A stretch of 64,000 bases of DNA from Neoasaia chiangmaiensis (GTDB lineage: Bacteria > Pseudomonadota > Alphaproteobacteria > Acetobacterales > Acetobacteraceae), in assembly GCF_002005465.1 (NCBI RefSeq), contig NZ_CP014691.1, forward strand, positions 2,630,501-2,694,500. The letters are read 5' to 3'. The position numbers and the translations under genes are program-made. This document shows, piece by piece, positions 1 to 64,000 of the stretch. Every line of letters begins with the position of its first letter. Within the stretch, counting starts at the first letter, position 1. The notes beneath the pieces were generated by a model that worked only from the letters and a program-made list of their open reading frames with translations, did not search any database and was not told where the DNA came from.

Positions 1-1
1 G

Positions 2-79
2 ATGCCCCCGCTTTACTGGCTTGGCATGCTCCGCGGGCATGAGTTGATGGTGAAGCCCGGGCATAAAAAGGCGGACTGA
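2..79 (+). CDS. Possible 3' end of a gene cut by the window edge
   Basis: An open frame enters from the left edge and ends at a TGA at 77-79, giving about 25 C-terminal residues with the tail VKPGHKKAD. It lies 6 bases before the TauE-like gene on the same strand, the spacing expected of an operon partner. The other two forward frames also close within the first 45 bases, so the assignment rests only on spacing and on this frame being the longest. Too little is visible to name a family. Confidence 0.35.
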   Translation: MPPLYWLGMLRGHELMVKPGHKKAD

Positions 80-85
80 CGAAGC

Positions 86-853
86 ATGTCCGCACATTGG
101 ATGCTCGAACTGGGGTCGGGCGGGATCGTCGGTTTCGCGCTCGGACTTCTGGGCGGCGGTGGCTCGATCCTTGCTGTCCCGCTGATGGTCTATGTGGTGG
201 GCGTGCGCAATCCGCATGTCGCCATCGGCACGAGCGCCTTTGCGGTGGCGGTCAATGCATTGGCCGGGCTTGCAGGTCATGCGCGCTGTGGCACGGTAAA
301 GTGGCGCTGTGCGGCGATTTTCGCACCTTGCGGCATTGCCGGGGCATTGGTGGGCGCCTCCATCGGCAAGGCAATCGATGGACCGCGCCTTCTTCTGGCA
401 TTCGCGCTCCTGATGATCATCGTGGCGGGGCTGATGTTGCGCAGCCGGCATGACGAGGGGGTGCCGGGTGCGGCGTGCAACCGGGATAATGCGGGCAAGG
501 TCGGCGGCTATGGCGTGGCGACCGGGATGTTGTCCGGCATATTTGGCATTGGTGGGGGTTTTCTGGTGGTGCCGTCCTTGATGGCGGCAACGCGCATGCC
601 GATCCTGAATGCTGTTGGCACGTCGCTGGTGGCTGTCTCGGCTTTCGGCATCAGCACGGCGGCGAGCTACGCGCTGTCTGGTCTGGTGGACTGGCAACTG
701 GCGGCATTCTTTATCACGGGTGGCATTCTCGGCAGCCTTGGTGGCATGCAGGTGGCACGGCGTATGTGTCAGGGCTCCTCCCTAAGGTTGAAATCCGGCT
801 TCGCCGTCGTCATCTTCGCGGTGGCCGGATATATGATCCGGCGTAGCATCTAG
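86..853 (+). CDS. TauE/SafE family membrane permease
   Basis: A 255-residue inner-membrane protein of the TauE/SafE (sulfite exporter/anion permease) family. Two halves each begin with a glycine-rich signature: GLLGGGGSILAVPLM near residue 20 and GIFGIGGGFLVVPSL near residue 150, the internal duplication typical of this family. Hydrophobic segments cover most of the length, about eight in all. Members move sulfite, sulfoacetate or other small organosulfur anions; the substrate here cannot be told. It is followed after 10 bases by msrC on the same strand, so both probably share a transcript, and a sulfur-related role would fit. The length matches the family (about 250). Confidence 0.88.
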   Translation: MSAHWMLELGSGGIVGFALGLLGGGGSILAVPLMVYVVGVRNPHVAIGTSAFAVAVNALAGLAGHARCGTVKWRCAAIFAPCGIAGALVGASIGKAIDGPRLLLAFALLMIIVAGLMLRSRHDEGVPGAACNRDNAGKVGGYGVATGMLSGIFGIGGGFLVVPSLMAATRMPILNAVGTSLVAVSAFGISTAASYALSGLVDWQLAAFFITGGILGSLGGMQVARRMCQGSSLRLKSGFAVVIFAVAGYMIRRSI

Positions 854-863
854 AGGTTCCCGC

Positions 864-1334
864 ATGTCCGCTCCCGCTCAACGACTGACCGCCGAAGATC
901 TGGCTGAGGCGGTGGAAGCCGTTGTCGGCGCCGAGACCGATCTGATCGCCAACATGGCGAATGTCTCGGCGATGATCTTCGAGGCGGTTCCGGACCTCAA
1001 CTGGGCCGGGTTCTATCTCTGGAAGGATGACCAGCTTGTCCTTGGGCCGTTCCAGGGGCGTCTGGCATGCACGCGCATTCCCCTCGGCAGGGGTGTGTGC
1101 GGGACGGCCGCCGCCGAGCGTAAGACGCAGGTCGTGGCTGATGTGCATGATTTTCCCGGCCATATCGCCTGCGATGCGGCCTCGGCCTCGGAGATCGTCG
1201 TGCCGCTGGTCCATGGCGGGCGTCTGATCGGCGTGCTGGACCTCGACAGCCCGCGCAAGGCACGTTTCGGCGCGGCGGAGCAGGCGATGTTCGAGACGAT
1301 TGCCGCAACGTTGCTGAAGGGCAGCGCCTTATAG
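864..1334 (+). CDS. msrC: Free methionine-(R)-sulfoxide reductase (GAF domain)
   Basis: A 156-residue single GAF-domain protein matching fRMsr, the cytosolic enzyme that reduces free L-methionine-(R)-sulfoxide, usually with thioredoxin. The family's three conserved cysteines are present at C69 (LACTRIP), C79 (GVCGTAA) and C103 (HIACD), with the characteristic WAGFYLW segment near residue 47 and GVLDLDSP near the end. The ATG at 864 has an AGAGG ribosome-binding site 7 bases upstream. It lies 10 bases after the TauE-like gene and overlaps the convergent LysR gene by 6 bases at its 3' end. Full length, no odd residues. Role: oxidative-stress repair of methionine. Confidence 0.93.
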   Translation: MSAPAQRLTAEDLAEAVEAVVGAETDLIANMANVSAMIFEAVPDLNWAGFYLWKDDQLVLGPFQGRLACTRIPLGRGVCGTAAAERKTQVVADVHDFPGHIACDAASASEIVVPLVHGGRLIGVLDLDSPRKARFGAAEQAMFETIAATLLKGSAL

Positions 1335-2237
1335 TTCGGCAGACCTGAGCTTCGCCTGGCTCAGGCGCGTTTCTTCCACGATGTCGAGGAAATGCTGGAG
1401 AAGGGGCGGGACAGGCGTTGCATGGACGATGCCGATTTCCGAAAAGTTTTCTCCGAGGTCGAGACGCAGGCGTGTCACGTTGCCCGGCGTTGAATAGGCG
1501 GCGAAACGCGGCACGATGGCAACGCCCAGGTTGACGGAAGCAAGCTGAATGGCCGTCGAGAACTCGCGTATATATTTGATGCGGCCCGGAATCATGCCGG
1601 ACTGATGAAAAGCGCCGAGCAACGCATCGTGAAAGCCGGGCGCGTTGTCACGGGCAAGCACGAAAATCGTCTCTTCGTTCAGACCGGCCGGATTGAGACG
1701 CGTCTGATCCGCAAGATGGTGATCATCGGACATGATGGCTTCAAAATGCTCGCGCGCGATGGCGCGGATTTGCAGATGCTCATGATAAATCGGCATGCGT
1801 ACAAAGCCGAGGTCGAGATTGTGCTCCGCGATCGCTGCGAGCTGCGTGCCGGAACTCATTTCGGTGAGTTCGATCTCGACATGAGGCGATCGCTTGGTGA
1901 AACGACGGATCGCTTCGGCAAGGACTGCCGGAATGGCGGATGAGACAAAACCGATATGCAATGTTCCGATTGTACCCGTCGCGATATGGCGCGTGTTTTC
2001 GATCGTATCTGACACGTGCTGTAGAATCTGCTGTGCTTCGCGCAGGAAGTGGTGTCCGGCCGAGGTCAATGAAACGTGATGACGTGATCTTTCGAACAAA
2101 CGGCAGGACAATTCCTGTTCCAGCTGTTTGATGTGATTGCTGAGCGCGGGCTGCACAATGTGCAGACGGCCCGCGGCACGCCCAAAATGCAGGGTTTCCG
2201 CCAAAACGCAGAACGAACGGAGATGTTTGAAATCCAT
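1329..2237 (-). CDS. LysR-type transcriptional regulator
   Basis: 302 residues: an N-terminal winged helix-turn-helix beginning MDFKHLRSFCVLAE with the recognition-helix stretch QPALSNHIKQLEQEL at about 29-43, and a C-terminal type-2 periplasmic-binding-like inducer domain. It is divergent from the sugar MFS permease/isomerase genes starting at 2409, the classical arrangement for a LysR regulator controlling its neighbour. The 171-base intergenic region contains a strong inverted repeat (2261-2279) that could be its operator. The gene's 3' end overlaps msrC by 6 bases, convergent. The effector is unknown; a pentose, hexose or derivative is the obvious guess from context. Confidence 0.92.
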   Translation of the reverse strand: MDFKHLRSFCVLAETLHFGRAAGRLHIVQPALSNHIKQLEQELSCRLFERSRHHVSLTSAGHHFLREAQQILQHVSDTIENTRHIATGTIGTLHIGFVSSAIPAVLAEAIRRFTKRSPHVEIELTEMSSGTQLAAIAEHNLDLGFVRMPIYHEHLQIRAIAREHFEAIMSDDHHLADQTRLNPAGLNEETIFVLARDNAPGFHDALLGAFHQSGMIPGRIKYIREFSTAIQLASVNLGVAIVPRFAAYSTPGNVTRLRLDLGENFSEIGIVHATPVPPLLQHFLDIVEETRLSQAKLRSAEL

Positions 2238-2260
2238 TCACGCAGTTTGTCATAACGCCA

Positions 2261-2279
2261 TGTGATCACCACCATCACA
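2261..2279. promoter_or_regulatory. Inverted repeat, candidate LysR operator
   Basis: TGTGAT (2261-2266) and ATCACA (2274-2279) form a perfect 6-base inverted repeat with a 7-base spacer. It lies about 25 bases upstream of the LysR start and 130 bases upstream of the divergent MFS start. LysR boxes are partly palindromic with a T-N11-A core, and this site is in the expected autoregulatory position. The spacing (TGTGA-N9-TCACA) is wrong for a CRP site, which uses N6. Confidence 0.4.
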
Positions 2280-2408
2280 AAAGAGAATTGGACGCGCGGG
2301 TTGATCGCGTAAAGATGGGGTTACGCGCAGTTAATAAATTGCTGCACAAAGATGGCGAGATGTCGATCAGGTGTTTCCGCCAGCGTCGGCAGAAAGGTTT
2401 TTTCTCCC

Positions 2409-3728
2409 ATGGCCACCCCTGATTTCGCCTCGACGGCGCGCGCGTCCGGACGCTGGATTCGTGTCATGCCGATCGTCTTCGTCACCTACAGCCTGGCATA
2501 TCTCGACCGTACGAATTACGGCTTTGGCGCCGCGGCTGGTCTCAACGAGGCGTTACACATCTCACCCAGCCGATCGGCCTGGCTGGCATCGCTGTTTTTC
2601 CTCGGATATTTTGCGTTTCAGGTGCCTGCGGCGGCTTACGCCCGCAAACACAGCCCGACGCGCATGATCTTCGTGTGTATCCTCGGTTGGGGCGTTCTTG
2701 CTTCGCTGACGGGTGTCATCAACAATTTCTGGCTGCTCGCACTGGACCGGTTCCTTCTCGGCAGCATGGAAAGTCTCATCATCCCGGCGATGCTGATCCT
2801 GCTGACGGAGTGGTTCACCCGTGGCGAGCGTTCGCGGGCCAATACCTATCTGATACTCGGCAATCCTGTGACCGTCCTATGGATGTCGGCGATCACCGGT
2901 TATCTGATCGCGCAGTTCGGATGGCGGAATGTCTTTATTATCGAGGGCGCGCCGTCGATCATCTGGGCATTCGTGTGGCTGGCGACGATGTCGGATCATC
3001 CGCAACAGGCGAAATGGCTCGCGCCGGCCGAACGTGATGCTCTGGAAGCGCAGTTGGCGCGTGAGCAGAGCGACATCGTGCCGCAATCGGCGGATGTCTG
3101 GTCGGTCCTGTTCGACCGGCGCGTCCTGGTGCTCAGTCTGCAACTGCTTCTGTGGAGTGTCACGGCATACGGTTTCATCATGTGGCTGCCGGATATCATC
3201 CATCGCGGTGGCGCGCAGACGATGGGCATGACCGGATTGCTAACGGCAGGGCCATACGCAGCCTCCACCGTGTTGATGATCGTCGTCTCGTGGCTGTCCG
3301 ACAAATGGCAGGTCCGCAAAAGCATCGTCTGGCCGCTGCTGGTCGTTTCGGCGATCTGTTTCCTCGGCAGTTACTGGATCGCCGATCGCAGCTTCGTCGT
3401 CGCCTATGCCTGCATGGTGATCGGCTGCGCCACGATGCAGGCGCCCCTGGGGCCGTTCTTCGCGATCGCGCCGGATATCCTCAGCCGTGAAGCCGCGGGC
3501 GTTGCGATGGGTATCATCAACAGCGCCGGCGCATTGGGCGGTTTCCTTGGCTCCTGGATCATCGGCTACATCCAGTCCACGACGCATAGCCTGAGTTTGA
3601 GTTTCGTCGCCATGTCCAGCTTCATCTTCGCTGCGGCGATCCTGATGGCGACCTTTGATGCCCGCCCGCCTGCGTATGCACGCAAACACGGCATTGTGCC
3701 TGCGAAGGGCGGGGCGCCCATCGCCTGA
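2409..3728 (+). CDS. MFS permease, anion:cation symporter type
   Basis: A major facilitator of about 439 residues with roughly twelve membrane segments. The N-terminal stretch YSLAYLDRTNYGFGAAAGL is the hallmark of the ACS (anion:cation symporter; phthalate/hexuronate/sugar-acid permease) subfamily. An upstream ATG at 2352 is in frame, but the ATG at 2409 is preferred because it has AGAAAGG upstream and starts just before the first membrane helix. It is followed 34 bases later by a D-lyxose-isomerase-like gene and then an OprB porin, suggesting uptake of a sugar or sugar acid across both membranes. Likely regulated by the divergent LysR protein. Confidence 0.88.
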   Translation: MATPDFASTARASGRWIRVMPIVFVTYSLAYLDRTNYGFGAAAGLNEALHISPSRSAWLASLFFLGYFAFQVPAAAYARKHSPTRMIFVCILGWGVLASLTGVINNFWLLALDRFLLGSMESLIIPAMLILLTEWFTRGERSRANTYLILGNPVTVLWMSAITGYLIAQFGWRNVFIIEGAPSIIWAFVWLATMSDHPQQAKWLAPAERDALEAQLAREQSDIVPQSADVWSVLFDRRVLVLSLQLLLWSVTAYGFIMWLPDIIHRGGAQTMGMTGLLTAGPYAASTVLMIVVSWLSDKWQVRKSIVWPLLVVSAICFLGSYWIADRSFVVAYACMVIGCATMQAPLGPFFAIAPDILSREAAGVAMGIINSAGALGGFLGSWIIGYIQSTTHSLSLSFVAMSSFIFAAAILMATFDARPPAYARKHGIVPAKGGAPIA

Positions 3729-3762
3729 TTTCCGGACCGATCATAAAAATAGGATAGCGAAA

Positions 3763-4488
3763 ATGTTGCTGAAACGCTCACAGATCAATGCCAGCATCGA
3801 ACTTGCCATGAAAACGTTCCGGGAATACGGCATCAGCCTTCCCGGCTTCGCTTACTGGACGGTCGACGACTGGAAAAACAAGGGTCATGAGGCCGATGAA
3901 ATTCGCGATTGCATGCTGGGGTGGGATGTCACCGACTTCGGGCAGGGCGATTTCACGAAAATCGGCCGAACGCTGTTCACATTACGTAACGGTTCGCTCC
4001 GGCGTTCCGGTTACGATAAATCCTATGCGGAAAAACTGATTCTCGATCCGGAGGGCCAGCGTTCGCCCGCGCATTTTCATCGCACGAAAATGGAAGACAT
4101 CATCAACCGTGCGGGCGGGAATATTCTCGTGCAACTCACGAAGGCCAATGCATCTAACGAACGAAGCAACGAGCACTTCACGATCAAGGTCGATGGCGTT
4201 GTGCGGGACATGGCGCCGGGCGATATCGTTCGGCTTGAGCCGGGGCAGGGTGTCTGCATCCCGCCACGCACGATCCATCAGTTCTGGGGTGAGGACGGAA
4301 CGGGCCTGACGGTAAGTGGGGAGGTGTCGTCGCTTTGTGACGACCATGCCGACAACTGCTTCCTGGAGCCTTCCGCACGCTTTCCGGAAATTGACGAAGA
4401 CGAGCCGCGGCGTTACTTTCTGTGTCACGAGTATCCGGCAGTCTCTCAGGACGCAGCGCTGGAAACGGTGTCGGTTGGAGCGCTCTGA
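3763..4488 (+). CDS. D-lyxose ketol-isomerase-like cupin
   Basis: 241 residues resembling the D-lyxose/D-mannose isomerase family (cupin fold, Mn-dependent), which interconverts D-lyxose with D-xylulose and often D-mannose with D-fructose. The cupin metal ligands are visible: H104 and H106 (PAHFHRTKMEDI), E111 and H172 (PRTIHQFWG). The N-terminal part, with FAYWTVDDW near 29-37 and EIRDCMLGWDVTDFG at 46-60, is typical of the family. The ATG at 3763 has AGGATAG upstream and gives the family's usual length; an in-frame start at 3655 lies inside the preceding MFS gene and is rejected. Second gene of the MFS-isomerase-porin group. Substrate is inferred from family only. Confidence 0.85.
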   Translation: MLLKRSQINASIELAMKTFREYGISLPGFAYWTVDDWKNKGHEADEIRDCMLGWDVTDFGQGDFTKIGRTLFTLRNGSLRRSGYDKSYAEKLILDPEGQRSPAHFHRTKMEDIINRAGGNILVQLTKANASNERSNEHFTIKVDGVVRDMAPGDIVRLEPGQGVCIPPRTIHQFWGEDGTGLTVSGEVSSLCDDHADNCFLEPSARFPEIDEDEPRRYFLCHEYPAVSQDAALETVSVGAL

Positions 4489-4617
4489 ATTGATTGTAAT
4501 TCGTTGCTGACATCCCAAGAAGATCGGGCGGTATTGCGCGATCGCCATCCGCCCCGACCTATGACGACGCATCTTTGAAGGACGCGTCGTTGAACGCCAC
4601 TATGATTAGTGACGACC

Positions 4618-6039
4618 ATGCAGACAATCAGCCAATCCAAGTATCTCCGGGCCGCTCTTTATGTTTTGATCGGCGTGACCGGACTGTCGCGCCCGGCATC
4701 CGCGCAATATCGCGGGCCCATTTCGGCCGTGGCGCCCTCGTTCTCCCTCGACACGCCGACGGCTTATGAGAACACGCCATTCACGCCGGCCGTCGAACAT
4801 ATGTATCAGCCCTGGGGCGACCTTCTGAAAAAGTGGAACAAGAAGGGGATCGGACTGGTTTTTGACTATACCAGCGAAAGTGCGTTGGCGCTGGATGGCG
4901 GCAATGCGGGTGATGCCGGTTACGCACATCAGATTGGCGCTGAGCTGGATATCGACTGGGAACGGTTGATCGGCTGGAAGGGATTTCGCAGTCATGCTGT
5001 CGTCGTCAACCGCGCGGGGCACAACATGGCCACCGATTTCGGCGATCGTTCGCTTAACGGTTTTCAGGAAATCTACGGCGGCGGCGGCAATGTTGGCGTG
5101 AAGCTGGTCTATGTCTATGGCACGCAGGATCTGTTGGGTGGGCGCGTGCAGATTGCGTTCGGGAAAATGTCGGTCAACACCGATTTCTCGGCCTCGCCGC
5201 TCTATTGTACGTTCATGAACAAGTCGATCTGCGGCAATCCGAAGTCGTTGACCCGTGGCGATTCCGGATTTGGCACTTATCCTGGGTCGACATATGGCAC
5301 CCGCGTGCGGGTCTGGCCGCTGCATGGCGTTTATGCGCAATTCGGGCTCTATGGCACCAATCCGGACCTGTCGAGTAATGCCTATGACCGCAGCGGTTGG
5401 AATTTCAGCACCAACCGTTATACTGGGATGTATATCCCGGTGGAGGTCGGCCTGATTCCGTCCTTTGGGCCGCATAACCTCGTCGGGCACTATAAGCTGG
5501 GTGTTGCTTACGATACCGCGAATTATGCGGACAATCTTTATGATGTCGACGGTGGCTTCCTGGCGCTGACGCATCGCTCCGCTCGTCAGGACAACGGGAA
5601 AACCCAGCTATGGATCGAGGGCGATCAGATGCTGGTTCGCAATGGTAGTGGGCCGCTGCATGGTCTTTACGTCATGGCGGGGCTGGTGCGTAACACGCCG
5701 CAGAGCAGCCCCTATCTCTATCAATATTATGCCGGGTTCGTTGATCGTGGCCCAGTGCCGTGGCGACCGAAGGATACGTTCGGCATCATCATGACGCGCG
5801 CGACGGCGAGCCCGGATCTCGTGGCGACGCAGCGGATCGATTACGCATTGGGCAAGAAGCTGCCGGCCAATGCGACCTATCCGCAAAGCCACCTGACCGT
5901 TCTCGAGGTGTCCTATAACATTCACGCCTGTGAAGGGCTGTCCATTCAGCCGGATTTCCAGCGTATCATGCGGCCGAACCTCCAGCGCAACAAGGCGAGC
6001 ATCGATGCGCTGGGCCTGAAAATCCACGCGGTATTCTGA
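4618..6039 (+). CDS. OprB-family carbohydrate porin
   Basis: About 473 residues. The N-terminal signal peptide runs LRAALYVLIGVTGLSRPASA before the mature protein. The body has the OprB pattern: PWGDLLKKWNKKGIGLVFDYTSESALAL near the mature start, many short amphipathic strands, and a C-terminal strand ending in aromatic F (LGLKIHAVF), the outer-membrane insertion signal. OprB porins admit glucose and other sugars across the outer membrane and are abundant in acetic acid bacteria. A GTG at 4609 is possible, but the ATG at 4618 gives a better signal peptide. It follows the lyxose-isomerase gene by about 130 bases, so it may have its own promoter. Confidence 0.9.
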   Translation: MQTISQSKYLRAALYVLIGVTGLSRPASAQYRGPISAVAPSFSLDTPTAYENTPFTPAVEHMYQPWGDLLKKWNKKGIGLVFDYTSESALALDGGNAGDAGYAHQIGAELDIDWERLIGWKGFRSHAVVVNRAGHNMATDFGDRSLNGFQEIYGGGGNVGVKLVYVYGTQDLLGGRVQIAFGKMSVNTDFSASPLYCTFMNKSICGNPKSLTRGDSGFGTYPGSTYGTRVRVWPLHGVYAQFGLYGTNPDLSSNAYDRSGWNFSTNRYTGMYIPVEVGLIPSFGPHNLVGHYKLGVAYDTANYADNLYDVDGGFLALTHRSARQDNGKTQLWIEGDQMLVRNGSGPLHGLYVMAGLVRNTPQSSPYLYQYYAGFVDRGPVPWRPKDTFGIIMTRATASPDLVATQRIDYALGKKLPANATYPQSHLTVLEVSYNIHACEGLSIQPDFQRIMRPNLQRNKASIDALGLKIHAVF

Positions 6040-6045
6040 GTGCCG

Positions 6046-6549
6046 CTATTCCGCGTCTTTGTCCATGATGCGATCCATGACGGCCATCAGGACGCCGGAA
6101 GCGACGAAGGCAAGGTGGATTCCGACACTCCAGGCGAGGTCACGGTTCGGAATCTGACCGACACGAATGAAGTTGGCCAGGACGTGGATGGCGGACATGG
6201 CGACGATGGACGCCATGAGCTTGATCTTGATATCGCCAAACGTCACGTGTCCGATCCATTTCGGATAGTCATCGTGCTCTCGCACGTCGAGGCGTGAGAC
6301 GAAGTTCTCATAGCCCGCGAACATGACGATGAGCATCAGGTTGGCGAGGAGCATCAGGTCGATCAGATCGAGCACGCCGACGAAAAGGTCGTCGAACTCC
6401 AGAACGAAGACGTGTCGCCACAGGCTCCAGATGGTCTGGAAAAACTTGATGGGCACGAGCACAAGGGCTGCGACGAGCCCGAAATAGAGCGGAGCGGTAA
6501 GCCATCGCGAGCTGAAAAAGAGGCGTTCGAGGCGGTGTTCTGTTTTCAT
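6046..6549 (-). CDS. UPF0114 (YqhA-like) inner-membrane protein
   Basis: 167 residues with about four hydrophobic segments. Characteristic stretches are LERLFFSSRWLTAPLYFGL at 7-25, a central LDLIDLMLLANLMLIVMFAGYENFVS and a conserved KWIGHVTFGDIKIKLMASIVAMSAIHVL. These identify the UPF0114 family, widespread in proteobacteria with no settled biochemical role. It is convergent with the porin (6 bases between stops) and divergent from the AT-rich acetyltransferase. Length matches the family. Confidence 0.9.
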   Translation of the reverse strand: MKTEHRLERLFFSSRWLTAPLYFGLVAALVLVPIKFFQTIWSLWRHVFVLEFDDLFVGVLDLIDLMLLANLMLIVMFAGYENFVSRLDVREHDDYPKWIGHVTFGDIKIKLMASIVAMSAIHVLANFIRVGQIPNRDLAWSVGIHLAFVASGVLMAVMDRIMDKDAE

Positions 6550-6683
6550 AAGTGATTAGTGTCTCTGTTCATGAGTTTTTCAAAAAATAGTTGCAAACCG
6601 AATCATTATATTTCATAGTAAGAAATCATTTTTATTATTTTGTTCCGACTTCTTTCTTTGATTGTTTCCAACGGGGCATAGCA

Positions 6684-7340
6684 ATGGGATTGATAGCAGA
6701 AAAAGAAGAAAAGTGGTTACAAAATAGACTGAAATACCTATCGTGGGATTATTTCAATCATGCGTCGGACGAAGAAAGAATAAATCAATCTGCTCTACAA
6801 CATGTTCTTAGGAAGCACGCAGGCGCGCAGTTTTTCGGAGATTGTTTTGTTTCCGAGGATGCGAAAATATACACGGAAGTGATGCACCTTCGTAATAAAA
6901 CCTTCATATGCGGAGGTGCGATTATAAGGCATCAACTGTATACGGGCGATGATTGTTGTATTGGCAGTTATTCGCATCTTGCGGGTGTCGTCCGTCTTGG
7001 TTCTCACGTTATGATCGGCGGTGGGGTATCGATTTTCGGTTTTAATCATGGAATCGAGATAGATCGTCCAATGGCACACCAGGCGTGTCAGTCGCGCGGT
7101 ATTATTATAGGTGACGACTGCTGGATAGGCGCTAATGCGACAATTGTTGACGGGGTAGAAATAGGAGCACATTCAATTGTCGCTGCTGGTGCGGTAGTAA
7201 CGAAAAACTTTCCGGAGTGGTCTGTTATTGGAGGTGTGCCTGGTCGTTTGATACGAAACAGGATGGTTCCAAATGATGAGATAATGCTGATGAGTAATGG
7301 AGTATTGGCCGCGAGCATGATGGAAAATGCCAACCCGTAA
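6684..7340 (+). CDS. Left-handed beta-helix O-acyl/acetyltransferase, AT-rich
   Basis: 218 residues from the ATG at 6684 (ACGGGGC upstream); a TTG at 6591 would extend it but precedes a hydrophobic tail unlike the family. The second half carries hexapeptide repeats and the CoA-binding end: IIIGDDCWIGANATIVDGVEIG, then AGAVVTKNFPEWSVIGGVPGRLIR. A central histidine in FGFNHGIEID is positioned like the catalytic His of the NodL/WbbJ/maltose acetyltransferase group. Members acetylate sugars of surface polysaccharide or free sugars. The gene and both flanks are far more AT-rich than everything around them and use AT-ending codons (AAA, ATA, AAT), a sign of horizontal acquisition. It stands alone; no glycan cluster is visible. 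Confidence 0.85.
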   Translation: MGLIAEKEEKWLQNRLKYLSWDYFNHASDEERINQSALQHVLRKHAGAQFFGDCFVSEDAKIYTEVMHLRNKTFICGGAIIRHQLYTGDDCCIGSYSHLAGVVRLGSHVMIGGGVSIFGFNHGIEIDRPMAHQACQSRGIIIGDDCWIGANATIVDGVEIGAHSIVAAGAVVTKNFPEWSVIGGVPGRLIRNRMVPNDEIMLMSNGVLAASMMENANP

Positions 7341-7546
7341 AAGGAGAAATAATTTCATATCAAATAATGCAGTTTATATGTCACTTATAAATCATAATAA
7401 TAAATTTACATGCCATATTGAACTTCATAAATGAAAAACTATAAAAGAAATCATTACATAAGATAAATAATATTATTTATACTATGATAGCGATGGCCAA
7501 TTGGTAAATCCGAAGGGTTTTTCAATTGGCTCTGAGAGCCAAAAAT
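7341..7546. other. AT-rich intergenic tail of the acetyltransferase island
   Basis: A very AT-rich stretch without a credible open frame. It contains a short hairpin at 7526-7542, TTGGCTC / GAGCCAA with a TGA loop, just past the stop of the minus-strand adenosine-deaminase-like gene. The hairpin lacks a clean U-tract on that strand, so terminator function is only possible. Confidence 0.5.
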
Positions 7547-9103
7547 TTACCTGAATAGACTCATTGCCGCCATATCCCGCTCGAATTGCTCGAACTGCAA
7601 TTCCAGCGCCAGTTGTAGCCGCGCCTTCTCGCTGGCTTTCATGAAGCTGGTACAGGTGTAACTCTGGCGGGCCTGACAACGCGTGATGACGTTGTCGCCG
7701 TTCCACAGGCTCTCTCCGCCCAGGAAAGCATAGGTCAGGCCATTCCGGGAAATGGACTTGAGATCATCGTAACTCAGGTTCCAGGCGGTGACGGCGCGCT
7801 GATATTCCTGCGTCAGATCGCCGCGTGAGACGCCTTCGTCATCCGTGGAGAGAACCGTCGGGACATTTGCCGCGCGATATAGGGAAAAGGGGTGCGCTGC
7901 GCCGCGTATGCCCAGGATTTCCTCGTTGCTGGTCAGGGCGATTTCGACGGCGACATGTTTGCGCGCCATATCCTGAAGCAGGGCCGAGGGATCGTGTTCC
8001 CATGCGATATCCACGCCATGACCGATGCGCTCGGCACCGGCGATGGCGATCGCATCGCGGATATGATGATCGAGCCCGTCTTCCGGGACCAGTCCCGGTG
8101 TCAGTTCGCCGGCATGAAGGCTCAGATGCACGTCGGGATGAACGGCTTTCATGGCCCGGAACATGCGCATATGCAGGTCGTAATCACGCATGGCCGTCGC
8201 ATCGTCCTCGGGTCCGACAATATTGAGGCCGGCGAAACGCGGATCGGCATGCACGAGTTCGAAGCCCACATCGAGCTGGGCAAAGACCGCTGGCGCGGGC
8301 ACGACGCGGATGGCCTGAAAAAGGTAACGCGCGGTCACCGCGCAACCGGGGCGGGCCTGCGGCGTGCCGCATTGGAGAATCTCGTGCGCGCGCGCTTCCA
8401 TGACGTCCGTTTCGTGCCGGGCCTGTGCGGCCAGTCCCGGCAGTTCGGGCGCCAGGGCGGCACGTGCCGCGGCGAAATCCTCGTTCTTCAGCGGATGGTG
8501 CATCCCGGATGTAATCATCGGCGCAAGGGCTGGCGAGATCATGAATTCGGCGTATACGACATGGTCGCGTGCGGCCTGTTCCAGGGCATCGGCCAATGCT
8601 TCGCCCTGATGGCGGTCTTCAACGGGGGCGAACCGCTCGAACGTGCCGAAGAAGTGGTCATGGCCGGATCGGTCGTCACTACCGGGCCTGAAATTGCGCA
8701 TGGAGAGCGCGTCGATCATGTCGTTGCGGGCATCTTCATCGCCGGCCAGATCGCGCGCGGACATCTCGCCCGTCCGGGCGCGGCACTGCGTGGGGAGAAT
8801 CCGCGCCTGCGCGGTGGAGATGCACAGGCCGTCCTGCGCGGCCCATTCCAGCCAGCGTTCGGCATAGACGGCGCCGACAAGATGATTATGGAGATCGGCG
8901 CCTTTGGGAAAGCGTCGCAGGAACATCGCGAGCCGAACGGGGTCGTGCCGGATGCGCTCGAAGATTTGGGCCGTGGTTTCGGCGGCATTCGGTGAAGCTG
9001 TCGGGCTGGGCGGGGCGGCGACAGGGGCGTCGTTCGCCGTGTTGGCATGCGCCGCTCCGACCAAGGTGAGGGCGGCGAAAAGGAAAAAAGAAGAACGGAA
9101 CAT
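7547..9103 (-). CDS. Exported adenosine deaminase-family hydrolase
   Basis: About 518 residues. The N-terminus MFRSSFFLFAALTLVGAAHA is a signal peptide, so the protein is periplasmic or secreted; the ATG at 9103 is preferred over 9130 because it begins that peptide. The metal-dependent amidohydrolase fold of the adenosine/AMP deaminase superfamily shows in ADLHNHLVGA (metal ligands), LSLHAGE (catalytic His and Glu), ERIGHGVDI and LSTDDEGVSRGDL (metal Asp). Length and export recall the ADGF/CECR1 group rather than the cytosolic 340-residue Add. Likely role: deamination of external adenosine or related purine nucleosides. It lies 15 bases behind xylH on the same strand but shares no obvious pathway with it. 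Confidence 0.85.
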   Translation of the reverse strand: MFRSSFFLFAALTLVGAAHANTANDAPVAAPPSPTASPNAAETTAQIFERIRHDPVRLAMFLRRFPKGADLHNHLVGAVYAERWLEWAAQDGLCISTAQARILPTQCRARTGEMSARDLAGDEDARNDMIDALSMRNFRPGSDDRSGHDHFFGTFERFAPVEDRHQGEALADALEQAARDHVVYAEFMISPALAPMITSGMHHPLKNEDFAAARAALAPELPGLAAQARHETDVMEARAHEILQCGTPQARPGCAVTARYLFQAIRVVPAPAVFAQLDVGFELVHADPRFAGLNIVGPEDDATAMRDYDLHMRMFRAMKAVHPDVHLSLHAGELTPGLVPEDGLDHHIRDAIAIAGAERIGHGVDIAWEHDPSALLQDMARKHVAVEIALTSNEEILGIRGAAHPFSLYRAANVPTVLSTDDEGVSRGDLTQEYQRAVTAWNLSYDDLKSISRNGLTYAFLGGESLWNGDNVITRCQARQSYTCTSFMKASEKARLQLALELQFEQFERDMAAMSLFR

Positions 9104-9144
9104 CCCGCCAGCGTGACGAATGAGCGTCACGCTGGCAAGGGGGC

Positions 9145-10359
9145 TTATCTTTTCGGTGTCGTTGCGACATCCAGCCAGACGGCCAGCAGAAGGATCACGC
9201 CCTTGACGATCATCTGCCAGTAGGTATCCACGCCCAGCATGGACATGCCGTTATCGAGCGTCGCCATGATGAGCGCACCGATGAGCGCGCCGAAAACGGT
9301 GCCCGCGCCGCCGCGCATCGACGTGCCGCCGATGATGCAGGAGGCGATGGCGTCGAGTTCCTGCAGGGAGCCGGCGGAGGGCGATCCCGCTGCAAGCCGG
9401 GCGGTCGTCGCGATGCCGGCCAGTGCTGCCATGACGCCCATGAGTGCGAAGACGCAGAGCTTGATCAGTTGCACGTTGACGCCGGACAGTCGCGTGGCTT
9501 CCAGATTGCCGCCGATCGCGTAGATGCGCCGGCCGAAGACGGTGCGTCGCGCCATGATGGTGAAAGCGCCCAACAGGATGACGACGAGCAGCACGGGCAA
9601 CGGCACGCCGCGATAGGCGTCCAGCACGCCGAAGAACGCGACGATGGCGACGGCGAGACCGGCCAGTTTTGCGAGGTCGAGCGCCATGGATGGGACCGTC
9701 AGCCCATATTCGGCACGTTTGATCCGGTTGCGGAACATGGAGAAGGCGAGCGTGCCGAAGACGATCAGGCCAAGTGCGTAACTGGCGAAGTCCGGCAGAT
9801 AGCTCTGGGCGATCATCACGAAGCCCGGTGAGATGGGCGTGATCGTCATGCCGCCGGTAATGCCCAGCAGGACGCCGCGCCAGGCCAGCAGACCGGCAAG
9901 CGTGACGATGAAGGAGGGAATTCGCAGATAGGCGACCCAGTAACCATTGAAGGCGCCGATCAGCGCGCCGAGCAGCATCACGAGCGGCACGTTGGCATAA
10001 AGCGGCAGGTGATACTGGTTGTCGAGGATTGCCGCCAGGCCGCCGAGCAGGCCGAGCAGGGAGCCGACGGAGAGGTCAATCTCTCCGGAAATGATGACGA
10101 AGACCATGCCGCTTGCCAGCATGCCGGTGATGGCCATCTGGCGCAGCAGGTTGGACAGGTTGCGCGCCGTCAGGAAGTCGCCTTCCGTCTGGTAGGTGAA
10201 GAAGGTCCAGATCAGCGCGATGGCGACGAGCAGTGCCAGGATCTTGTACCGCGCGAACAGGGCCTTGAGGTGTTCCGTACGCAGCATGCCCCGCCGTTCG
10301 GCACGAGCGGCCTGGGCGGCGGTGGCGGGGGTATCGTTGATGGAATGAGCTTCGGACAT
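9145..10359 (-). CDS. xylH: Xylose ABC transporter permease
   Basis: 404 residues with about ten to twelve membrane segments. Stretches typical of the RbsC/XylH (CUT2) permease family include GMVFVIISGEIDLSVGSLLGLLGG, RRIYAIGGNLEATRLSGV and IGGTSMRGGAGTVFGALIGAL. It is the third gene of xylF-xylG-xylH (minus strand) and starts 26 bases after xylG ends. It forms the transmembrane channel for sugar delivered by the periplasmic binding protein at 11975-12997. Length agrees with XylH of enterobacteria (about 390). Confidence 0.92.
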   Translation of the reverse strand: MSEAHSINDTPATAAQAARAERRGMLRTEHLKALFARYKILALLVAIALIWTFFTYQTEGDFLTARNLSNLLRQMAITGMLASGMVFVIISGEIDLSVGSLLGLLGGLAAILDNQYHLPLYANVPLVMLLGALIGAFNGYWVAYLRIPSFIVTLAGLLAWRGVLLGITGGMTITPISPGFVMIAQSYLPDFASYALGLIVFGTLAFSMFRNRIKRAEYGLTVPSMALDLAKLAGLAVAIVAFFGVLDAYRGVPLPVLLVVILLGAFTIMARRTVFGRRIYAIGGNLEATRLSGVNVQLIKLCVFALMGVMAALAGIATTARLAAGSPSAGSLQELDAIASCIIGGTSMRGGAGTVFGALIGALIMATLDNGMSMLGVDTYWQMIVKGVILLLAVWLDVATTPKR

Positions 10360-10385
10360 TGGGGGCGTTCCGGGCGTAGGGGCTG

Positions 10386-11924
10386 TCAGGCAGCCTGCCG
10401 CAATGGCGTGATGGCGGCCGTGAGGATGCGTTCCTGGGTCAGGGTCTCGTCGTTGATGAAGTCGCCACGCAGTTCACCTTCGCCGATAACAAGAACGCGG
10501 TCGCTGATGCCGAGTACTTCCGGCAGTTCGGAGAACACCATGATGATCGACATGCCTTCCTTCACCAGTGCGAACATCAGCTTGTAGATTTCGTATTTCG
10601 CGCCGACATCCACGCCGCGCGTCGGTTCGTCGAGGATAAGGACGCGTGGTTTGGGCTCGAGCATCTTCGAGATGACGGCTTTCTGCTGGTTACCGCCGGA
10701 GAGGTTCGCGATGGCGAGCAGGGGGCTTGCCGTCTTGATGCGCAGGCGGTCGATGGCGGTGCCGATCGTCGAGAATTCGCGGTTTTCGTCGATCAGGCCA
10801 CTTTGGGTGAAGTCGTCGAGCACCGAGAGCGTGATGTTATGCCCAACCCCAAGGCCAGGCACGATGCCGTGCAGTTTCCGGTCTTCGGGCACCATGCAGA
10901 TACCATGGCGGACCGCTTCGCGTGGGGAGCGGATGCGTAGCGTCTTGCCTTCGAGGCGCAGTTCGCCCGAATGCTGTCCGGGGTATGCGCCGAAGATGGC
11001 GCTGACCAGTTCGGTCCGGCCGGCGCCGACGAGCCCGGCGATGCCGAGGATTTCGCCCTGGCGCAACGAAAACGAAACGTTGTTGACACGCTTGCGCGTC
11101 GGGTTGTCGATGTCCAGGCAGGTGATGCCGATTGCCTGAAGAACGACGTCGCCAATCGGGTGCGGCTCACGCGGGAACAGATTGCTCATGTCGCGCCCGA
11201 CCATCATGCGGATGATATCCGGAATGGCGAGTTGTGCGATCGGTGCTTCACCGACGAAGCGACCGTCACGGATGACCGTCACGCTGTCGGCGATCTCCTT
11301 GATCTCCTCGAGCTTGTGCGAAATGTAGACGCAGGCTGTGCCGCGCGATTTGAGGTCCTTGACGAGGCGAAGGAGAATAGCGGTTTCGGATTTCGTCAGG
11401 GAGGATGTCGGTTCGTCGAGAATCAGGAGTTTGGCGTTCTTGCTGAGCGCCTTGGCGATTTCGATCAATTGCTGTTCGCCGCCCGCGTAATGCGAGACGG
11501 GAAGCATGACGTTGATATGTCCCATGCGAAGGTCGGACAGCAGTTTCTGCGCATCGATGTTCATGCGGTCGAAGTCGATCAGACCGCTTTTCGTGCGTGG
11601 CTCGCGACCGAGGAAGATATTTTCCGCAACGGTGAGTTGCGGCACCAGCATCAGTTCCTGATGGATGATGACGATCCCGGCGGCTTCGGTTTCACGAATG
11701 GAGCCCGCGCGCAGTTCCTGCCCTTCCCACAGGATCGTGCCGCCCCATGTGCCATATGGATACACGGCGGAAAGCACTTTCATCATCGTCGATTTACCGG
11801 CGCCGTTCTCCCCGCACAGGCCGACGCATTCGCCGGACCGCACGCGGAGATCGATGCCGTCAAGGGCTTTCACGCCGGAGAAACTCTTGGTGATGCCCTG
11901 CATTTCCAGAAGATAATCGGACAT
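10386..11924 (-). CDS. xylG: Xylose ABC transporter ATP-binding protein
   Basis: 512 residues with two tandem ABC domains, as in the CUT2 class (RbsA/XylG/MglA). The first has Walker [13 protein letters not shown] near residue 38, signature [15 protein letters not shown] and Walker [12 protein letters not shown]. The second has a degenerate P-loop ([11 protein letters not shown]), signature [15 protein letters not shown] and Walker [21 protein letters not shown]. The start is preceded by AAGGAA 9 bases upstream. It energises sugar uptake together with XylH and XylF. Confidence 0.94.
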
Positions 11925-11974
11925 CGATCAGTATTCCTTGTGGCCGGGGGGAACTGCCCTCCCGGCCCCTGTCG

Positions 11975-12997
11975 TTATTTCGCGTCGATCTGGGCCTGCG
12001 TGTAGTAGCCATCCTTGACCACCTGATCGACATTCGCCTTGGTCAGCGCGATCGGCGTGAGCAGGATCGTGTTCACGTCCTTGGCGCCGTTGTTCATCTT
12101 GCTGGTGTAGGTCGGCGTCTCACCCTTCGCGAGTTGCACGGCGACCTTTGCGGCTGTCGAGGCGATCAGCTTGAGCGGCTTGTAGACCGTCATGGTCTGC
12201 GTGCCGGCAATGATACGCTGCACGCCGGCGAGGTCCGCGTCCTGACCGCAGACAGCCGTCTTGCCGGCAAGGCCCTGCGCCTGAAGTGCCTGAATGGCGC
12301 CGCCAGCCAGACCGTCGTTCGAGGCGACGACGCCGGAGATGTTGTTCTTGTTCGCGGTCAGGGCGTTTTCGGTGATGGAGAGTGCGTTGGTCGGGCTCCA
12401 TTCCGGCACCCACTGGGCGCTGACGATCTTGATCTGTCCCTTGTCTACGAGCGGCTTGAGCACGTTCATCTGCCCCTGGCGGAACAGCTTGGCGTTATTG
12501 TCCGTCGGCGCGCCGCCCAGCAGGAGGTAATTCCCTTGCGGTGCGGCATTGACCACACCCTGCGCCTGCATTTCGCCGACCCGCACGTTGTCGAACGACA
12601 CATAGGCATCGATATCGGTGCCGAGGATCAGGCGATCATAGGCGATCACCTTGATGCCGGCCTGTTTCGCCTCATTGACGGCATTGGTCAGGACGTTGCC
12701 GTTGAAGGGCACGATGACAATGACGTCCATGCCACGCGAGATCAGGTTCTCGATCTGTGCATTCTGCCGACTTTCGCTGGCATCTGCCGATTGGACGTTG
12801 ACGGTGGCGCCCATCGATTTCGCAGCGGCGATGAAGTAATCGCGGTCGTGCGACCAGCGCTCGACGCGGAGATCGTCGATCGAGAAGCCGATTTTCGGAT
12901 GGGCGGGCGAGGCCACGGCGGGCATTGCCGCGACAAGGCCGAGAGACAGGACGGTGCCGGTAAGCAGGCGGCGGGTCCAAACTGAGTGATGAGACAC
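11975..12997 (-). CDS. xylF: Xylose-binding periplasmic protein
   Basis: 340 residues from a GTG at 12995-12997, preceded by a GGAGGA ribosome-binding site; an ATG at 13105 is in frame but has no such site and its extra 36 residues are not signal-like. The GTG start gives a proper signal peptide (RRLLTGTVLSLGLVAAMPAVASP). The mature part is a type-1 periplasmic binding protein: KIGFSIDDLRVERW, DVIVIVPFNGNVL, IKVIAYDRLI and VVASNDGLAGGAIQALQAQGL, closely like XylF. It captures D-xylose (or a similar pentose) for XylGH. First gene of the transporter operon. No xylA, xylB or xylR is present in the window. Confidence 0.93.
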   Translation of the reverse strand: MSHHSVWTRRLLTGTVLSLGLVAAMPAVASPAHPKIGFSIDDLRVERWSHDRDYFIAAAKSMGATVNVQSADASESRQNAQIENLISRGMDVIVIVPFNGNVLTNAVNEAKQAGIKVIAYDRLILGTDIDAYVSFDNVRVGEMQAQGVVNAAPQGNYLLLGGAPTDNNAKLFRQGQMNVLKPLVDKGQIKIVSAQWVPEWSPTNALSITENALTANKNNISGVVASNDGLAGGAIQALQAQGLAGKTAVCGQDADLAGVQRIIAGTQTMTVYKPLKLIASTAAKVAVQLAKGETPTYTSKMNNGAKDVNTILLTPIALTKANVDQVVKDGYYTQAQIDAK

Positions 12998-13374
12998 GAA
13001 GAGGTCCTCCAGGTCGCGAATGCTCGAATCCTTGGGGCGAGCTTGGCGACGCTGAAACGGACATGAACATTCCCGGCGGCTTTTCGCAATAGATGACCTA
13101 AACACTACGCAGAAATTACAAACGCTCCATAAATAGGAGATGATTGACGTTAGGCACTGAGAACAATGAGTAATTTCTCAAGGGCATCCATAATTCGATC
13201 TATCTTTAACATTAACAAATGATTGTGATTGTTTGGCCGTCCGTTGCTGGAGGACGCACGGAACGGGTCCATTGTCGCGGATCGAGCCGACAACAGGAGA
13301 AAGAGCGGCTGCTTTACCGGATGTTAACGATTCGCAAGGAAAATGCAGCCGGACTGATCGATGGAAGGATTTCG
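12998..13374. other. xylF upstream region with a spaced inverted repeat
   Basis: No convincing gene in this AT-richer stretch between xylF and the divergent small ORF. A 9-base inverted repeat, AGAAATTAC (13111-13119) and GTAATTTCT (13170-13178), lies 115-180 bases upstream of the xylF start; the 50-base spacing suggests two half-operators or chance. Promoter elements for xylF must lie here but none can be fixed by eye. Confidence 0.4.
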
Positions 13375-13578
13375 ATGTTCAGCCTTACATCAGCACCGCT
13401 ATCGTTTATCGACCGTTTTTTCACGACATTCCTCTCCGCCGGTTCGAAAGCGGGTATGACGGCGGGGACGGCAAGCCCACCGGTCACCGCGCCAGCCATC
13501 GAGAAAAGTGTGTCCACACCTTCCGCGGACATACCCGATTTCATCGTGCGGGGGCGGCATATCGATCTCGTTGTCTAG
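13375..13578 (+). CDS. Small hypothetical protein
   Basis: 67 residues from an ATG preceded by GGAAGGA at the right distance, a strong ribosome-binding site. The N-terminal third is mildly hydrophobic and aromatic (LSFIDRFFTTFL), followed by a Thr/Ala/Pro-rich stretch. No family is recognised. It lies between the divergent xylF operon and the convergent broken GMC gene. A longer frame from 13219 exists but has no comparable start signal. Coding status is uncertain. Confidence 0.4.
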   Translation: MFSLTSAPLSFIDRFFTTFLSAGSKAGMTAGTASPPVTAPAIEKSVSTPSADIPDFIVRGRHIDLVV

Positions 13579-13590
13579 ATGCGCGCCGGA

Positions 13591-15246
13591 TCAGCGTTCG
13601 TGGGACAGTGCGCCGCTCCGATCGAGCGCCTGAATACGGTCGGCTGTGCGCAGGGCGATGGCGGTGATGGTCAATGATGGATTGACGCCGCCTGTCGTCG
13701 GGAAAACCGAGCCGTCGCAAATCCAGAGGTTGGGAATGTCCCAGCTTCGGCAATCCGCATCGACAACGCTTGTCTCGCGTTTGAAACCCATGCGCGCGGT
13801 GCCGGCGAGATGATTGGTGTCGTTCTCCTGGCGCCAGATATCGCGTGCGCCGACCAGTTCCAGGCTGCGCTGCATTTCGCCGAGCGCATGCTGGATCATG
13901 GTTTTATCGTTTTCCTGCCAGCTATATGTGACACGGGCAATGCGAAGTCCATACTGGTCGGTCTCGTCGGCGAGTGTAACGCGGTTATCGAGGCTCGGGA
14001 GCATCTCGCCGACCATCTTTAATCCAACCTGATGGTTGTAGTCGCCCATCTTCTCGCGCAATCTTGCGCCCCAGAGTTTTCGCGACCCGGATACGGCGGT
14101 GGACCATTCAACGGGCAACGGTCCCTGCGCCATCCAGCAATATCCGCCGTGGAAGTCCTTTTTGTCCTCGTAATTCCAGTGCTCGGTGATGGTGAGCGAA
14201 GGCGGTCCCTGGTTTCAGCGGACCATGTCGTCCATGACGCCATAGGCAGCCTGATTGGACTGCGTCATGAGGTAGCGGCCAACCAGTCCGGAACTGTTGG
14301 CCAGCCCGTCCCGAAAGCGATCCGTCGCGGAACTGAGCAGGAGGCGCGGCGTCTCAATGGCATAACCCGCGACGATGACGTTTTTCGCACGCTGGAAATG
14401 CCAGTGGCCGTTGCGATGATAATGAACGCCGGTGGCGCGTCCCTCGACATCGACCTCGATACGACCGACCATGGCAAGGTCGCGGATTTCGGCGCCGGCT
14501 TTCAGGGCGCGGGGAATATAGGTGACGAGCTGGCTCTGCTTGGCGTTGGTCGAGCAGCCGACGCGGCAGAAGCCGCGATAGACACAGGATGGCGAGTTGC
14601 CGCGTGGGGCGGACACGGTGGCGAGCGGCGTTTCCGTCCAGCGATAGCCCATCGCCTCCGCGCCGCGTGCCAGCAGGGCCGCCGCGCCGTTGATCTCATG
14701 AGCGCGATAGGGATAGCGGGGGCGTCGTGGGCCCCACGGATAGGAGACGGGACCAGCGATCGCGAGATCGCGCTCGGCACGCGAATAATATTGCCACATC
14801 TCCCGCCAGTCGAGAGGCCAGTCGGCGCCGTAGCCGAGCTTGCTGCGCGATTTGAACCATTCCGGACGGAATCGCAGTGAGACCATGGCGAAGTGCACGG
14901 TGGAGCCGCCCACGGCCTTGCCGCTGTTATTGCTGCCCATCTTCAGCGGATTGGCGCCGTCCACCAGTCGCTCGTCAGTCCAGAACAATTGGCTCTGGCT
15001 CGTTTCGTCAGATGCGAAATCCTCCAGCGGCCGGAAATAGGCACCCGCGTCGAAACCGATGACGGAATATCCCATTTCCGCAAGTCGCGCGATCAGCGGG
15101 CCGCCGCCCGCGCCTGTGCCGATCACCACGAAATCCACAGCGTCGTGCTCCGCGAACTGCTTCATCGGCACCCAGCCGCCAGCGTGGAACACGTCCGGCG
15201 CGCGTCCGTCCGTTGCCCGGGGTGCGCTGAGCGGACTATCGGACAT
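13591..15246 (-). pseudogene. GMC oxidoreductase (gluconate-dehydrogenase large-subunit type) with an in-frame TGA
   Basis: Read through one stop, this is a 551-residue GMC flavoprotein. It has FVVIGTGAGGGPLIARLAE (FAD-binding) near residue 40, GGSTVHFAMVSLRFRPEWF, a middle GFCRVGCSTNAKQ motif, HWNYEDKKDFHGGYCWM, and the C-terminal FAD/active-site part NHLAGTARMGF with VFPTTGGVNPSLTITA. A TGA at 14215-14217 splits it at about 62% of the length; frame is identical on both sides and the interrupted context R-stop-N-Q-G-P-P corresponds to a position where relatives usually carry Trp (RW..GPPSL), so TGG to TGA is the simplest explanation. The start at 15246 overlaps the subunit-3-like gene by 11 bases. 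Either a recent pseudogene, a sequencing error, or a read-through product. Confidence 0.85.
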
Positions 15247-15883
15247 GCTGGTTCTTTCGCCGGATCTTTTCCTCGTCGCCGGGGCCAGCCTCGACGGGCT
15301 CCCACGGATCGCGGCGATTGTTTTGCATCCGCACGTAGCCTCGTGGGCTGGCGGGGCCGCCGAAGCCGATCTCGTTCCAGCTTGTCGGGTGTGCGTAATA
15401 GGTCGCGATGATATCGGCCATGATCCGCTCATTGAAGAACAGTTGGCAGTCCATGCCGCGCCACGCCGGATGGTGCAGCCGACCATCCTCGGCGCGATGG
15501 AGGAGGTCGTCCTGTTGATCGGCCGCGAGTCGATCGAAAGCTGTGTCGTATGCGTCGAGGGCTTCGGCGTTCAGCGCGTGCAGGCCGCGCTTCCAGGCCT
15601 CACCCTGCGGCGGCAGTGCCGCGTTGCGGAAGCCGACCCGGATGTCATCACGCATGCGCTGGTCGATATAACCAGCCAGTGGGACAGGAGGGCGGTCGGC
15701 AGGTTGTGGCATGATGCGGTCGCAGACAGCCGCGAGGATGCGCCATTCTTCCTGCGTGAAGAGATCAGGGTCGCGTGAGACGGCGAGGCGCGCGTCGATG
15801 ACCTTGCGTGTTGCATCGTTCCACGACGGTGTGTGGCGCTTGTTCAGTACGTCGTAGCCTGGATAGCGTTCGCGTTCAGGCAT
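15236..15883 (-). CDS. Gluconate 2-dehydrogenase subunit 3-like protein
   Basis: 215 residues from the ATG at 15881-15883 (GGAAG upstream). It matches the gluconate 2-dehydrogenase subunit 3 family: DLFTQEEWRILAAVCDRIMPQP near 40-61, GYIDQRMRDDIRVGFR, and a C-terminal half with HPAWRGMDCQLFFNERIMADIIATYYAHPTSWNEIGFGGPASPRGYV. In classical enzymes this small subunit accompanies the GMC flavoprotein and assists its export or assembly. No Tat signal is visible here, unlike many relatives, so this complex may be cytoplasmic or exported by other means. It overlaps both neighbours by a few bases, so translation is probably coupled. Confidence 0.85.
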   Translation of the reverse strand: MPERERYPGYDVLNKRHTPSWNDATRKVIDARLAVSRDPDLFTQEEWRILAAVCDRIMPQPADRPPVPLAGYIDQRMRDDIRVGFRNAALPPQGEAWKRGLHALNAEALDAYDTAFDRLAADQQDDLLHRAEDGRLHHPAWRGMDCQLFFNERIMADIIATYYAHPTSWNEIGFGGPASPRGYVRMQNNRRDPWEPVEAGPGDEEKIRRKNQHVR

Positions 15884-16847
15884 CGGGGTCGTCTTCCAGC
15901 AAATCGAGTGCCGCGAGGCCCGCGAGCGCCAGACCGGTGAAGGCGGGCGGCGCCGGGATCGGTGGGCCATTGAGGATATTCTGCTGCCAGTTGCGCCAGC
16001 CGCCCATGTCACGCCCGACGCCGGTGGCGTGGAACGCCGTGCCGGAAATGCCAAGCAGGGCAGTGGCGCGTAGCCACCAGCGCGTCGCGTCGCGGCGTGC
16101 GCGTGCTCGGCCGAATGCTGCGTCTGTCAGACACGCTGCCGCGATGGGCGGGATGGTGACGGGTAGATACATGAACGGGTCGTGGAAGCTGCCGCGAAAA
16201 TGGAGCAGCCCGGCTTCGGACGTGGTTCCGGCCAGACCGAGACCTGCCGCCGCGCCGACCACCCGTCCGGCGGGGAGCCCCGCGATCCGTGGCACGCGAC
16301 CGCTTGGCGTATCACGCACGCGTTCGGACAGAAAACCCAGCAGGCCTGACAGGCCGATGGCCATCGGTGCGCCGATCGGCGCACTGTAGAACAGGTTCTG
16401 CCACGACCATCTGCCCGGCTTCTTGCGTATATTGAACAGATGGAATCCGGTTCCAATGAGACCGACGACAGATGTTATGGCATATACCGTGTCACGCAGG
16501 ACGTGCGACGCCTGTCGACGATCCGCCGTGCCGTGCGCGCTGACGGCCAATGCCAGCGCCGCCGTGACGATGGGCGTATACATGGCCCTGTTCTCGAACT
16601 GACCGCGATAATGTTCGATGGCGCTATCGAACAGGACCGAGGCCGCCAGTGTCCCGGCGGCTTCGTTCAGGCGACGCGCCGACCGGTTGGCTGAAGCCGG
16701 ATCGGGCACCGGGGCGCAGGCGCCTGGCCGTCGCGGCGGGGGATGTTTGCCTCTGCGCGCTGCCGCCATCATGGCGGCAAGCGTCAGCGACCCGATGAAA
16801 GCCAGCATGGTGCGTGCCGCACCTGTCGGGCTGCGTGTGTCGGCCAT
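15876..16847 (-). CDS. Multi-pass membrane protein of the GMC operon, unknown function
   Basis: 323 residues from the ATG at 16847 (AGGA 9 bases upstream; a second ATG at 16856 is possible). Repeated hydrophobic segments alternate with Arg/Pro-rich loops: MLAFIGSLTLAAMMAAA, YTPIVTAALALAVSAHG, VYAITSVVGLIGTGFHLFN and two similar later segments ending in GTAFHATGVGRDMGGW. The GTGFHLFN and GTAFHATG motifs suggest an internal duplication with one histidine per half, possibly a haem or quinone-side ligand, which is inference only. It overlaps the subunit-3-like start by 8 bases and begins 18 bases after the TPP enzyme ends. A membrane anchor or electron-acceptor role for the GMC dehydrogenase is plausible. 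Confidence 0.75.
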   Translation of the reverse strand: MADTRSPTGAARTMLAFIGSLTLAAMMAAARRGKHPPPRRPGACAPVPDPASANRSARRLNEAAGTLAASVLFDSAIEHYRGQFENRAMYTPIVTAALALAVSAHGTADRRQASHVLRDTVYAITSVVGLIGTGFHLFNIRKKPGRWSWQNLFYSAPIGAPMAIGLSGLLGFLSERVRDTPSGRVPRIAGLPAGRVVGAAAGLGLAGTTSEAGLLHFRGSFHDPFMYLPVTIPPIAAACLTDAAFGRARARRDATRWWLRATALLGISGTAFHATGVGRDMGGWRNWQQNILNGPPIPAPPAFTGLALAGLAALDLLEDDPDA

Positions 16848-16865
16848 GCCCCGCATTCCTGTCGC

Positions 16866-18662
16866 TCAGGACTTCTTTTTTCCTGGAAGCACGGAGGCGA
16901 GCATTTCCTTGGCAGAGCCGAGGATCACGCTGGCCAGTTCCGGTTCGGTGGGCAGGGAGGAGAGGAAAGCCTTGGCCTGCTTGAGCGTGATATGCGGCGG
17001 CAGGGGCGGCACGTTGGGGTCTGTCCGTGCTTCCAGAATGACCGGCCGATCGGCGCTCAGGGCTTCCTCCCAAGCGGCGCCGACCTGATCGGGATTGTCG
17101 ACGTAGATGCCTTTCAGGCCCAGCAGTTCCGCATATTTATGATAAGGGAAATCGGGGATCGCCTGTGTCGATTCCGTTTTGCCTTCACCAAGCTGGACGC
17201 GTTCCTCCCATGTCACCTGGTTGAGATCCTGGTTGTTCAGCACCAGCACGATCAGTCTGGGGTTAGACCACAGCTTCCAGTATTTGGAGATGGTAATCAT
17301 GACGTTCAGGCCGTTCATCTGCATCGCGCCGTCGCCCATGCAGGCGATGACGGTGCGTTCCGGATAGGCCATCTTGCCTGCCATGGCATACGGTGTTCCG
17401 GCACCGAGCGATGCCAGACCGCCGGAGAGAGATGCTTTCATGCCGCGCCGCATCTTGAGATCGCGGGCATACCAGTTGGCGACGGAGCCGGAATCGGCGG
17501 TGATGATGGCGTTTTCCGGCAGTCGGGGTGACAGTTCCCAGAAAACGCGCTGCGGGTTGAGCGGCTCCGCGGTGGTCATGGCGCGGGCTTCGAGCACCTT
17601 CCACCAGTCGGCGACTTCCTTCTCGATCCGTGTGCGCCACGAGCGATCGTTGTTACGTTTGAGCAGCGGGATCAGCGCGCGCAGCGTCGCCGCGCTGTCG
17701 CCCTGGAGATTGACGTCCATCGGGTAGCGCAGGGACAGGTTGGCGGGATTGATGTCGATCTGCACCCCACGGGCGTTGCCGGGCTTGGGCAGGAACTCGC
17801 TGTAGGGGAAGGCGGAGCCGACCATCAGGAAGGTGTCGCATTCCTTCATCAGGTCCCAGGATGGTTTGGTGCCGAGCAGGCCGATCGAGCCGGTGACGAA
17901 GGGCAGTTCGTCCGGCACCGCCGCCTTGCCGAGCAGGGCCTTGGCGATCCCTGCGCCGAGAATTTCCGCGACTTCCAGCAGACCGTCGGTGGCATCGAGC
18001 GCGCCTGCGCCGGCCAGGATGGCGACCTTTTTGCCGGCATTGAGAATTTCGGCCGCGGCGCGCAGTCCGGCGTCATCCGGCACCTTGCTGCCGATGGTGA
18101 TGCCGATGCCGGTATGGGTGGCACCGTGTGTCATCGGCGGGTCGCTATACGGCATTTCCTGCAGGTCGTTCGGCACGATCACCACGGTCGGCGCCCGCCG
18201 GTCGCGTGCGATTCGCACAGCGCGGTCAATGGCGTGACGCATCTGGGACGGTTCGGTGACGGTGACGATGTATTCGCTGGCAACGTCCTTGCACAGCGAT
18301 TGCAGGTCAACTTCCTGCTGGTAACTTGCGCCGATCGCGGTGCGGGCCTGCTGTCCCATGATGGCCACGACGCCGACATGGTCGAGCTTCGCGTCATAGA
18401 GACCATTCAGCAGATGGATCGCGCCCGGGCCGGAGGTGGCGAAGCACAACCCGACCTGGCCGGTGAATTTCGCATGGGCGGTGGCCATGAACGCGGCCAT
18501 CTCCTCATGCCGCACCTGGATATATTCGACGCGCCCGGCATCGACTTCGCGTTGCAGCGCAACGTCAATGCCACCGGCGCCGTCTCCCGGGTAGCCATAG
18601 GCCCGCTTGAGACCCCACTCCTGAAGGCGTTTCCAGAGGAACTCGCTGACATTCATGGACAT
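16866..18662 (-). CDS. Thiamine-diphosphate enzyme, pyruvate oxidase/acetolactate synthase family
   Basis: About 598 residues, from an ATG at 18662 with AAGGTGG upstream (GTG at 18671 possible). The N-terminal PYR domain has YGYPGDGAGGIDVAL and VRHEEMAAFMATAHAKFTG (the conserved activating Glu), followed by a central FAD/nucleotide-type domain and a C-terminal PP domain with the ThDP/Mg motif CMGDGAMQMNGLNVMI ending in LNNQDLNQVTW. Overall closest in feel to PoxB-type pyruvate:quinone oxidases, but it lacks an obvious PoxB membrane-binding C-terminus and could act on another 2-oxo acid. First gene of a four-gene operon with the membrane protein, subunit-3-like and GMC genes. Confidence 0.85.
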   Translation of the reverse strand: MSMNVSEFLWKRLQEWGLKRAYGYPGDGAGGIDVALQREVDAGRVEYIQVRHEEMAAFMATAHAKFTGQVGLCFATSGPGAIHLLNGLYDAKLDHVGVVAIMGQQARTAIGASYQQEVDLQSLCKDVASEYIVTVTEPSQMRHAIDRAVRIARDRRAPTVVIVPNDLQEMPYSDPPMTHGATHTGIGITIGSKVPDDAGLRAAAEILNAGKKVAILAGAGALDATDGLLEVAEILGAGIAKALLGKAAVPDELPFVTGSIGLLGTKPSWDLMKECDTFLMVGSAFPYSEFLPKPGNARGVQIDINPANLSLRYPMDVNLQGDSAATLRALIPLLKRNNDRSWRTRIEKEVADWWKVLEARAMTTAEPLNPQRVFWELSPRLPENAIITADSGSVANWYARDLKMRRGMKASLSGGLASLGAGTPYAMAGKMAYPERTVIACMGDGAMQMNGLNVMITISKYWKLWSNPRLIVLVLNNQDLNQVTWEERVQLGEGKTESTQAIPDFPYHKYAELLGLKGIYVDNPDQVGAAWEEALSADRPVILEARTDPNVPPLPPHITLKQAKAFLSSLPTEPELASVILGSAKEMLASVLPGKKKS

Positions 18663-18806
18663 TGCGGCCACCTTGACGATTTTCCGATTGGTGGTGCGCT
18701 AACGTAAGGCTGTCCGAGGTGGTTTGTCTCCGGTTGAAGAATAAAGGCATGTGTTCACGCAAACGTCAGGAAGCATGTTTCTTTATCGAAACAAAATGGA
18801 GAAGGA

Positions 18807-18835
18807 AAAAGCCGCGCCCGTTTCGCGCGGCTTTT
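18807..18835 (-). terminator. Rho-independent terminator of the HU gene
   Basis: AAAAGCCGCGC (18807-18817) and GCGCGGCTTTT (18825-18835) form an 11-base perfect stem with a 7-base loop, G+C-rich at the centre and followed on the minus strand by further T residues. It begins 11 bases past the HU stop codon, so it ends the hup transcript and separates it from the TPP-enzyme operon downstream. Confidence 0.88.
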
Positions 18836-18845
18836 CCGGGACGCC

Positions 18846-19124
18846 TTACTTGGCTGAAAGGCTGTCCTTGACGTTCTTCGCCGGAGAGAAGGCGAGCTTC
18901 TTGGAAGCGGCGATCTCGATGGTTTCACCGGTCTTCGGGTTGCGGCCCTGGCGCGCGGCAGTCTCGCGAACCTGGAACTTGCCGAAACCTGGGATGGAGA
19001 CGTCGTCGCCCTTGGCAGCGGCTTCGACGATGCTGGTGAAGACCGTGTCCAGCGCGGTCTTGGCATCGGCCTTCGTGCCGCCGGTCGCCGTGGCGATACG
19101 ATCGATCAGGTCGGTGGACTTCAT
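18846..19124 (-). CDS. hup: HU-family DNA-binding protein
   Basis: 92 residues from the ATG at 19124, preceded by AGAGGA 5 bases upstream; an in-frame ATG at 19139 lacks such a site. The sequence follows the HU/IHF fold: helix-turn-helix dimerisation region with DLIDRIATATGGTKADAKTAL, then GDDVSIPGFGKFQVRETAARQGRNPKTGETIEI (the DNA-gripping beta arms with the conserved RNPKTG tip) and a basic end KLAFSPAKNVKD. It compacts the nucleoid and bends DNA. Monocistronic, closed by a strong terminator. Confidence 0.96.
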   Translation of the reverse strand: MKSTDLIDRIATATGGTKADAKTALDTVFTSIVEAAAKGDDVSIPGFGKFQVRETAARQGRNPKTGETIEIAASKKLAFSPAKNVKDSLSAK

Positions 19125-19249
19125 GTCGTTCCTCTTCACATGTAACGTGGCCGAGAGCCATAAGCGGAGATCGGGGCCAGAACAAGGCGCAAAATTGGCT
19201 CTGGCCGCCGATATATCTCGATAAACGCGTGCATTGCGCCATTATCATG

Positions 19250-19260
19250 AACATCATGTT
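19250..19260. promoter_or_regulatory. Short palindrome upstream of xdhA
   Basis: AACAT-C-ATGTT is a perfect 11-base palindrome 39 bases before the xdhA start, in the position of a promoter-proximal operator. No regulator gene lies beside the xdh operon. Short enough to be chance. Confidence 0.25.
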
Positions 19261-19298
19261 AAGAACTGCAGGGCAATACAGCAGGACGAGGAGGATCG

Positions 19299-20765
19299 AT
19301 GCGCCGGAGCGTCCGCTTCTATCTGGGTGACGAACGATGCGACCTGACCGACTTCCCGCCGGGGCTGACGCTGCTGGACTGGCTGCGGGAATGGCGGAGC
19401 CGTACCGGGACGAAGGAGGGCTGCAACGAGGGCGATTGCGGCGCCTGCACGGTGCTGGTGGTGCGTCTGGACAGCGGAAAGCCGGTCTGGCGGGCGCTGA
19501 ATGCCTGCATCCAGCTTGTCGGAATGATGGATGGCGCGCAGATCTTCACGGTGGAAGATCTGCGGTCGGCAGACGGGCGGTTGCATCCTGTGCAGACGGC
19601 GATGGTCGAGCAGCACGGTGCGCAGTGCGGTTTCTGCACGCCGGGATTCGTGATGTCCATGGTCGCCTATCGCAAGGCGCCGGGGGCGATGGACGATGAA
19701 GCACGAATCGATGAGGCACTGGCCGGAAATCTGTGCCGCTGCACCGGCTATGCGCCGATCGTGCGTGCGATGCGGCAGGCCATGGCGACCGGTCCGGATC
19801 GCTTCGACGGTATGGTTGACGATATCACGCAACGTCTGGCCTCTTTGGCCGATGGGCAAGGCGTGCAGGTCGATCATGCGCTGGGGCGTTTCAGCATTCC
19901 GGCCGATGTGGACATGCTGGCGCACATAATGGCGGAGGATCCCGGTGCGACGCTTGTTGCGGGGGGTACGGATGTCGGGCTCTGGATCACCAAGGGGTTG
20001 CGTGACCTGCCGCATATCGTGGCGATCGGCCGGATCGACGATTTGCGGCATATCGGGGTGAGGGCCGGAGAGCTGAGGATCGGTGCGGGGGTGACGTATG
20101 CCGAGGCGCGGGAGGTGCTGGCGGACTGGCTGCCGGGGGCCGATGCGGTGATCGGGCGGATCGGCGCGGTGCAGGTGCGCAATGCCGCGACCATCGGCGG
20201 CAACATCGCCAACGGCTCACCGATCGGGGACGGGCCGCCGGTATTGATCGCGGCGAATGCGACGCTGCATCTGCGCCGGGGTGACAGCCGTCGCGCGATA
20301 CCGCTGGAGGCGTTTTTCCTTGCCTATGGCAGGCAGGATCGCGCGGCGGGCGAATTCGTCGAAGGCGTTTCGATCCCGCCGCTTCCCGAAGGCGCGGTGC
20401 TGCGCGCCTATAAAGTCTCCAAACGCATCGATCAGGATATCTCGGCCGTTCTGGGCGCTTTCGCGCTGACGTTCGACAAGGAAGGCGCGATTGCCACGGC
20501 GCGGCTGGCCTTCGGCGGCATGGCCGCCACGCCCCGTCGTGCGGCGAATGCGGAAGCCGCTTTATTGGGGCGGCATTGGGATCGTGCGGCGCTCGACGCG
20601 GCGCGTGCCGCGCTGGCCAGTGACTTCACGCCGCTATCGGACATGCGGGCCAGCGACTGGTACCGCCGAACCGTTGCCGGCAATCTTCTGGTTCGTTTTT
20701 TCGAGGAAACGGCAGGCGGGGCGGCAGTAAGGATCGACCGGACAGGGGAGTGGACGGATGCTTGA
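19299..20765 (+). CDS. xdhA: Xanthine dehydrogenase, FeS/FAD subunit
   Basis: 488 residues. The N-terminal plant-type 2Fe-2S domain has EGCNEGDCGACTVLV near residues 46-60; the second 2Fe-2S domain has CGFCTPGFVMS and LCRCTGY near 110-155. A FAD domain follows with LVAGGTDVGLWITKG and RNAATIGGNIANGSPIGD, then the CO-dehydrogenase flavoprotein C-terminal domain. This small subunit passes electrons from the molybdenum site of XdhB to NAD+ during oxidation of hypoxanthine and xanthine. GAGGAGG stands 5 bases before the ATG. It overlaps xdhB by 8 bases. Confidence 0.96.
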   Translation: MRRSVRFYLGDERCDLTDFPPGLTLLDWLREWRSRTGTKEGCNEGDCGACTVLVVRLDSGKPVWRALNACIQLVGMMDGAQIFTVEDLRSADGRLHPVQTAMVEQHGAQCGFCTPGFVMSMVAYRKAPGAMDDEARIDEALAGNLCRCTGYAPIVRAMRQAMATGPDRFDGMVDDITQRLASLADGQGVQVDHALGRFSIPADVDMLAHIMAEDPGATLVAGGTDVGLWITKGLRDLPHIVAIGRIDDLRHIGVRAGELRIGAGVTYAEAREVLADWLPGADAVIGRIGAVQVRNAATIGGNIANGSPIGDGPPVLIAANATLHLRRGDSRRAIPLEAFFLAYGRQDRAAGEFVEGVSIPPLPEGAVLRAYKVSKRIDQDISAVLGAFALTFDKEGAIATARLAFGGMAATPRRAANAEAALLGRHWDRAALDAARAALASDFTPLSDMRASDWYRRTVAGNLLVRFFEETAGGAAVRIDRTGEWTDA

Positions 20766-23091
20766 GCGGCTACCGGAATCTGCCGTCATCGAAGGTGGCG
20801 CCTCGCGCAGCCTGAAGCATGAAAGCGCCGAACTGCATGTCTCCGGAACGGCGGCGTATCTGGATGACATCCCGGAACCGCGCGGCACGCTGCATGTCGT
20901 GCCGGGCCTGAGCACGCGCGCCCATGCCAGGCTTGTCTCGATGGATCTGGACGCCGTGCGCGCCGTGCCCGGGGTGGTGCGCGTGCTGACGGCGGCGGAC
21001 GTGCCGGGCGATAATCAGGTCAGTCCCGTGCATGCGCTGGATGAGCCGATCCTGGCCGAGGATCGCGTGTTTTACTGGGGGCAGCCGCTGTTCGCGGTCG
21101 TGGCGACTTCCCGCGCGGTGGCGCGCCGGGCAGCGCGGCTGGCGAGGGTCGAATATGAGGACATGCCCGCGATCCTGGACGTGGCGCAGGCGCGGAAGAA
21201 TGGCGGCGTGACGGTATGGCGTCCGCTGACCATGACGCGTGGCGATGTGGATGCAGGGCTGGTCGCGGCGCCGCGCCGGCTGTCCGGGCGGATCACCATC
21301 GGCGGGCAGGAACATTTTTATCTCGAAGGGCAGGCGGCGCTCGCGCAGCCGGGCGAAGCCGGGGAGATGCGCGTATGGTCCTCGACGCAGCACCCATCCG
21401 AGACGCAGCATCTGGTGGCGGCGATGCTGGGCCGGCCGCATCATCTGGTGACGACCGAAGTGCGGCGCATGGGTGGCGGTTTCGGCGGCAAGGAGACGCA
21501 GGCGAATACCGTCGCCTGTCTTGCGGCATTGGCCGCGGCGGTGACGGGACGCGCCGCGAAGCTACGGCTGGATCGCGACGACGATATGATGATGACCGGC
21601 AAGCGGCATGATTTCGTCGTGGATTACGATGTCGGCTTCACGGATGACGGCATGCTGCTGGCCGTGGACATGGTGTTGGCGGCACGCTGCGGCTGGTCGG
21701 CGGACCTCTCGGGCCCGGTGATCGACCGGGCGTTGTTTCATGCGGATAACGCCTATTTCTACCCCGATGTGCGTTTCCGGTCCGAAGCGCTGAAGACTAA
21801 TACGCAGTCCAATACGGCGTTTCGCGGTTTCGGTGGCCCGCAGGGCATCGTCGCGGCCGAGCGTGTGATCGAGGAGGTCGCTTTCGCGACGGGCCTCGAC
21901 CCGCTGGACGTGCGGTTGCACAACGTCTACGGCATGGGGTCGCGTGATGTGACGCCGTATCACATGACGGTCGAGGACTCGATTGCCGCGGAGATCATGA
22001 GCGATCTGGCCGGGCGCGCCGATTATCGTGCCCGCCGCCGCGCTATTCGGGCGTCGAACGCGGACAGCCCCTATATCCGTCGCGGTATTGCGCTGATGCC
22101 GGTGAAATTCGGTATTTCGTTCACGGCCACCCATTACAATCAGGCCGGCGCGCTTGTGCATGTCTATACCGACGGTTCCGTGCAGGTGAACCACGGCGGG
22201 ACGGAGATGGGGCAGGGGCTGCATACGAAGATGGTGCAGATCGCCATGCGCGAATTCGGGCTTGGCGAGGACCGCGTGCGCATCACGGCCACGACCACCG
22301 GCAAGGTGCCGAATACGTCCGCCACGGCAGCGTCTTCCGGCGCGGATCTGAACGGAATGGCGGTGCTGGATGCAATCCGCCGTATCAAGGGACGCATGAT
22401 CGCCTTCGCGGCGGAGAAATGGGCGGTCGCGGAAGACGAGATCAGTTTCGAGGCCGATGGGGTGCATATTGGCGAAACGGTGCTTCCCTTCGCGAAGCTG
22501 GCCTGGGAAGCCTATTTCGCGCGGATTTCGCTCTCGGCCACCGGATTTTACAAGACACCGAAAATCTCCTGGGACCCGGCCACGGGCCGGGGAAGGCCCT
22601 TCTTTTATTTCGCCTATGGTGCCGCCTGTGCGGAAGTCGCCATTGACCTGTTGACGGGGGAGATGGCGATCGAGCGCGTCGACATCCTGCACGATGCCGG
22701 GCAATCGCTGAATCCGGCCATCGATATCGGGCAGATCGAAGGCGGGTTCGTGCAAGGCGCGGGTTGGCTGACGACGGAGGAGCTGGTCTGGGATTCGTTC
22801 GGGCGGCTTCGCACGCATGCGCCGAGCACCTACAAGATACCGGCCTGTTCCGACCGACCGCGCATTTTCAACGTATCCCTGCTGGAGAATGCGCCCAATC
22901 GGGAGGCGACGATCTTCCGTTCCAAAGCCGTTGGGGAGCCGCCGTTCGTGCATGGTGTTGCGGTCTTGCAGGCAATCTCGGATGCGCTGGCCAGCCTGGA
23001 CGACTATCGCACATGCCCGCGTCTGGATGCGCCGGCGACGCCCGAGACGATTTTGCGCACGGCGGCACGGATGAAGGGAGAGCCCGTCTGA
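20758..23091 (+). CDS. xdhB: Xanthine dehydrogenase, molybdopterin-binding subunit
   Basis: 777 residues of the molybdenum hydroxylase family. Motifs: GQEHFYLEGQAAL (Moco contact), RRMGGGFGGKETQ near 237-249, FRGFGGPQG, GTEMGQGLHTKM, and the catalytic glutamate in AVGEPPFVHG near the C-terminus. It binds molybdopterin and hydroxylates purines (hypoxanthine to xanthine to urate). The start overlaps xdhA by 8 bases (GGGGAG upstream), and the 3' end overlaps the presumed start of xdhC. Length equals that of bacterial XdhB. Confidence 0.96.
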   Translation: MLERLPESAVIEGGASRSLKHESAELHVSGTAAYLDDIPEPRGTLHVVPGLSTRAHARLVSMDLDAVRAVPGVVRVLTAADVPGDNQVSPVHALDEPILAEDRVFYWGQPLFAVVATSRAVARRAARLARVEYEDMPAILDVAQARKNGGVTVWRPLTMTRGDVDAGLVAAPRRLSGRITIGGQEHFYLEGQAALAQPGEAGEMRVWSSTQHPSETQHLVAAMLGRPHHLVTTEVRRMGGGFGGKETQANTVACLAALAAAVTGRAAKLRLDRDDDMMMTGKRHDFVVDYDVGFTDDGMLLAVDMVLAARCGWSADLSGPVIDRALFHADNAYFYPDVRFRSEALKTNTQSNTAFRGFGGPQGIVAAERVIEEVAFATGLDPLDVRLHNVYGMGSRDVTPYHMTVEDSIAAEIMSDLAGRADYRARRRAIRASNADSPYIRRGIALMPVKFGISFTATHYNQAGALVHVYTDGSVQVNHGGTEMGQGLHTKMVQIAMREFGLGEDRVRITATTTGKVPNTSATAASSGADLNGMAVLDAIRRIKGRMIAFAAEKWAVAEDEISFEADGVHIGETVLPFAKLAWEAYFARISLSATGFYKTPKISWDPATGRGRPFFYFAYGAACAEVAIDLLTGEMAIERVDILHDAGQSLNPAIDIGQIEGGFVQGAGWLTTEELVWDSFGRLRTHAPSTYKIPACSDRPRIFNVSLLENAPNREATIFRSKAVGEPPFVHGVAVLQAISDALASLDDYRTCPRLDAPATPETILRTAARMKGEPV

Positions 23092-23882
23092 CGGCGCTTG
23101 AGGCTGTTCGTCGCTGGCGCAGCGGCGGGCAGGCCGTGGCGCGGGTCACGATCGTCGCGGCACGTGGTTCGACCCCGCGCGAGTGTGGGGCATTCATGCT
23201 TGTGACGGCGCGGGAACAGAGCGGCACGATCGGGGGCGGGCGGCTTGAATGGGATTGCGTGGCGGCGGCGCGGTCGTTGCTGGTATCGGGCGGCGATGCT
23301 GTCGAGCGCGATATCGTTCTGGGCCCGCGGATCAACCAATGTTGTGGCGGCGCGGTGCGGGTGAGGATCGAGCGGCTTCATGATCTGGCGGCGCTGGAAA
23401 CCGACATGGCACAGCTGGTGGCTGCACTGCCGCAATTGTTTCTGTTCGGTGCGGGGCATGTCGGGCGGGCATTGGCCCGCGCCTTGTCCCTCCTGCCGCT
23501 ACGCCTGAACTGGATCGATGCGCGGGAGGAGGAATTTGGCGATGTTCCGAAAGGCGTGGCCACGTTTGTGACCACGGACTGGGAGCGCGAACTGGCGCGG
23601 GCGCCGGCCGGCAGCGGCGTGATCGTGATGACGCAGAGTCATACGCTGGATGCGCTGATTGTGGCGGCGGCGCTGTCGCGCGGGGACCTGCGTTATGTCG
23701 GGCTGATCGGCTCGACAACCAAGCGCCGCCGGTTTGTGCAAGGGTTTCGGGAGATCGGCATTCCGGCGGAACGGGTTGCGGCGCTGGTCTGTCCGATCGG
23801 CGATCGCGGGGTGCGCGACAAGCGACCGGAGAGCATTGCCGCGCTTGTCGCTGCCGAAATGGTTGAGCGGTTTCTGAATTAG
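23088..23882 (+). CDS. xdhC: Xanthine dehydrogenase accessory (Moco sulfurase-loading) protein
   Basis: 264 residues: an N-terminal XdhC/CoxI domain (ARVTIVAARGSTPRECGAFMLV, TIGGGRLEWD) and a C-terminal Rossmann domain (LFLFGAGHVGRALARAL, YVGLIGSTTKRRR, CPIGDRGVRDKRPESIAALVAAE). XdhC binds molybdenum cofactor, promotes its sulfuration and hands it to XdhB. Homology begins right at the xdhB stop, yet no ATG, GTG or TTG is available there. A CTG at 23088-23090 overlaps the xdhB TGA and has AAGGGAGAG 6-7 bases upstream, so I take CTG as the start; the alternative ATG at 23013 would add 25 non-family residues. Confidence 0.88.
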   Translation: MTALEAVRRWRSGGQAVARVTIVAARGSTPRECGAFMLVTAREQSGTIGGGRLEWDCVAAARSLLVSGGDAVERDIVLGPRINQCCGGAVRVRIERLHDLAALETDMAQLVAALPQLFLFGAGHVGRALARALSLLPLRLNWIDAREEEFGDVPKGVATFVTTDWERELARAPAGSGVIVMTQSHTLDALIVAAALSRGDLRYVGLIGSTTKRRRFVQGFREIGIPAERVAALVCPIGDRGVRDKRPESIAALVAAEMVERFLN

Positions 23883-24206
23883 GGCATGCACTGGTGCTCA
23901 GTCGCAAGGTGCATGCGTTTCGTATGCTTTGTGGTGATGAGAGCCGGGAGGGCTGCCTCTTTTTTCGGCGAACGGTTCGTAAGGTTGCAATAACCGCGTC
24001 GTAATCGGCTGGCTGTCGGGCGTGGAACTAAGATTCATATGGTGACCCGCAATGTCATTGCCGCGCGCGAGACCCGATCGGGCACATACTCGACCGGGTC
24101 AGCAGAATTTTACTGGCTCGCCGTTCACGACGATCTCTGTGCCATCGCTTTTCCCTTGCCGTCTGTCTCTCTGGGAGCTTCAGGACACTGGTGAGGAGGC
24201 CGGGGT
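23883..24206. other. Convergent intergenic region, no gene seen
   Basis: The gap between the convergent xdhC and 3-hydroxyacyl-CoA dehydrogenase-type genes. Apart from the hairpin at 23884-23916, and an inverted repeat GAGGAGGC/GCCTCCTC (24193-24200 and 24220-24227) straddling the end of the minus-strand gene, nothing stands out. Frames crossing it have the composition of antisense shadows. Confidence 0.5.
23884..23916 (+). terminator. Hairpin after xdhC
   Basis: GCATGCAC (23884-23891) and GTGCATGC (23909-23916) form a perfect 8-base stem immediately behind the xdhC stop, followed by GTTTCG. The loop is long (17 bases) and the T-run short, so this is a weak terminator candidate. Confidence 0.35.
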
Positions 24207-25199
24207 TTATTGTGGCCGCGCCTCCTCCGTCGGAACCGGCAAGGGAGCCGGGCCGAGTTCGTGCAGCAGTTTTGCCATCTGGCCGTAGGCATTGTTGCGA
24301 TAGGCCACCAGCGCCTGCGCCTGTTCCGGCGTCATCTGGCCGCGGAAGCCTTCGCCGCTCTTGGTGCCGAATTTTCCGGCTTCGACCAGGGCACGCAGAC
24401 TGTCGGGCGCGGCCAGCCGCTCGCCGAAGGCCTGCTCGAACGTCCTGAAGCAGTTCAGATAGACATCCAGCCCGGCCATGTCGGCGATGGCGAACGGGCC
24501 GAAGAAGGGCAGGCGAAAGCCGAAAGTGGAACGCACGATCGTATCGACGCCTTCTGTCGTGGCGATGCCTTCCTCGACGATGGCGCAGGCTTCCTTGAAC
24601 AGCACATATTGCAGACGATTGAGCACGAAGCCGGGCGTGTCCGCTACTTCGGCGGCCTGATGGCCGGCGCGATGGATCATGTCCTTGACGACCGGAAGGA
24701 TCGCCGGATCGGTCTTCTCGCCGCAGACCAGTTCGATGCCGGGGATGAAGGGCGCGGGATTGCTGAAATGCACCGTCAGGAAGCGGGCGGGATTCGAGAC
24801 GGCCGGCGCGAGCGTGTGCACCGGCAATGTCGAGGTGTTGGTCCCGATGATGGCGTCCGTACACGCGGTGGTACTGATGCGCGTGAGCAGTTCGCGTTTG
24901 AGGTCCGGGATTTCCGGAACGGCCTCTTCGATGAAGTCCACGTTCCGGACCGCATCCTCGATCGTTTCCGCGATGGCGAGATTGGCCTCGATACGCGCTG
25001 CCGCGCCTTCGCGGAAGAGGCCCTGTTTTTCGTATGTGGCCGCTTCGTGCAGCAGGCGGGCATGGGCCGCGACGGTTGCATCCGGCGATGCGTCCACCAG
25101 CGTGACGCGGATGCCCGCATCCGCGAGGCTTTGCGCAATGCCGCCGCCCATATATCCCGCGCCGACGACGGCCACGGTCTCGATTGTTCTGATCGCCAC
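24207..25199 (-). CDS. 3-hydroxyacyl-CoA dehydrogenase / L-gulonate dehydrogenase family enzyme
   Basis: About 330 residues. The Rossmann domain starts VAVVGAGYMGGGIAQSLADAG; HFSNPAPFIPGIELV carries the family's catalytic His and Asn-Pro, and VADTPGFVLNRLQYVLFKEA marks the C-terminal helical domain. The start is probably the GTG at 25199 with GGAGG 8 bases upstream, rather than the ATG at 25214. The same fold serves fatty-acid beta-oxidation (HBD) and lambda-crystallin/L-gulonate 3-dehydrogenase. No thiolase, enoyl-CoA hydratase or acyl-CoA ligase is nearby, whereas sugar-acid genes are, so a hydroxy-acid dehydrogenase in sugar-acid breakdown is more likely. Divergent from a LysR regulator. 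Confidence 0.82.
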   Translation of the reverse strand: MAIRTIETVAVVGAGYMGGGIAQSLADAGIRVTLVDASPDATVAAHARLLHEAATYEKQGLFREGAAARIEANLAIAETIEDAVRNVDFIEEAVPEIPDLKRELLTRISTTACTDAIIGTNTSTLPVHTLAPAVSNPARFLTVHFSNPAPFIPGIELVCGEKTDPAILPVVKDMIHRAGHQAAEVADTPGFVLNRLQYVLFKEACAIVEEGIATTEGVDTIVRSTFGFRLPFFGPFAIADMAGLDVYLNCFRTFEQAFGERLAAPDSLRALVEAGKFGTKSGEGFRGQMTPEQAQALVAYRNNAYGQMAKLLHELGPAPLPVPTEEARPQ

Positions 25200-25348
25200 G
25201 ACAAATACCTCCATGGTCGGTTGCGGCGCTTTCTTCTGTTCGAAATCCGGTCACGCAACCTTGTCCGGCGGCACGCTAGTTTCGTGATCGCCAGCGCGTC
25301 CAATCGCGTTATGAGAGCGATCGTTATGGGTTTCGATATGCATTGCTC

Positions 25349-26335
25349 ATGAAGCCGCCTCATCTTTCCACGTCGTGGTTCGTGGGCGCGCGTCTCAAAC
25401 TGCGTCATCTTCAGCTGCTCGCGGCGTTTTCGCGTCATTCGACATTGCATGATGCCGCTGCGCATCTCGGCATGTCCCAGCCAGCCGCATCGAAATTACT
25501 GAACGATCTGGAAGCATTGATCGGCATCGTCCTGTTCCGGCACGAAGGGCGGCGGCTGGTGCCGAATTATTTCGGTGAGGTGCTCACCCGCCGCGCCATC
25601 ACGATCCTGAACGAACTCGACCGCACGCGGGAGGAACTCAACGCGCTGCTCGACGGCCATGCGGGTCGGGTCTGTATTGGGGCGATCGATGGACCGGCGG
25701 TCGATATCCTGACGCGTGCGATATCGGTGCTTCAGACCGATTATCCGCAGATCGATCTGGATATCCGCACGGGGTCGAGCGCCAGCCTGCAACAGGATCT
25801 CGGCCTGGGGCATATCGAGATCATGATCGGTCGCCCTGCCGGAGACATGTCCGACCGGCAGTTCCGATATGAGGAGATCGGCCATGAACCTCTGATGGTC
25901 ATGGCGCGTCCCGGGCATCCGCTGGCGGAGGCGCAAGCGTCGTCGCTGGCCGAACTGACGCGATTCCCCTGGATTCTGCAAAGCCGTGGCAGCCGTTCGC
26001 GACAGCGTTTCGACGCGATCTTTCGGGATGCGGGGGTTTCCTTGCCCGCGCGGGTCGTCGGTAGCGATTCGCTCGTGGTGACTCTGGCCTATCTGATGCG
26101 GTCCGATGCGCTGACCGTGTTATCCGGACCTGTGGCGCGGCAGCAGATGGCGACGGGGCAGATCGTGGAAATTCCCAACAGCCTCGACCTGCGTCTCGAT
26201 CCGTATGGCTTTCTGCTATCGCGAGAAGCTCTTCCGAGCCCGGCTGCCGTCACGGTCATGGCCGTGCTGCGCGATGCAAGCCGCAAGCTGGTGCCACCCG
26301 CCTTGTCGGCGATGTCGTCGAACGACCGTGCTTGA
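25349..26335 (+). CDS. LysR-type regulator (first of a pair)
   Basis: About 328 residues: winged HTH with KLRHLQLLAAFSRHSTLHDAAAHLGMSQPAASKLLNDLEA and a PBP-type effector domain. The HLGMSQPAASKLLNDLE pattern places it near the GbpR/PcaQ-like group that often governs sugar or aromatic acid catabolism. It is divergent from the dehydrogenase at 24207-25199 (about 150 bases between starts) and overlaps the following LysR gene by 8 bases. The two proteins are clearly related to each other, suggesting duplication. Likely controls the dehydrogenase and possibly the denD operon. Confidence 0.9.
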   Translation: MKPPHLSTSWFVGARLKLRHLQLLAAFSRHSTLHDAAAHLGMSQPAASKLLNDLEALIGIVLFRHEGRRLVPNYFGEVLTRRAITILNELDRTREELNALLDGHAGRVCIGAIDGPAVDILTRAISVLQTDYPQIDLDIRTGSSASLQQDLGLGHIEIMIGRPAGDMSDRQFRYEEIGHEPLMVMARPGHPLAEAQASSLAELTRFPWILQSRGSRSRQRFDAIFRDAGVSLPARVVGSDSLVVTLAYLMRSDALTVLSGPVARQQMATGQIVEIPNSLDLRLDPYGFLLSREALPSPAAVTVMAVLRDASRKLVPPALSAMSSNDRA

Positions 26336-27284
26336 TTCCCTTAAAATCCAGAATCGGCTGAAACTGCGCCATTTGACGCTGCTGATCGCGCTGGATGAAT
26401 CGCACAGCCTGCACAAGGCGGCCGAGCGCATGAATCTTTCGCAGCCGTCGCTGTCGAAGATGTTGCAGGACGTGGAACATGCGCTGGAAACGCCGCTGTT
26501 CGATCGCACGCCGCATGGGGTTCATCCGACGGCGAGCGGCGTGCTGGCGGCACGTTATGCGCGCCTGATCCTGAACGACCTCGATCGGATGCAGCGCGAT
26601 ATCGATCACATGCGCAATGGCGTCGCGGGCAGCGTGCGGCTGGGGGCCATCGTGGCCGGGTTGCCGCGCATCGTGTCACCCGCCATGGCGCAGGTCGCGG
26701 TGACGGCACCGCATATCGCCATGTCGTTGCATATGGACACCAGCGACGCGCTGATGGTCGGGTTGCGTTCGGGGCGATATGATTTCGTCATCGGGCGAAC
26801 GCTGGGGCTCGACCGTAATCCGGGTCTGACCTGCCTTGAACTGGGCGCGGAGCCGCTCTGCGTCGTCGTCGGTCGCGATCATGCGCCGGAGGATGCGGGC
26901 AATCTGACGCTTGCCGATCTGGTGACGTGGAACTGGGTGCTGCAAACGGCGCCCAGCCCGATGCGGCGCGCGGTGGAGGCGGCTTTCACCATGGCCTTGC
27001 TGCCGGCGCCGCTCTGTCCGGTCGAGGTGTCGTCGATGTTCGCGACAGCCGACCTGTTGCGACATGCGCCGTTGCTGTCGGTCATGCCGTGCGACGTTGC
27101 CGAGCATTATGAAAATTCCGGCATTATCAAAAAACTGTCCGTCCCCATGCCGGATCTGCTCGGGCATTTCTTCCTCATTACGATGGATGAACGCCCGCTG
27201 ACACCGGCGGCATTGCATGTGCGCGGGGCAATTCTGGCGCAGGTGATCGGAAATCCTGATCGCCCGTTTCCAATCTGCTCCTAG
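26328..27284 (+). CDS. LysR-type regulator (second of a pair)
   Basis: 318 residues from a GTG at 26328 overlapping the previous LysR stop by 8 bases; the longer in-frame extension to 26205 lies inside the first LysR gene and is rejected. HTH: RLKLRHLTLLIALDESHSLHKAAERMNLSQPSLSKMLQDVEHAL, followed by a typical inducer domain. Close resemblance of its N-terminus to the upstream protein points to tandem duplication. It sits 95 bases before denD, and an inverted repeat at 27325-27352 in that gap is a candidate target for either protein. Confidence 0.9.
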   Translation: MLDSLKIQNRLKLRHLTLLIALDESHSLHKAAERMNLSQPSLSKMLQDVEHALETPLFDRTPHGVHPTASGVLAARYARLILNDLDRMQRDIDHMRNGVAGSVRLGAIVAGLPRIVSPAMAQVAVTAPHIAMSLHMDTSDALMVGLRSGRYDFVIGRTLGLDRNPGLTCLELGAEPLCVVVGRDHAPEDAGNLTLADLVTWNWVLQTAPSPMRRAVEAAFTMALLPAPLCPVEVSSMFATADLLRHAPLLSVMPCDVAEHYENSGIIKKLSVPMPDLLGHFFLITMDERPLTPAALHVRGAILAQVIGNPDRPFPICS

Positions 27285-27324
27285 GCAAGGCGGACTTATT
27301 CGGGAAACGTCCGGCCTAACGGTT

Positions 27325-27352
27325 ACATGATACGAACATAACGTTATCATGT
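27325..27352. promoter_or_regulatory. Inverted repeat upstream of denD, candidate operator
   Basis: ACATGATA (27325-27332) and TATCATGT (27345-27352) are perfect 8-base inverted arms with a 12-base spacer, centred about 40 bases before the denD start. Position and symmetry fit a dimeric regulator controlling the denD-MFS-isomerase operon. Confidence 0.45.
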
Positions 27353-27379
27353 GATGAATGGGTGTCTGGAGCGTGGTTC

Positions 27380-28381
27380 ATGCATTTTCTCATCATTGGC
27401 GCGGCTGGCATGATCGGTCGCAAATTTGCCGAAAGTCTGGCTTCCGATGCCATCCTGGGCGGGAAGACGGTCGATCGTCTGACGCTTGCCGATGTCGTGT
27501 CGCCGCAGGAGCCGGCCGGTTTCCGTGGCGACGTTTCATGTCTGACCGCCGACCTGTCCTCACCCGGGGCTGCGGAACAACTGATCTCCGGCCGACCGGA
27601 TGTCATCTATCATCTGGCGGCGATCGTCTCCGGCGAGGCCGAGGCGGATTTCGAGAAGGGTTATCGCATCAATCTGGATGGCACGCGGAATCTCTTCGAA
27701 GCGATCCGAAAGGCCGGCGGCGAGGAAGGGTGGAAGCCGCGCGTTGTCTATGCGTCATCCAATGCAGTCTATGGCGGCGATTTCCCGGATGTGATTCCCG
27801 ATGATTACATTCTGACCCCGCAGACGAGTTACGGCACGCAGAAAGCGATCGGTGAACTGCTGCTGGCGGATTACACGCGGCGCGGCATCTTTCAGGGTAT
27901 CGGCCTGCGCCTGCCCACCATCTGCGTGCGGCCGGGCAAGCCGAACCGGGCGGCATCGGGGTTTTTCTCCGGCATCATCCGAGAGCCGCTCGTGGGGCTC
28001 GATGCGGTCCTGCCGGTGCCGGATACCGTCCGCCACTGGATGACCAGCCCGCGCTCGGCCATCGGGTTCCTGCGTCATGCCGCGACCCTAGATCCGGCGC
28101 AGGTCGGTGATCGTCCCAATCTGACCATGCCGGCGCTGTCGGTGACTGTCGGTGAACAGATCGAGGCCCTGCGCAGGATCGCGGGCGATCGGGTGGTGGC
28201 GCATATCCGGCGTGAGCCTGACCCGCTGATCGCGCGGATCGTGAACGGCTGGGCGCGGGCTTTCGATCCGCAGCGCGCGCTGTCGCTCGGCTTCACGACC
28301 GAGACGCGGTTCGAGGACATCATTCTCGCGCATATCGAGGGTGAACTGGGTGGCCGCATTCCCGAGAGGCACGCGGCCTAA
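27380..28381 (+). CDS. denD: D-erythronate dehydrogenase-like SDR/epimerase
   Basis: 333 residues from the ATG at 27380 (GGAG 8-9 bases upstream). An extended short-chain dehydrogenase: NAD-binding FLIIGAAGMIGRKFAESL at the N-terminus, YASSNAVYGG, and the catalytic YGTQK (Tyr-X3-Lys). The family match is to DenD, which oxidises D-erythronate to 2-oxo-tetronate. In known pathways it is followed by a DUF1537 kinase, an isomerase and an aldolase-type decarboxylase; here the next genes are an MFS permease and a TIM-barrel protein, and no kinase is seen. The substrate could therefore differ. Confidence 0.85.
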   Translation: MHFLIIGAAGMIGRKFAESLASDAILGGKTVDRLTLADVVSPQEPAGFRGDVSCLTADLSSPGAAEQLISGRPDVIYHLAAIVSGEAEADFEKGYRINLDGTRNLFEAIRKAGGEEGWKPRVVYASSNAVYGGDFPDVIPDDYILTPQTSYGTQKAIGELLLADYTRRGIFQGIGLRLPTICVRPGKPNRAASGFFSGIIREPLVGLDAVLPVPDTVRHWMTSPRSAIGFLRHAATLDPAQVGDRPNLTMPALSVTVGEQIEALRRIAGDRVVAHIRREPDPLIARIVNGWARAFDPQRALSLGFTTETRFEDIILAHIEGELGGRIPERHAA

Positions 28382-28405
28382 GGCCCGTTGTCGGAGATAT
28401 TCACC

Positions 28406-29725
28406 ATGCAGAAAGCCGATCAGAGGCCGCCGGCCGAGGACGATCCCGTGCGGGTGCGCGCCACGGAGAAGGCAGCGAAGCATCTGCTGCCGTTCCTGAT
28501 CCTGATGTACATGATCGCGTTTCTCGATCGCTCGAATGTCGGGCTGGCGAAGCAGGCGCTGCACGCCGATCTCGGGATTTCGGATGCGGTTTTCGCGTTC
28601 GGCGCCGGGGTGTTTTTCGTGGGCTACGCCCTTTTCGAGGTGCCGAGCAACCTGATCCTCTATCGCGTGGGCGCGCGCCGCTGGATGGCGAGGATCATGG
28701 TGACATGGGGGCTGGTTTCCGCGGCCACGATGTTCGTCCGGGGCGATCATTCCTTCATTGCGCTGCGGTGCCTTCTGGGTCTGGCGGAGGCCGGGTTCTT
28801 TCCCGGCGTCATGCTCTATCTGACATTCTGGTTTCCCCAGAAGGAACGCATGCGCGTGCTGGGGCTCTACTATTTCGGCTATCCGCTCGCCATGACGCTC
28901 GGCAGTCCGCTCTCCGGGGCATTGTTCGCGCTGGACGGGGTCATGGGCCTGCGGGGTTGGCAATGGATGTTCCTGATCGAGGGTGGCCTGGCCGTCATCG
29001 TGGGCATCATGACATTGTTCGTGCTGCCGAATGGCCCCGCCGATGTCACGTGGCTCGACGACGAGGAGAAGGCCACGCTGTCGCGGGTATTGTCGGCCGA
29101 GGAGAAGACCAAGACCGCCCATGGCCATGGCGATATCTGGAAATTGCTGCGTTCGCCCAAACTGCTTCAGTTCCTGGCGCTCTATGCCTTGATGCAGGTC
29201 GGCAGCTATGGCGTCGTGTTCTATCTGCCGGAACAGGTGTCGGGCATCCTGCATCAGAAGATCGGGTTCTGGGTGAGCACTGTCAGTGCCGTTCCCTGGG
29301 CTTGCGCCGTCATTTCCACCATTCTGGTGCCACGCCTCGTGCAGAAGCTGAACGCGCCGCGCGCAGGGCTGATCGTCTGTCTCGTGACATCCGCCGTAGC
29401 ACTGGTGGTGTCCGGCTCCGGCATGGCGGCACCCGCGCTACTGGGGCTCTGCCTTGCGGCGGCATCCGTCGTGACGGTGCAGGCTATTTTCTGGAATTTC
29501 CCGCTGGCAGCTTTTTCCGGGCTGGAGGCCGCCGGAGCGATCGCGCTCATCAATTCCGTCGGCAATCTGGGGGGCTTCGCGGCACCGAACATCCGCTCCC
29601 TTGCCGATCATCTGTGGCGCACGCCGTCGGCCGGGCTTTACGCCGTCGCGGCGGCCGGCGTGCTGGCCTTGAGCCTCGCGGCCTTTCTGCCGCGTCGCGG
29701 GCAGGCAACGCAGCCTGCCGTCTGA
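28406..29725 (+). CDS. MFS permease, anion:cation symporter type
   Basis: 439 residues from the ATG at 28406 (GGAG 9 bases upstream; the TTG at 28388 is less likely). Twelve-helix major facilitator with LPFLILMYMIAFLDRSNVGLAKQAL, the ACS-family start, and FPGVMLYLTFWFPQKERMRVLGLYYFGYPLA in the first half. ACS members import hexuronates, tartrate, glucarate and other sugar acids. It lies 24 bases after denD and 25 before the TIM-barrel gene, so it likely imports the sugar acid handled by those enzymes. Confidence 0.9.
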   Translation: MQKADQRPPAEDDPVRVRATEKAAKHLLPFLILMYMIAFLDRSNVGLAKQALHADLGISDAVFAFGAGVFFVGYALFEVPSNLILYRVGARRWMARIMVTWGLVSAATMFVRGDHSFIALRCLLGLAEAGFFPGVMLYLTFWFPQKERMRVLGLYYFGYPLAMTLGSPLSGALFALDGVMGLRGWQWMFLIEGGLAVIVGIMTLFVLPNGPADVTWLDDEEKATLSRVLSAEEKTKTAHGHGDIWKLLRSPKLLQFLALYALMQVGSYGVVFYLPEQVSGILHQKIGFWVSTVSAVPWACAVISTILVPRLVQKLNAPRAGLIVCLVTSAVALVVSGSGMAAPALLGLCLAAASVVTVQAIFWNFPLAAFSGLEAAGAIALINSVGNLGGFAAPNIRSLADHLWRTPSAGLYAVAAAGVLALSLAAFLPRRGQATQPAV

Positions 29726-29750
29726 TTTTTTCATCTGAGGAGACACAAGC

Positions 29751-30686
29751 ATGTCCGACCGCACGACATCTTTCAATCGCACCAACTGGCCCATAGCAGC
29801 GGCGATGATCCAGTATCCGAATATCCTGCCCGATGGATCGTCCGTGCAGGATCAGGCGCCCGAAGGGTGGGCGGCGACGCTGGCCGATGTGACCGATGCC
29901 GGATTTACCGAACTCGACCCGACGGATTCGTGGGTACGCCTGGCCGATCTGTCCGCATCGCGGCTGGAGACGTTCATGGGGCTGGTTCGGGACGCCGGGC
30001 TGACGGTTCCGGCGATCTCCACGGCACGCCGGTCCGTCATCGATCCGGAACGTGGCGACGAGTTTCTGGCCTATAATCACCGGGTGATCGATACGGCGGC
30101 GCGCGTAGGGGCGAAGGAGGTTTCGTTTGGACTGTTCTATCCGCTGACCGAAGCGCAGAAACGTGCCTTGTGGTTCTGGACGGCGCAGGGGCAGGTGAGC
30201 CCGGACGACCCTTCGGTATGGCGTCTGGCGGTCGAGCGTATTCGCGAACTGGGGCGGCATGCGCGGGAGGTGGGAATCGGCATTTCGCTTGAGATGTACG
30301 AGGATACCTATCTCGGCTCTGCCGAGAGTTCCGTGCGGTTCGTCGAGGATGTGGATTTGCCGAATGTCGGCATCAACGCCGATCTGGGTAATCTCGTGCG
30401 GCTGCATCGTCCGATGGAACATTGGTCGTCGATGATGCGAAAAGTGGCGCCTTATGCACGCTACTGGCACGTCAAGAATTACTTCCGCACCGAGGACGAG
30501 ACGAGCGGTCTGGTCGTGACGGCCCCCGCGCCGCTGGAGTTCGGGGTTATCAGCTATCGTGCGGCCATCCGCATGGCGCTGGAGCATGGCTTCAACAGTG
30601 CGTTTCTCGTCGAGCACTACGGTGGCGACGGTTTGAGCGTCAGTGCCACCAATCGCGAATATCTGCGTCGTATCCTGCCGAAATAA
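29751..30686 (+). CDS. Sugar phosphate isomerase/epimerase-like TIM barrel
   Basis: 311 residues of the AP-endonuclease-2/xylose-isomerase-like TIM barrel family. Probable metal ligands sit at the strand ends: Glu in ISLEMYEDTY, Asp in GINADLGN, His in RYWHVKN and Glu in FLVEHYGGDG. GAGGAGA lies just before the ATG. Third gene of the denD operon, terminated by a strong hairpin. It does not look like OtnI, the isomerase of the known tetronate pathway, being longer and with a different N-terminus, so the reaction is open: an isomerase or epimerase acting on the DenD product is the natural guess. Confidence 0.8.
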   Translation: MSDRTTSFNRTNWPIAAAMIQYPNILPDGSSVQDQAPEGWAATLADVTDAGFTELDPTDSWVRLADLSASRLETFMGLVRDAGLTVPAISTARRSVIDPERGDEFLAYNHRVIDTAARVGAKEVSFGLFYPLTEAQKRALWFWTAQGQVSPDDPSVWRLAVERIRELGRHAREVGIGISLEMYEDTYLGSAESSVRFVEDVDLPNVGINADLGNLVRLHRPMEHWSSMMRKVAPYARYWHVKNYFRTEDETSGLVVTAPAPLEFGVISYRAAIRMALEHGFNSAFLVEHYGGDGLSVSATNREYLRRILPK

Positions 30687-30695
30687 GAACTGACG

Positions 30696-30733
30696 AAAAT
30701 GCTCCCGACCTGTCGGTGCGGGAGCATTTTTCT
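30696..30733 (+). terminator. Rho-independent terminator of the denD operon
   Basis: AAAATGCTCCC (30696-30706) pairs perfectly with GGGAGCATTTT (30720-30730), 11-base stem, 13-base loop, continuing into TTTTT. It starts 10 bases after the stop of the TIM-barrel gene. Confidence 0.88.
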
Positions 30734-31012
30734 GTTCAGGTTTTTCTTGCGGTTAAGCAACGTGGCATGTGGCGCACAAGGCTACTGCTGGGTATAAATA
30801 CTTCGTGGAAGAAAAAATAATCAACACAAGCAAGGATTTGCTTTGGTTCGGGGCAGGTATTTGGGTATTATTTATTGAAACTAATCGCGTTCACAGTAAC
30901 GACTTTTTTCTGTCACGGAATCATAACGAGACACAGTCAGACATGAAAACTAGGTTCCGCAGCGTTATCTCCCTCCCGAACCCGAGGGCCTCGTCATGGG
31001 GCATCACGCTGT
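30734..31012. other. Leader region of the TonB-receptor/phospholipase operon
   Basis: AT-rich promoter-bearing gap with no convincing protein. A frame crossing 30769-31071 overlaps the receptor start and has no family character. CTGTCAC at 30910-30916 resembles one Pho-box half-site (CTGTCAT), but the second half-site is not in place, so PhoB control is only suspected from the phospholipase downstream. Confidence 0.4.
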
Positions 31013-33400
31013 ATGAAAAAAACCAAGTTTCTTCTTCTTGCAACCTGCGTCGGTTCCCTGTTTCTCCATGACGCCATAACACGAAGCGTTGCAGCGCAGC
31101 CCAAGCGGGTTGCCGCAAAGGGGGCCAAACAGGGCGTTCAGAGCAAGAAGGATTCTGCGGACACCATGACGTCGGGCCGCAGCACGCGTAGTGCGCAGGC
31201 TGAGTCAATCGTCGTCCTGGGAGCAGGTGCTGCGCGTGAAACGCAATCGCTGTCGCATCTCGCGCTTCAGGAAGTGGCACCGGGGACCAGCCCGCTCAAG
31301 ACCCTGTCCAGATTGCCCGGCGTGATGTTCACGTCTTCCGATCCGCTGGGATCGTATGAATGGTCGCAACAGATCATTATCCGCGGCTTCGACCAGAGCC
31401 GTCTTGGGTTCACCATGGACGGCATTCCGCTCGGTAATCTGGCCTATGGCAACGACAACGGCCTGTCGATCGGGCGTGCGTTGCAGACCGAGAACAACGG
31501 TACGGCGACCCTGGTGCAGGGCGCGGGTGCCGTCGGCGTTGCCGCCTCCAACGATCTGGGTGGCGCGCTGGAATTCACGTCCATCGATCCAAGCGAGAAA
31601 TTTGGTGTCGATGTTGCCGGAACCGTCGGGTCTTATGGCACCTGGCGCACGTTCGCGCGGGTGAATTCCGGCACGATGAAGGGGGGCGGTCGCCTCTACG
31701 TGTCTTACGATTATCAGGATGCCAATAAATGGAAGGGCGATGGCATCCAGCAGCAGCAGCAGGCGAACGCCAAGTTTGTGCAGCCCCTGGGCGACAAGGT
31801 GAAACTGACGCTCTTCGGCGATTACAGCCAGCGCGCGGAAAACGATTATCAGGATCTTTCGAAGCAGCTGATCGCCACCAAAGGCTACAACGTCGATAAC
31901 ATCACGGATAATTACGGGTTAGCCAAGCAGATCGCGACGGCCTATCAGAACGGCACACCCTTCCCGGCAGGCATCGCCAATCAGGACCAGTCCTATTACA
32001 ATTCCGCAGGATTGCGGCAGGACGTGCTCGGCTACAGCAAGCTCGATTTCCATATCACCGATCGCCTGAAAGGCTTCGCTACCGTTTACGGCCATACCAA
32101 CACGGGTGAAGGCATTTATGCGACGCCCTACACGCCGACCCCGGCGGCACTGGGTGGCTCGCCAATCTCGGTACGCACAACGGAATACGATATCCATCGC
32201 GAGGGGTTCATCGGCAGCCTGTCCTATGATATCGGCCACCATACGATCGAAGGCGGATTCTGGTTCGAGGACAATAATTTCGAACAGGCCAGGCGTTTCT
32301 ATCCGCTGAGCATCGATAAATATACCGGCAGCTCGGTTCACTGGTTCAGGGGCAATGCTTTTGAGACCCAGTGGCAGAGCGCGTTCAATACCAAGACATA
32401 TCAGTTCCATATTCAGGATACGTGGCAGATCACGCCTGCGCTGAAGTTTAATTACGGCTTCAAATCGCTGGTGGTGGACAATCACGGACGCCAGTTGGAA
32501 GGCAATATTCAGGGCGTGCCGACGGCGAACCCGTATGCGTCCGGCGCCATCGTTTCGGCGAACGGTTTTCTGCCGCAGTTGGCCGCCAATTATCGCATCA
32601 ACAGCCATAACGAGATCTTCGGCGATTTCGCCCGTAACATGGCCGCGTTCGACAATTCCACCACGGGTGCGACAAGCCCGTTCGCGATGACGAGCGCCGC
32701 CTACGCCGCGGCGAAAAACACGCTGCATCCGGAAATGTCGTATAGCGAGGAGGTCGGCTACCGCTTCCATAACAGGCACATCCAGGCGTCCGTCACGGGC
32801 TATTATATCGAGTTCGAGGACCGTCTGGCGTCCATCACGCCGGTTTCCAGCGGCACCAACGTTCAGGGTTATCCGAGTATCCTGACCAATGTGGGTGGCG
32901 TGACCGCGCGTGGTATCGATACGGCTTTTAACTATCGTTTCGCCGGCGACTGGTCGATCTACGCCTCCTACGCATATAACGACTCCGTCTATAACGACAA
33001 CCTGACGACGGGCGGCGTCCCCTACGGCACGAAGGGCAAGAGCGTGGTCGCCATGCCGCACAATCTGGCCAACGTCGAGCTTGCCTACGACGACGGCACG
33101 ATCTGGGGCAATGTCGGCATGCAGTATCAGGGTCGGCGAACCTACACCTACACCAATGACCAGTGGGTCAAGCCGAACGATATCTTCAACCTCAATCTCG
33201 GCTACCGTTTTCACGCGCATAACTGGGTGCTCAACGGGCTGGATGCGCAGATCAACGTCACCAACCTCTTCGACAAGCGCTATGTCGCGACGGTGGGCAG
33301 CACCGGCTTCGCGGTCAGCGATCCCACCGGCAGCTTACAGACCCTGCAGGCAGGTGCCCCGCGCATGGTGTTCTTTACACTGCGCAAGCACTTCTTCTAA
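31013..33400 (+). CDS. TonB-dependent outer-membrane receptor
   Basis: 795 residues: signal peptide (KKTKFLLLATCVGSLFLHDAITRSVAA), a linker, plug domain from about 60 to 190 (LKTLSRLPGVMFTSSDPLG, IIIRGFDQSRLGFTMDGIPLGNL), then a 22-strand-type barrel ending in aromatic F (MVFFTLRKHFF). It imports a bulky nutrient at the expense of TonB energy. No siderophore-type feature is obvious. The gene directly downstream (33 bases) encodes a Tat-exported phospholipase C; pairing of such a receptor with this enzyme suggests uptake of phosphorus-containing headgroup products or related compounds. Confidence 0.93.
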   Translation: MKKTKFLLLATCVGSLFLHDAITRSVAAQPKRVAAKGAKQGVQSKKDSADTMTSGRSTRSAQAESIVVLGAGAARETQSLSHLALQEVAPGTSPLKTLSRLPGVMFTSSDPLGSYEWSQQIIIRGFDQSRLGFTMDGIPLGNLAYGNDNGLSIGRALQTENNGTATLVQGAGAVGVAASNDLGGALEFTSIDPSEKFGVDVAGTVGSYGTWRTFARVNSGTMKGGGRLYVSYDYQDANKWKGDGIQQQQQANAKFVQPLGDKVKLTLFGDYSQRAENDYQDLSKQLIATKGYNVDNITDNYGLAKQIATAYQNGTPFPAGIANQDQSYYNSAGLRQDVLGYSKLDFHITDRLKGFATVYGHTNTGEGIYATPYTPTPAALGGSPISVRTTEYDIHREGFIGSLSYDIGHHTIEGGFWFEDNNFEQARRFYPLSIDKYTGSSVHWFRGNAFETQWQSAFNTKTYQFHIQDTWQITPALKFNYGFKSLVVDNHGRQLEGNIQGVPTANPYASGAIVSANGFLPQLAANYRINSHNEIFGDFARNMAAFDNSTTGATSPFAMTSAAYAAAKNTLHPEMSYSEEVGYRFHNRHIQASVTGYYIEFEDRLASITPVSSGTNVQGYPSILTNVGGVTARGIDTAFNYRFAGDWSIYASYAYNDSVYNDNLTTGGVPYGTKGKSVVAMPHNLANVELAYDDGTIWGNVGMQYQGRRTYTYTNDQWVKPNDIFNLNLGYRFHAHNWVLNGLDAQINVTNLFDKRYVATVGSTGFAVSDPTGSLQTLQAGAPRMVFFTLRKHFF

Positions 33401-33433
33401 GGCTGGAAACCCCACATTCCGGATCATTGCGCC

Positions 33434-35449
33434 GTGCCCGTTCGTCCCAATCGTCGTCAGTTCCTGAAAGCCGGCGCTGCCGGAGCAATCGGTGCCGTAT
33501 TGCCGGAAAACCTGCGCCGTGCGCTGGCCATTGCGCCGCGCCGGGTGACGGGCACGATACAGGATGTGGCGCATGTGGTGATCCTGATGCAGGAGAACCG
33601 CTCTTTCGATCACTATTTCGGTTGTCTTCAGGGAGTTCGCGGTTATGGCGATCCCCGTGCGGAGCGGCAGGCGGACGGCCATTCGGTTTTTGCGCAACCC
33701 GATGGGCATGGTGGCTTCGTCATGCCGTTTCGTTTCGATACGGTTCACACGTCGAGCGCGTGTCTGGCCAGCCTCGATCATAGCTGGAAAAAATCGCAGA
33801 CGGCGTGGGACGCATGGAATATCTGGGTTCCGCGCAAGACCGCGATGACGATGGGACATTTCACGCGTCGGGAAATTCCCTATTACTATGCCCTGGCCGA
33901 TGCCTTCACGATCTGCGACGCCTATCATGCGTCCATCTTCGGTCCGACCAATCCGAACCGCCTGTTTCTTTTTAGCGGGACGAGTGGCCTTGCGGTCGGG
34001 AATGACGGCCAGCAGGTCGTGCAGAATGTGGATGACGGCAACTGGTCCGCCGACATGGCGCATGATCGGGCCGATTTCACGCCTTTCGACTGGACGACCT
34101 ACCCGGAGAAGCTTCAGGCGGCGGGCGTTTCCTGGCGCGTTTATCAGGAATACGACAATTTCGGCGATAATCCGCTGGCGTCCTTCGCGCCGTTCCGCAA
34201 CGTCCCGCATGATTCCTGGGCCTATCGGAATGCGCGGCAGGTCGTTCCCGGATCGAACGCGCAGAATATGCAGAGTTCGGAAGGGCGCTATCTTCTCGAT
34301 GCTTTCGAGCATGATGTCGCGAACGATACGCTGCCGGAAGTTTCATGGATCGTGCCGTCGTCGGCGTTGTCGGAGCATCCCGATGCGCCGCCCGGCTATG
34401 GGGAACACCTGATTTCGCGCCTGATGGATGTTTTCGTCCGGCACCCCGATATCTGGGTCAGGACGGTCTTCATTCTCAATTACGATGAGAACGACGGTTT
34501 TTTCGATCACATGCCGCCTCCGGTTCCGGCACTGGACCATACGCAAGGCGCAAGTACGGTCTCGACCGCGGGTGAGGTCTATCATGGCGTGCCCGTCGGG
34601 CTGGGGCCGCGTGTTCCGGCGATCGTCGTTTCGCCGTGGACCAAGGGCGGCTGGGTCAACTCGCAGGTGTTCGACCATACCTCTGTCCTGCGTTTCCTCG
34701 AAGCGCGGTTCGGCGTGGCGGCACCGAACATCACGCCATGGCGTCGCGCCGTTTCAGGCGATCTGACATCGGTTTTCGATTTTGCCCAGACCGACCGGTC
34801 CTGGCAGGCGGATTTGCCGAATACCGATGACTACCTTGCGGAGACGCGCCGCTCATGCCGGTTACCCAAACCGGTTCTGCCGGCTCAGCCGCAGTTGCCG
34901 CGTCAGGAAAAGGGACAGCGTCCGGCACGTGCGCTGCCCTATGTGCTGCATGCGTCGCTTGAGGGGGCCGAGGCGTTGCACCTCGCCAATTCGGGGCGGC
35001 AGGGTGCGGTGTTTCGCATCATCGACGCGCAGGGTATCCGCCATGTCACGCTTGGCGCCGATCGCCAGATGGACGTGGCAGTGACATTGCCGGTTGTCGT
35101 GCATGGTCCGAACGGGTTTTTCCGCGAGTTTGCCCGGGAGGCAGCACAGCTTGCCGTGGCGTTGCGGGAAAACCCCGGGGACCATGCTGTCGAACTTGTC
35201 CTGTCCAGCCATGGCGACGACTCTGGCCCGTTGCGTGTCGCGGATGCTTACGGTCAGTCGGAACAGTCGCTCGTCCTGCATCCGGGAGAGACATCGGTGC
35301 TTGTGTGGCCCGTTGCGGCGTCGGATCATTGGTACGATCTGGCGATTTATCGCCCTCAGGATACCCGGCCGATCGCGCATGTCGCCGGGCATATGGAAAC
35401 CGGTTTCCCCAGCCGGACGGACCCGCATATGGCGACGTCCCTCACCTGA
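33434..35449 (+). CDS. Tat-exported phospholipase C, phosphocholine-specific type
   Basis: 671 residues from a GTG. The N-terminus PVRPNRRQFLKAGAAGAIGAVLP is a twin-arginine signal (RRQFLKAG). The catalytic domain of the PLC/AcpA superfamily begins VVILMQENRSFDHYFGCLQGVRGYGDP (nucleophile/metal region, residues 48-73) and continues with IFGPTNPNRLFLFSGT, NYDENDGFFDHMPPP and SPWTKGGWVNSQVFDHTSVLRFLE. A DUF756-like beta domain follows near 495-580 and a second, less clear one after it. It cleaves phosphatidylcholine or sphingomyelin-type lipids, releasing a phosphorylated headgroup. Probably phosphate-starvation induced and linked with the TonB receptor upstream. Confidence 0.92.
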   Translation: MPVRPNRRQFLKAGAAGAIGAVLPENLRRALAIAPRRVTGTIQDVAHVVILMQENRSFDHYFGCLQGVRGYGDPRAERQADGHSVFAQPDGHGGFVMPFRFDTVHTSSACLASLDHSWKKSQTAWDAWNIWVPRKTAMTMGHFTRREIPYYYALADAFTICDAYHASIFGPTNPNRLFLFSGTSGLAVGNDGQQVVQNVDDGNWSADMAHDRADFTPFDWTTYPEKLQAAGVSWRVYQEYDNFGDNPLASFAPFRNVPHDSWAYRNARQVVPGSNAQNMQSSEGRYLLDAFEHDVANDTLPEVSWIVPSSALSEHPDAPPGYGEHLISRLMDVFVRHPDIWVRTVFILNYDENDGFFDHMPPPVPALDHTQGASTVSTAGEVYHGVPVGLGPRVPAIVVSPWTKGGWVNSQVFDHTSVLRFLEARFGVAAPNITPWRRAVSGDLTSVFDFAQTDRSWQADLPNTDDYLAETRRSCRLPKPVLPAQPQLPRQEKGQRPARALPYVLHASLEGAEALHLANSGRQGAVFRIIDAQGIRHVTLGADRQMDVAVTLPVVVHGPNGFFREFAREAAQLAVALRENPGDHAVELVLSSHGDDSGPLRVADAYGQSEQSLVLHPGETSVLVWPVAASDHWYDLAIYRPQDTRPIAHVAGHMETGFPSRTDPHMATSLT

Positions 35450-35491
35450 GTTGCGGCGGCCGGGCCGGGGCGCCCTGTCAGGGCATTCGGA

Positions 35492-36244
35492 TCATAATTG
35501 ATATTCGGCTTCGAGCCGTCGCCTGACCTGCGCGAGCAGGACCGGATCGCCTTCAGGGCCGAGCGATGCAAGGCGTCTGTCCATCGCCTGAAGGATGTCC
35601 GACGTCGCGTTGTCTGCGGCACGGCGCCACCATCGCAGCGCGGCTTCCTTATCGCCCTGTTCCAGTAATGCCGTGGCATAGTTGTGTTGCCCGCGATAAT
35701 CCCCGCCTTCCGCCGATCGGCGATACCAGTCGCGCGCGGCGATCGGGTCCCTGGCCGTCTCCCAGCCTTCTTCCGTGAAGCGCGCGACGAGATTCATGGA
35801 TTTGGCATGGCCCGCATCCGCCGCCACGCGAAAGAGCGACAGGGCGCGGCGCAGGTCGGTTGTGACACCCAGACCGCGCATCAGCAGGATGCCAAAATTA
35901 TAATGGCCCCACGGGTCGCCGAGTTGGCCGGCGATTTCGTAACGCCGGGCAGCCTGCGTGAGATCGACCGGGCAGCCCCAACCGAAGTGATGGCAACGCC
36001 CGATCATATTGTGCGCCGGTGCATAGCCCGCCTTCGCGGCGATCAGAAACCATTGGCGCGCGCGAACGGGATCACGTGGAAGATAGACGCTGTTGAGCAG
36101 GATATCGCCCCACTGCACCTGGGCCAGCACATGGCCCTGCTCCGCGCGGAGACGGATCGTGTCGATCTCCTCTGGCAAGGCGGGGGTATTCGGCGTTTGC
36201 GCGCGGGTGCGGCGCAGGAGACGTGACACGGCGGAAGCGATCAT
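35492..36244 (-). CDS. Sel1-repeat protein of the iron-uptake locus
   Basis: 250 residues from the ATG at 36244; the frame extends upstream to 36505, but that part overlaps the divergent promoter and receptor start. Several Sel1-like repeats follow an N-terminal basic tail: EQGHVLAQVQWGDILLNS, DPVRARQWFLIAAKAGYAPAHNMIGRCHHFGWG, ARRYEIAGQLGDPWGHYNFGILLMRGLG, RRALSLFRVAADAGHAKSMNLVARFTEEGWE, AARDWYRRSAEGGDYRGQHNYA. Sel1 repeats mediate protein contacts. Comparable Sel1 proteins stand next to piuA/piuC in pseudomonads, matching the neighbours here. Divergent from the siderophore receptor; both promoters flank a Fur-box-like palindrome. Confidence 0.85.
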   Translation of the reverse strand: MIASAVSRLLRRTRAQTPNTPALPEEIDTIRLRAEQGHVLAQVQWGDILLNSVYLPRDPVRARQWFLIAAKAGYAPAHNMIGRCHHFGWGCPVDLTQAARRYEIAGQLGDPWGHYNFGILLMRGLGVTTDLRRALSLFRVAADAGHAKSMNLVARFTEEGWETARDPIAARDWYRRSAEGGDYRGQHNYATALLEQGDKEAALRWWRRAADNATSDILQAMDRRLASLGPEGDPVLLAQVRRRLEAEYQL

Positions 36245-36304
36245 CGGAAATTTCAATCGGTGACGGGAAGCATGTTCCGAGGAAAGCGCTTTTTTGTCTT
36301 TTTT

Positions 36305-36328
36305 GCAATTGAGAATTGTTCTCGATTG
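36305..36328. promoter_or_regulatory. Fur-box-like palindrome
   Basis: GAGAA-TTG-TTCTC (36311-36323) is a perfect core palindrome, with GCAAT and ATTGC arms (36305-36309 and 36324-36328) extending it. This closely resembles the alphaproteobacterial Fur site with core GAGAATNATTCTC. It lies between the Sel1 gene start (36244) and the siderophore receptor start (36374), so it could repress both under iron sufficiency. Confidence 0.75.
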
Positions 36329-36373
36329 CGATAGGTGGACCCATATTGAAACCTCTTTTTGTTGCAGGATGTC

Positions 36374-38752
36374 ATGAATCGTTTCATTCGTTGCTGTCTT
36401 ACGCCGCTCCCCGTTGTGACGGGACTGGCGCTTTCCGGGGCGTCCGGTCTTGCGGCGGATGGCAAGGAGAAAGCCGACCAGGGTCATCGGCATCGCCACC
36501 GGCACGAAGGGGAAGACGAGCGTTATCGGCGTCGCGATAACGCTGCGTCGCCGTCATTGTCGGATAATGACGAGCATCTGACGGTTATCGGGCACGGCTT
36601 CAATACGCTGAACCAGCCGATCGGGCTGTCACGCATGCCGCAGGATGTCCTGCACACGCCGCAGAACATCAACGTGGTGCCGCAGGCGTTGATGAAGCAG
36701 CAGAACGTCAAGTCTTTGGATGAAGCCCTGCGCGACGTGCCGGGCGTTACGTCCTCCATCGGCGAAGGTGCCGGCGGCATGAACGGCGACCAGTTCCTGA
36801 TCCGTGGCTTTCAGGCACAGAATGACATCTATGAGGATGGCTTGCGTGATTTCGGCGTCTATAGCCGTGACGCATTCAACATGGAGACGATTTCGGTCAT
36901 CAAGGGGCCATCGTCGGAGGTTTTTGGCAACGGGACGACCGGTGGCGCCATCAATATGGTGACCAAGACGCCGGGGCTTGCCAATCGCTATGCGGCAGAC
37001 TTCAGCGGCGGTTCGGGCGGGTATTATCGCGGCACGCTCGACGTCAACCAGCGGCTGAATGCCACGACGGCCTTCCGCATTGAAGGCATGGGGAACGAGA
37101 ACAATATCGTCGGTCGCGACTTCATCTATTCGCATCGCTGGGGCATTGCGCCCTCCATCGCTTTCGGGCTCGGCGAGCGCGCGACGCTGGTGTTGCAGTA
37201 CATGCACCAGCAGGAAAATTCCGTACCGGATTTCGGCGTGCCAGTCGTGAAAAAGCCCGGCACGGCCTATGCCTTGCCGATCACGCAGTACGGCATTCCG
37301 CGCACGAACTGGTATGGAACGAACAACGACCAGAACGCGACGAACGACAATATGGAGACCGCGCGTTTCTCGTATAAACTGAACAGGCACATCACGTTCT
37401 ATGATGATCTGCGCGGCGGTGAATTCTATCGAACCTTCGCAGCATCGAAGGCCACGTGCGACCAGACCTGCGTCAACAACTACTTCCTCGGCAATCCGGC
37501 ATCGGCGCTCGTTGCACGGTCCGGCCCGGTCGGTGCCGGCAAGGGTGTGGGGCCGGGCACATATATGGCGCCTTTACCTTACCAGCAGACGAGCTGGTCG
37601 GTTCAGAATGTCGGCTCCATGGTGGCTGATTTCGATACGGGCTTCCTGAAGCATCAGGTCGTGGCGGGATTCGATCTGGAACGGGTCAACGACGTGCGTT
37701 CGCAGTCCACCTATACGCGTGCCAAGCCTTACGCCAGTCTCGTCAATCCCAATCCCTATGTCGGCAACCTGAACCTTATTCCCGGTGATCTGAATCCCGG
37801 CGGACTGGTCAGTCTCGCCGGAATCGGGGCGAAAGATCATACGAACGGCTATGCATTCGATACGGGACTGTTTCTTTATGACCAGATCTGGTTTACGCCC
37901 TGGCTGTCGATCAAGGGCGGCTTCCGCTGGGACCGGTGGCAGACAAGCTATAATGCCACGGGTGGGGATACGGCGACCAATCCGGACGTGCATTTTCATA
38001 ATGTCAGCAGTGTCTTCAATCCGAATGCGAGCCTGCTTATCACACCCGACAGCCATCAGACCTATTATTTCACTTGGGCGACGTCCACGACGCCCACGGG
38101 CATGTATGTCACGAACGGTTCGGTGCCGATCCGGCCGCCGGGCAACACCATTGCGGATCCTGAAAAGGCACGTCTCTACGAACTGGGCGCCAAGTACAGC
38201 GCATTCCATGATCGGCTTGGCTTCTCGGCGTCGTTGTTCCGGCTGGAAAAGAACAATGCGACCAATTCCGATCCGGTCACCGGGCAGATCGTGAGCACGG
38301 GTGATACGCAGCGCAACCAGGGGCTGGAAGTCTCCGTCGGCGGTCTGATCACGCGGGGATGGAATATCAGCGCGACGTACGCCCTTTACGATAGCGACAC
38401 GACGGCATCGTTGACCAAGGCCAATGTCGGAAAGAACGTTCAGTATGTTCCGCATAACCAGGCGACGTTGTGGTCGGTCTACGATGCATTTTCGGGCAAG
38501 CCGTATAACATCGCCTTCGGCGGCGGGGTGACGTGGCGGCAGCATGTCTGGCTGGATGCGGCCAACACGGCGCGTGTTCCGGCCAATCTGGATTTCAGCG
38601 CGGTGATCTCGCATCGTTTCAACAGCCATTGGAAAGTGGCGATGAACGGCTACAACCTGGCCAACCGCCTGAATTACCAGAGCCTGTTCTCCAATCGTGC
38701 AACGCCCTCGGCGGGCCGGACTTTTCTGGGGCAGTTGAGCTACAGCTACTGA
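36374..38752 (+). CDS. TonB-dependent siderophore receptor (Fiu/PiuA type)
   Basis: About 792 residues from the ATG at 36374 (AGGA 5 bases upstream; 36359 possible). Signal peptide CCLTPLPVVTGLALSGASGLAA, then a His/Arg/Glu-rich stretch (HRHRHRHEGEDERYRRRD at about 38-55), plug domain (PQNINVVPQALMKQQNVKSLDEALRDVPGVT, FLIRGFQAQNDIYEDGLRDFG) and a barrel ending LGQLSYSY. Plug wording matches catecholate siderophore receptors Fiu/PiuA. It is followed 9 bases later by the PiuC-type dioxygenase, the conserved pair. Expected to be iron-repressed through the upstream Fur-like palindrome. Confidence 0.92.
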   Translation: MNRFIRCCLTPLPVVTGLALSGASGLAADGKEKADQGHRHRHRHEGEDERYRRRDNAASPSLSDNDEHLTVIGHGFNTLNQPIGLSRMPQDVLHTPQNINVVPQALMKQQNVKSLDEALRDVPGVTSSIGEGAGGMNGDQFLIRGFQAQNDIYEDGLRDFGVYSRDAFNMETISVIKGPSSEVFGNGTTGGAINMVTKTPGLANRYAADFSGGSGGYYRGTLDVNQRLNATTAFRIEGMGNENNIVGRDFIYSHRWGIAPSIAFGLGERATLVLQYMHQQENSVPDFGVPVVKKPGTAYALPITQYGIPRTNWYGTNNDQNATNDNMETARFSYKLNRHITFYDDLRGGEFYRTFAASKATCDQTCVNNYFLGNPASALVARSGPVGAGKGVGPGTYMAPLPYQQTSWSVQNVGSMVADFDTGFLKHQVVAGFDLERVNDVRSQSTYTRAKPYASLVNPNPYVGNLNLIPGDLNPGGLVSLAGIGAKDHTNGYAFDTGLFLYDQIWFTPWLSIKGGFRWDRWQTSYNATGGDTATNPDVHFHNVSSVFNPNASLLITPDSHQTYYFTWATSTTPTGMYVTNGSVPIRPPGNTIADPEKARLYELGAKYSAFHDRLGFSASLFRLEKNNATNSDPVTGQIVSTGDTQRNQGLEVSVGGLITRGWNISATYALYDSDTTASLTKANVGKNVQYVPHNQATLWSVYDAFSGKPYNIAFGGGVTWRQHVWLDAANTARVPANLDFSAVISHRFNSHWKVAMNGYNLANRLNYQSLFSNRATPSAGRTFLGQLSYSY

Positions 38753-38761
38753 GGGCCGACC

Positions 38762-39448
38762 ATGCTGCTGCATATTCCCGACGTGCTGACGCCTGAAGAG
38801 CTCGCCCTCTGCCGGAAGACCCTTTCGGAAGCGGACTGGTCCGATGGCAAGGCGACGGCGGGGCAGCAATCGGCCAAGGCGAAACAGAACCTGCAGGTGC
38901 CGCTGGATCATCCGGCGCACCGCGCCTTAGGTGACCTTGTCTTGCGCGCGTTGGGACGCAACGTGCTTTTCAACAGCGCCGTGCTGCCGTTACGCGTGGT
39001 GCCGCCCCTGTTCAATCGCTACGATGTCGGCATGCGCTTCGATGCGCATGTCGACAACGCCATTCGGCCCATTCCGGGCGCTGGCGGCATGCGCGTCCGC
39101 ACGGATGTCTCGTCCACGTTGTTTCTGACGGGGCCGGATGAATACGAGGGCGGCGAATTGCTGCTGCACGACGCATCCGGAACGCAGGAGATCAGGCTGC
39201 CGGCGGGCGATATGATCGTCTACGATACGACGCTGCTGCACAGTGTCGCGCCAGTGACCAGCGGCAGCCGGTGGGCGTCGTTTTTCTGGACGCAGTCCAT
39301 GGTTCGCGAGAGCAGCCGCCGACAGATACTTTTCGATCTGGATCAAGGTATCATGAACCTGCGTCAGCGTCTGGCGGATGATGATGAGGCTGTTCTCGGC
39401 CTGGTCAACACGTATCATAACCTGATGCGGCAATGGTGCGAACTCTGA
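38762..39448 (+). CDS. piuC: Fe(II)/2-oxoglutarate dioxygenase, PKHD type
   Basis: 228 residues of the YbiX/PiuC family. The Fe(II)-binding triad is H96 and D98 (RFDAHVDNA) and H160 (TLLHSVAP), with R170 (SGSRWAS) as the 2-oxoglutarate ligand. The gene starts 9 bases after the siderophore receptor stop, so the two are co-transcribed, as in the fiu-ybiX and piuA-piuC operons. The family is iron-regulated and affects siderophore-antibiotic uptake, but its hydroxylation substrate is not settled. Full length and intact. Confidence 0.94.
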   Translation: MLLHIPDVLTPEELALCRKTLSEADWSDGKATAGQQSAKAKQNLQVPLDHPAHRALGDLVLRALGRNVLFNSAVLPLRVVPPLFNRYDVGMRFDAHVDNAIRPIPGAGGMRVRTDVSSTLFLTGPDEYEGGELLLHDASGTQEIRLPAGDMIVYDTTLLHSVAPVTSGSRWASFFWTQSMVRESSRRQILFDLDQGIMNLRQRLADDDEAVLGLVNTYHNLMRQWCEL

Positions 39449-39849
39449 TCGATCGTTTGCAGGCTCGTTATCGTCCCGGAAAGCGTGACGTCCCCGATCG
39501 CGACGACTGTGCTGTCGGTGCTCGTGGCAGATCTGATGCCCTGCATTGAAGGGCGCCGTCTGAACATACCAAAAAATATATCATTTCAACTGTTATTTAT
39601 CACAAAGTTCACGTTAGCGTAATCAGAAAGAAATGCTATGGAAAGTTCCCGGTCATGCGTGCATGAACGCGAACTGTCTCTTCGACGCTTGCCGGACGTG
39701 GAAAGCAGGTAAGGGACCAGATTGGAAACGGCCTCTTGTGAGGAGCAAGCGCTGCTTTGGTCCGGTGAGATGGCCCGGGTTCTTCCGGCTTTTTCAGCGT
39801 GTCCGGTGGCACTCCGACGATTGGGGTCGTCAGACAGACGGACCTGAAA
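39449..39849. other. chvE upstream region, no gene seen
   Basis: About 400 bases without a credible gene. The middle is AT-rich (near 39560-39640), the usual place for a promoter. CATGC-GT-GCATG (39654-39665) is a 12-base palindrome about 185 bases before chvE. No regulator gene for the sugar importer is found in the window. Confidence 0.4.
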
Positions 39850-40914
39850 ATGAGAAAAGCTACGGCAGTTGCCGCGATTTTGGCATTATCTCTCGGGGGC
39901 GCCGGCGGCATGGCGCAGGCGCAGGAAAAGCCGACGGTCGGCATTGCCATGCCGACGAAGTCGTCGGCGCGGTGGATCGCGGACGGCAACAATATCGTCA
40001 AGACGCTGCACCAGCGAGGGTATCAGACCGATCTGCAATATGCGGAGGATGACATACCCAACCAGCTTTCGCAGATCGAAAACATGGTGACGAAGGGCGA
40101 CAAGGTGCTCGTGATCGCCTCGATCGACGGCACGACGCTTTCCGATACGCTGAAGCAGGCGGCAGCCCACGGCGTCAAGATCATCGCCTATGATCGTCTG
40201 ATCCGGAATTCACCGGATGTCGCCTATTACGCGACCTTCGACAATTTCAAGGTCGGGGTGCTGCAGGCGTCATCCCTGGTTCAGGCGCTGGGTCTGCCCC
40301 ATGCCAAGGGACCGTTCAACATCGAACTCTTCGGCGGGTCGCCGGACGATAACAATGCCTATTTCTTCTATAACGGCGCAATGTCGGTTCTGAAGCCGTA
40401 TATCGATAGTGGAAAGCTCGTGGTGCAGTCGCACCAGACGACGATGGACAAGATTTCCACGTTGCGTTGGGACGGGGCGGCGGCGCAGGCTCGAATGGAT
40501 AATATCCTGAGCGCCTATTATTCGGACAAGCATCTGGATGCCGTGCTCTCGCCTTATGACGGCATCTCGATCGGTATTATCTCTTCCCTCAAAGGTGTCG
40601 GCTACGGCAGCGGCGACACCAAGATGGCTTTCGTCAGCGGTCAGGACTGCGAGATTCCGTCCGTCAAAGCCATTCTGGCGGGCGATCAATATTCATCGAT
40701 CTTCAAGGATACACGCAAGCTGGCAAGTGTCGCGGCCGACATGGTGGATGCCGTCCTGAGCGGCAAATCCGTTCAGGTCAATGACACGAAGAGCTACAAC
40801 AATGGCGTCAAGGTTGTTCCCGCTTTTCTGCTCGATCCGGTGGTGGTCACCAAGGGCAATGTCGAGAAGACGCTGATCGACAGCAATTACTACACGCAAA
40901 GTCAGATCGAGTAG
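39850..40914 (+). CDS. chvE: Multiple-sugar periplasmic binding protein
   Basis: 354 residues with signal peptide [24 protein letters not shown]; an in-frame upstream start at 39799 is rejected because it precedes that signal. Type-1 periplasmic binding protein: [74 protein letters not shown]. These match ChvE of Agrobacterium, which binds several aldoses (glucose, galactose, arabinose, xylose). First gene of chvE-gguA-gguB. ChvE also signals to VirA in Agrobacterium, but nothing here suggests that role. Confidence 0.9.
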
Positions 40915-40959
40915 CGGCGAGCCCGGACCCGGATCCCAAAAAAGCGAGAGCGGTCGAAC

Positions 40960-42561
40960 ATGGATAGCATTCTCGAAATGCAGGGGATCGGCAAACGCTT
41001 CGGTCCCGTGCAGGCGCTGAGCGACGTGACGTTCACCGTCGAGCGTGGGGAGATCCACGCGTTATGCGGTGAGAACGGCGCGGGTAAATCCACGCTGATG
41101 AAGGTGCTGAGCGGGGTCTATCCGCATGGCAGTTATGAAGGGAAGATCATCTACGAAGGTGAGGAGCGTAAATTCCGGGAGATCAATGATTCCGAAGCCC
41201 TCGGCATCATCATCATCCATCAGGAACTTGCGCTCATTCCGTTGCTCTCGGCGACGGAAAACATTTTCCTCGCGCATCCGCCGGGGCGGCTTGGGGTAAT
41301 CGACCGTTACACCGCGCGCCAGCAGGCCGAGCAGTTGCTGAAGAAAGTCGGATTGAACGACCCACCGGAGACGCTGATCACCAATATGGGGGTCGGCAAG
41401 CAGCAACTGGTCGAAATCGCCAAGGCGATTGCCAAGGATGTCAAGCTTCTGATCCTTGATGAGCCGACTGCCAGCCTGAACGAGCATGACAGCGGCGTCC
41501 TGCTCGACCTTTTGCTGGAGTTTAAGCGGCAGGGTCTTTCCTCGATCCTGATTTCGCACAAGCTGAACGAGCTTGCCCGCGTGGCGGATCGGGTGACCGT
41601 CCTGCGGGATGGGCGCTCCATCGAGACGATCGATTGTCGGCATCAGCCGGTTTCCGAGGATTACATCATCCGTAAGATGGTCGATCGCGATCTGGAGCAC
41701 CGGTACCCGAGCCACGCGCCGAAGATCGGCGACGTGCTGCTCAAGGTTGAGAACTGGTCCGTCTTCCATCCGATCCATCACGACCGGCAGGTCATTCATC
41801 ATGTCGACTTCCAGGTACGCGCCGGAGAGATCGTGGGGATCGCCGGATTGATGGGGGCGGGGCGGACGGAGTTCGCCATGAGTCTTTTCGGTCGATCCTA
41901 TGGCCGGAAAATAACGGGCGATGTCTGGATCAAGGGCAGGAAGGTGGATGTTTCCACCGTCCGGAGGGCTATCGATGCTGGACTTGCCTATGTGACGGAG
42001 GATCGCAAGGAACTCGGCCTCCATCTGGGCGAGGACATCAAGAGGAACATCACGCTTTCCAACCTTCGCGGTGTATCGGTTTCGCAGGTGATCGACAGCA
42101 TCAGGGAGCGGGTCGTGGCGTCGGATTACCGGCGCAAGATGCGCATACGCTGCTCCGGCGTCGATCAGGAGGCGTCCAAGCTTTCGGGCGGCAACCAGCA
42201 GAAGGTGGTTCTGTCGAAATGGCTGTTCACCTCGCCCGAGGTCCTCATTCTGGACGAGCCCACACGGGGGATCGATGTAGGGGCGAAATACGAGATCTAC
42301 TGCATTATCCAGGAACTGGCGGATAGCGGTCACGGTGTCGTGGTCATTTCATCGGAGATGCCCGAGCTGCTCGGGATCTGTGACCGCATCTGCGTCATGA
42401 ACGAAGGGCGTTTCGTCGGCGAATTCCCGCAGGCCGATGCGTCGCAGGAAAAAATCATGCGCGCGATCATGCAGAGCACGACGCGTGGCGATGCCTATGA
42501 CGTGCCGGCGCAGCCCAGCAGCACGGAAGAGGCCGTCAATACGGCAGGACTGTCATCATGA
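40960..42561 (+). CDS. gguA: Multiple-sugar ABC transporter ATP-binding protein
   Basis: 533 residues with two ABC domains. First: Walker [13 protein letters not shown] near residue 36, signature replaced by MGVGKQQLVEIAKAI, Walker [12 protein letters not shown]. Second: GLMGAGRTEFAM, signature [15 protein letters not shown] and Walker [24 protein letters not shown]2 class, matching GguA/MmsA. It follows chvE by 45 bases and overlaps gguB by 4 bases (ATGA), so subunit synthesis is coupled. It resembles XylG at 10386-11924, the window's other importer ATPase, but the two are clearly separate loci. Confidence 0.93.
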   Translation: MDSILEMQGIGKRFGPVQALSDVTFTVERGEIHALCGENGAGKSTLMKVLSGVYPHGSYEGKIIYEGEERKFREINDSEALGIIIIHQELALIPLLSATENIFLAHPPGRLGVIDRYTARQQAEQLLKKVGLNDPPETLITNMGVGKQQLVEIAKAIAKDVKLLILDEPTASLNEHDSGVLLDLLLEFKRQGLSSILISHKLNELARVADRVTVLRDGRSIETIDCRHQPVSEDYIIRKMVDRDLEHRYPSHAPKIGDVLLKVENWSVFHPIHHDRQVIHHVDFQVRAGEIVGIAGLMGAGRTEFAMSLFGRSYGRKITGDVWIKGRKVDVSTVRRAIDAGLAYVTEDRKELGLHLGEDIKRNITLSNLRGVSVSQVIDSIRERVVASDYRRKMRIRCSGVDQEASKLSGGNQQKVVLSKWLFTSPEVLILDEPTRGIDVGAKYEIYCIIQELADSGHGVVVISSEMPELLGICDRICVMNEGRFVGEFPQADASQEKIMRAIMQSTTRGDAYDVPAQPSSTEEAVNTAGLSS

Positions 42562-43787
42562 GCACTCAAATATCGCCCACCGTGAACGGGATGCTGCAGG
42601 AGCCGAAAGGCGGCCTTCCCGATAAGACGCGCTCGATTGCCGATTTCCTGAAGAGCAACCTGCGCAGTTACGGGATGTTCCTGTCGCTGATCGCGATCAT
42701 GGCTTTCTTCCAGATCGTTACGCATGGCACGCTGCTGCGACCGCTGAACCTGACCAATCTGGTTCTGCAGAACAGCTATATTGTCGTGATGGCGCTGGGC
42801 ATGCTGCTGGTGATCGTCTCCGGGCATATCGATCTGTCGATCGGCTCGGCGGCAGGGTTCATCGGCGCGGTGGCCGCTGTTGCGATGGTGACGTATCATC
42901 TCAACTTCGTTGAGGCGACCATTGTCTGCCTGTTGATCGGTGGGGCCATCGGCGCGGCGCAGGGCTACTGGATCGCGTATTTCAAGATACCGTCCTTCAT
43001 CGTGACGCTGGCGGGCATGCTGGTTTTCAAGGGCCTCGCCCTGGCCTTGCTCGGCGGCCAGTCCCTGGGGCCGTTCTCGCCGACGTTCCGGCAGCTATCA
43101 TCGGGGTTTATCCCGGAATTCCTGCCGCATTCGGCACAGTATTACCCGACCTCCCTGGCGCTGGCGACGCTTGTGGCGGCGACCCTGGTTTTCACGGGAT
43201 ATCGTCGGCGTCACAACCAGTGGCGCAACGATATGGAAGTGGAGCCCCTGCCGCTGTTCATCGCCAAGAACGCGGCGATTTTCGGGATCATGGTGTATCT
43301 TGCCTTCCTGATGTCGTCCTATCGTGGGCTGCCGAATGTCCTGATTATCATGGCTGTCCTGATCGCGCTGTATGGTTTCGTCACCGAGCGGACGACGATC
43401 GGCCGTCAGATCTATGCCGTTGGCGGCAATGCGCGAGCGGCGAAGCTGTCCGGCGTCAAGACGGAACGGCTGACCTTCCTGACTTTCGTCAATATGGGTG
43501 TTCTGGCCGCTCTCGGCGGTCTGGTCTTCGCGGCTCGGTTGAACACGGCCAGCCCGAAAGCGGGACAGGGCTTCGAACTGGACGTGATCGCCGCCTGCTT
43601 CATCGGCGGCGCCTCGGCCTATGGCGGTGTCGGCAAGGTCAGCGGCGCGGTGATCGGCGCGCTGATTATGGGCGTGATGAACAACGGCATGTCGATCCTC
43701 GGCATCGGTATCGACTACCAGCAGGTTCTCAAGGGGCTCGTGCTCCTCGGAGCCGTGTGTATCGATGTCTATAACCAGCGCCGATGA
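42558..43787 (+). CDS. gguB: Multiple-sugar ABC transporter permease
   Basis: 409 residues, hydrophobic, CUT2 permease. ALGMLLVIVSGHIDLSIGSAAGFIGA, IAYFKIPSFIVTLAGMLVFKGLALALLGGQSLGPF, RQIYAVGGNARAAKLSGVKT and FIGGASAYGGVGKVSGAVIGALIMGVMNNGMSI are family signatures. The GGQSLGPF stretch is typical of GguB/MmsB. It forms the membrane channel for ChvE-delivered sugars. Followed by a Gfo/Idh/MocA dehydrogenase that could act on the imported aldose. Confidence 0.93.
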   Translation: MSTQISPTVNGMLQEPKGGLPDKTRSIADFLKSNLRSYGMFLSLIAIMAFFQIVTHGTLLRPLNLTNLVLQNSYIVVMALGMLLVIVSGHIDLSIGSAAGFIGAVAAVAMVTYHLNFVEATIVCLLIGGAIGAAQGYWIAYFKIPSFIVTLAGMLVFKGLALALLGGQSLGPFSPTFRQLSSGFIPEFLPHSAQYYPTSLALATLVAATLVFTGYRRRHNQWRNDMEVEPLPLFIAKNAAIFGIMVYLAFLMSSYRGLPNVLIIMAVLIALYGFVTERTTIGRQIYAVGGNARAAKLSGVKTERLTFLTFVNMGVLAALGGLVFAARLNTASPKAGQGFELDVIAACFIGGASAYGGVGKVSGAVIGALIMGVMNNGMSILGIGIDYQQVLKGLVLLGAVCIDVYNQRR

Positions 43788-43818
43788 GCCGGACCGCCGC
43801 CAGAGACAGCCGCGCGAC

Positions 43819-44826
43819 ATGATACGCACGGCGATTGTCGGCATGGGACAGATTGCCCGAACGCATCATGTCCCGGCCATCTTGCAGAATCCGGATTTTG
43901 CGCTGGTTGCCGTCGTCGATCCAGGCGCGGGGACGGTGCAGGACACCGGGGTGCGGTCCTTTCCGACATTCGGCGCCATGCTGGAGAGTGGTATCGGCGT
44001 CGATGCCGTGGCGATCTGCACGCCACCCCGGGTGCGTTATGCCATTGCGCGCACGGCCCTACAGCACGGCCTGCATGTGCTGCTGGAAAAGCCGCCGGCG
44101 CAGACGGTCGGCGAAGCCATCGACCTCGCGGCCTTTGCAGCGATGCGGAACAGGACGGTGTTCGGCGCGTGGCATGCGTATTTCAGCGCGGGCATTCCGG
44201 TCGCGCGCGAACTGATTGAGCGGCGCGGTATCCGTGACATCCAGATCGTATGGCGCGAGAACAGCGAGAAATGGCATCCCGGGACCGCATGGTTCTGGGA
44301 GGCTGGCGGGTATGGTGCGTTCGATGCCGGAATTAATGGCATTTCCCTGCTTCAGGCCATTCTGGCCCAGCGGATCATGTTCCGTGATGCCGAACTGTTT
44401 GTGCGTCCACGGCAGTTCGCGCCGGTCAGGGCGAACGTCAGGCTTGGATTGAGCGGCACCGACGTCGTGGCGACCGGGATGTTCGATTGCGGCTATCAGG
44501 GCCAGGACGAGACATGGGCGATTTCGTGCCTGCTGGGTGACGACACCGTGCTGGCGATCACGGATGGCGGGGCCTGCGTCCATCATGACGGGCACTGCAT
44601 GGTATCCCCGCCATCCGGTCAGGCATCGACGCTCGATACGGAATATCCGGCGATCTATCGGCGTTTTGCCTCACTCGTCGCGGACGGGGTATCCGACCTC
44701 GATACGACGCCGCTTCAGATCGTCACCGATATCCTGGCCTTCGGGAAACGGATCGCGCAGGACGAGCCAGAGGCAGGGATTTTACAGGCCGGGCATCATG
44801 GATCGCCCGGCCCGGACGGTTCCTAG
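43819..44826 (+). CDS. Gfo/Idh/MocA family aldose dehydrogenase
   Basis: 335 residues from the ATG at 43819, 31 bases after gguB. Rossmann start IRTAIVGMGQIARTHHVPAIL, the EKP motif in VLLEKPPAQTVGEA, and a C-terminal alpha/beta domain with WFWEAGGYGAFDAGINGISLLQAIL. The family includes galactose 1-dehydrogenase and L-arabinose 1-dehydrogenase, and the location behind a ChvE-type importer supports oxidation of an imported aldose to its lactone (inference). No lactonase or dehydratase gene follows; the next gene is convergent and overlaps its stop by 4 bases. Confidence 0.87.
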   Translation: MIRTAIVGMGQIARTHHVPAILQNPDFALVAVVDPGAGTVQDTGVRSFPTFGAMLESGIGVDAVAICTPPRVRYAIARTALQHGLHVLLEKPPAQTVGEAIDLAAFAAMRNRTVFGAWHAYFSAGIPVARELIERRGIRDIQIVWRENSEKWHPGTAWFWEAGGYGAFDAGINGISLLQAILAQRIMFRDAELFVRPRQFAPVRANVRLGLSGTDVVATGMFDCGYQGQDETWAISCLLGDDTVLAITDGGACVHHDGHCMVSPPSGQASTLDTEYPAIYRRFASLVADGVSDLDTTPLQIVTDILAFGKRIAQDEPEAGILQAGHHGSPGPDGS

Positions 44827-45449
44827 AGCGGTGCGCCGTGCCAGTCGATCGTCTCGACCGACGGGCGTAGCGGCGCTGTCAGTCTGGCGGGGCCATTCGA
44901 CAGGAGCGGCGCGAGGTCGCGTGCCACCGGGCCGTAAGGTGCGCGCGTCGGCGGTGCGGTCAGCACGATATGGCGGATGCCGCAGGCGCGATAATCGTCG
45001 AGACGGCGCGCGATTTCGGCTGGCGTGCCGACCAGTGCAGCGGCTGCATCGGCTGCGGACAGCCCGCTGTTGACGAGCGTGTCCATGATGGCCCAGGCGT
45101 CCTGCGTGTCCTCCGCCATCACGATATCCAGCGCCACCGCTGCGGTTTCCTGCCGATCGACGATCTGCGACGGTAACTGGTTGTCGAGCCGGCGCAGGGT
45201 TTCGGCCATGCTGCCGTCGCAGGACAGGCGCGTCAGGCAGGCGTCATCCTGGATGTAGAGACGAATGGCGGGATAGGCGCTGCGCAGGGCATGCGTATGT
45301 TCGGCGTCGACCAACACGCTGCTGCCCGGTGGCAGCGCTGCGATACGGGCATTCAGTTCGGCATGGCTCATGCCGGTCATCGACCAGATCAGATGAAGAT
45401 TCTTGCTGCTGGAAAAGGGTTCGAAAGGCGCAATGAACATGGTCTTCAA
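44823..45449 (-). CDS. Fragment-like protein with luciferase-like monooxygenase C-terminus
   Basis: 208 residues. The C-terminal third (ALVGTPAEIARRLDDYRACGIRHIVLTAPPT and following VARDLAPLL) matches the end of flavin-dependent luciferase-like monooxygenases such as SsuD, which are about 350-380 residues. The first 110 residues (FSSSKNLHLIWSMTGMSHAELNARIAALPP and so on) do not show the barrel start with flavin-binding strands. It may be an internally deleted remnant or a distinct small family. Convergent with the sugar dehydrogenase, 4-base overlap. Reading frame and codon use look intact. Confidence 0.6.
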   Translation of the reverse strand: MKTMFIAPFEPFSSSKNLHLIWSMTGMSHAELNARIAALPPGSSVLVDAEHTHALRSAYPAIRLYIQDDACLTRLSCDGSMAETLRRLDNQLPSQIVDRQETAAVALDIVMAEDTQDAWAIMDTLVNSGLSAADAAAALVGTPAEIARRLDDYRACGIRHIVLTAPPTRAPYGPVARDLAPLLSNGPARLTAPLRPSVETIDWHGAPL

Positions 45450-45550
45450 CTTTCTACGCCGTCGTTTTCGTGACGTCGCGTGTGTGACAAGCGGTGTTCG
45501 CGCGGATTTCTTCCGTGCCGAACCCGGGTGAGGGCTCTATAAGAAGCGCC

Positions 45551-46336
45551 ATGAGCATTCGGTTTCATAAGATGCAAGGGCTGGGGAATGATTTCGTCGT
45601 CATAGACGCGCGGAATCAGGCTTTTTTCGCTCTATTAAATTTTGTTGTCAGCGTCTGCGATCGTCGTCTCGGGGTCGGGTGCGATCAGTTCGTGCTGCTG
45701 GAGGCGCCGACGCTGCCGGGCGCGGATGTGCGAGTGCGTTTTTTCAACCCCGATGGGTCCGAGGCCGGGGCCTGCGGCAATGCCTCGCGCTGCGTGGCGG
45801 CCTTGCTTGGCAATGCGCCGGTCCTTCAGACGGCTGCGGGGCTTCTGCCAAGTTTCGTGACCCCGGATGGCGCGATCGGCGTGGATATGGGCGCACCGAA
45901 GCTGGACTGGCGCGATGTGCCGCTGGCCGGTGCGACGGATACGCTTTCGCTCCCCCTGCCGGGTGCGCCCGCCGCGTGTTCGATGGGCAATCCGCATGCG
46001 ACGTTCTTCGATGGCGTGACAGATATCGAGCGTCTGGGTCCGCTGCTGGAGCATGATGCGCTCTTTCCCGAGCGCGCCAATATCGGCTTTGTGGAGCGTC
46101 GGTCGCGTGATGCCATCCGGCTGCGCGTCTGGGAGCGCGGCGCGGGGTTGACGCCCGCATGCGGGTCGGGCGCCTGTGCTGCTGTCGTCAACGGTGTGCG
46201 CAAGGGCTTGCTGGCGCGGCGATGCGCGGTGGAGATGGATGGCGGCAGCCTGTTCATCGAATGGCGCGAAGCGGATGGCCACGTGCTGATGACCGGACCG
46301 GCGACGCATGTTTTCGAAGGCATGTGGCCGACATGA
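45551..46336 (+). CDS. dapF: Diaminopimelate epimerase
   Basis: 261 residues. The two catalytic cysteines of the proline-racemase-like fold are present: C75 in [11 protein letters not shown] and C204 in [11 protein letters not shown]. The N-terminus [17 protein letters not shown] is diagnostic. It converts LL- to meso-diaminopimelate for lysine and peptidoglycan. The ATG at 45551 is chosen over an upstream in-frame start at 45494. It overlaps mtaB by 4 bases (ATGA), and mtaB is directly followed by ftsY, a combination recurrent in alphaproteobacteria. Confidence 0.96.
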
Positions 46337-47577
46337 GCGGCGCAGATGTCCTGACCTTCGGCTGTCGGCTCAACCTGCATGAGAGCGAGGCGATCGAGAA
46401 CCACGCGCGGCATCTGAAGGATGTCGTGGTGGTCAACACCTGCGCCGTGACCGGCAGCGCCGAGCGGCAGGCCCGGCAGGCGATCCGGCGGGTGCACCGG
46501 GACCGGCCCGAGGCGCGGATCGTCGTGACGGGATGTGCGGCGCAGGTCGCGCCGGAGAAGTGGACGGCGCTGCCCGGCGTGGCGCGCGTGATGGGCAATG
46601 CGGAGAAAATGGCGGCGGCCAGTTGGCAGGAGGCCGCCTTGCGGGCGCCGCCCATGCCAGTTGCCGATATCATGACCGCGCCCATGCCGGCGACGCCGGT
46701 CGTGGAAAGCAGCGGCCATACGCGCGCCCTGCTTCAGGTGCAGCAGGGCTGCGATCATCGCTGCACGTTCTGCATCATCCCCTTCGGGCGCGGTCCTTCG
46801 CGCTCGGTGCCGGTGGGCGAGGCGATTGCGCGCGCTCAGGCGCTGGTGGCGGCGGGGCATCGGGAAATCGTGCTGACGGGCGTCGATATCGCCTCCTGGG
46901 GAACGGATCTGGCGGGGCGGCCGCAGCTCGGCGCATTGTGTCGTGCCTTGTTGCGCGCGGTGCCGGAACTGCCGCGCCTTCGCCTGTCATCCGTCGATCC
47001 GGCGGCTTTCGACGCGGAACTCTGGGCCGTGCTGGCGGACGAGCCGCGTTTCGCGCCGCATCTGCATCTGTCCTTGCAGGCGGCAAGCGATCTGGTGCTC
47101 AAGCGCATGAAGCGCCGCCACAGTCGGGCGCAGGCGGGCGAGCTGATCGAACGTGCGCGTCGCCTGCGCCCGGATATCGGCATCGGCGCGGATCTGATTG
47201 CCGGATTCCCGACCGAGACGGACGAGCAGGCGATGGAGACGCTGGATTTCGTGCGCGAACACCGCATTCCCTACCTGCACGTGTTTCCTTACAGCGAACG
47301 CCCCGGTACGCCGGCGGCAAGGATGCCGGCGGTGCCGAATGCCCGGCGGCAGGCGCGCGCGGCGGCCCTGCGCGCGGCGGGGCAGGCCAATCGTGCGGCG
47401 TTCTGGCAGGGGCTTGTCGGGCAGGAACTGGATGTTCTGATGGAGGGTGCCGAGCGGGGCCATTCCGCGCAATTCGCCGCCATACGTCTGGCGAACGGGC
47501 AGGCGCGGCGTGGCGAACGCCTGACCTTGCGCGCCGTGGCTCTTGACCCGGACGCGCTTGTGGCCGAGATCGCTTGA
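46333..47577 (+). CDS. mtaB: tRNA (t6A37) methylthiotransferase
   Basis: 414 residues. N-terminal UPF0004 domain with cluster cysteines C11 (LTFGCRLN), C37 (VVNTCAVT) and C68 (VTGCAAQ); radical-SAM domain with [15 protein letters not shown] (the CxxxCxxC cluster) near residue 140; and a C-terminal TRAM-like part. The pattern fits MtaB, which adds methylthio to t6A37 of tRNA(Lys). The ATG overlaps the dapF stop; its stop abuts the ftsY ATG. The longer frame beginning at 46159 lies inside dapF. Confidence 0.93.
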
Positions 47578-48531
47578 ATGTCCGGATTTTTCTCACGTCT
47601 GAAACAGGGGCTGACGCGTTCGACGCAGAAGCTCAATGCCGCCCTCAATCATCGCCAGCTCGACGAGGCGGCGCTGGAGGATCTCGAAGATGCGCTGATC
47701 GGCGCGGATCTCGGTCCGGTTGTCGCCCAGCGGGTGATCGAGGGCTTTCGCGAATCGCGTTTTGGCAAGAATGTGACGACCGAGGAGATTCAGGAGGCGC
47801 TGGCCACCGAGATCTCACGCGTGTTGCAGCCGGTGGCGGTACCGTTCGAGCCGGACGGGCAGCACAAGCCGCACGTGGTGCTCGTTGTCGGCGTCAATGG
47901 CGTGGGCAAGACAACGACCATCGGCAAGATGTCCAAGTGGTTTCGCGATCAGGGCAAGTCCGTGATGATGGTGGCAGGCGATACGTTCCGCGCCGCCGCC
48001 GTCGAGCAGTTACAGGTCTGGGGCGAGCGCACCGGCGCGCCGGTTATTTCCGGCAAGCCGGGCGGCGATGCGGCCGGTCTGGCCTTCGAGGGCATCAAGC
48101 GGGCGAAAGAGGCGGGAACGGATCTGCTCTTCGTCGATACGGCCGGCCGCCTGCATAACAAGGGTGCGCTGATGGAGGAGCTGGCCAAGATCATCCGCGT
48201 CATGCGCAAGTTCGACGAGACGGCGCCGCATTCGGTGCTGCTGGTGCTGGATGCCACGACGGGCCAGAACGCCATGGAGCAGGTGCGCGTTTTCCGCGAA
48301 CTGGTGAACGTCACCGGGCTGATCGTCACCAAGCTCGACGGCTCGGCGCGGGGTGGCATTGTCGTGGCGCTGGCGGAAGCGTTCAAGCTGCCGGTGCACA
48401 TGGTCGGGGTCGGTGAAAAGGCGGAGGACCTGCGGGCATTCTCGGCGCAGGAATTTGCGCGCGGACTGGTGGGTGACTCGGGCAATCTGGCGGCCAGGCT
48501 GGTGGATGTTCCGCCAACCGAGGGCGCTTAG
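47578..48531 (+). CDS. ftsY: Signal recognition particle receptor
   Basis: 317 residues: short N-terminal segment, NG domain with P-loop GVNGVGKTT at about 105-113, AGDTFRAAAVEQL, DTAGRLH near 190 and TKLDGSARGG near 255. The long acidic A domain of enterobacterial FtsY is missing, as in most alphaproteobacteria. It docks SRP-ribosome complexes at the membrane for co-translational insertion. Immediately follows mtaB with no gap. Its 3' end overlaps the convergent MFS gene by 4 bases. Confidence 0.95.
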   Translation: MSGFFSRLKQGLTRSTQKLNAALNHRQLDEAALEDLEDALIGADLGPVVAQRVIEGFRESRFGKNVTTEEIQEALATEISRVLQPVAVPFEPDGQHKPHVVLVVGVNGVGKTTTIGKMSKWFRDQGKSVMMVAGDTFRAAAVEQLQVWGERTGAPVISGKPGGDAAGLAFEGIKRAKEAGTDLLFVDTAGRLHNKGALMEELAKIIRVMRKFDETAPHSVLLVLDATTGQNAMEQVRVFRELVNVTGLIVTKLDGSARGGIVVALAEAFKLPVHMVGVGEKAEDLRAFSAQEFARGLVGDSGNLAARLVDVPPTEGA

Positions 48532-49748
48532 GTCCGGCGCTCCGTCAGGCAGACGAGAAAGGCGATGACCGGCGCGGCGCATCCCGCGACTGAGGCCATG
48601 GCCCAGCCGCGGCGCGCATAGGCCCAGCCGCCGATGGCGGAGCCAGCCGCGCCGCCGAGGAAGAAAATCGCCATATAAAGGCCGTTCAGGCGTGCGCGGT
48701 TTTCCGGCGGCAGGATGAACAGGGCGCGCTGCCCCAGAACGAGATTGGCGGTGACGCCGAAGTCGATCGCAACGCCGACCAGTCCCAGCACGAATACGAA
48801 GATGCTGTCCGGCGCGAACCAGGTGACGGCGAAGGCGAGGGCGACGATCGCCATGGCCACCAGCGTGGCGATGCGTGTCCAGCCACGATCGGCGACGCGC
48901 CCGGCGATAGGGGCTGAGATCGCCCCCGCGACGCCGACGAGCGCGAACAGTGCGATGCCGCCTTGCGACAGGCCGAAGTGCTGGGCAAGCAGAAGGGGGG
49001 AGACGGTCCAGAACAGGCTGAACGCGCCGAACAGGCAGGCATGGTAGAATGCGCGCCGTTGCAGGACGCGCGTATGCGCCAGAAGATGGGCCATCGATAG
49101 CAGCAGGCTGCCGTAATGATGATGCGTCTGCGGACGACGTTGCGGCAGGACGCGGTAAAGCATTGCGGCGGTCGCGGCCATGACGGCAGCCGACAGGAAG
49201 AAGATCGTGCGCCAGGACGCCAGTTCCGCGACGAGACTGGCGACGGGCCGGGCCATCATGATGCCGAACATCAGGCCGCTCATCACGTTGCCCACTGCGC
49301 GGCCACGTTGCGCCGGCGGGGCGAGATGCGCGGCGAAGGGCACCAGTATCTGCACGGCGACGGAAAACAGGCCGATCCCGCTGATGGCCAGCATGAACGG
49401 TGCCGCGTGGTATGACAGGCCGATCATCAGGGAGGCCGCAGCCGCCAGAACGGTCAGCGTCACGATCAGCCGGCGGTTTTCGAGCAGGTCCGCCAGTGGC
49501 ACGATCAGCAACAGGCCGAGGCAGTAGCCGAGTTGCGTGACGGTGACGATGAGGCCCGAGAGGCTGGGCGGCAATGCCAGCGCGCGGCCGATCGGCCCGA
49601 CCAGGGGCTGGGCGTAATAAAGATTGGCCACGATCATCCCGCAGGCCGCGGCGATCATCAATGTCAGGCCGGAGGTCAGGGCGCTGCTTTCATCCCGCTC
49701 AACCTCGGGCATCGGGGTTGCCTGACAGGGATTGTCCGCGTTCTCCAT
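48528..49748 (-). CDS. MFS transporter, probable exporter
   Basis: 406 residues, about twelve membrane segments. ANLYYAQPLVGPIGRALALPPSLSGLIVTVTQLGYCLGLLLIVPLADLLENRRLI in the first quarter is the arrangement typical of YnfM/AraJ-like drug or metabolite exporters (motif A in LADLLENRR). It begins 12 bases after mazG ends, same strand, so it is likely co-transcribed with mazG and the amino-acid permease. No substrate can be named. Confidence 0.88.
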   Translation of the reverse strand: MENADNPCQATPMPEVERDESSALTSGLTLMIAAACGMIVANLYYAQPLVGPIGRALALPPSLSGLIVTVTQLGYCLGLLLIVPLADLLENRRLIVTLTVLAAAASLMIGLSYHAAPFMLAISGIGLFSVAVQILVPFAAHLAPPAQRGRAVGNVMSGLMFGIMMARPVASLVAELASWRTIFFLSAAVMAATAAMLYRVLPQRRPQTHHHYGSLLLSMAHLLAHTRVLQRRAFYHACLFGAFSLFWTVSPLLLAQHFGLSQGGIALFALVGVAGAISAPIAGRVADRGWTRIATLVAMAIVALAFAVTWFAPDSIFVFVLGLVGVAIDFGVTANLVLGQRALFILPPENRARLNGLYMAIFFLGGAAGSAIGGWAYARRGWAMASVAGCAAPVIAFLVCLTERRT

Positions 49749-49760
49749 AATGCGCGGCGA

Positions 49761-50564
49761 TCAGCGGGAATCCGCCGTCCGGTGACGGCGCTTGACGTCC
49801 TGCCACAGGTTTTCGAGCGTATTCAGGTCCTGATCGGCCAGTGCTTCCCCGCGTTGCGCCAGAAGTGCCTCCATATCGTTGAAGCGGCGGGCGAACTTGT
49901 CATTGGCGCGGCGCAGGCAGGCTTCCGGATCGAGCTTGAGCTTGCGTGCGAGATTGGCCACGGTGAACAGGACATCGCCGATTTCGTCCTCCAGCCGGTC
50001 GGCGTCCGCGACATCGAGTTCGGCTTTGACCTCCGCCAGTTCCTCGCCGATCTTGTCCAGCGCCTCGACCGCCGTGCCCCAGTCGAAACCGACGCGTGCC
50101 GCGCGTGCGCTCAGCTTTCCGGCTCTGGTGAGCGCGGGGAGATGACGGGGGATGCCGGCCAGGGCGCCATATTCGGCACGTCCGGCGCGCTCCTGCGCCT
50201 TGTTGCGTTCCCAAAGATCGGCGTCCAGTGTGGCATCGCCGAAGACATGCGGATGGCGACGGATCATCTTGTCGGCGATGGATTTCGCGACCGTGGCGAA
50301 ATCGAAGCGCCCGTCTTCCTCGCCGATGCGTGCCTGATAGACGACCTGCAGGAGCAGATCACCCAGTTCGTCGGGCAGGGCGACCCAGTCCTGCTGCGCG
50401 ATGGCGTCCATGACCTCATAGGCTTCTTCGATCGCATAGGGGGCGATGGTCGCGTGTGTCTGGACCTTGTCCCAGGGGCAGCCTGTTTCGGGGTCGCGCA
50501 GGCGCGCCATAACATCGAGAAGACGATCGAGTTCCCGGGCGGCGCTGGAGTTGGAATCGGTCAT
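49761..50564 (-). CDS. mazG: Nucleoside triphosphate pyrophosphohydrolase
   Basis: 267 residues with two MazG domains: an N-terminal LDVMARLRDPETGCPWDKVQTHATIAPYAIEEAYEVMDAI (metal ligand glutamates EEAYE) with ELGDLLLQVVYQARI, and a C-terminal EELAEVKAELDVADADRLEDEIGDVLFTVANLARKL. It hydrolyses NTPs to NMP and PPi, removing aberrant or excess nucleotides. The start at 50564 overlaps the amino-acid permease stop by 4 bases; the upstream extension of this frame to 51140 is antisense-composition inside that permease and is rejected. Confidence 0.94.
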   Translation of the reverse strand: MTDSNSSAARELDRLLDVMARLRDPETGCPWDKVQTHATIAPYAIEEAYEVMDAIAQQDWVALPDELGDLLLQVVYQARIGEEDGRFDFATVAKSIADKMIRRHPHVFGDATLDADLWERNKAQERAGRAEYGALAGIPRHLPALTRAGKLSARAARVGFDWGTAVEALDKIGEELAEVKAELDVADADRLEDEIGDVLFTVANLARKLKLDPEACLRRANDKFARRFNDMEALLAQRGEALADQDLNTLENLWQDVKRRHRTADSR

Positions 50565-51952
50565 GGAAGATCTTTCTTCACGCGTTGACGCCGCAGGACG
50601 TAGAGCGCGACGAATAGCACAACGCTCCCAAGGCTCGAAAAAACCGTGCTGCGCTGGCTTGGCTGGAACGCCATCGTGACGATGATGGCGGCGATGGCCA
50701 GAACGATCAGAATGTTCGGGAGCGGCCCGAATGGCAGGGTGAAAGCGGGGTTCGAGGGATCGCTGCGCCGCATGGTCCAGTGGGCGGAGACGATGAGCGC
50801 ATAGACCAGAAGGATGACCGCGCCGGTCGCGCTCAACAGGAAGGCGAAGATGATCCCCGGCGACAGGATGGAACTGAAGGCCACCGCGAGACCGATCGCG
50901 CTGGCCGCCAGAACGGCGCGCTGCGGCACGGCGCGGCGGTTCGTGACGGTGAAAGCGCGCGGCGCATCCCCCTTTTCCGCCAGTCCGAACAGGGTGCGTG
51001 ACGTGATGTAGAGGCTGGAGTTCAGGCAGGACACGACGGCGCTGAACACGACGATGCTGACGGCGAGCGTCGCGCCCGGCACGCCGAGTGCCTGCATGAC
51101 GGTCACGAAGGGAGACAGGCCAGGCCGAACGGTCGTCCATGGGACGATGGTGAGAATGAACGCGATCGCGAGAAGGTAGAAGAGGGTCAGCCGTAGCCCG
51201 ATGCGCCGCGTGATCCTGGCAAGGTTATCGCGCGCGTTCTCGGACTCGGCCGCGGCGACTGTGGCGGATTCGGAGCCGATCATCGAGAACAGGACGGTGG
51301 GCACGGCGGCGATCGCGGCACCCCATCCATGCGGTAACGGGCCATGGGCGGCGGTGAGGTTGGCGATTGGAGAGAATGCAGGTCCGATCAGGTGTGTCAG
51401 GGCTGTCACGCCGAGTGCGGCGAAGGCGAGGAGGCTGAACACCTTGATGGAGGACAGCCAGAATTCGCATTCGCCGAACAGATCGACGGAGATGACGTTG
51501 ACCAGATTGACGGCGACGATCAGCAGGGGTGCGAGCAGCCAGACGGGCAGTGCGATCCAGTCCTGCACGATGACCGCGCCGGCGATCGCTTCCGCGCCGA
51601 CCGCGACGACCCAGAACAGGCAATAGAGCCATCCGGCAAGAAAGGCCGCGCCGCCGCCATGGGCTGCGCGTATGCAGTCCACGAACGTGCCGATGCCGGG
51701 GCGGAACAGCAGCATCTCGCCGAGCATGCGCATGACCAGCACGACGAGCAGGCCCGTCGCGACATAGGTCAGCAGAACGGCGGGACCGGCGCTGGCGATG
51801 GCGGCGGAACTGCCGACGAACAGCCCGGCGCCGATCACGCCGCCAAGGGCGATCATCGCGATATGGCGGTCCTTGAGCTTGCCGCCGACGATGAGCGGTG
51901 AATCGACGGTTGCCGTCTTGGACGTTGTCCGGGGTGTCGTATATGTGTCCAT
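50561..51952 (-). CDS. APC-family amino acid permease
   Basis: About 463 residues from the ATG at 51952 (a GTG at 51970 is also possible; neither has a strong ribosome-binding site). Twelve-helix amino acid permease with LKDRHIAMIALGGVIGAGLFVGSSAAIASAGPAVLLTY, the family's first helix, and GSESATVAAAESENARDNLARITRRIGLRL, typical of the GABA/aromatic/proline permease subgroup. Substrate not fixed. First gene of permease-mazG-MFS. Divergent from argC. Confidence 0.9.
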   Translation of the reverse strand: MDTYTTPRTTSKTATVDSPLIVGGKLKDRHIAMIALGGVIGAGLFVGSSAAIASAGPAVLLTYVATGLLVVLVMRMLGEMLLFRPGIGTFVDCIRAAHGGGAAFLAGWLYCLFWVVAVGAEAIAGAVIVQDWIALPVWLLAPLLIVAVNLVNVISVDLFGECEFWLSSIKVFSLLAFAALGVTALTHLIGPAFSPIANLTAAHGPLPHGWGAAIAAVPTVLFSMIGSESATVAAAESENARDNLARITRRIGLRLTLFYLLAIAFILTIVPWTTVRPGLSPFVTVMQALGVPGATLAVSIVVFSAVVSCLNSSLYITSRTLFGLAEKGDAPRAFTVTNRRAVPQRAVLAASAIGLAVAFSSILSPGIIFAFLLSATGAVILLVYALIVSAHWTMRRSDPSNPAFTLPFGPLPNILIVLAIAAIIVTMAFQPSQRSTVFSSLGSVVLFVALYVLRRQRVKKDLP

Positions 51953-52023
51953 GAGCACGGGATCAGACACGCCGACGGCGTTTTCGTCCAGTGTGGAACG
52001 TTTAAAAAGGGAAACGACGCGTC

Positions 52024-52923
52024 ATGGCACGCATCTTTATCGACGGTGAAGCGGGAACCACGGGCCTCGGCATTCGCGAGCGCCTGCGCGATTTGCCGGT
52101 CGAGGTGCTGTCGATCGATCCGGCGCGTCGCAAGGATCCAGCGGCACGGGCCGCCCTCATGGCGGAAGCGGATGTAGCGGTGCTGTGCCTGCCTGACGAT
52201 GCCGCGCGCGAGGTTGCGGCCCTGGCGGCGGATATGGCGGATGTGCGTCTGCTGGATGCCAGTACGGCGCACCGCCTGACGGAAGGGTGGGTCTATGGCC
52301 TGCCGGAACTAGAGGAAGGGCAGGACGCGCGGATTGCGCGCGCGCGTTTCGTGGCCAATCCCGGATGCTATCCGACCGGCGCGATCGCGCTGTTGCGTCC
52401 GCTGGTGATGGCGGGTCTCCTTCCGTCAGATCATCCTGTTTCGATCAACGCGGTCAGCGGCTACAGCGGCGGCGGTCGTCAGGAGATCGAGGCGCATGAG
52501 GCCGAGGGCGGGCCGGCATTCGAGCTGTATGGGCTGACGCTCAAGCATAAGCATGTGCCGGAGATCCAGCAGTATGGCGGCCTGTCACGTCGACCGATCT
52601 TCGTGCCGTCGATCGGGCATTTCGCGCAGGGCATGATCGTGTCCATCCCGTTGCACCTTGATGAACTGCCGGGGCGGCCGACGATCGGCGATGTCACGGA
52701 TGCCCTGCGCACTGCGTATGTCGGCCGCGATCGTATACAGGTCGTGGCGCAGGATGGTCCGCGTCTCGATACGGCGGGCTTGGCCGGTTCGGATGCGATG
52801 GAGATCAGCGTGCATGGCACGGACGCCCATCCGCATGTGTTGTTGACGGCGCGGCTGGATAATCTCGGCAAGGGAGCCTCCGGGGCGGCGATCCAGAACC
52901 TGCGTCTGATGCTGGGAATCTGA
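52024..52923 (+). CDS. argC: N-acetyl-gamma-glutamyl-phosphate reductase (short form)
   Basis: 299 residues. N-terminal [18 protein letters not shown] for NADP binding and the catalytic Cys C115 in [13 protein letters not shown], followed by [11 protein letters not shown] and HKHVPEI. This is the type-2 ArgC (about 300-310 residues). It reduces N-acetylglutamyl-phosphate in arginine biosynthesis. AAGGGA lies upstream of the ATG. It is convergent with the carotenoid operon's last gene (14 bases between stops). Confidence 0.95.
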
Positions 52924-52937
52924 CGCCTGCGAGGCGA

Positions 52938-53351
52938 TCAGTGCGTGATGAGATGAACCGTGATCGCCCCGCCGGCGGGGGTGACGGCGATATCGGCCTG
53001 ATCGAAATCCGGCGGCCCGAAACGCAGCTTCGGGTCGCGTGAGAAGCCAAGCGGCTCCTGTGGCATGCCGATGAAGCTGCGGTCGAGTTTTCGGTTGCCG
53101 TTGCGATCCTGAAAAGCCTGGAGGGCGTAGGTGCCGGGCGCCACATCGTTCAGGGCGAGCTGGACCGAGCCTGAACGCGCGGGTGTCTGCGCCGTGTATT
53201 GGCATGTCGGACGCAGGAAGTCGGCGTGCGAGCACAATGCGATCCGGATATTGCCCTGCGCATCGGGGATGTTGTCGATCGTCACGTTCAGTGTTGCAGC
53301 TCCGGCTGTGCCGGCGATGGCGATCAGTGCGAGACCGAGGATGCGTTTCAT
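52938..53351 (-). CDS. DUF2141 protein, last gene of the carotenoid operon
   Basis: 137 residues with signal peptide MKRILGLALIAIAGTAGA; a longer frame to 53429 is rejected because it lacks that signal. The mature domain is DUF2141: LNVTIDNIPDAQGNIRIALCSHADFL, then VAPGTYALQAFQDRNGNRKLDRSFIGMPQEPLGFS and a final beta strand. The fold is a small secreted beta sandwich with no assigned function. Its start overlaps the glycosyltransferase stop by 4 bases, so it is co-translated with the pigment genes. Genes of this family occur beside C30 carotenoid genes in other bacteria. A role in pigment carriage or envelope assembly is guesswork. Confidence 0.85.
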   Translation of the reverse strand: MKRILGLALIAIAGTAGAATLNVTIDNIPDAQGNIRIALCSHADFLRPTCQYTAQTPARSGSVQLALNDVAPGTYALQAFQDRNGNRKLDRSFIGMPQEPLGFSRDPKLRFGPPDFDQADIAVTPAGGAITVHLITH

Positions 53352-54448
53352 GGTGAAGGTCCTTCCGAATAGGCACGCCCGCGCCATTCCACCGGCCGCC
53401 CGAGCAGTTTCCCGATGAAACTCTGCCATTGCACGATCAGCAGCAGCCCGACGCCGAGCGGGCTGGCCAGGACAGTGGCGAAGCCCTGGCGAAAGCGCAG
53501 GGCGATGAGGGAGCGAAAGAGGATGCTGGCGAGCCGTGCCAGCGTGACCGGCCTGGATGCGGGAAGCAGAAACGGCAGGACGTGGCCAGCCCCGAGCAAT
53601 ATCGTCCAGACCGGCAGGCCGCGCGGTGTCGCCATGCCTTCGGTCGCGTTTTTGGTCAGGCCGGACCAGACGTCGCGGTTGCGGCGATACATGCGACAGG
53701 AGGCGACGGGCGTTGCGTCGGTGAGGGCTGTGCGAAAGCCGTTCCGGCGGAAAGCGCGGGCCAGGGCGATGCCATCATGCAGACGGCTGCGGATTGCTCC
53801 ATGGCCACCGATGGCCTGATAGGCGTCGGCCCGGACCATCACCAGTTGGCCGCAGGCGGTGGCGAAGCCGGGTACTGTCTTGCGGTCGAGGATAAGTGGC
53901 AGATAGCCAAGCAGGAGAACGTTAATGAGTGGCAGCAGGAGCCATTCCAGCGCACCCACCGTGATCTGGCGCGGCACGCCGCTGAGCATGGCGAGGGAAG
54001 GTTCGCGGCGCACTCGCTCGGCCAGCCGTGCCACGCCGTCCGGCTGGATGCGCACATCGGCGTCCAGGAACAGAAGGAGTTCGTAGCGGGCGGCAGCGGC
54101 GAGTTGGGCGCTGGCGTGGTTCTTGCCGGTCCAGCCGGTCGGCAGGGGTGCCGAGTCGATGACACGCAGGCGGGGATCGGCGATCGCGCGGGCGATCGCG
54201 CCGGTTCCATCGGTCGAATGGTCGTCCAGCACGACGATTTCGAACGGGATGTCACGCGTGGCGAGCGCGGCGCCCAGGGCGCCGGTGATATTCGCGGCTT
54301 CGTTGCGCGCCGGGATGAGGAGCGAGACACGACATGTCGTGTTGGTGCGCGGCAGGGGCGGCGCGCGCAGGAGACGCAGGTTGATGGCGGACATGGCCAG
54401 TGGCAGCAGCGCCGATGCCAGTGTCAGTTTTTCGAGGAAGCGTCTCAT
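53348..54448 (-). CDS. crtQ: Family 2 glycosyltransferase, CrtQ-like
   Basis: 366 residues. N-terminal hydrophobic helix, then the GT-A core: SLLIPARNEAANITGAL, VVLDDHSTDGT (residues 73-82, nucleotide-sugar site), PTGWTGKNHA, FLDADVRI (128-134, metal-binding DxD) and, later, IGGHGAIRSRLHDGIALARAFRRNG. Three hydrophobic segments end the protein. In staphyloxanthin synthesis CrtQ attaches glucose to diaponeurosporenoic acid; operon neighbours support the same role. A hopanoid-associated GT (HpnB type) is the alternative. Overlaps the acyltransferase gene by 4 bases. Confidence 0.82.
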   Translation of the reverse strand: MRRFLEKLTLASALLPLAMSAINLRLLRAPPLPRTNTTCRVSLLIPARNEAANITGALGAALATRDIPFEIVVLDDHSTDGTGAIARAIADPRLRVIDSAPLPTGWTGKNHASAQLAAAARYELLLFLDADVRIQPDGVARLAERVRREPSLAMLSGVPRQITVGALEWLLLPLINVLLLGYLPLILDRKTVPGFATACGQLVMVRADAYQAIGGHGAIRSRLHDGIALARAFRRNGFRTALTDATPVASCRMYRRNRDVWSGLTKNATEGMATPRGLPVWTILLGAGHVLPFLLPASRPVTLARLASILFRSLIALRFRQGFATVLASPLGVGLLLIVQWQSFIGKLLGRPVEWRGRAYSEGPSP

Positions 54449-55197
54449 GCTTCGTGACGGGCGTTGAAACGCCGTCCGTGCCCCCAGGCATGCACACGGC
54501 GGATCGTGTCGTAAACGCCGCCCACGCCGGCGCGCCCGGTCGCGAGGGTCGTGAAACGCGCCGGATCGCGTGTCTGCGCGTCAGTGGCGAGGCGGTCCAT
54601 GGTGTCGGTCAAGGCATTGCTCAGCGTTGCAAGAGTGATGGCGGGACGTGCGTCTGGCGCCGTTGTGAAGGCATCACCGAAACGCAGCAGGATTTCCGGG
54701 CGGCTTTCCGTCCAGAACGGATATTCGATGGCAAGGGGAAGAATCCGGACGCCCGGATGCTGACGGGCGAGATGTGCAACCCCGCTCTGCAAGACGATGG
54801 GCCGGAGACGCGGATCGACGAACCGGCCTTGCGCCGTGATCCAGAGGACGTGCCCGTTCGCCAGAAGCCGACGCGCGCGGCGCAGAAAGACGCGAAGCGT
54901 TGCGGGGTCCGTGGCGTCGAGCGGAATGAGGCCCGCGCGTTCGAGAAGTGGGTAACGCTTCAACGCCTGCGCGTCGATCGGACCGTATCCATGCCGAGGG
55001 TGGAACAGACGATGTTGCAGGGCGGCGAAAACAGCGGGGTCCCACCACGAGGAATGATTGGCGCAGACGATCAGAGGTCCGTTTTCAACGGCACGGGGCA
55101 GGGCGCCGGAAAGACGGATGGCATTGAACTGTCGTGCGATGCCATGGCGCATGGCGCGGCCCACAAGGGCCGCGACGATGGGATGCCGGTCCGTCAT
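54445..55197 (-). CDS. Lysophospholipid-type acyltransferase, CrtO-like
   Basis: 250 residues of the PlsC/1-acyl-glycerol-3-phosphate acyltransferase superfamily: HX4D motif H48-D53 in CANHSSWWDPAVF, and a later GLIPLDATDPATLRVFLRRARR and ITAQGRFVDPRLRP stretch positioned like the PEGT/FxxG acceptor motif. Here it lies inside the carotenoid operon, between crtP-like and the glycosyltransferase, and overlaps each by 4 bases. By analogy with S. aureus CrtO it would esterify a fatty acid to the sugar of a glycosylated carotenoic acid, although it is a different family from that protein in its soluble character. Symbol left open. Confidence 0.8.
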   Translation of the reverse strand: MTDRHPIVAALVGRAMRHGIARQFNAIRLSGALPRAVENGPLIVCANHSSWWDPAVFAALQHRLFHPRHGYGPIDAQALKRYPLLERAGLIPLDATDPATLRVFLRRARRLLANGHVLWITAQGRFVDPRLRPIVLQSGVAHLARQHPGVRILPLAIEYPFWTESRPEILLRFGDAFTTAPDARPAITLATLSNALTDTMDRLATDAQTRDPARFTTLATGRAGVGGVYDTIRRVHAWGHGRRFNARHEA

Positions 55198-56741
55198 GCC
55201 TGGATGCGCTTGCCTGCGTTGACGGCCGGGAGATCATGGTCCGCGCAATCCGCGGCGATCCAGCCGGACATCAGCGCCATCGGCATGCCGGCACCGGGAT
55301 GCGCCGCACCGCCGGCGAGATACAGGCCGTCGAGTTCACGCGCGCGATTGGCGGGCTTGAACGCACCGTTAAGGCGACCGTGACTGGCGAGGCCGTAGAT
55401 CGCCCCGCGAAGGGGTGAGTAACGGTTGTGGATGTCCAGCGGCGTCAGATGATGTTCGACGCGGATACGCGCCTCGATATCGGTGAGGCCGGCGCAGCGC
55501 TTCAGCTTGTCGAGTATGACCTGTCGATAATGGGGGAACATCTCGTGCCAGTTCTGGCCGCGCCGGATATAGGGCGTGTGGACCAGCACATACAGCGCCT
55601 CGCCACCGGGGGGCGCGACGGCGGGGTCGGTCCGTGCGGGGGCGGCGAGATAGCATGTCGGGTCCTCCGCCGGGACGCCGCGTTTGTAGATCGCGTCGAA
55701 TTCCTCCTCCGGATTTCCGGAGAAGACGAAATCGTGATGCGCCAGATGGTCGTAGGCACGATCGAGGCCGAGATAAAGCACGACGCCGGAACAGGCGGGG
55801 CGACGGCGGCCCCATTGCCGTTCGAAACGCCGGGTGTCGACGCCCTCGACCAGTTCACGCATGGTGCGCACGCTGTCCATGTTCGAGACGACGGCCCTGG
55901 CGGGGATGATCTCCCCATGGGTGGTTTCGATACCGGTGGCGCGACCGTGCTGTTGCAGGATACGTTTGATGCGCGTGCCGGGACGGAAGACGACGCCGAG
56001 TTCACGGGCGAGATCGACAAGAGCTTTCGGAACGGCGCGGGTGCCGCCCATCGGATACCAGACGCCGTCGTTGACCTGCATATGCGCGATGCCCGTCAGC
56101 ACGGCCGGGGCCTGTAGCGGGTTGGACCCGACGTATTGCGTGAAATGATCGAGCATTTGCACCGTGCGCCTGTCGCGAATGCGGCGGCGAATTTCCCGAC
56201 CCAATGTTGAATCCATGCGCAATGCCAGCACGTCGCGCAGCGTGGCGGCGTTGAAGGTGGTGCCGAGATCGAGCGTATCCATCACGCCGCCCACGGATTT
56301 CCAGAAGAAGAACCGCTCGGAAATCTCATGGAGTTTCTGGCTTGCGGCGATGAGATTGCGGTATCCGTCGCCGTCTCCCGTGCATAGTTCGTCAAGGCGT
56401 CGTACCATCGCGTCGATGTCGTCGCAGAGGTCGATCCGGGTGCCGTCCTCGAAGAAGCAGCGCCATTGCGGGTCGAGGCGTCGCAGGTCGAGCCGATCCG
56501 CCATTTTCACGTCCGCCTCGCCGAAGATGCGTTCGAGCACGCGCGGGACAGTCAGGATTGTCGGTCCCATGTCGAACCGATACCCGCTAGATCGCCATTC
56601 CGCAGCCTTGCCGCCCAGCCAGTCATTGGCCTCGCAAACCGTGACGGCGTGACCGCGCGCGGCCAGTGTGCAGGCGGCGGCGAGACCGCCGAGTCCCGCG
56701 CCGATCACGACGATGGGTGAGGCGGCGTCAGGCGATGTCAT
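55194..56741 (-). CDS. crtP: CrtP-like C30 carotenoid oxidase
   Basis: 515 residues of the phytoene desaturase family. FAD motif VVIGAGLGGLAAACTLAARGH, FDMGPTILTVP, and the CrtP-typical block YVGSNPLQAPAVLTGIAHMQ, LAHHDFVFSGNPEEEFDAIYKRGVPAEDPTCYL, then AIYGLASHGRLNGAFKP and a C-terminal GGAAHPGAGMPM. These match 4,4'-diaponeurosporene oxidase (CrtP) better than CrtN. It would oxidise a terminal methyl of a C30 carotene to the aldehyde. Overlaps crtN by 14 bases and the acyltransferase by 4. Confidence 0.86.
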   Translation of the reverse strand: MTSPDAASPIVVIGAGLGGLAAACTLAARGHAVTVCEANDWLGGKAAEWRSSGYRFDMGPTILTVPRVLERIFGEADVKMADRLDLRRLDPQWRCFFEDGTRIDLCDDIDAMVRRLDELCTGDGDGYRNLIAASQKLHEISERFFFWKSVGGVMDTLDLGTTFNAATLRDVLALRMDSTLGREIRRRIRDRRTVQMLDHFTQYVGSNPLQAPAVLTGIAHMQVNDGVWYPMGGTRAVPKALVDLARELGVVFRPGTRIKRILQQHGRATGIETTHGEIIPARAVVSNMDSVRTMRELVEGVDTRRFERQWGRRRPACSGVVLYLGLDRAYDHLAHHDFVFSGNPEEEFDAIYKRGVPAEDPTCYLAAPARTDPAVAPPGGEALYVLVHTPYIRRGQNWHEMFPHYRQVILDKLKRCAGLTDIEARIRVEHHLTPLDIHNRYSPLRGAIYGLASHGRLNGAFKPANRARELDGLYLAGGAAHPGAGMPMALMSGWIAADCADHDLPAVNAGKRIQA

Positions 56742-58290
56742 GAGCGGGATATCTTTTCGGTGAGAAAGAAGGTCTGTCCTGACGGACCGGTCTTGGCGAG
56801 AGGTCGTCGATCAGCAGATCGCTGCTGATCCGCGCGCCTTCGAAGATGACGGGCAAGCCGCTGCCGGGATGCGTGCCGCCGCCCACGAGATAGACGCCGG
56901 GAATGTCCTCGAAGCGGTTATGGGGCCGATAATGCAGCATCTGGCCGAGGTTGTGGGCGAGGTTGAACACCGCGCCACGGTGAACGTCGAAATCCGACTC
57001 CCAATCCGCGGGGGTGACGATCTTCTCGAAGCGGATACGGGACTCCACATCGCCGAAACCCGCATCCTTCAGGCGGGCGAGGGCGATACGTCGGGCCGCG
57101 TCACGGGTGGCGTCGTTCCACGCAAGACCGCCTTCGCGCAGGTTGCCGACGGGCATAAGCACATACAGCGTGGAATGGCCGGGCGGTGCCTGGGTCGGGT
57201 CGGTCACGCAGGCGTTCTGCACATAGAGCGATGCGCGGTCCGAGAGGATGCGACCGGCTTCGATATCGGCGAAATTGCGGTCGTAATCACTGGACAGGAA
57301 GATCGTGTGATGGCCACGATCCGGGGGTGGCCCCTCCAGCCCCAGATACATCATGAATGTCGAGCAGGAATATTTCTTGCGGGCCAGGTTGCGGTCTGTC
57401 CAGCGTTTGCGGGCGCTGTCGGGTGTCAGTTTCGTCATGGCGCGTGCGAAGTCCGCGTTCATGACGACAGCATCCGCCGGCTCCATGCCGCGATCCGTGA
57501 CAACGCCCCGGGCCCGGCCGCGCTCGAGATGCAGGGAGCGGATGGGCGTGTCGAACTGAAACGTCACGCCGAAGCGCCTTGCCGCCCGCATCATGGCGTC
57601 CATGACGGCTTTCGTGCCGCCGATCGGATGAAATATGCCGAATTCATGCTCCATGAAGCTCAGGATCGTGAACAGGCTGGGACAACGATAGGGCGACATC
57701 CCGAGATATTTGCTCTGGAAGGAGAAAGCCAGACGCGTGCGGGGATTGCGAAAGTGGCGCGCGAGATCGCGATCGACGGACCGGCGCGGACGCAGAAGCG
57801 GCAGGGCCTTCAGCATGTCGCCCCGGAAGACATCGCGCAGACCGTTGAACGGTCGTTGCAGGACCGGGGAAAAAGCAGCGAATTTCCGGCGGTTCTCCGC
57901 AAGGAAATCGGGTACGGCGCTGGCATCGACGGGATCGATCTTGCTGATCTCGCAATGCAGGCTTTCGGGATCGCGACTCAGCCGCAGGCTGGGACCGTCC
58001 TCGAATGACAGATCATAGAGGTCGTCCAGACGCCTGAATGTCACTTCCCGATCCAGATCAAGGCCGCACCGTTCGAACAGCGCGCGCAGGATCTGTGGGT
58101 AGAGGAAGAAGGTAGGGCCGATATCGAAACGATAGCCGTCGGCCTCGATGGCACTGGAACGCCCCCCGACATCGCCGTGCCGTTCATAGACCGTGACATC
58201 CGCGCCGGCATGACCGAGCATCATGGCGGCGGCGAGGCCACCTGGTCCGGCACCGACGATGGCGATACGACGCGATGCCAGCGGCCTCAT
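56728..58290 (-). CDS. crtN: CrtN-like C30 carotene desaturase
   Basis: About 520 residues from the ATG at 58290 (GAGGG upstream; ATG 58296 possible). FAD motif IAIVGAGPGGLAAAMML, YRFDIGPTFFLYP, then CrtN-like features YKYLGMSPYR-type YLGMSPYRCPSLFTIL, FHPIGGTKAVMDAM, KYSCSTFMMYLGL and GGGTHPGSGLP near the end. CrtN desaturates dehydrosqualene or squalene to a coloured C30 polyene. First gene of the operon; divergent from the aldehyde dehydrogenase. In Methylomonas a CrtN acts directly on squalene, a route that would fit here since no crtM is present. Confidence 0.86.
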   Translation of the reverse strand: MRPLASRRIAIVGAGPGGLAAAMMLGHAGADVTVYERHGDVGGRSSAIEADGYRFDIGPTFFLYPQILRALFERCGLDLDREVTFRRLDDLYDLSFEDGPSLRLSRDPESLHCEISKIDPVDASAVPDFLAENRRKFAAFSPVLQRPFNGLRDVFRGDMLKALPLLRPRRSVDRDLARHFRNPRTRLAFSFQSKYLGMSPYRCPSLFTILSFMEHEFGIFHPIGGTKAVMDAMMRAARRFGVTFQFDTPIRSLHLERGRARGVVTDRGMEPADAVVMNADFARAMTKLTPDSARKRWTDRNLARKKYSCSTFMMYLGLEGPPPDRGHHTIFLSSDYDRNFADIEAGRILSDRASLYVQNACVTDPTQAPPGHSTLYVLMPVGNLREGGLAWNDATRDAARRIALARLKDAGFGDVESRIRFEKIVTPADWESDFDVHRGAVFNLAHNLGQMLHYRPHNRFEDIPGVYLVGGGTHPGSGLPVIFEGARISSDLLIDDLSPRPVRQDRPSFSPKRYPAHDIA

Positions 58291-58296
58291 GCCCAT

Positions 58297-58471
58297 GCCC
58301 TCATTGCTGGAAATACCGATAGTCGCCTGGCAGCATCATGGTGAGCGAGATCCGCATGCTTTATTCTTCTTGATTTTATTGGAGCGATTTTTTCGCTCTT
58401 CATGCGGATCGAACGATTTGCCCTGTTAAAAGTTTTCTTCACAAAAAAAACAGGGCAGGCGTACGGACGGC
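58297..58471. promoter_or_regulatory. Divergent promoter region with two inverted repeats
   Basis: 175-base region between crtN and aldH-like gene. Inverted repeat 1: GAGCGA/TCGCTC with a 5-T loop (58382-58398). Inverted repeat 2: CCCTGTT/AACAGGG (58421-58427 and 58449-58455, 21-base spacer), 17 bases before the aldehyde dehydrogenase start. Either could be an operator or an RNA hairpin; no regulator gene is adjacent. Confidence 0.45.
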
Positions 58472-59755
58472 ATGACGGATATTGATGAGGTACTGCATTT
58501 TTCCGTTGGAAAACTGCGAGCGGCGTCGAGCGACTGGGCCTCGACGGCGATGGTCAATCGTATTGCTGTGCTGCGGCGTTTCCGGCGCCTGTTGCACGCG
58601 CGCCTGTACCAGGTCGCGCGGTTGTATCCGAGCCGTCCCGCTGTGGAGACGGTGACGGCGGAATTATTGCCGCTATCGGCGGCGTGCGCCTTTCTGGTGC
58701 GTGAAGCCGCGAAGGTCCTGATGTCCCGCTCGATCGGGTGGCGTGGCAGGCCGCTCTGGCTGATGGGGACATCGGCCGTTGTCGAGCGTCGGCCTTACGG
58801 GGCCGTGCTCGTTCTGGGGCCGGGAAATTATCCGCTGATGTTGCCCGGCGTACAGATTCTGCAGGCATTGGTCGCAGGCAACGCGGTGGCGTTCAAGCCC
58901 GCGCCGGGTGGGGAGGCGGTAGCGTCCTTTCTGGTCGCGCTGCTGCGGGAAGCGGGGTTGCCGGAAGGGCTGGTGGATATTCTGCCGGTCGATGCCGGCG
59001 AGGCGGCGATCGCCGCCGGATATGACCTGATCGTCCTGACAGGCTCGGCGTCGACCGGTCGTGCGGTGGCCAGGGCGGCCGCGGCGACGCTGACACCCAC
59101 GATCATGGAATTGTCGGGGTCCGACGCGGTATTCGTGATGGCGGATGCGGATCTGGCCCATATTGCGCGATCGCTTGCCTTCGGCGCGCGGCTGAATGCG
59201 GGCGCGACGTGCATCGGGCCGCATCGCGTTTTCGTTCTTCGAGGCGACGTGTCGCAACTGCGGGCTCATCTGCAACGTGCTTTGCGCAAGGGGCGGGGAC
59301 GGAGGGTGCACGGTCGCGCCCTCGCGGCGCGCGAGGCGTTCCTTCAGGGCCTGCCGGATATGGGGATGGTGGAGACCATCGGCGGCGTGACACTATTCGA
59401 CGTGCCGCCAGAAAGCGTGCGGGCGCTCGACGAGGACATTTTCGCGCCGTGGATGGCTCTGATTGCGGTGGATTCGATGGAAGAGGCGTTACGGCTGAAT
59501 GCCGGGTGCCCTTATGCGCTGGGCGCCAGCGTGTTCGGGCCCGAGGCAGCGGCGCGAGCATTGGCGTCGCGGCTGCCCGTGGGCTCCATCTGCATCAACG
59601 ACGTCATCGTGCCGACGGCGGATCCGCGTCTGCCCTTCGGCGGTGCGCGACGGAGCGGCTATGGCGTGACGCGGGGACGCGAGGGATTGCTGGCGATGAC
59701 GCGGCCGGTGGCGGTGTCCACACGACGCGGCTGGGCCTTCCATCTGTGGGGTTAG
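58472..59755 (+). CDS. aldH: Aldehyde dehydrogenase, AldH of C30 carotenoid pathway
   Basis: 427 residues. Motifs: GPGNYP with N119, FKPAPGG with the NAD-contacting K142, GSASTGRAV at about 191-199, E213 in MELSGSDA and catalytic C247 in NAGATCIGP, and the C-terminal PFGGARRSGYG. It is shorter than the usual 470-500 residues. In staphyloxanthin and Methylomonas pathways AldH oxidises the carotenoid aldehyde to the acid that is glycosylated. Its location divergent from crtN supports that role; a general aldehyde dehydrogenase is the alternative. Confidence 0.83.
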   Translation: MTDIDEVLHFSVGKLRAASSDWASTAMVNRIAVLRRFRRLLHARLYQVARLYPSRPAVETVTAELLPLSAACAFLVREAAKVLMSRSIGWRGRPLWLMGTSAVVERRPYGAVLVLGPGNYPLMLPGVQILQALVAGNAVAFKPAPGGEAVASFLVALLREAGLPEGLVDILPVDAGEAAIAAGYDLIVLTGSASTGRAVARAAAATLTPTIMELSGSDAVFVMADADLAHIARSLAFGARLNAGATCIGPHRVFVLRGDVSQLRAHLQRALRKGRGRRVHGRALAAREAFLQGLPDMGMVETIGGVTLFDVPPESVRALDEDIFAPWMALIAVDSMEEALRLNAGCPYALGASVFGPEAAARALASRLPVGSICINDVIVPTADPRLPFGGARRSGYGVTRGREGLLAMTRPVAVSTRRGWAFHLWG

Positions 59756-59810
59756 CTTGCGGCTCGAGGGGAATGGCAGCCGTCGAAACGCCCGCATCCC
59801 TGTCAGGCAT

Positions 59811-60866
59811 TCATGCCGGCTGGCCGTTCAGATGCCGTCTGGTTCCCGCAGGATCGCGGACGGTCGCCGCTGTTTCATCCAGATAATCCGGGCCTAGCGG
59901 CACCTTGCCGTGGCCGCCGGGGATGTCGAGCACGTAGGTCGGCCAGGCGAGGCCGGTGACGCGCCCGCGCAGGTTGGCCAGCAGGGCGCGCCCTTCCGCG
60001 ATGGGAACGTGAAAGGATGCGGTCCCCGGCGCCGGGTCGAGTTGATGCAGGTAGTAAGGTTTGACGCGCGCGCTCACCATGGCGCGCAGGAGTGCCTCCA
60101 GCGCATCGGGCGTGTCGTTGACGCCGCGCAGCAACACGGATTGGCCGAGCACCGGGATGGCCCTTGCCTGCACGGCACGGATGGCGTGGCGGGCTTCGGG
60201 GGAAAATTCGCGAGCGTGGTTGGCGTGCATGACGAGCCACATCGCGCGATCGGTTTCCATGGCGTCCAGGAGTGCCGGCGTCATGCGCTCCGGGGCGGCG
60301 ACGGGAACGCGCGTATGGATGCGGATCGTCTCGATATGCGCGATGTCGGACAACGCGCGCATGATCGCGCCGAGGCGACGGGGGCTGAGCATCAGCGGGT
60401 CGCCGCCGGTCAGGATGACTTCGCGGATGGCGGGATTGTCGCGCAGCCAGGCATAGGCCGTCTCAAGCTGATCGTCGGTCAGGAGGCCGCCGTCGGGGCC
60501 GACATGTTCGCGCCGGAAACAGAAGCGACAATAGAGCGGACAGATCAGCAGTGGTTTGAGCAGGGCACGGTCAGCGTAGCGATGGACGATGCCGGGCACG
60601 GGCGACAGGGCATCGTCGCCGATCGGGTCGGCTTGCTCATGAGGAGCGATATCGAGTTCCGACAGGGCCGGGATCACCTGACGGCCGATCGGATCATCCG
60701 GGGACTCGATCAGGGCCTGGAAGGCGGGGGGAATGGCCGTCGCGTATCGTTCGGCCACGGCTTCGAGCGCCGGGCCTTCTTCCGGGCGTGCGAGGCCCGC
60801 GGCGATGAGTTCGCGCACGTGGCGCAACGTGGCGCCTGTCTTCAGGGGGTTGACCATGGCCGTCAT
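59811..60866 (-). CDS. epmB: EF-P beta-lysylation protein, lysine 2,3-aminomutase-like
   Basis: 351 residues of the KamA/EpmB radical-SAM family. The 4Fe-4S motif CxxxCxxC is C109, C113, C116 (ICPLYCRFCFRRE), followed by VILTGGDPLMLSPRRL and IHTRVPVAAPERM; a PLP lysine sits in the C-terminal GHGKVPLGP segment. EpmB turns (S)-alpha-lysine into (R)-beta-lysine for attachment to elongation factor P. It is head-to-head with epmA, 39 bases between starts, which strongly supports the assignment. An ATG at 60857 is an alternative start. Confidence 0.93.
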   Translation of the reverse strand: MTAMVNPLKTGATLRHVRELIAAGLARPEEGPALEAVAERYATAIPPAFQALIESPDDPIGRQVIPALSELDIAPHEQADPIGDDALSPVPGIVHRYADRALLKPLLICPLYCRFCFRREHVGPDGGLLTDDQLETAYAWLRDNPAIREVILTGGDPLMLSPRRLGAIMRALSDIAHIETIRIHTRVPVAAPERMTPALLDAMETDRAMWLVMHANHAREFSPEARHAIRAVQARAIPVLGQSVLLRGVNDTPDALEALLRAMVSARVKPYYLHQLDPAPGTASFHVPIAEGRALLANLRGRVTGLAWPTYVLDIPGGHGKVPLGPDYLDETAATVRDPAGTRRHLNGQPA

Positions 60867-60905
60867 GCGCTGGCTCTACTGCAAGCCGAACGCCTTTCGC
60901 AACCG

Positions 60906-61901
60906 ATGAGCTTCCAGATGACCGATATCGCCCGCATTGCCGAGCGCCTGCCGCTCCTGCGCCGTCGTGCCGAATTGCTGCGCGGCGTGCGTGGCTTCTT
61001 CGATGCGCGTGGTTACGTGGAGGTTGAAACGCCCTATGCGGTGCCCACGCCCGGGGAGGAGGTGCATCTCCGCTGTTTCAGGACAACGCTGGAGCAGCCG
61101 GACGGCACGCAAGAGGCTCGTTTTCTGCATACCAGTCCGGAATTCGCGATGAAGCGGATCGTGGCGGCGACGGGTTTGCCGGTGTTCCAGTTGGCGCGCG
61201 TCTGGCGCAACGGCGAAAGAAGCGCATTGCATGCGCCGGAATTCACCATGCTGGAATGGTATCGGCCGGGAGCAGACCTGACCGGACTGATGGACGAGAC
61301 GGAAGCGCTGCTGCGCGCCATCCTGCCGCCGACGCTGTTGCGGGCCGATGGCGGGATCGCGCTGGATGGACCGTTCGAGCGCCTGACGGTAGCGGAGGCG
61401 TTCACGCGCTATGTGGGCGTGGATCTTCTGGCAATCGGCGACGATGCGGGGGCGCTGGCGGAAGCCGCGGGCACGACGTTGCGCTGTGACGAGACATGGG
61501 AGGACCTGTTCTTTCGGCTGCTGCTCGAACGGGTGGAGCCAGCGATCGGGCGGACACGACCGACGTTCCTGACGCATTGGCCGGCGGCGCAGGCCGCCCT
61601 GGCGCGACGCGATCCGGCCGATCCGCGCGTGGCGCTGCGGTTCGAACTGTATGCCGGCGGAATCGAACTGGTCAATGCGTTCGAGGAGTTGACCGACCCG
61701 GTCGAACAGCGCGCGCGCTTCGAGGCCGATCGTGCGCGCCGCATCGCGTTATATCCGGATCAGAACTGGTTGATGGATGAAACGTTCCTTGAGGAACTGG
61801 CGAATATGCCTCCCTGTAGCGGTATTGCGATGGGCTTCGATCGGGTGGCAATGCTCGCCGTTGGCGCCTCTCGGTTGTATGACATAATGTGGCTGAGTTA
61901 A
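60906..61901 (+). CDS. epmA: EF-P-lysine ligase (class II lysyl-tRNA synthetase paralogue)
   Basis: 331 residues: the class II aminoacyl-tRNA synthetase core without an anticodon-binding domain. Motif 2 region HTSPEFAMKRIVAATGLPVFQLARVWRNGERSALHAPEFTMLEWY and motif 3 GIAMGFDRVAMLAVGA. It ligates beta-lysine to a lysine of elongation factor P, easing ribosome stalling at polyproline. The frame is open far upstream, to 59910, but that portion is antisense to epmB. Divergent from epmB. efp itself is not in the window. Confidence 0.94.
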   Translation: MSFQMTDIARIAERLPLLRRRAELLRGVRGFFDARGYVEVETPYAVPTPGEEVHLRCFRTTLEQPDGTQEARFLHTSPEFAMKRIVAATGLPVFQLARVWRNGERSALHAPEFTMLEWYRPGADLTGLMDETEALLRAILPPTLLRADGGIALDGPFERLTVAEAFTRYVGVDLLAIGDDAGALAEAAGTTLRCDETWEDLFFRLLLERVEPAIGRTRPTFLTHWPAAQAALARRDPADPRVALRFELYAGGIELVNAFEELTDPVEQRARFEADRARRIALYPDQNWLMDETFLEELANMPPCSGIAMGFDRVAMLAVGASRLYDIMWLS

Positions 61902-62018
61902 AGCTTTGGTAACAAGCGCAGGTTTTAGACTTGTAACGCGTCGAAGCCGCGTAAAATTGGCAGGAACTTGGTGTCGGGCCCGGCAGGCGGGCCTTATCCG
62001 GGAAGGATAAATAAGAAC

Positions 62019-62444
62019 ATGAAACGGGTAGCCTTTCTTCCCTTCGCGGCGCTCCTGGCGCTTACGGCCTGCGACGTACCGACGGTCCAGCAGAAACAGG
62101 TGCTGAATTCCATGATCGGCCAGACCGATGTCGACGTGATCCGCAAGTTTGGCGTGCCTTCACGCAGCTATCAGGCCAGCGGCCATAACTTCCTCGCCTA
62201 TATCGACAACGAGACCCAGTACTCGCCGGGCGGCGGTGGCTGGGGCTGGGGCTGGGGCGGTGGCCCATGGGGCGGCGGCTGGGGTGGCGGCTGGGGTGGC
62301 TGGGGAGGCGGCGGTTGGGGCGGCTGGGGTGGTGGCTGGGGCGGCGGCTTTCCGTCGACCTACTATAACACCACCTGCCAGACGACCTTCGAACTCGTAA
62401 ATACGCGCGTGATCGGCTGGACCATGCGCGGAGACGGGTGCTGA
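62019..62444 (+). CDS. Gly/Trp-repeat lipoprotein
   Basis: 141 residues from the ATG at 62019 with GGAAGGA upstream. Lipoprotein signal with lipobox LTAC at C18. A central segment of about 40 residues is almost pure Gly and Trp (WGGG/WGWG units, encoded by near-tandem GGCGGCTGGGGTGGC repeats at about 62230-62350). The C-terminal part is QTTFELVNTRVIGWTMRGDGC. The N-terminal mature region (QTDVDVIRKFGVPSRSYQASGHNFLAYID) resembles SmpA/BamE-like small lipoproteins. Function unknown; the repeat may form a sticky or aggregating surface. Confidence 0.82.
   Translation: MKRVAFLPFAALLALTACDVPTVQQKQVLNSMIGQTDVDVIRKFGVPSRSYQASGHNFLAYIDNETQYSPGGGGWGWGWGGGPWGGGWGGGWGGWGGGGWGGWGGGWGGGFPSTYYNTTCQTTFELVNTRVIGWTMRGDGC
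62230..62352 (+). repeat. Low-complexity Gly/Trp coding repeat
   Basis: Tandem near-identical units of the form GGCGGCTGGGGTGGC in phase with the reading frame. The region is likely length-variable between strains by slipped mispairing. No spacer or direct-repeat pattern of a CRISPR array is present. Confidence 0.8.
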
Positions 62445-62526
62445 TCGTCTCGATTTGCGCTAGGGTCATGTGCGGTCCGACGATTCCGTCGCTGGATTCG
62501 CCATGACCAACGCAAAAGGGACCGGG

Positions 62527-63231
62527 ATGACGAGACGGATTGGAACGGCGCGGCGTGGCCACCGACGCTTTGGCTGTATTGCCGTTTCGCTTCTGGGACT
62601 CACGGCTTGCGAGAGTGGTGCGCGCCAGGATCCGTTTCTGATTCATCCGGGCACGCATTCGGACATCATGCCGGTCGTTGGCGTCCAGCACAGTAATGCA
62701 ACGGTTGCCAATGGGATCGTGACCTCGCCGGTCGCCTATCAGTCACCGACGGCGATGTCCTATGCGGATCGTCCGCTCAGTGAAAATCTCGCGGGTTCGC
62801 TGGAAGTTGCGGATTACACCCGCGCCCTGAACCTCACCAAGCTGATGGCGCCTCTGCGTCGTGCCGGGCCGTATACCGTTTTCGCCATCCCGAATGCTCC
62901 GCTGGAACAATATGTGGGTCAGACGACAGGCGGCATCGAGGCTGCTGTGCAGACACCGCGCGTGAGGCAGCTGCTCGCCTATACGATCGTGAAGGGGGCC
63001 TGGGATCAACGTCGCCTGCGGCGCGTCATGGCGCGGCATCATGCCGACTCCATTGGTCTCAAGACGGTGGGCGGTGCGACGCTGACCGTGCGGATCGAGC
63101 CCGGCAGCGGACAACTGGTCCTCAACAACGGTGCGGGACAGGTGAACCGGCTCTGGTTGACCGGCGTGCCGCAATCCAACGGTGTGCTCTACTTCACACA
63201 GGGTGCATTGCCGCCGGCTGGCCCCGGCTGA
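62527..63231 (+). CDS. Fasciclin-domain lipoprotein
   Basis: 234 residues from the ATG at 62527 (AAAGGGA upstream; in-frame starts at 62470 and 62503 possible). Lipobox LTAC at C28. The C-terminal half fits the fasciclin (FAS1) domain: LAPLRRAGPYTVFAIPNAPLEQY-type stretch AGPYTVFAIPNAPLEQ, RQLLAYTIVKGAW, LKTVGGATLTVRI and SNGVLYFTQGAL. FAS1 domains mediate adhesion or surface contacts. Located 82 bases after the Gly/Trp lipoprotein on the same strand, so the two may be linked. Confidence 0.85.
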   Translation: MTRRIGTARRGHRRFGCIAVSLLGLTACESGARQDPFLIHPGTHSDIMPVVGVQHSNATVANGIVTSPVAYQSPTAMSYADRPLSENLAGSLEVADYTRALNLTKLMAPLRRAGPYTVFAIPNAPLEQYVGQTTGGIEAAVQTPRVRQLLAYTIVKGAWDQRRLRRVMARHHADSIGLKTVGGATLTVRIEPGSGQLVLNNGAGQVNRLWLTGVPQSNGVLYFTQGALPPAGPG

Positions 63232-63243
63232 CCGAAGCGGACG

Positions 63244-63810
63244 TCAGTGACTGGCGTCCGTCGCCATGGTCAGGGCTGCCGGGCCATGTCGTGGATCGAT
63301 CTCGAAGGCCAGGAAATCCACGCCGGCGGCCTGCATGCGTGTCGCATCGTCGATGTTCTTCAGGTTTTCGGCGACGATCGGCAACTCCATGACCTGCGAC
63401 CACCACTGGGCGATCTCTGCCGCATCGGGTGAAAGTGCAATATAGTCCGCACCGGCTTCTCCGGCCTGCATCGCCTCGTCCCGGCTTGCACCGCAGGCAA
63501 TGCCGAGTTGCAGATCGGGTCCAAGTGCGGCGCGTGCCGTATCTCGTAGCGACGAACCCACTGAAATATGCACGCCGTCGCAATCCTCTCGCCGCGCCAG
63601 TTCCGGCAGATCGGTCAGCATCAGGGCAATATCGCGCTGGCGCGTGAGGGGACGAATGGCCGCGATGCAGTCTCGCACGCGTGCCGGATCGGTGGCGGCA
63701 ATCCGCAGGGCGACCGGAGCGGCGTTGTCGAGTGCCTGCGTCATGAACGGAAGGTCCGTATGCGGATCGAAATCCGGGGACAGGACCAGATAGATATCGC
63801 AGGCGGGCAT
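63244..63810 (-). CDS. ThiE/TenI-like TIM-barrel protein
   Basis: 188 residues with the thiamine phosphate synthase/TenI fold pattern: YLVLSPDFDP at the N-terminus, ALMLTDLPELARREDCDGVHISVG, and LGIACGASRDEAMQAGEAGADYIALSP. The pyrophosphate-binding loop of true ThiE (VAIGGI) is replaced by IVAENLKN and the HMP-PP contacts are unclear. It is shorter than ThiE (about 210). It may be a TenI-type or divergent protein. Follows the truncated gene at the right edge by 11 bases on the minus strand. Confidence 0.72.
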   Translation of the reverse strand: MPACDIYLVLSPDFDPHTDLPFMTQALDNAAPVALRIAATDPARVRDCIAAIRPLTRQRDIALMLTDLPELARREDCDGVHISVGSSLRDTARAALGPDLQLGIACGASRDEAMQAGEAGADYIALSPDAAEIAQWWSQVMELPIVAENLKNIDDATRMQAAGVDFLAFEIDPRHGPAALTMATDASH

Positions 63811-63821
63811 GAGGTGTCTCG

Positions 63822-64000
63822 TCAGATGTTGGACGCGGGCGTCCGAAGATAGGTTTCAAGGCGTTGACGCTGATACGCGTCATAAGGCGCCAGACCAAGC
63901 ACGAAAGCGCGTGGCCGATGGTCCAGGACGATCCCATGGCATGTTCCCGCCAGTGCACGCAGGCCGCGCGCCTGGGACGGAAGGCCTGTGAAGACGACGA
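63822..64000 (-). CDS. C-terminal part of an unidentified gene cut by the window edge
   Basis: 58 residues plus stop are visible, reading VVFTGLPSQARGLRALAG near the edge and ending RQRLETYLRTPASNI. Codon use is native. It is the likely upstream operon partner of the ThiE-like gene. No family is recognised from this fragment. Confidence 0.55.
   Translation of the reverse strand, partial: VVFTGLPSQARGLRALAGTCHGIVLDHRPRAFVLGLAPYDAYQRQRLETYLRTPASNI

Follow-up and report, generated by a model that had tools for sequence, protein, structure and literature searches.

A C30 carotenoid operon, likely fed by squalene, in the acetic acid bacterium Neoasaia chiangmaiensis

In Staphylococcus aureus, staphyloxanthin is built by the successive action of a desaturase, an oxidase, an aldehyde dehydrogenase, a glycosyltransferase and an acyltransferase; the pathway uses the dehydrosqualene synthase CrtM and the acyltransferase CrtO. 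Planctomycetes reportedly make C30 carotenoids from squalene instead, with HpnCDE and CrtN/CrtP, a route that Santana-Molina et al. are said to have described in 2022. In Azospirillum brasilense Sp7 (hpnCDE, crtNPOQ, aldH), deletion of hpnCDE is reported to abolish carotenoids, with no squalene detected, and deletion of crtNPOQ to abolish carotenoids with accumulation of squalene (PMC13274349). A study of Methylobacterium extorquens AM1 describes a C30 pathway (META1p1815-1817, 3663, 3664, 3665, 3670) with squalene from HpnCDE and with CrtN- and CrtP-type enzymes; deletions show that the pigment is completed by a glycosyltransferase and an acyltransferase of the lysophospholipid type (PMC10448405). 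According to the same study, a crtP deletion is colourless and the order in which CrtN and CrtP act is unsettled; deleting two candidate aldehyde dehydrogenase genes had no effect, and the enzyme for this step was not found.

We analysed a window of 64,000 nucleotides from the N. chiangmaiensis contig NZ_CP014691.1 (GCF_002005465.1, positions 2,630,501 to 2,694,500). Five genes of interest lie on its minus strand. The first encodes a CrtN-like desaturase (56728..58296, 522 residues; crtI_fam 471.7 bits, cut-off 238.1) and overlaps by 14 bases the gene for a CrtP-like oxidase (55194..56741, 515 residues; crtI_fam 410 bits, cut-off 238). Then follow, each overlapping the preceding gene by 4 bases, a PlsC-type acyltransferase (54445..55197, 250 residues; PF01553 37 bits, cut-off 23), a family-2 glycosyltransferase (53348..54448, 366 residues; PF00535 71 bits) and a DUF2141 protein (52938..53351, 137 residues; PF09912 99 bits). 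The last overlap holds if the DUF2141 gene starts at 53351; the list of open reading frames has a longer frame from 53429. The acyltransferase contains the HX4D motif (in NHSSWWD) and also matches TIGR00530, with a score below the cut-off. The sixth gene, for an aldehyde dehydrogenase (58472..59755, plus strand, 427 residues; PF00171 221 bits), diverges from crtN and stands outside the overlapping set since it is on the opposite strand, 175 bases away. These 175 bases (58297..58471) are, judged by position, the presumed promoter region of both the operon and the aldehyde dehydrogenase gene. At the other end argC converges on the DUF2141 gene with a gap of 14 bases. All six frames are open, intact and located where the first-pass annotation had placed them; its six gene assignments are backed by Pfam and NCBIfam matches, and the five genes it described as overlapping by 4 or 14 bases do so (14, 4, 4 and 4). 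The cluster holds no synthase gene.

Among the closest described systems is that of A. brasilense Sp7, where all six genes recur in the order seen here, again with a divergent aldehyde dehydrogenase. Identities over the best segments span 45-65% (CrtP 65%, CrtN 58%, glycosyltransferase 53%, aldehyde dehydrogenase 53%, DUF2141 48%, acyltransferase 45%). There, too, the crt cluster lacks crtM and the hpn genes are found at another place. The Sp7 crt cluster, however, lies on a 645-kb plasmid, and hpnCDE are together, whereas N. chiangmaiensis has hpnC and hpnDE at two places. The genes of M. extorquens are, as described, less tightly clustered than here, and an aldehyde dehydrogenase was not found among them (PMC10448405). 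A squalene-fed pigment in an acetic acid bacterium had been proposed as a distinct variant, with the PlsC-type acyl step as a novelty. Neither proposal is supported, because the deletion studies in Azospirillum and Methylobacterium have already put the squalene route and such a step in print: Sp7 combines the same six-gene layout with an hpnCDE supply (PMC13274349), and the study of M. extorquens describes a squalene route with an acyltransferase of this type (PMC10448405).

The genome is a single contig of 3,407,860 bases (3.41 Mb), and we searched it for members of the squalene/phytoene synthase family, PF00494. Two were found, both away from the crt cluster. One scores as HpnD (333.8 bits, cut-off 278.6) and is followed by hpnE (406.7 bits, cut-off 283.05), by a squalene-hopene cyclase gene (754 bits, cut-off 431) and by one resembling hpnG (153 bits, below the cut-off of 187). 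The other scores as HpnC, a narrow pass (254.4 bits, cut-off 250.45), and adjoins genes for HpnB and HpnA in a second hopanoid cluster. Only two genes of the genome pass the crtI_fam cut-off, and these are crtN and crtP of the window. The whole contig yielded no CrtM, no CrtB (phytoene synthase) and no CrtI, so that the C30 precursor available is squalene made by HpnCDE. The absence of CrtM, claimed earlier from the window, is borne out: both PF00494 genes are of the Hpn type and lie in hopanoid clusters.

A scan of genome contigs gave at least 194 confirmed crtN relatives, of which the best 80 loci were kept; since several of their contigs are short, the absence of a gene carries little weight. 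In 46 of these best 80 of at least 194 loci, relatives of crtP, the acyltransferase and the glycosyltransferase genes are no more than 8 kb away from crtN, an arrangement far from chance. An aldehyde dehydrogenase of at least 150 bits is found within the same distance in 35 of these 80 loci; nine have a weaker match of 60-150 bits. From the 56 aldehyde dehydrogenase relatives found, we dropped those below 150 bits or of at most 350 residues and aligned the remaining 41 with the window's protein; Cys247 and Glu213, of the catalytic type, are kept in 42/42 proteins.

We built a maximum-likelihood tree from 65 proteins, taken from 29 of the loci, the window and references. It places the window CrtN with Sp7 CrtN in a clade of 30 rows (support 100/99) and the window CrtP with Sp7 CrtP in a separate clade of 30 rows (support 96/98). 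A CrtN-like protein of Niallia and two CrtI proteins fall outside both, on long branches whose placement we do not rely on. The rows nearest to the window are the relative G022, Gluconobacter, Acetobacter conturbans and Asaia. Taken with the presence of HpnC, HpnD and HpnE and the lack of CrtM and CrtB in the genome, this grouping gives the proposed squalene-fed pathway good support. We consider it highly likely that the locus encodes the later part of a pathway to C30 carotenoids, supplied with squalene by HpnC, HpnD and HpnE, in a genome without a dehydrosqualene synthase gene; the operon is real and probably working in this acetic acid bacterium.

Several loci have features of their own. 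All six genes, in one direction, are carried by the 173-kb plasmid unnamed1 of Gluconobacter thailandicus HD924, which is typed as conjugative; horizontal transfer is therefore possible. Plasmid unnamed2 of Microvirga ossetica bears what amounts to a self-contained cassette (aldehyde dehydrogenase, crtN, methyltransferase, crtP, acyltransferase, glycosyltransferase, an HpnC-HpnD fusion, an HpnE-like oxidoreductase and ispH); the HpnC and HpnD parts of its fusion are both above cut-off. Gluconobacter morbifer G707 carries, away from its crtN-crtP pair, an additional crtN accompanied by a DUF2141 gene. A crtN relative of 32.5% identity is on the plasmid record NZ_CP030101.1, labelled Listeria monocytogenes; its size (2.9 Mb) suggests a mislabelled chromosome.

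The precursor could in principle be supplied in another way. HpnD shares the family PF00494 with CrtM, and CrtM is reported to make squalene besides dehydrosqualene (PMC10870770); mixed products are thus possible within the family. HpnD (or HpnC) might then behave like CrtM and release enough dehydrosqualene for CrtN to use this compound rather than squalene. We think this quite improbable, since squalene is what accumulates in the reported crtNPOQ deletion of A. brasilense (PMC13274349). Moreover, hpnE, which only the squalene route requires, is found with hpnC and hpnD within 8 kb of crtN in nine of the best 80 of at least 194 loci, all nine of them alphaproteobacterial.

Whatever its substrate, the operon might be silent or its proteins poorly active, in which case no pigment would form under ordinary conditions. 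Indeed, a scan of positions 52700-60000 gave no match to a sigma-70-type promoter. Presumably, however, the sigma factor RpoE1 is of a type outside such a scan. RpoE1 is reported to raise the pathway in Sp7 (PMC13274349), and the intact frames and the conserved motifs of the acyltransferase and the aldehyde dehydrogenase further speak against a defunct operon, which we rate as less probable again. The slimmest chance of the three belongs to a CrtI-like action of CrtN and CrtP on a C40 carotene. Both proteins do match the general crtI_fam model, and C40 carotenoids are reported in Asaia (PMC6151773). Yet neither a phytoene synthase nor a CrtI-type phytoene desaturase was found in the genome; the two genes that pass crtI_fam group with C30 proteins, and the two CrtI references, though on long branches, lie outside both clades.

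On the squalene-fed pathway, we infer the following steps for N. chiangmaiensis. CrtN would desaturate squalene and CrtP would oxidize a terminal methyl group to the aldehyde, which the divergent aldehyde dehydrogenase would convert to the acid. Next, the glycosyltransferase would attach glucose to the acid as an ester, and the PlsC-type enzyme would add an acyl group to this sugar. The order of chemical steps is the same as in the staphyloxanthin pathway of S. aureus, but CrtM, which that pathway uses, is found nowhere in the genome; the predicted acylating enzyme is of the PlsC type (PF01553). By analogy with M. extorquens, the product could be a di-acid ester. The description 'staphyloxanthin-like' in the first-pass annotation fits only in a loose sense, that of a C30 carotenoid acid esterified with an acylated glucose.

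Related crt clusters occur in many planctomycete loci, but the DUF2141 gene sets the present arrangement apart. Of the best 80 of at least 194 loci, grouped by record title, 21 are alphaproteobacterial, and 16 of these have it at most 8 kb from crtN; none of the 59 others has it at that distance, one further match being found farther from crtN in a planctomycete locus. By eye, the N-terminal stretch of the window protein resembles a signal peptide, and its predicted structure is a β-sandwich (mean pLDDT 90.7); comparison of this predicted structure gave no functional lead. DUF2141 has been noted beside crtG in Sphingomonadales, with no known role (PMC5989583). We regard it as a predicted exported β-sandwich protein, and our guess is that its task may be to handle or hold the completed pigment beyond the inner membrane.

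We searched 200 Acetobacteraceae genomes, that of N. chiangmaiensis included, and obtained CrtN matches at a threshold of 1e-60 in 95. Taking matches of at least 52% identity as orthologues (the remaining listed matches have 30-37%), crtN is present in 63 of the 199 other genomes; it is split in G087, partial in G038 and G114 and interrupted by one in-frame stop in G015. In 33 of the 63 crtN-bearing genomes (G174, the genome of the query, is counted), a single reading frame contains HpnC and HpnD as a fusion that covers almost the entire query. The fusion lies on the same contig as crtN and within 10 kb of it in 30 of the 63, and on another contig in G058, G089 and G005; in four of the 30, reading of the region also revealed an hpnE relative. 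The fusion itself was already known (PMC5462960). In 20 regions selected from the 63 genomes for a closer look, the four crt genes are near crtN in all 20, DUF2141 in 13, an aldehyde dehydrogenase of at least 150 bits in six, HpnE relatives in five and HpnC relatives in four. The seven named acetic acid bacteria that we checked have their PF00494 genes and their crtN-crtP pair on different contigs. With the wordings we used, the open-access literature, a scope outside which most subscription papers fall, returned no paper joining C30 carotenoids with Acetobacteraceae and none joining Gluconobacter, crtN and squalene.

One point against the squalene route comes from Asaia, the closest of the pigmented genera whose chemistry has been published: C40 carotenoids are reported for strains of A. 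lannensis and A. bogorensis other than those analysed here (PMC6151773). All nine Asaia-group genomes have two PF00494 genes, HpnD- and HpnC-like by score and pairing (the HpnC-like gene of G211 is in two pieces), and no phytoene synthase was found in the nine beyond this pair. Nor, apart from crtN and crtP, do they contain any crtI_fam gene of full length; the crtN of G207 matches from profile position 53 on, and that of G210 is in pieces. The gene content of Asaia therefore conflicts with the published profile, which is a conflict and not a refutation. The C40 report is, equally, evidence against the squalene route for acetic acid bacteria at large.

Some further genes in these genomes concern retinal. 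A bacterial rhodopsin gene (PF01036) with a nearby gene for BCD-type β-carotene cleavage (PF15461) is present in all ten genomes G148, G207-G212, G084, G191 and the relative G008; the genome of N. chiangmaiensis has neither. Lycopene cyclase matches (PF05834) in the Asaia group span only profile positions 1-158 of 380. The retinal precursor in this group may come from outside the cell.

A broader proposal would be that the carotenoids of pigmented acetic acid bacteria, also those of Asaia, are all C30 compounds derived from squalene, the Asaia C40 profiles having been misassigned; that DUF2141 is a dedicated exported pigment partner; and that the aldehyde dehydrogenase linked to the operon belongs to the type of enzyme missing in M. 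extorquens. We put this forward tentatively, as the combination is rather more likely to fail in some part than to hold as a whole.

A squalene-fed C30 route is already known from other bacteria, and the find is mostly ordinary in that respect. What is added is the distribution of crtN and of the HpnC-HpnD fusion in Acetobacteraceae, the recurrence of DUF2141 and aldehyde dehydrogenase genes as partners and the absence, in nine Asaia genomes, of a phytoene synthase beyond the HpnC/HpnD pair. The published C40 profile of Asaia thereby becomes directly testable, and two conserved operon partners, the aldehyde dehydrogenase and DUF2141, are pointed out. The result places N. chiangmaiensis and many of its relatives on the squalene route, in which hopanoids and pigment would share one precursor.
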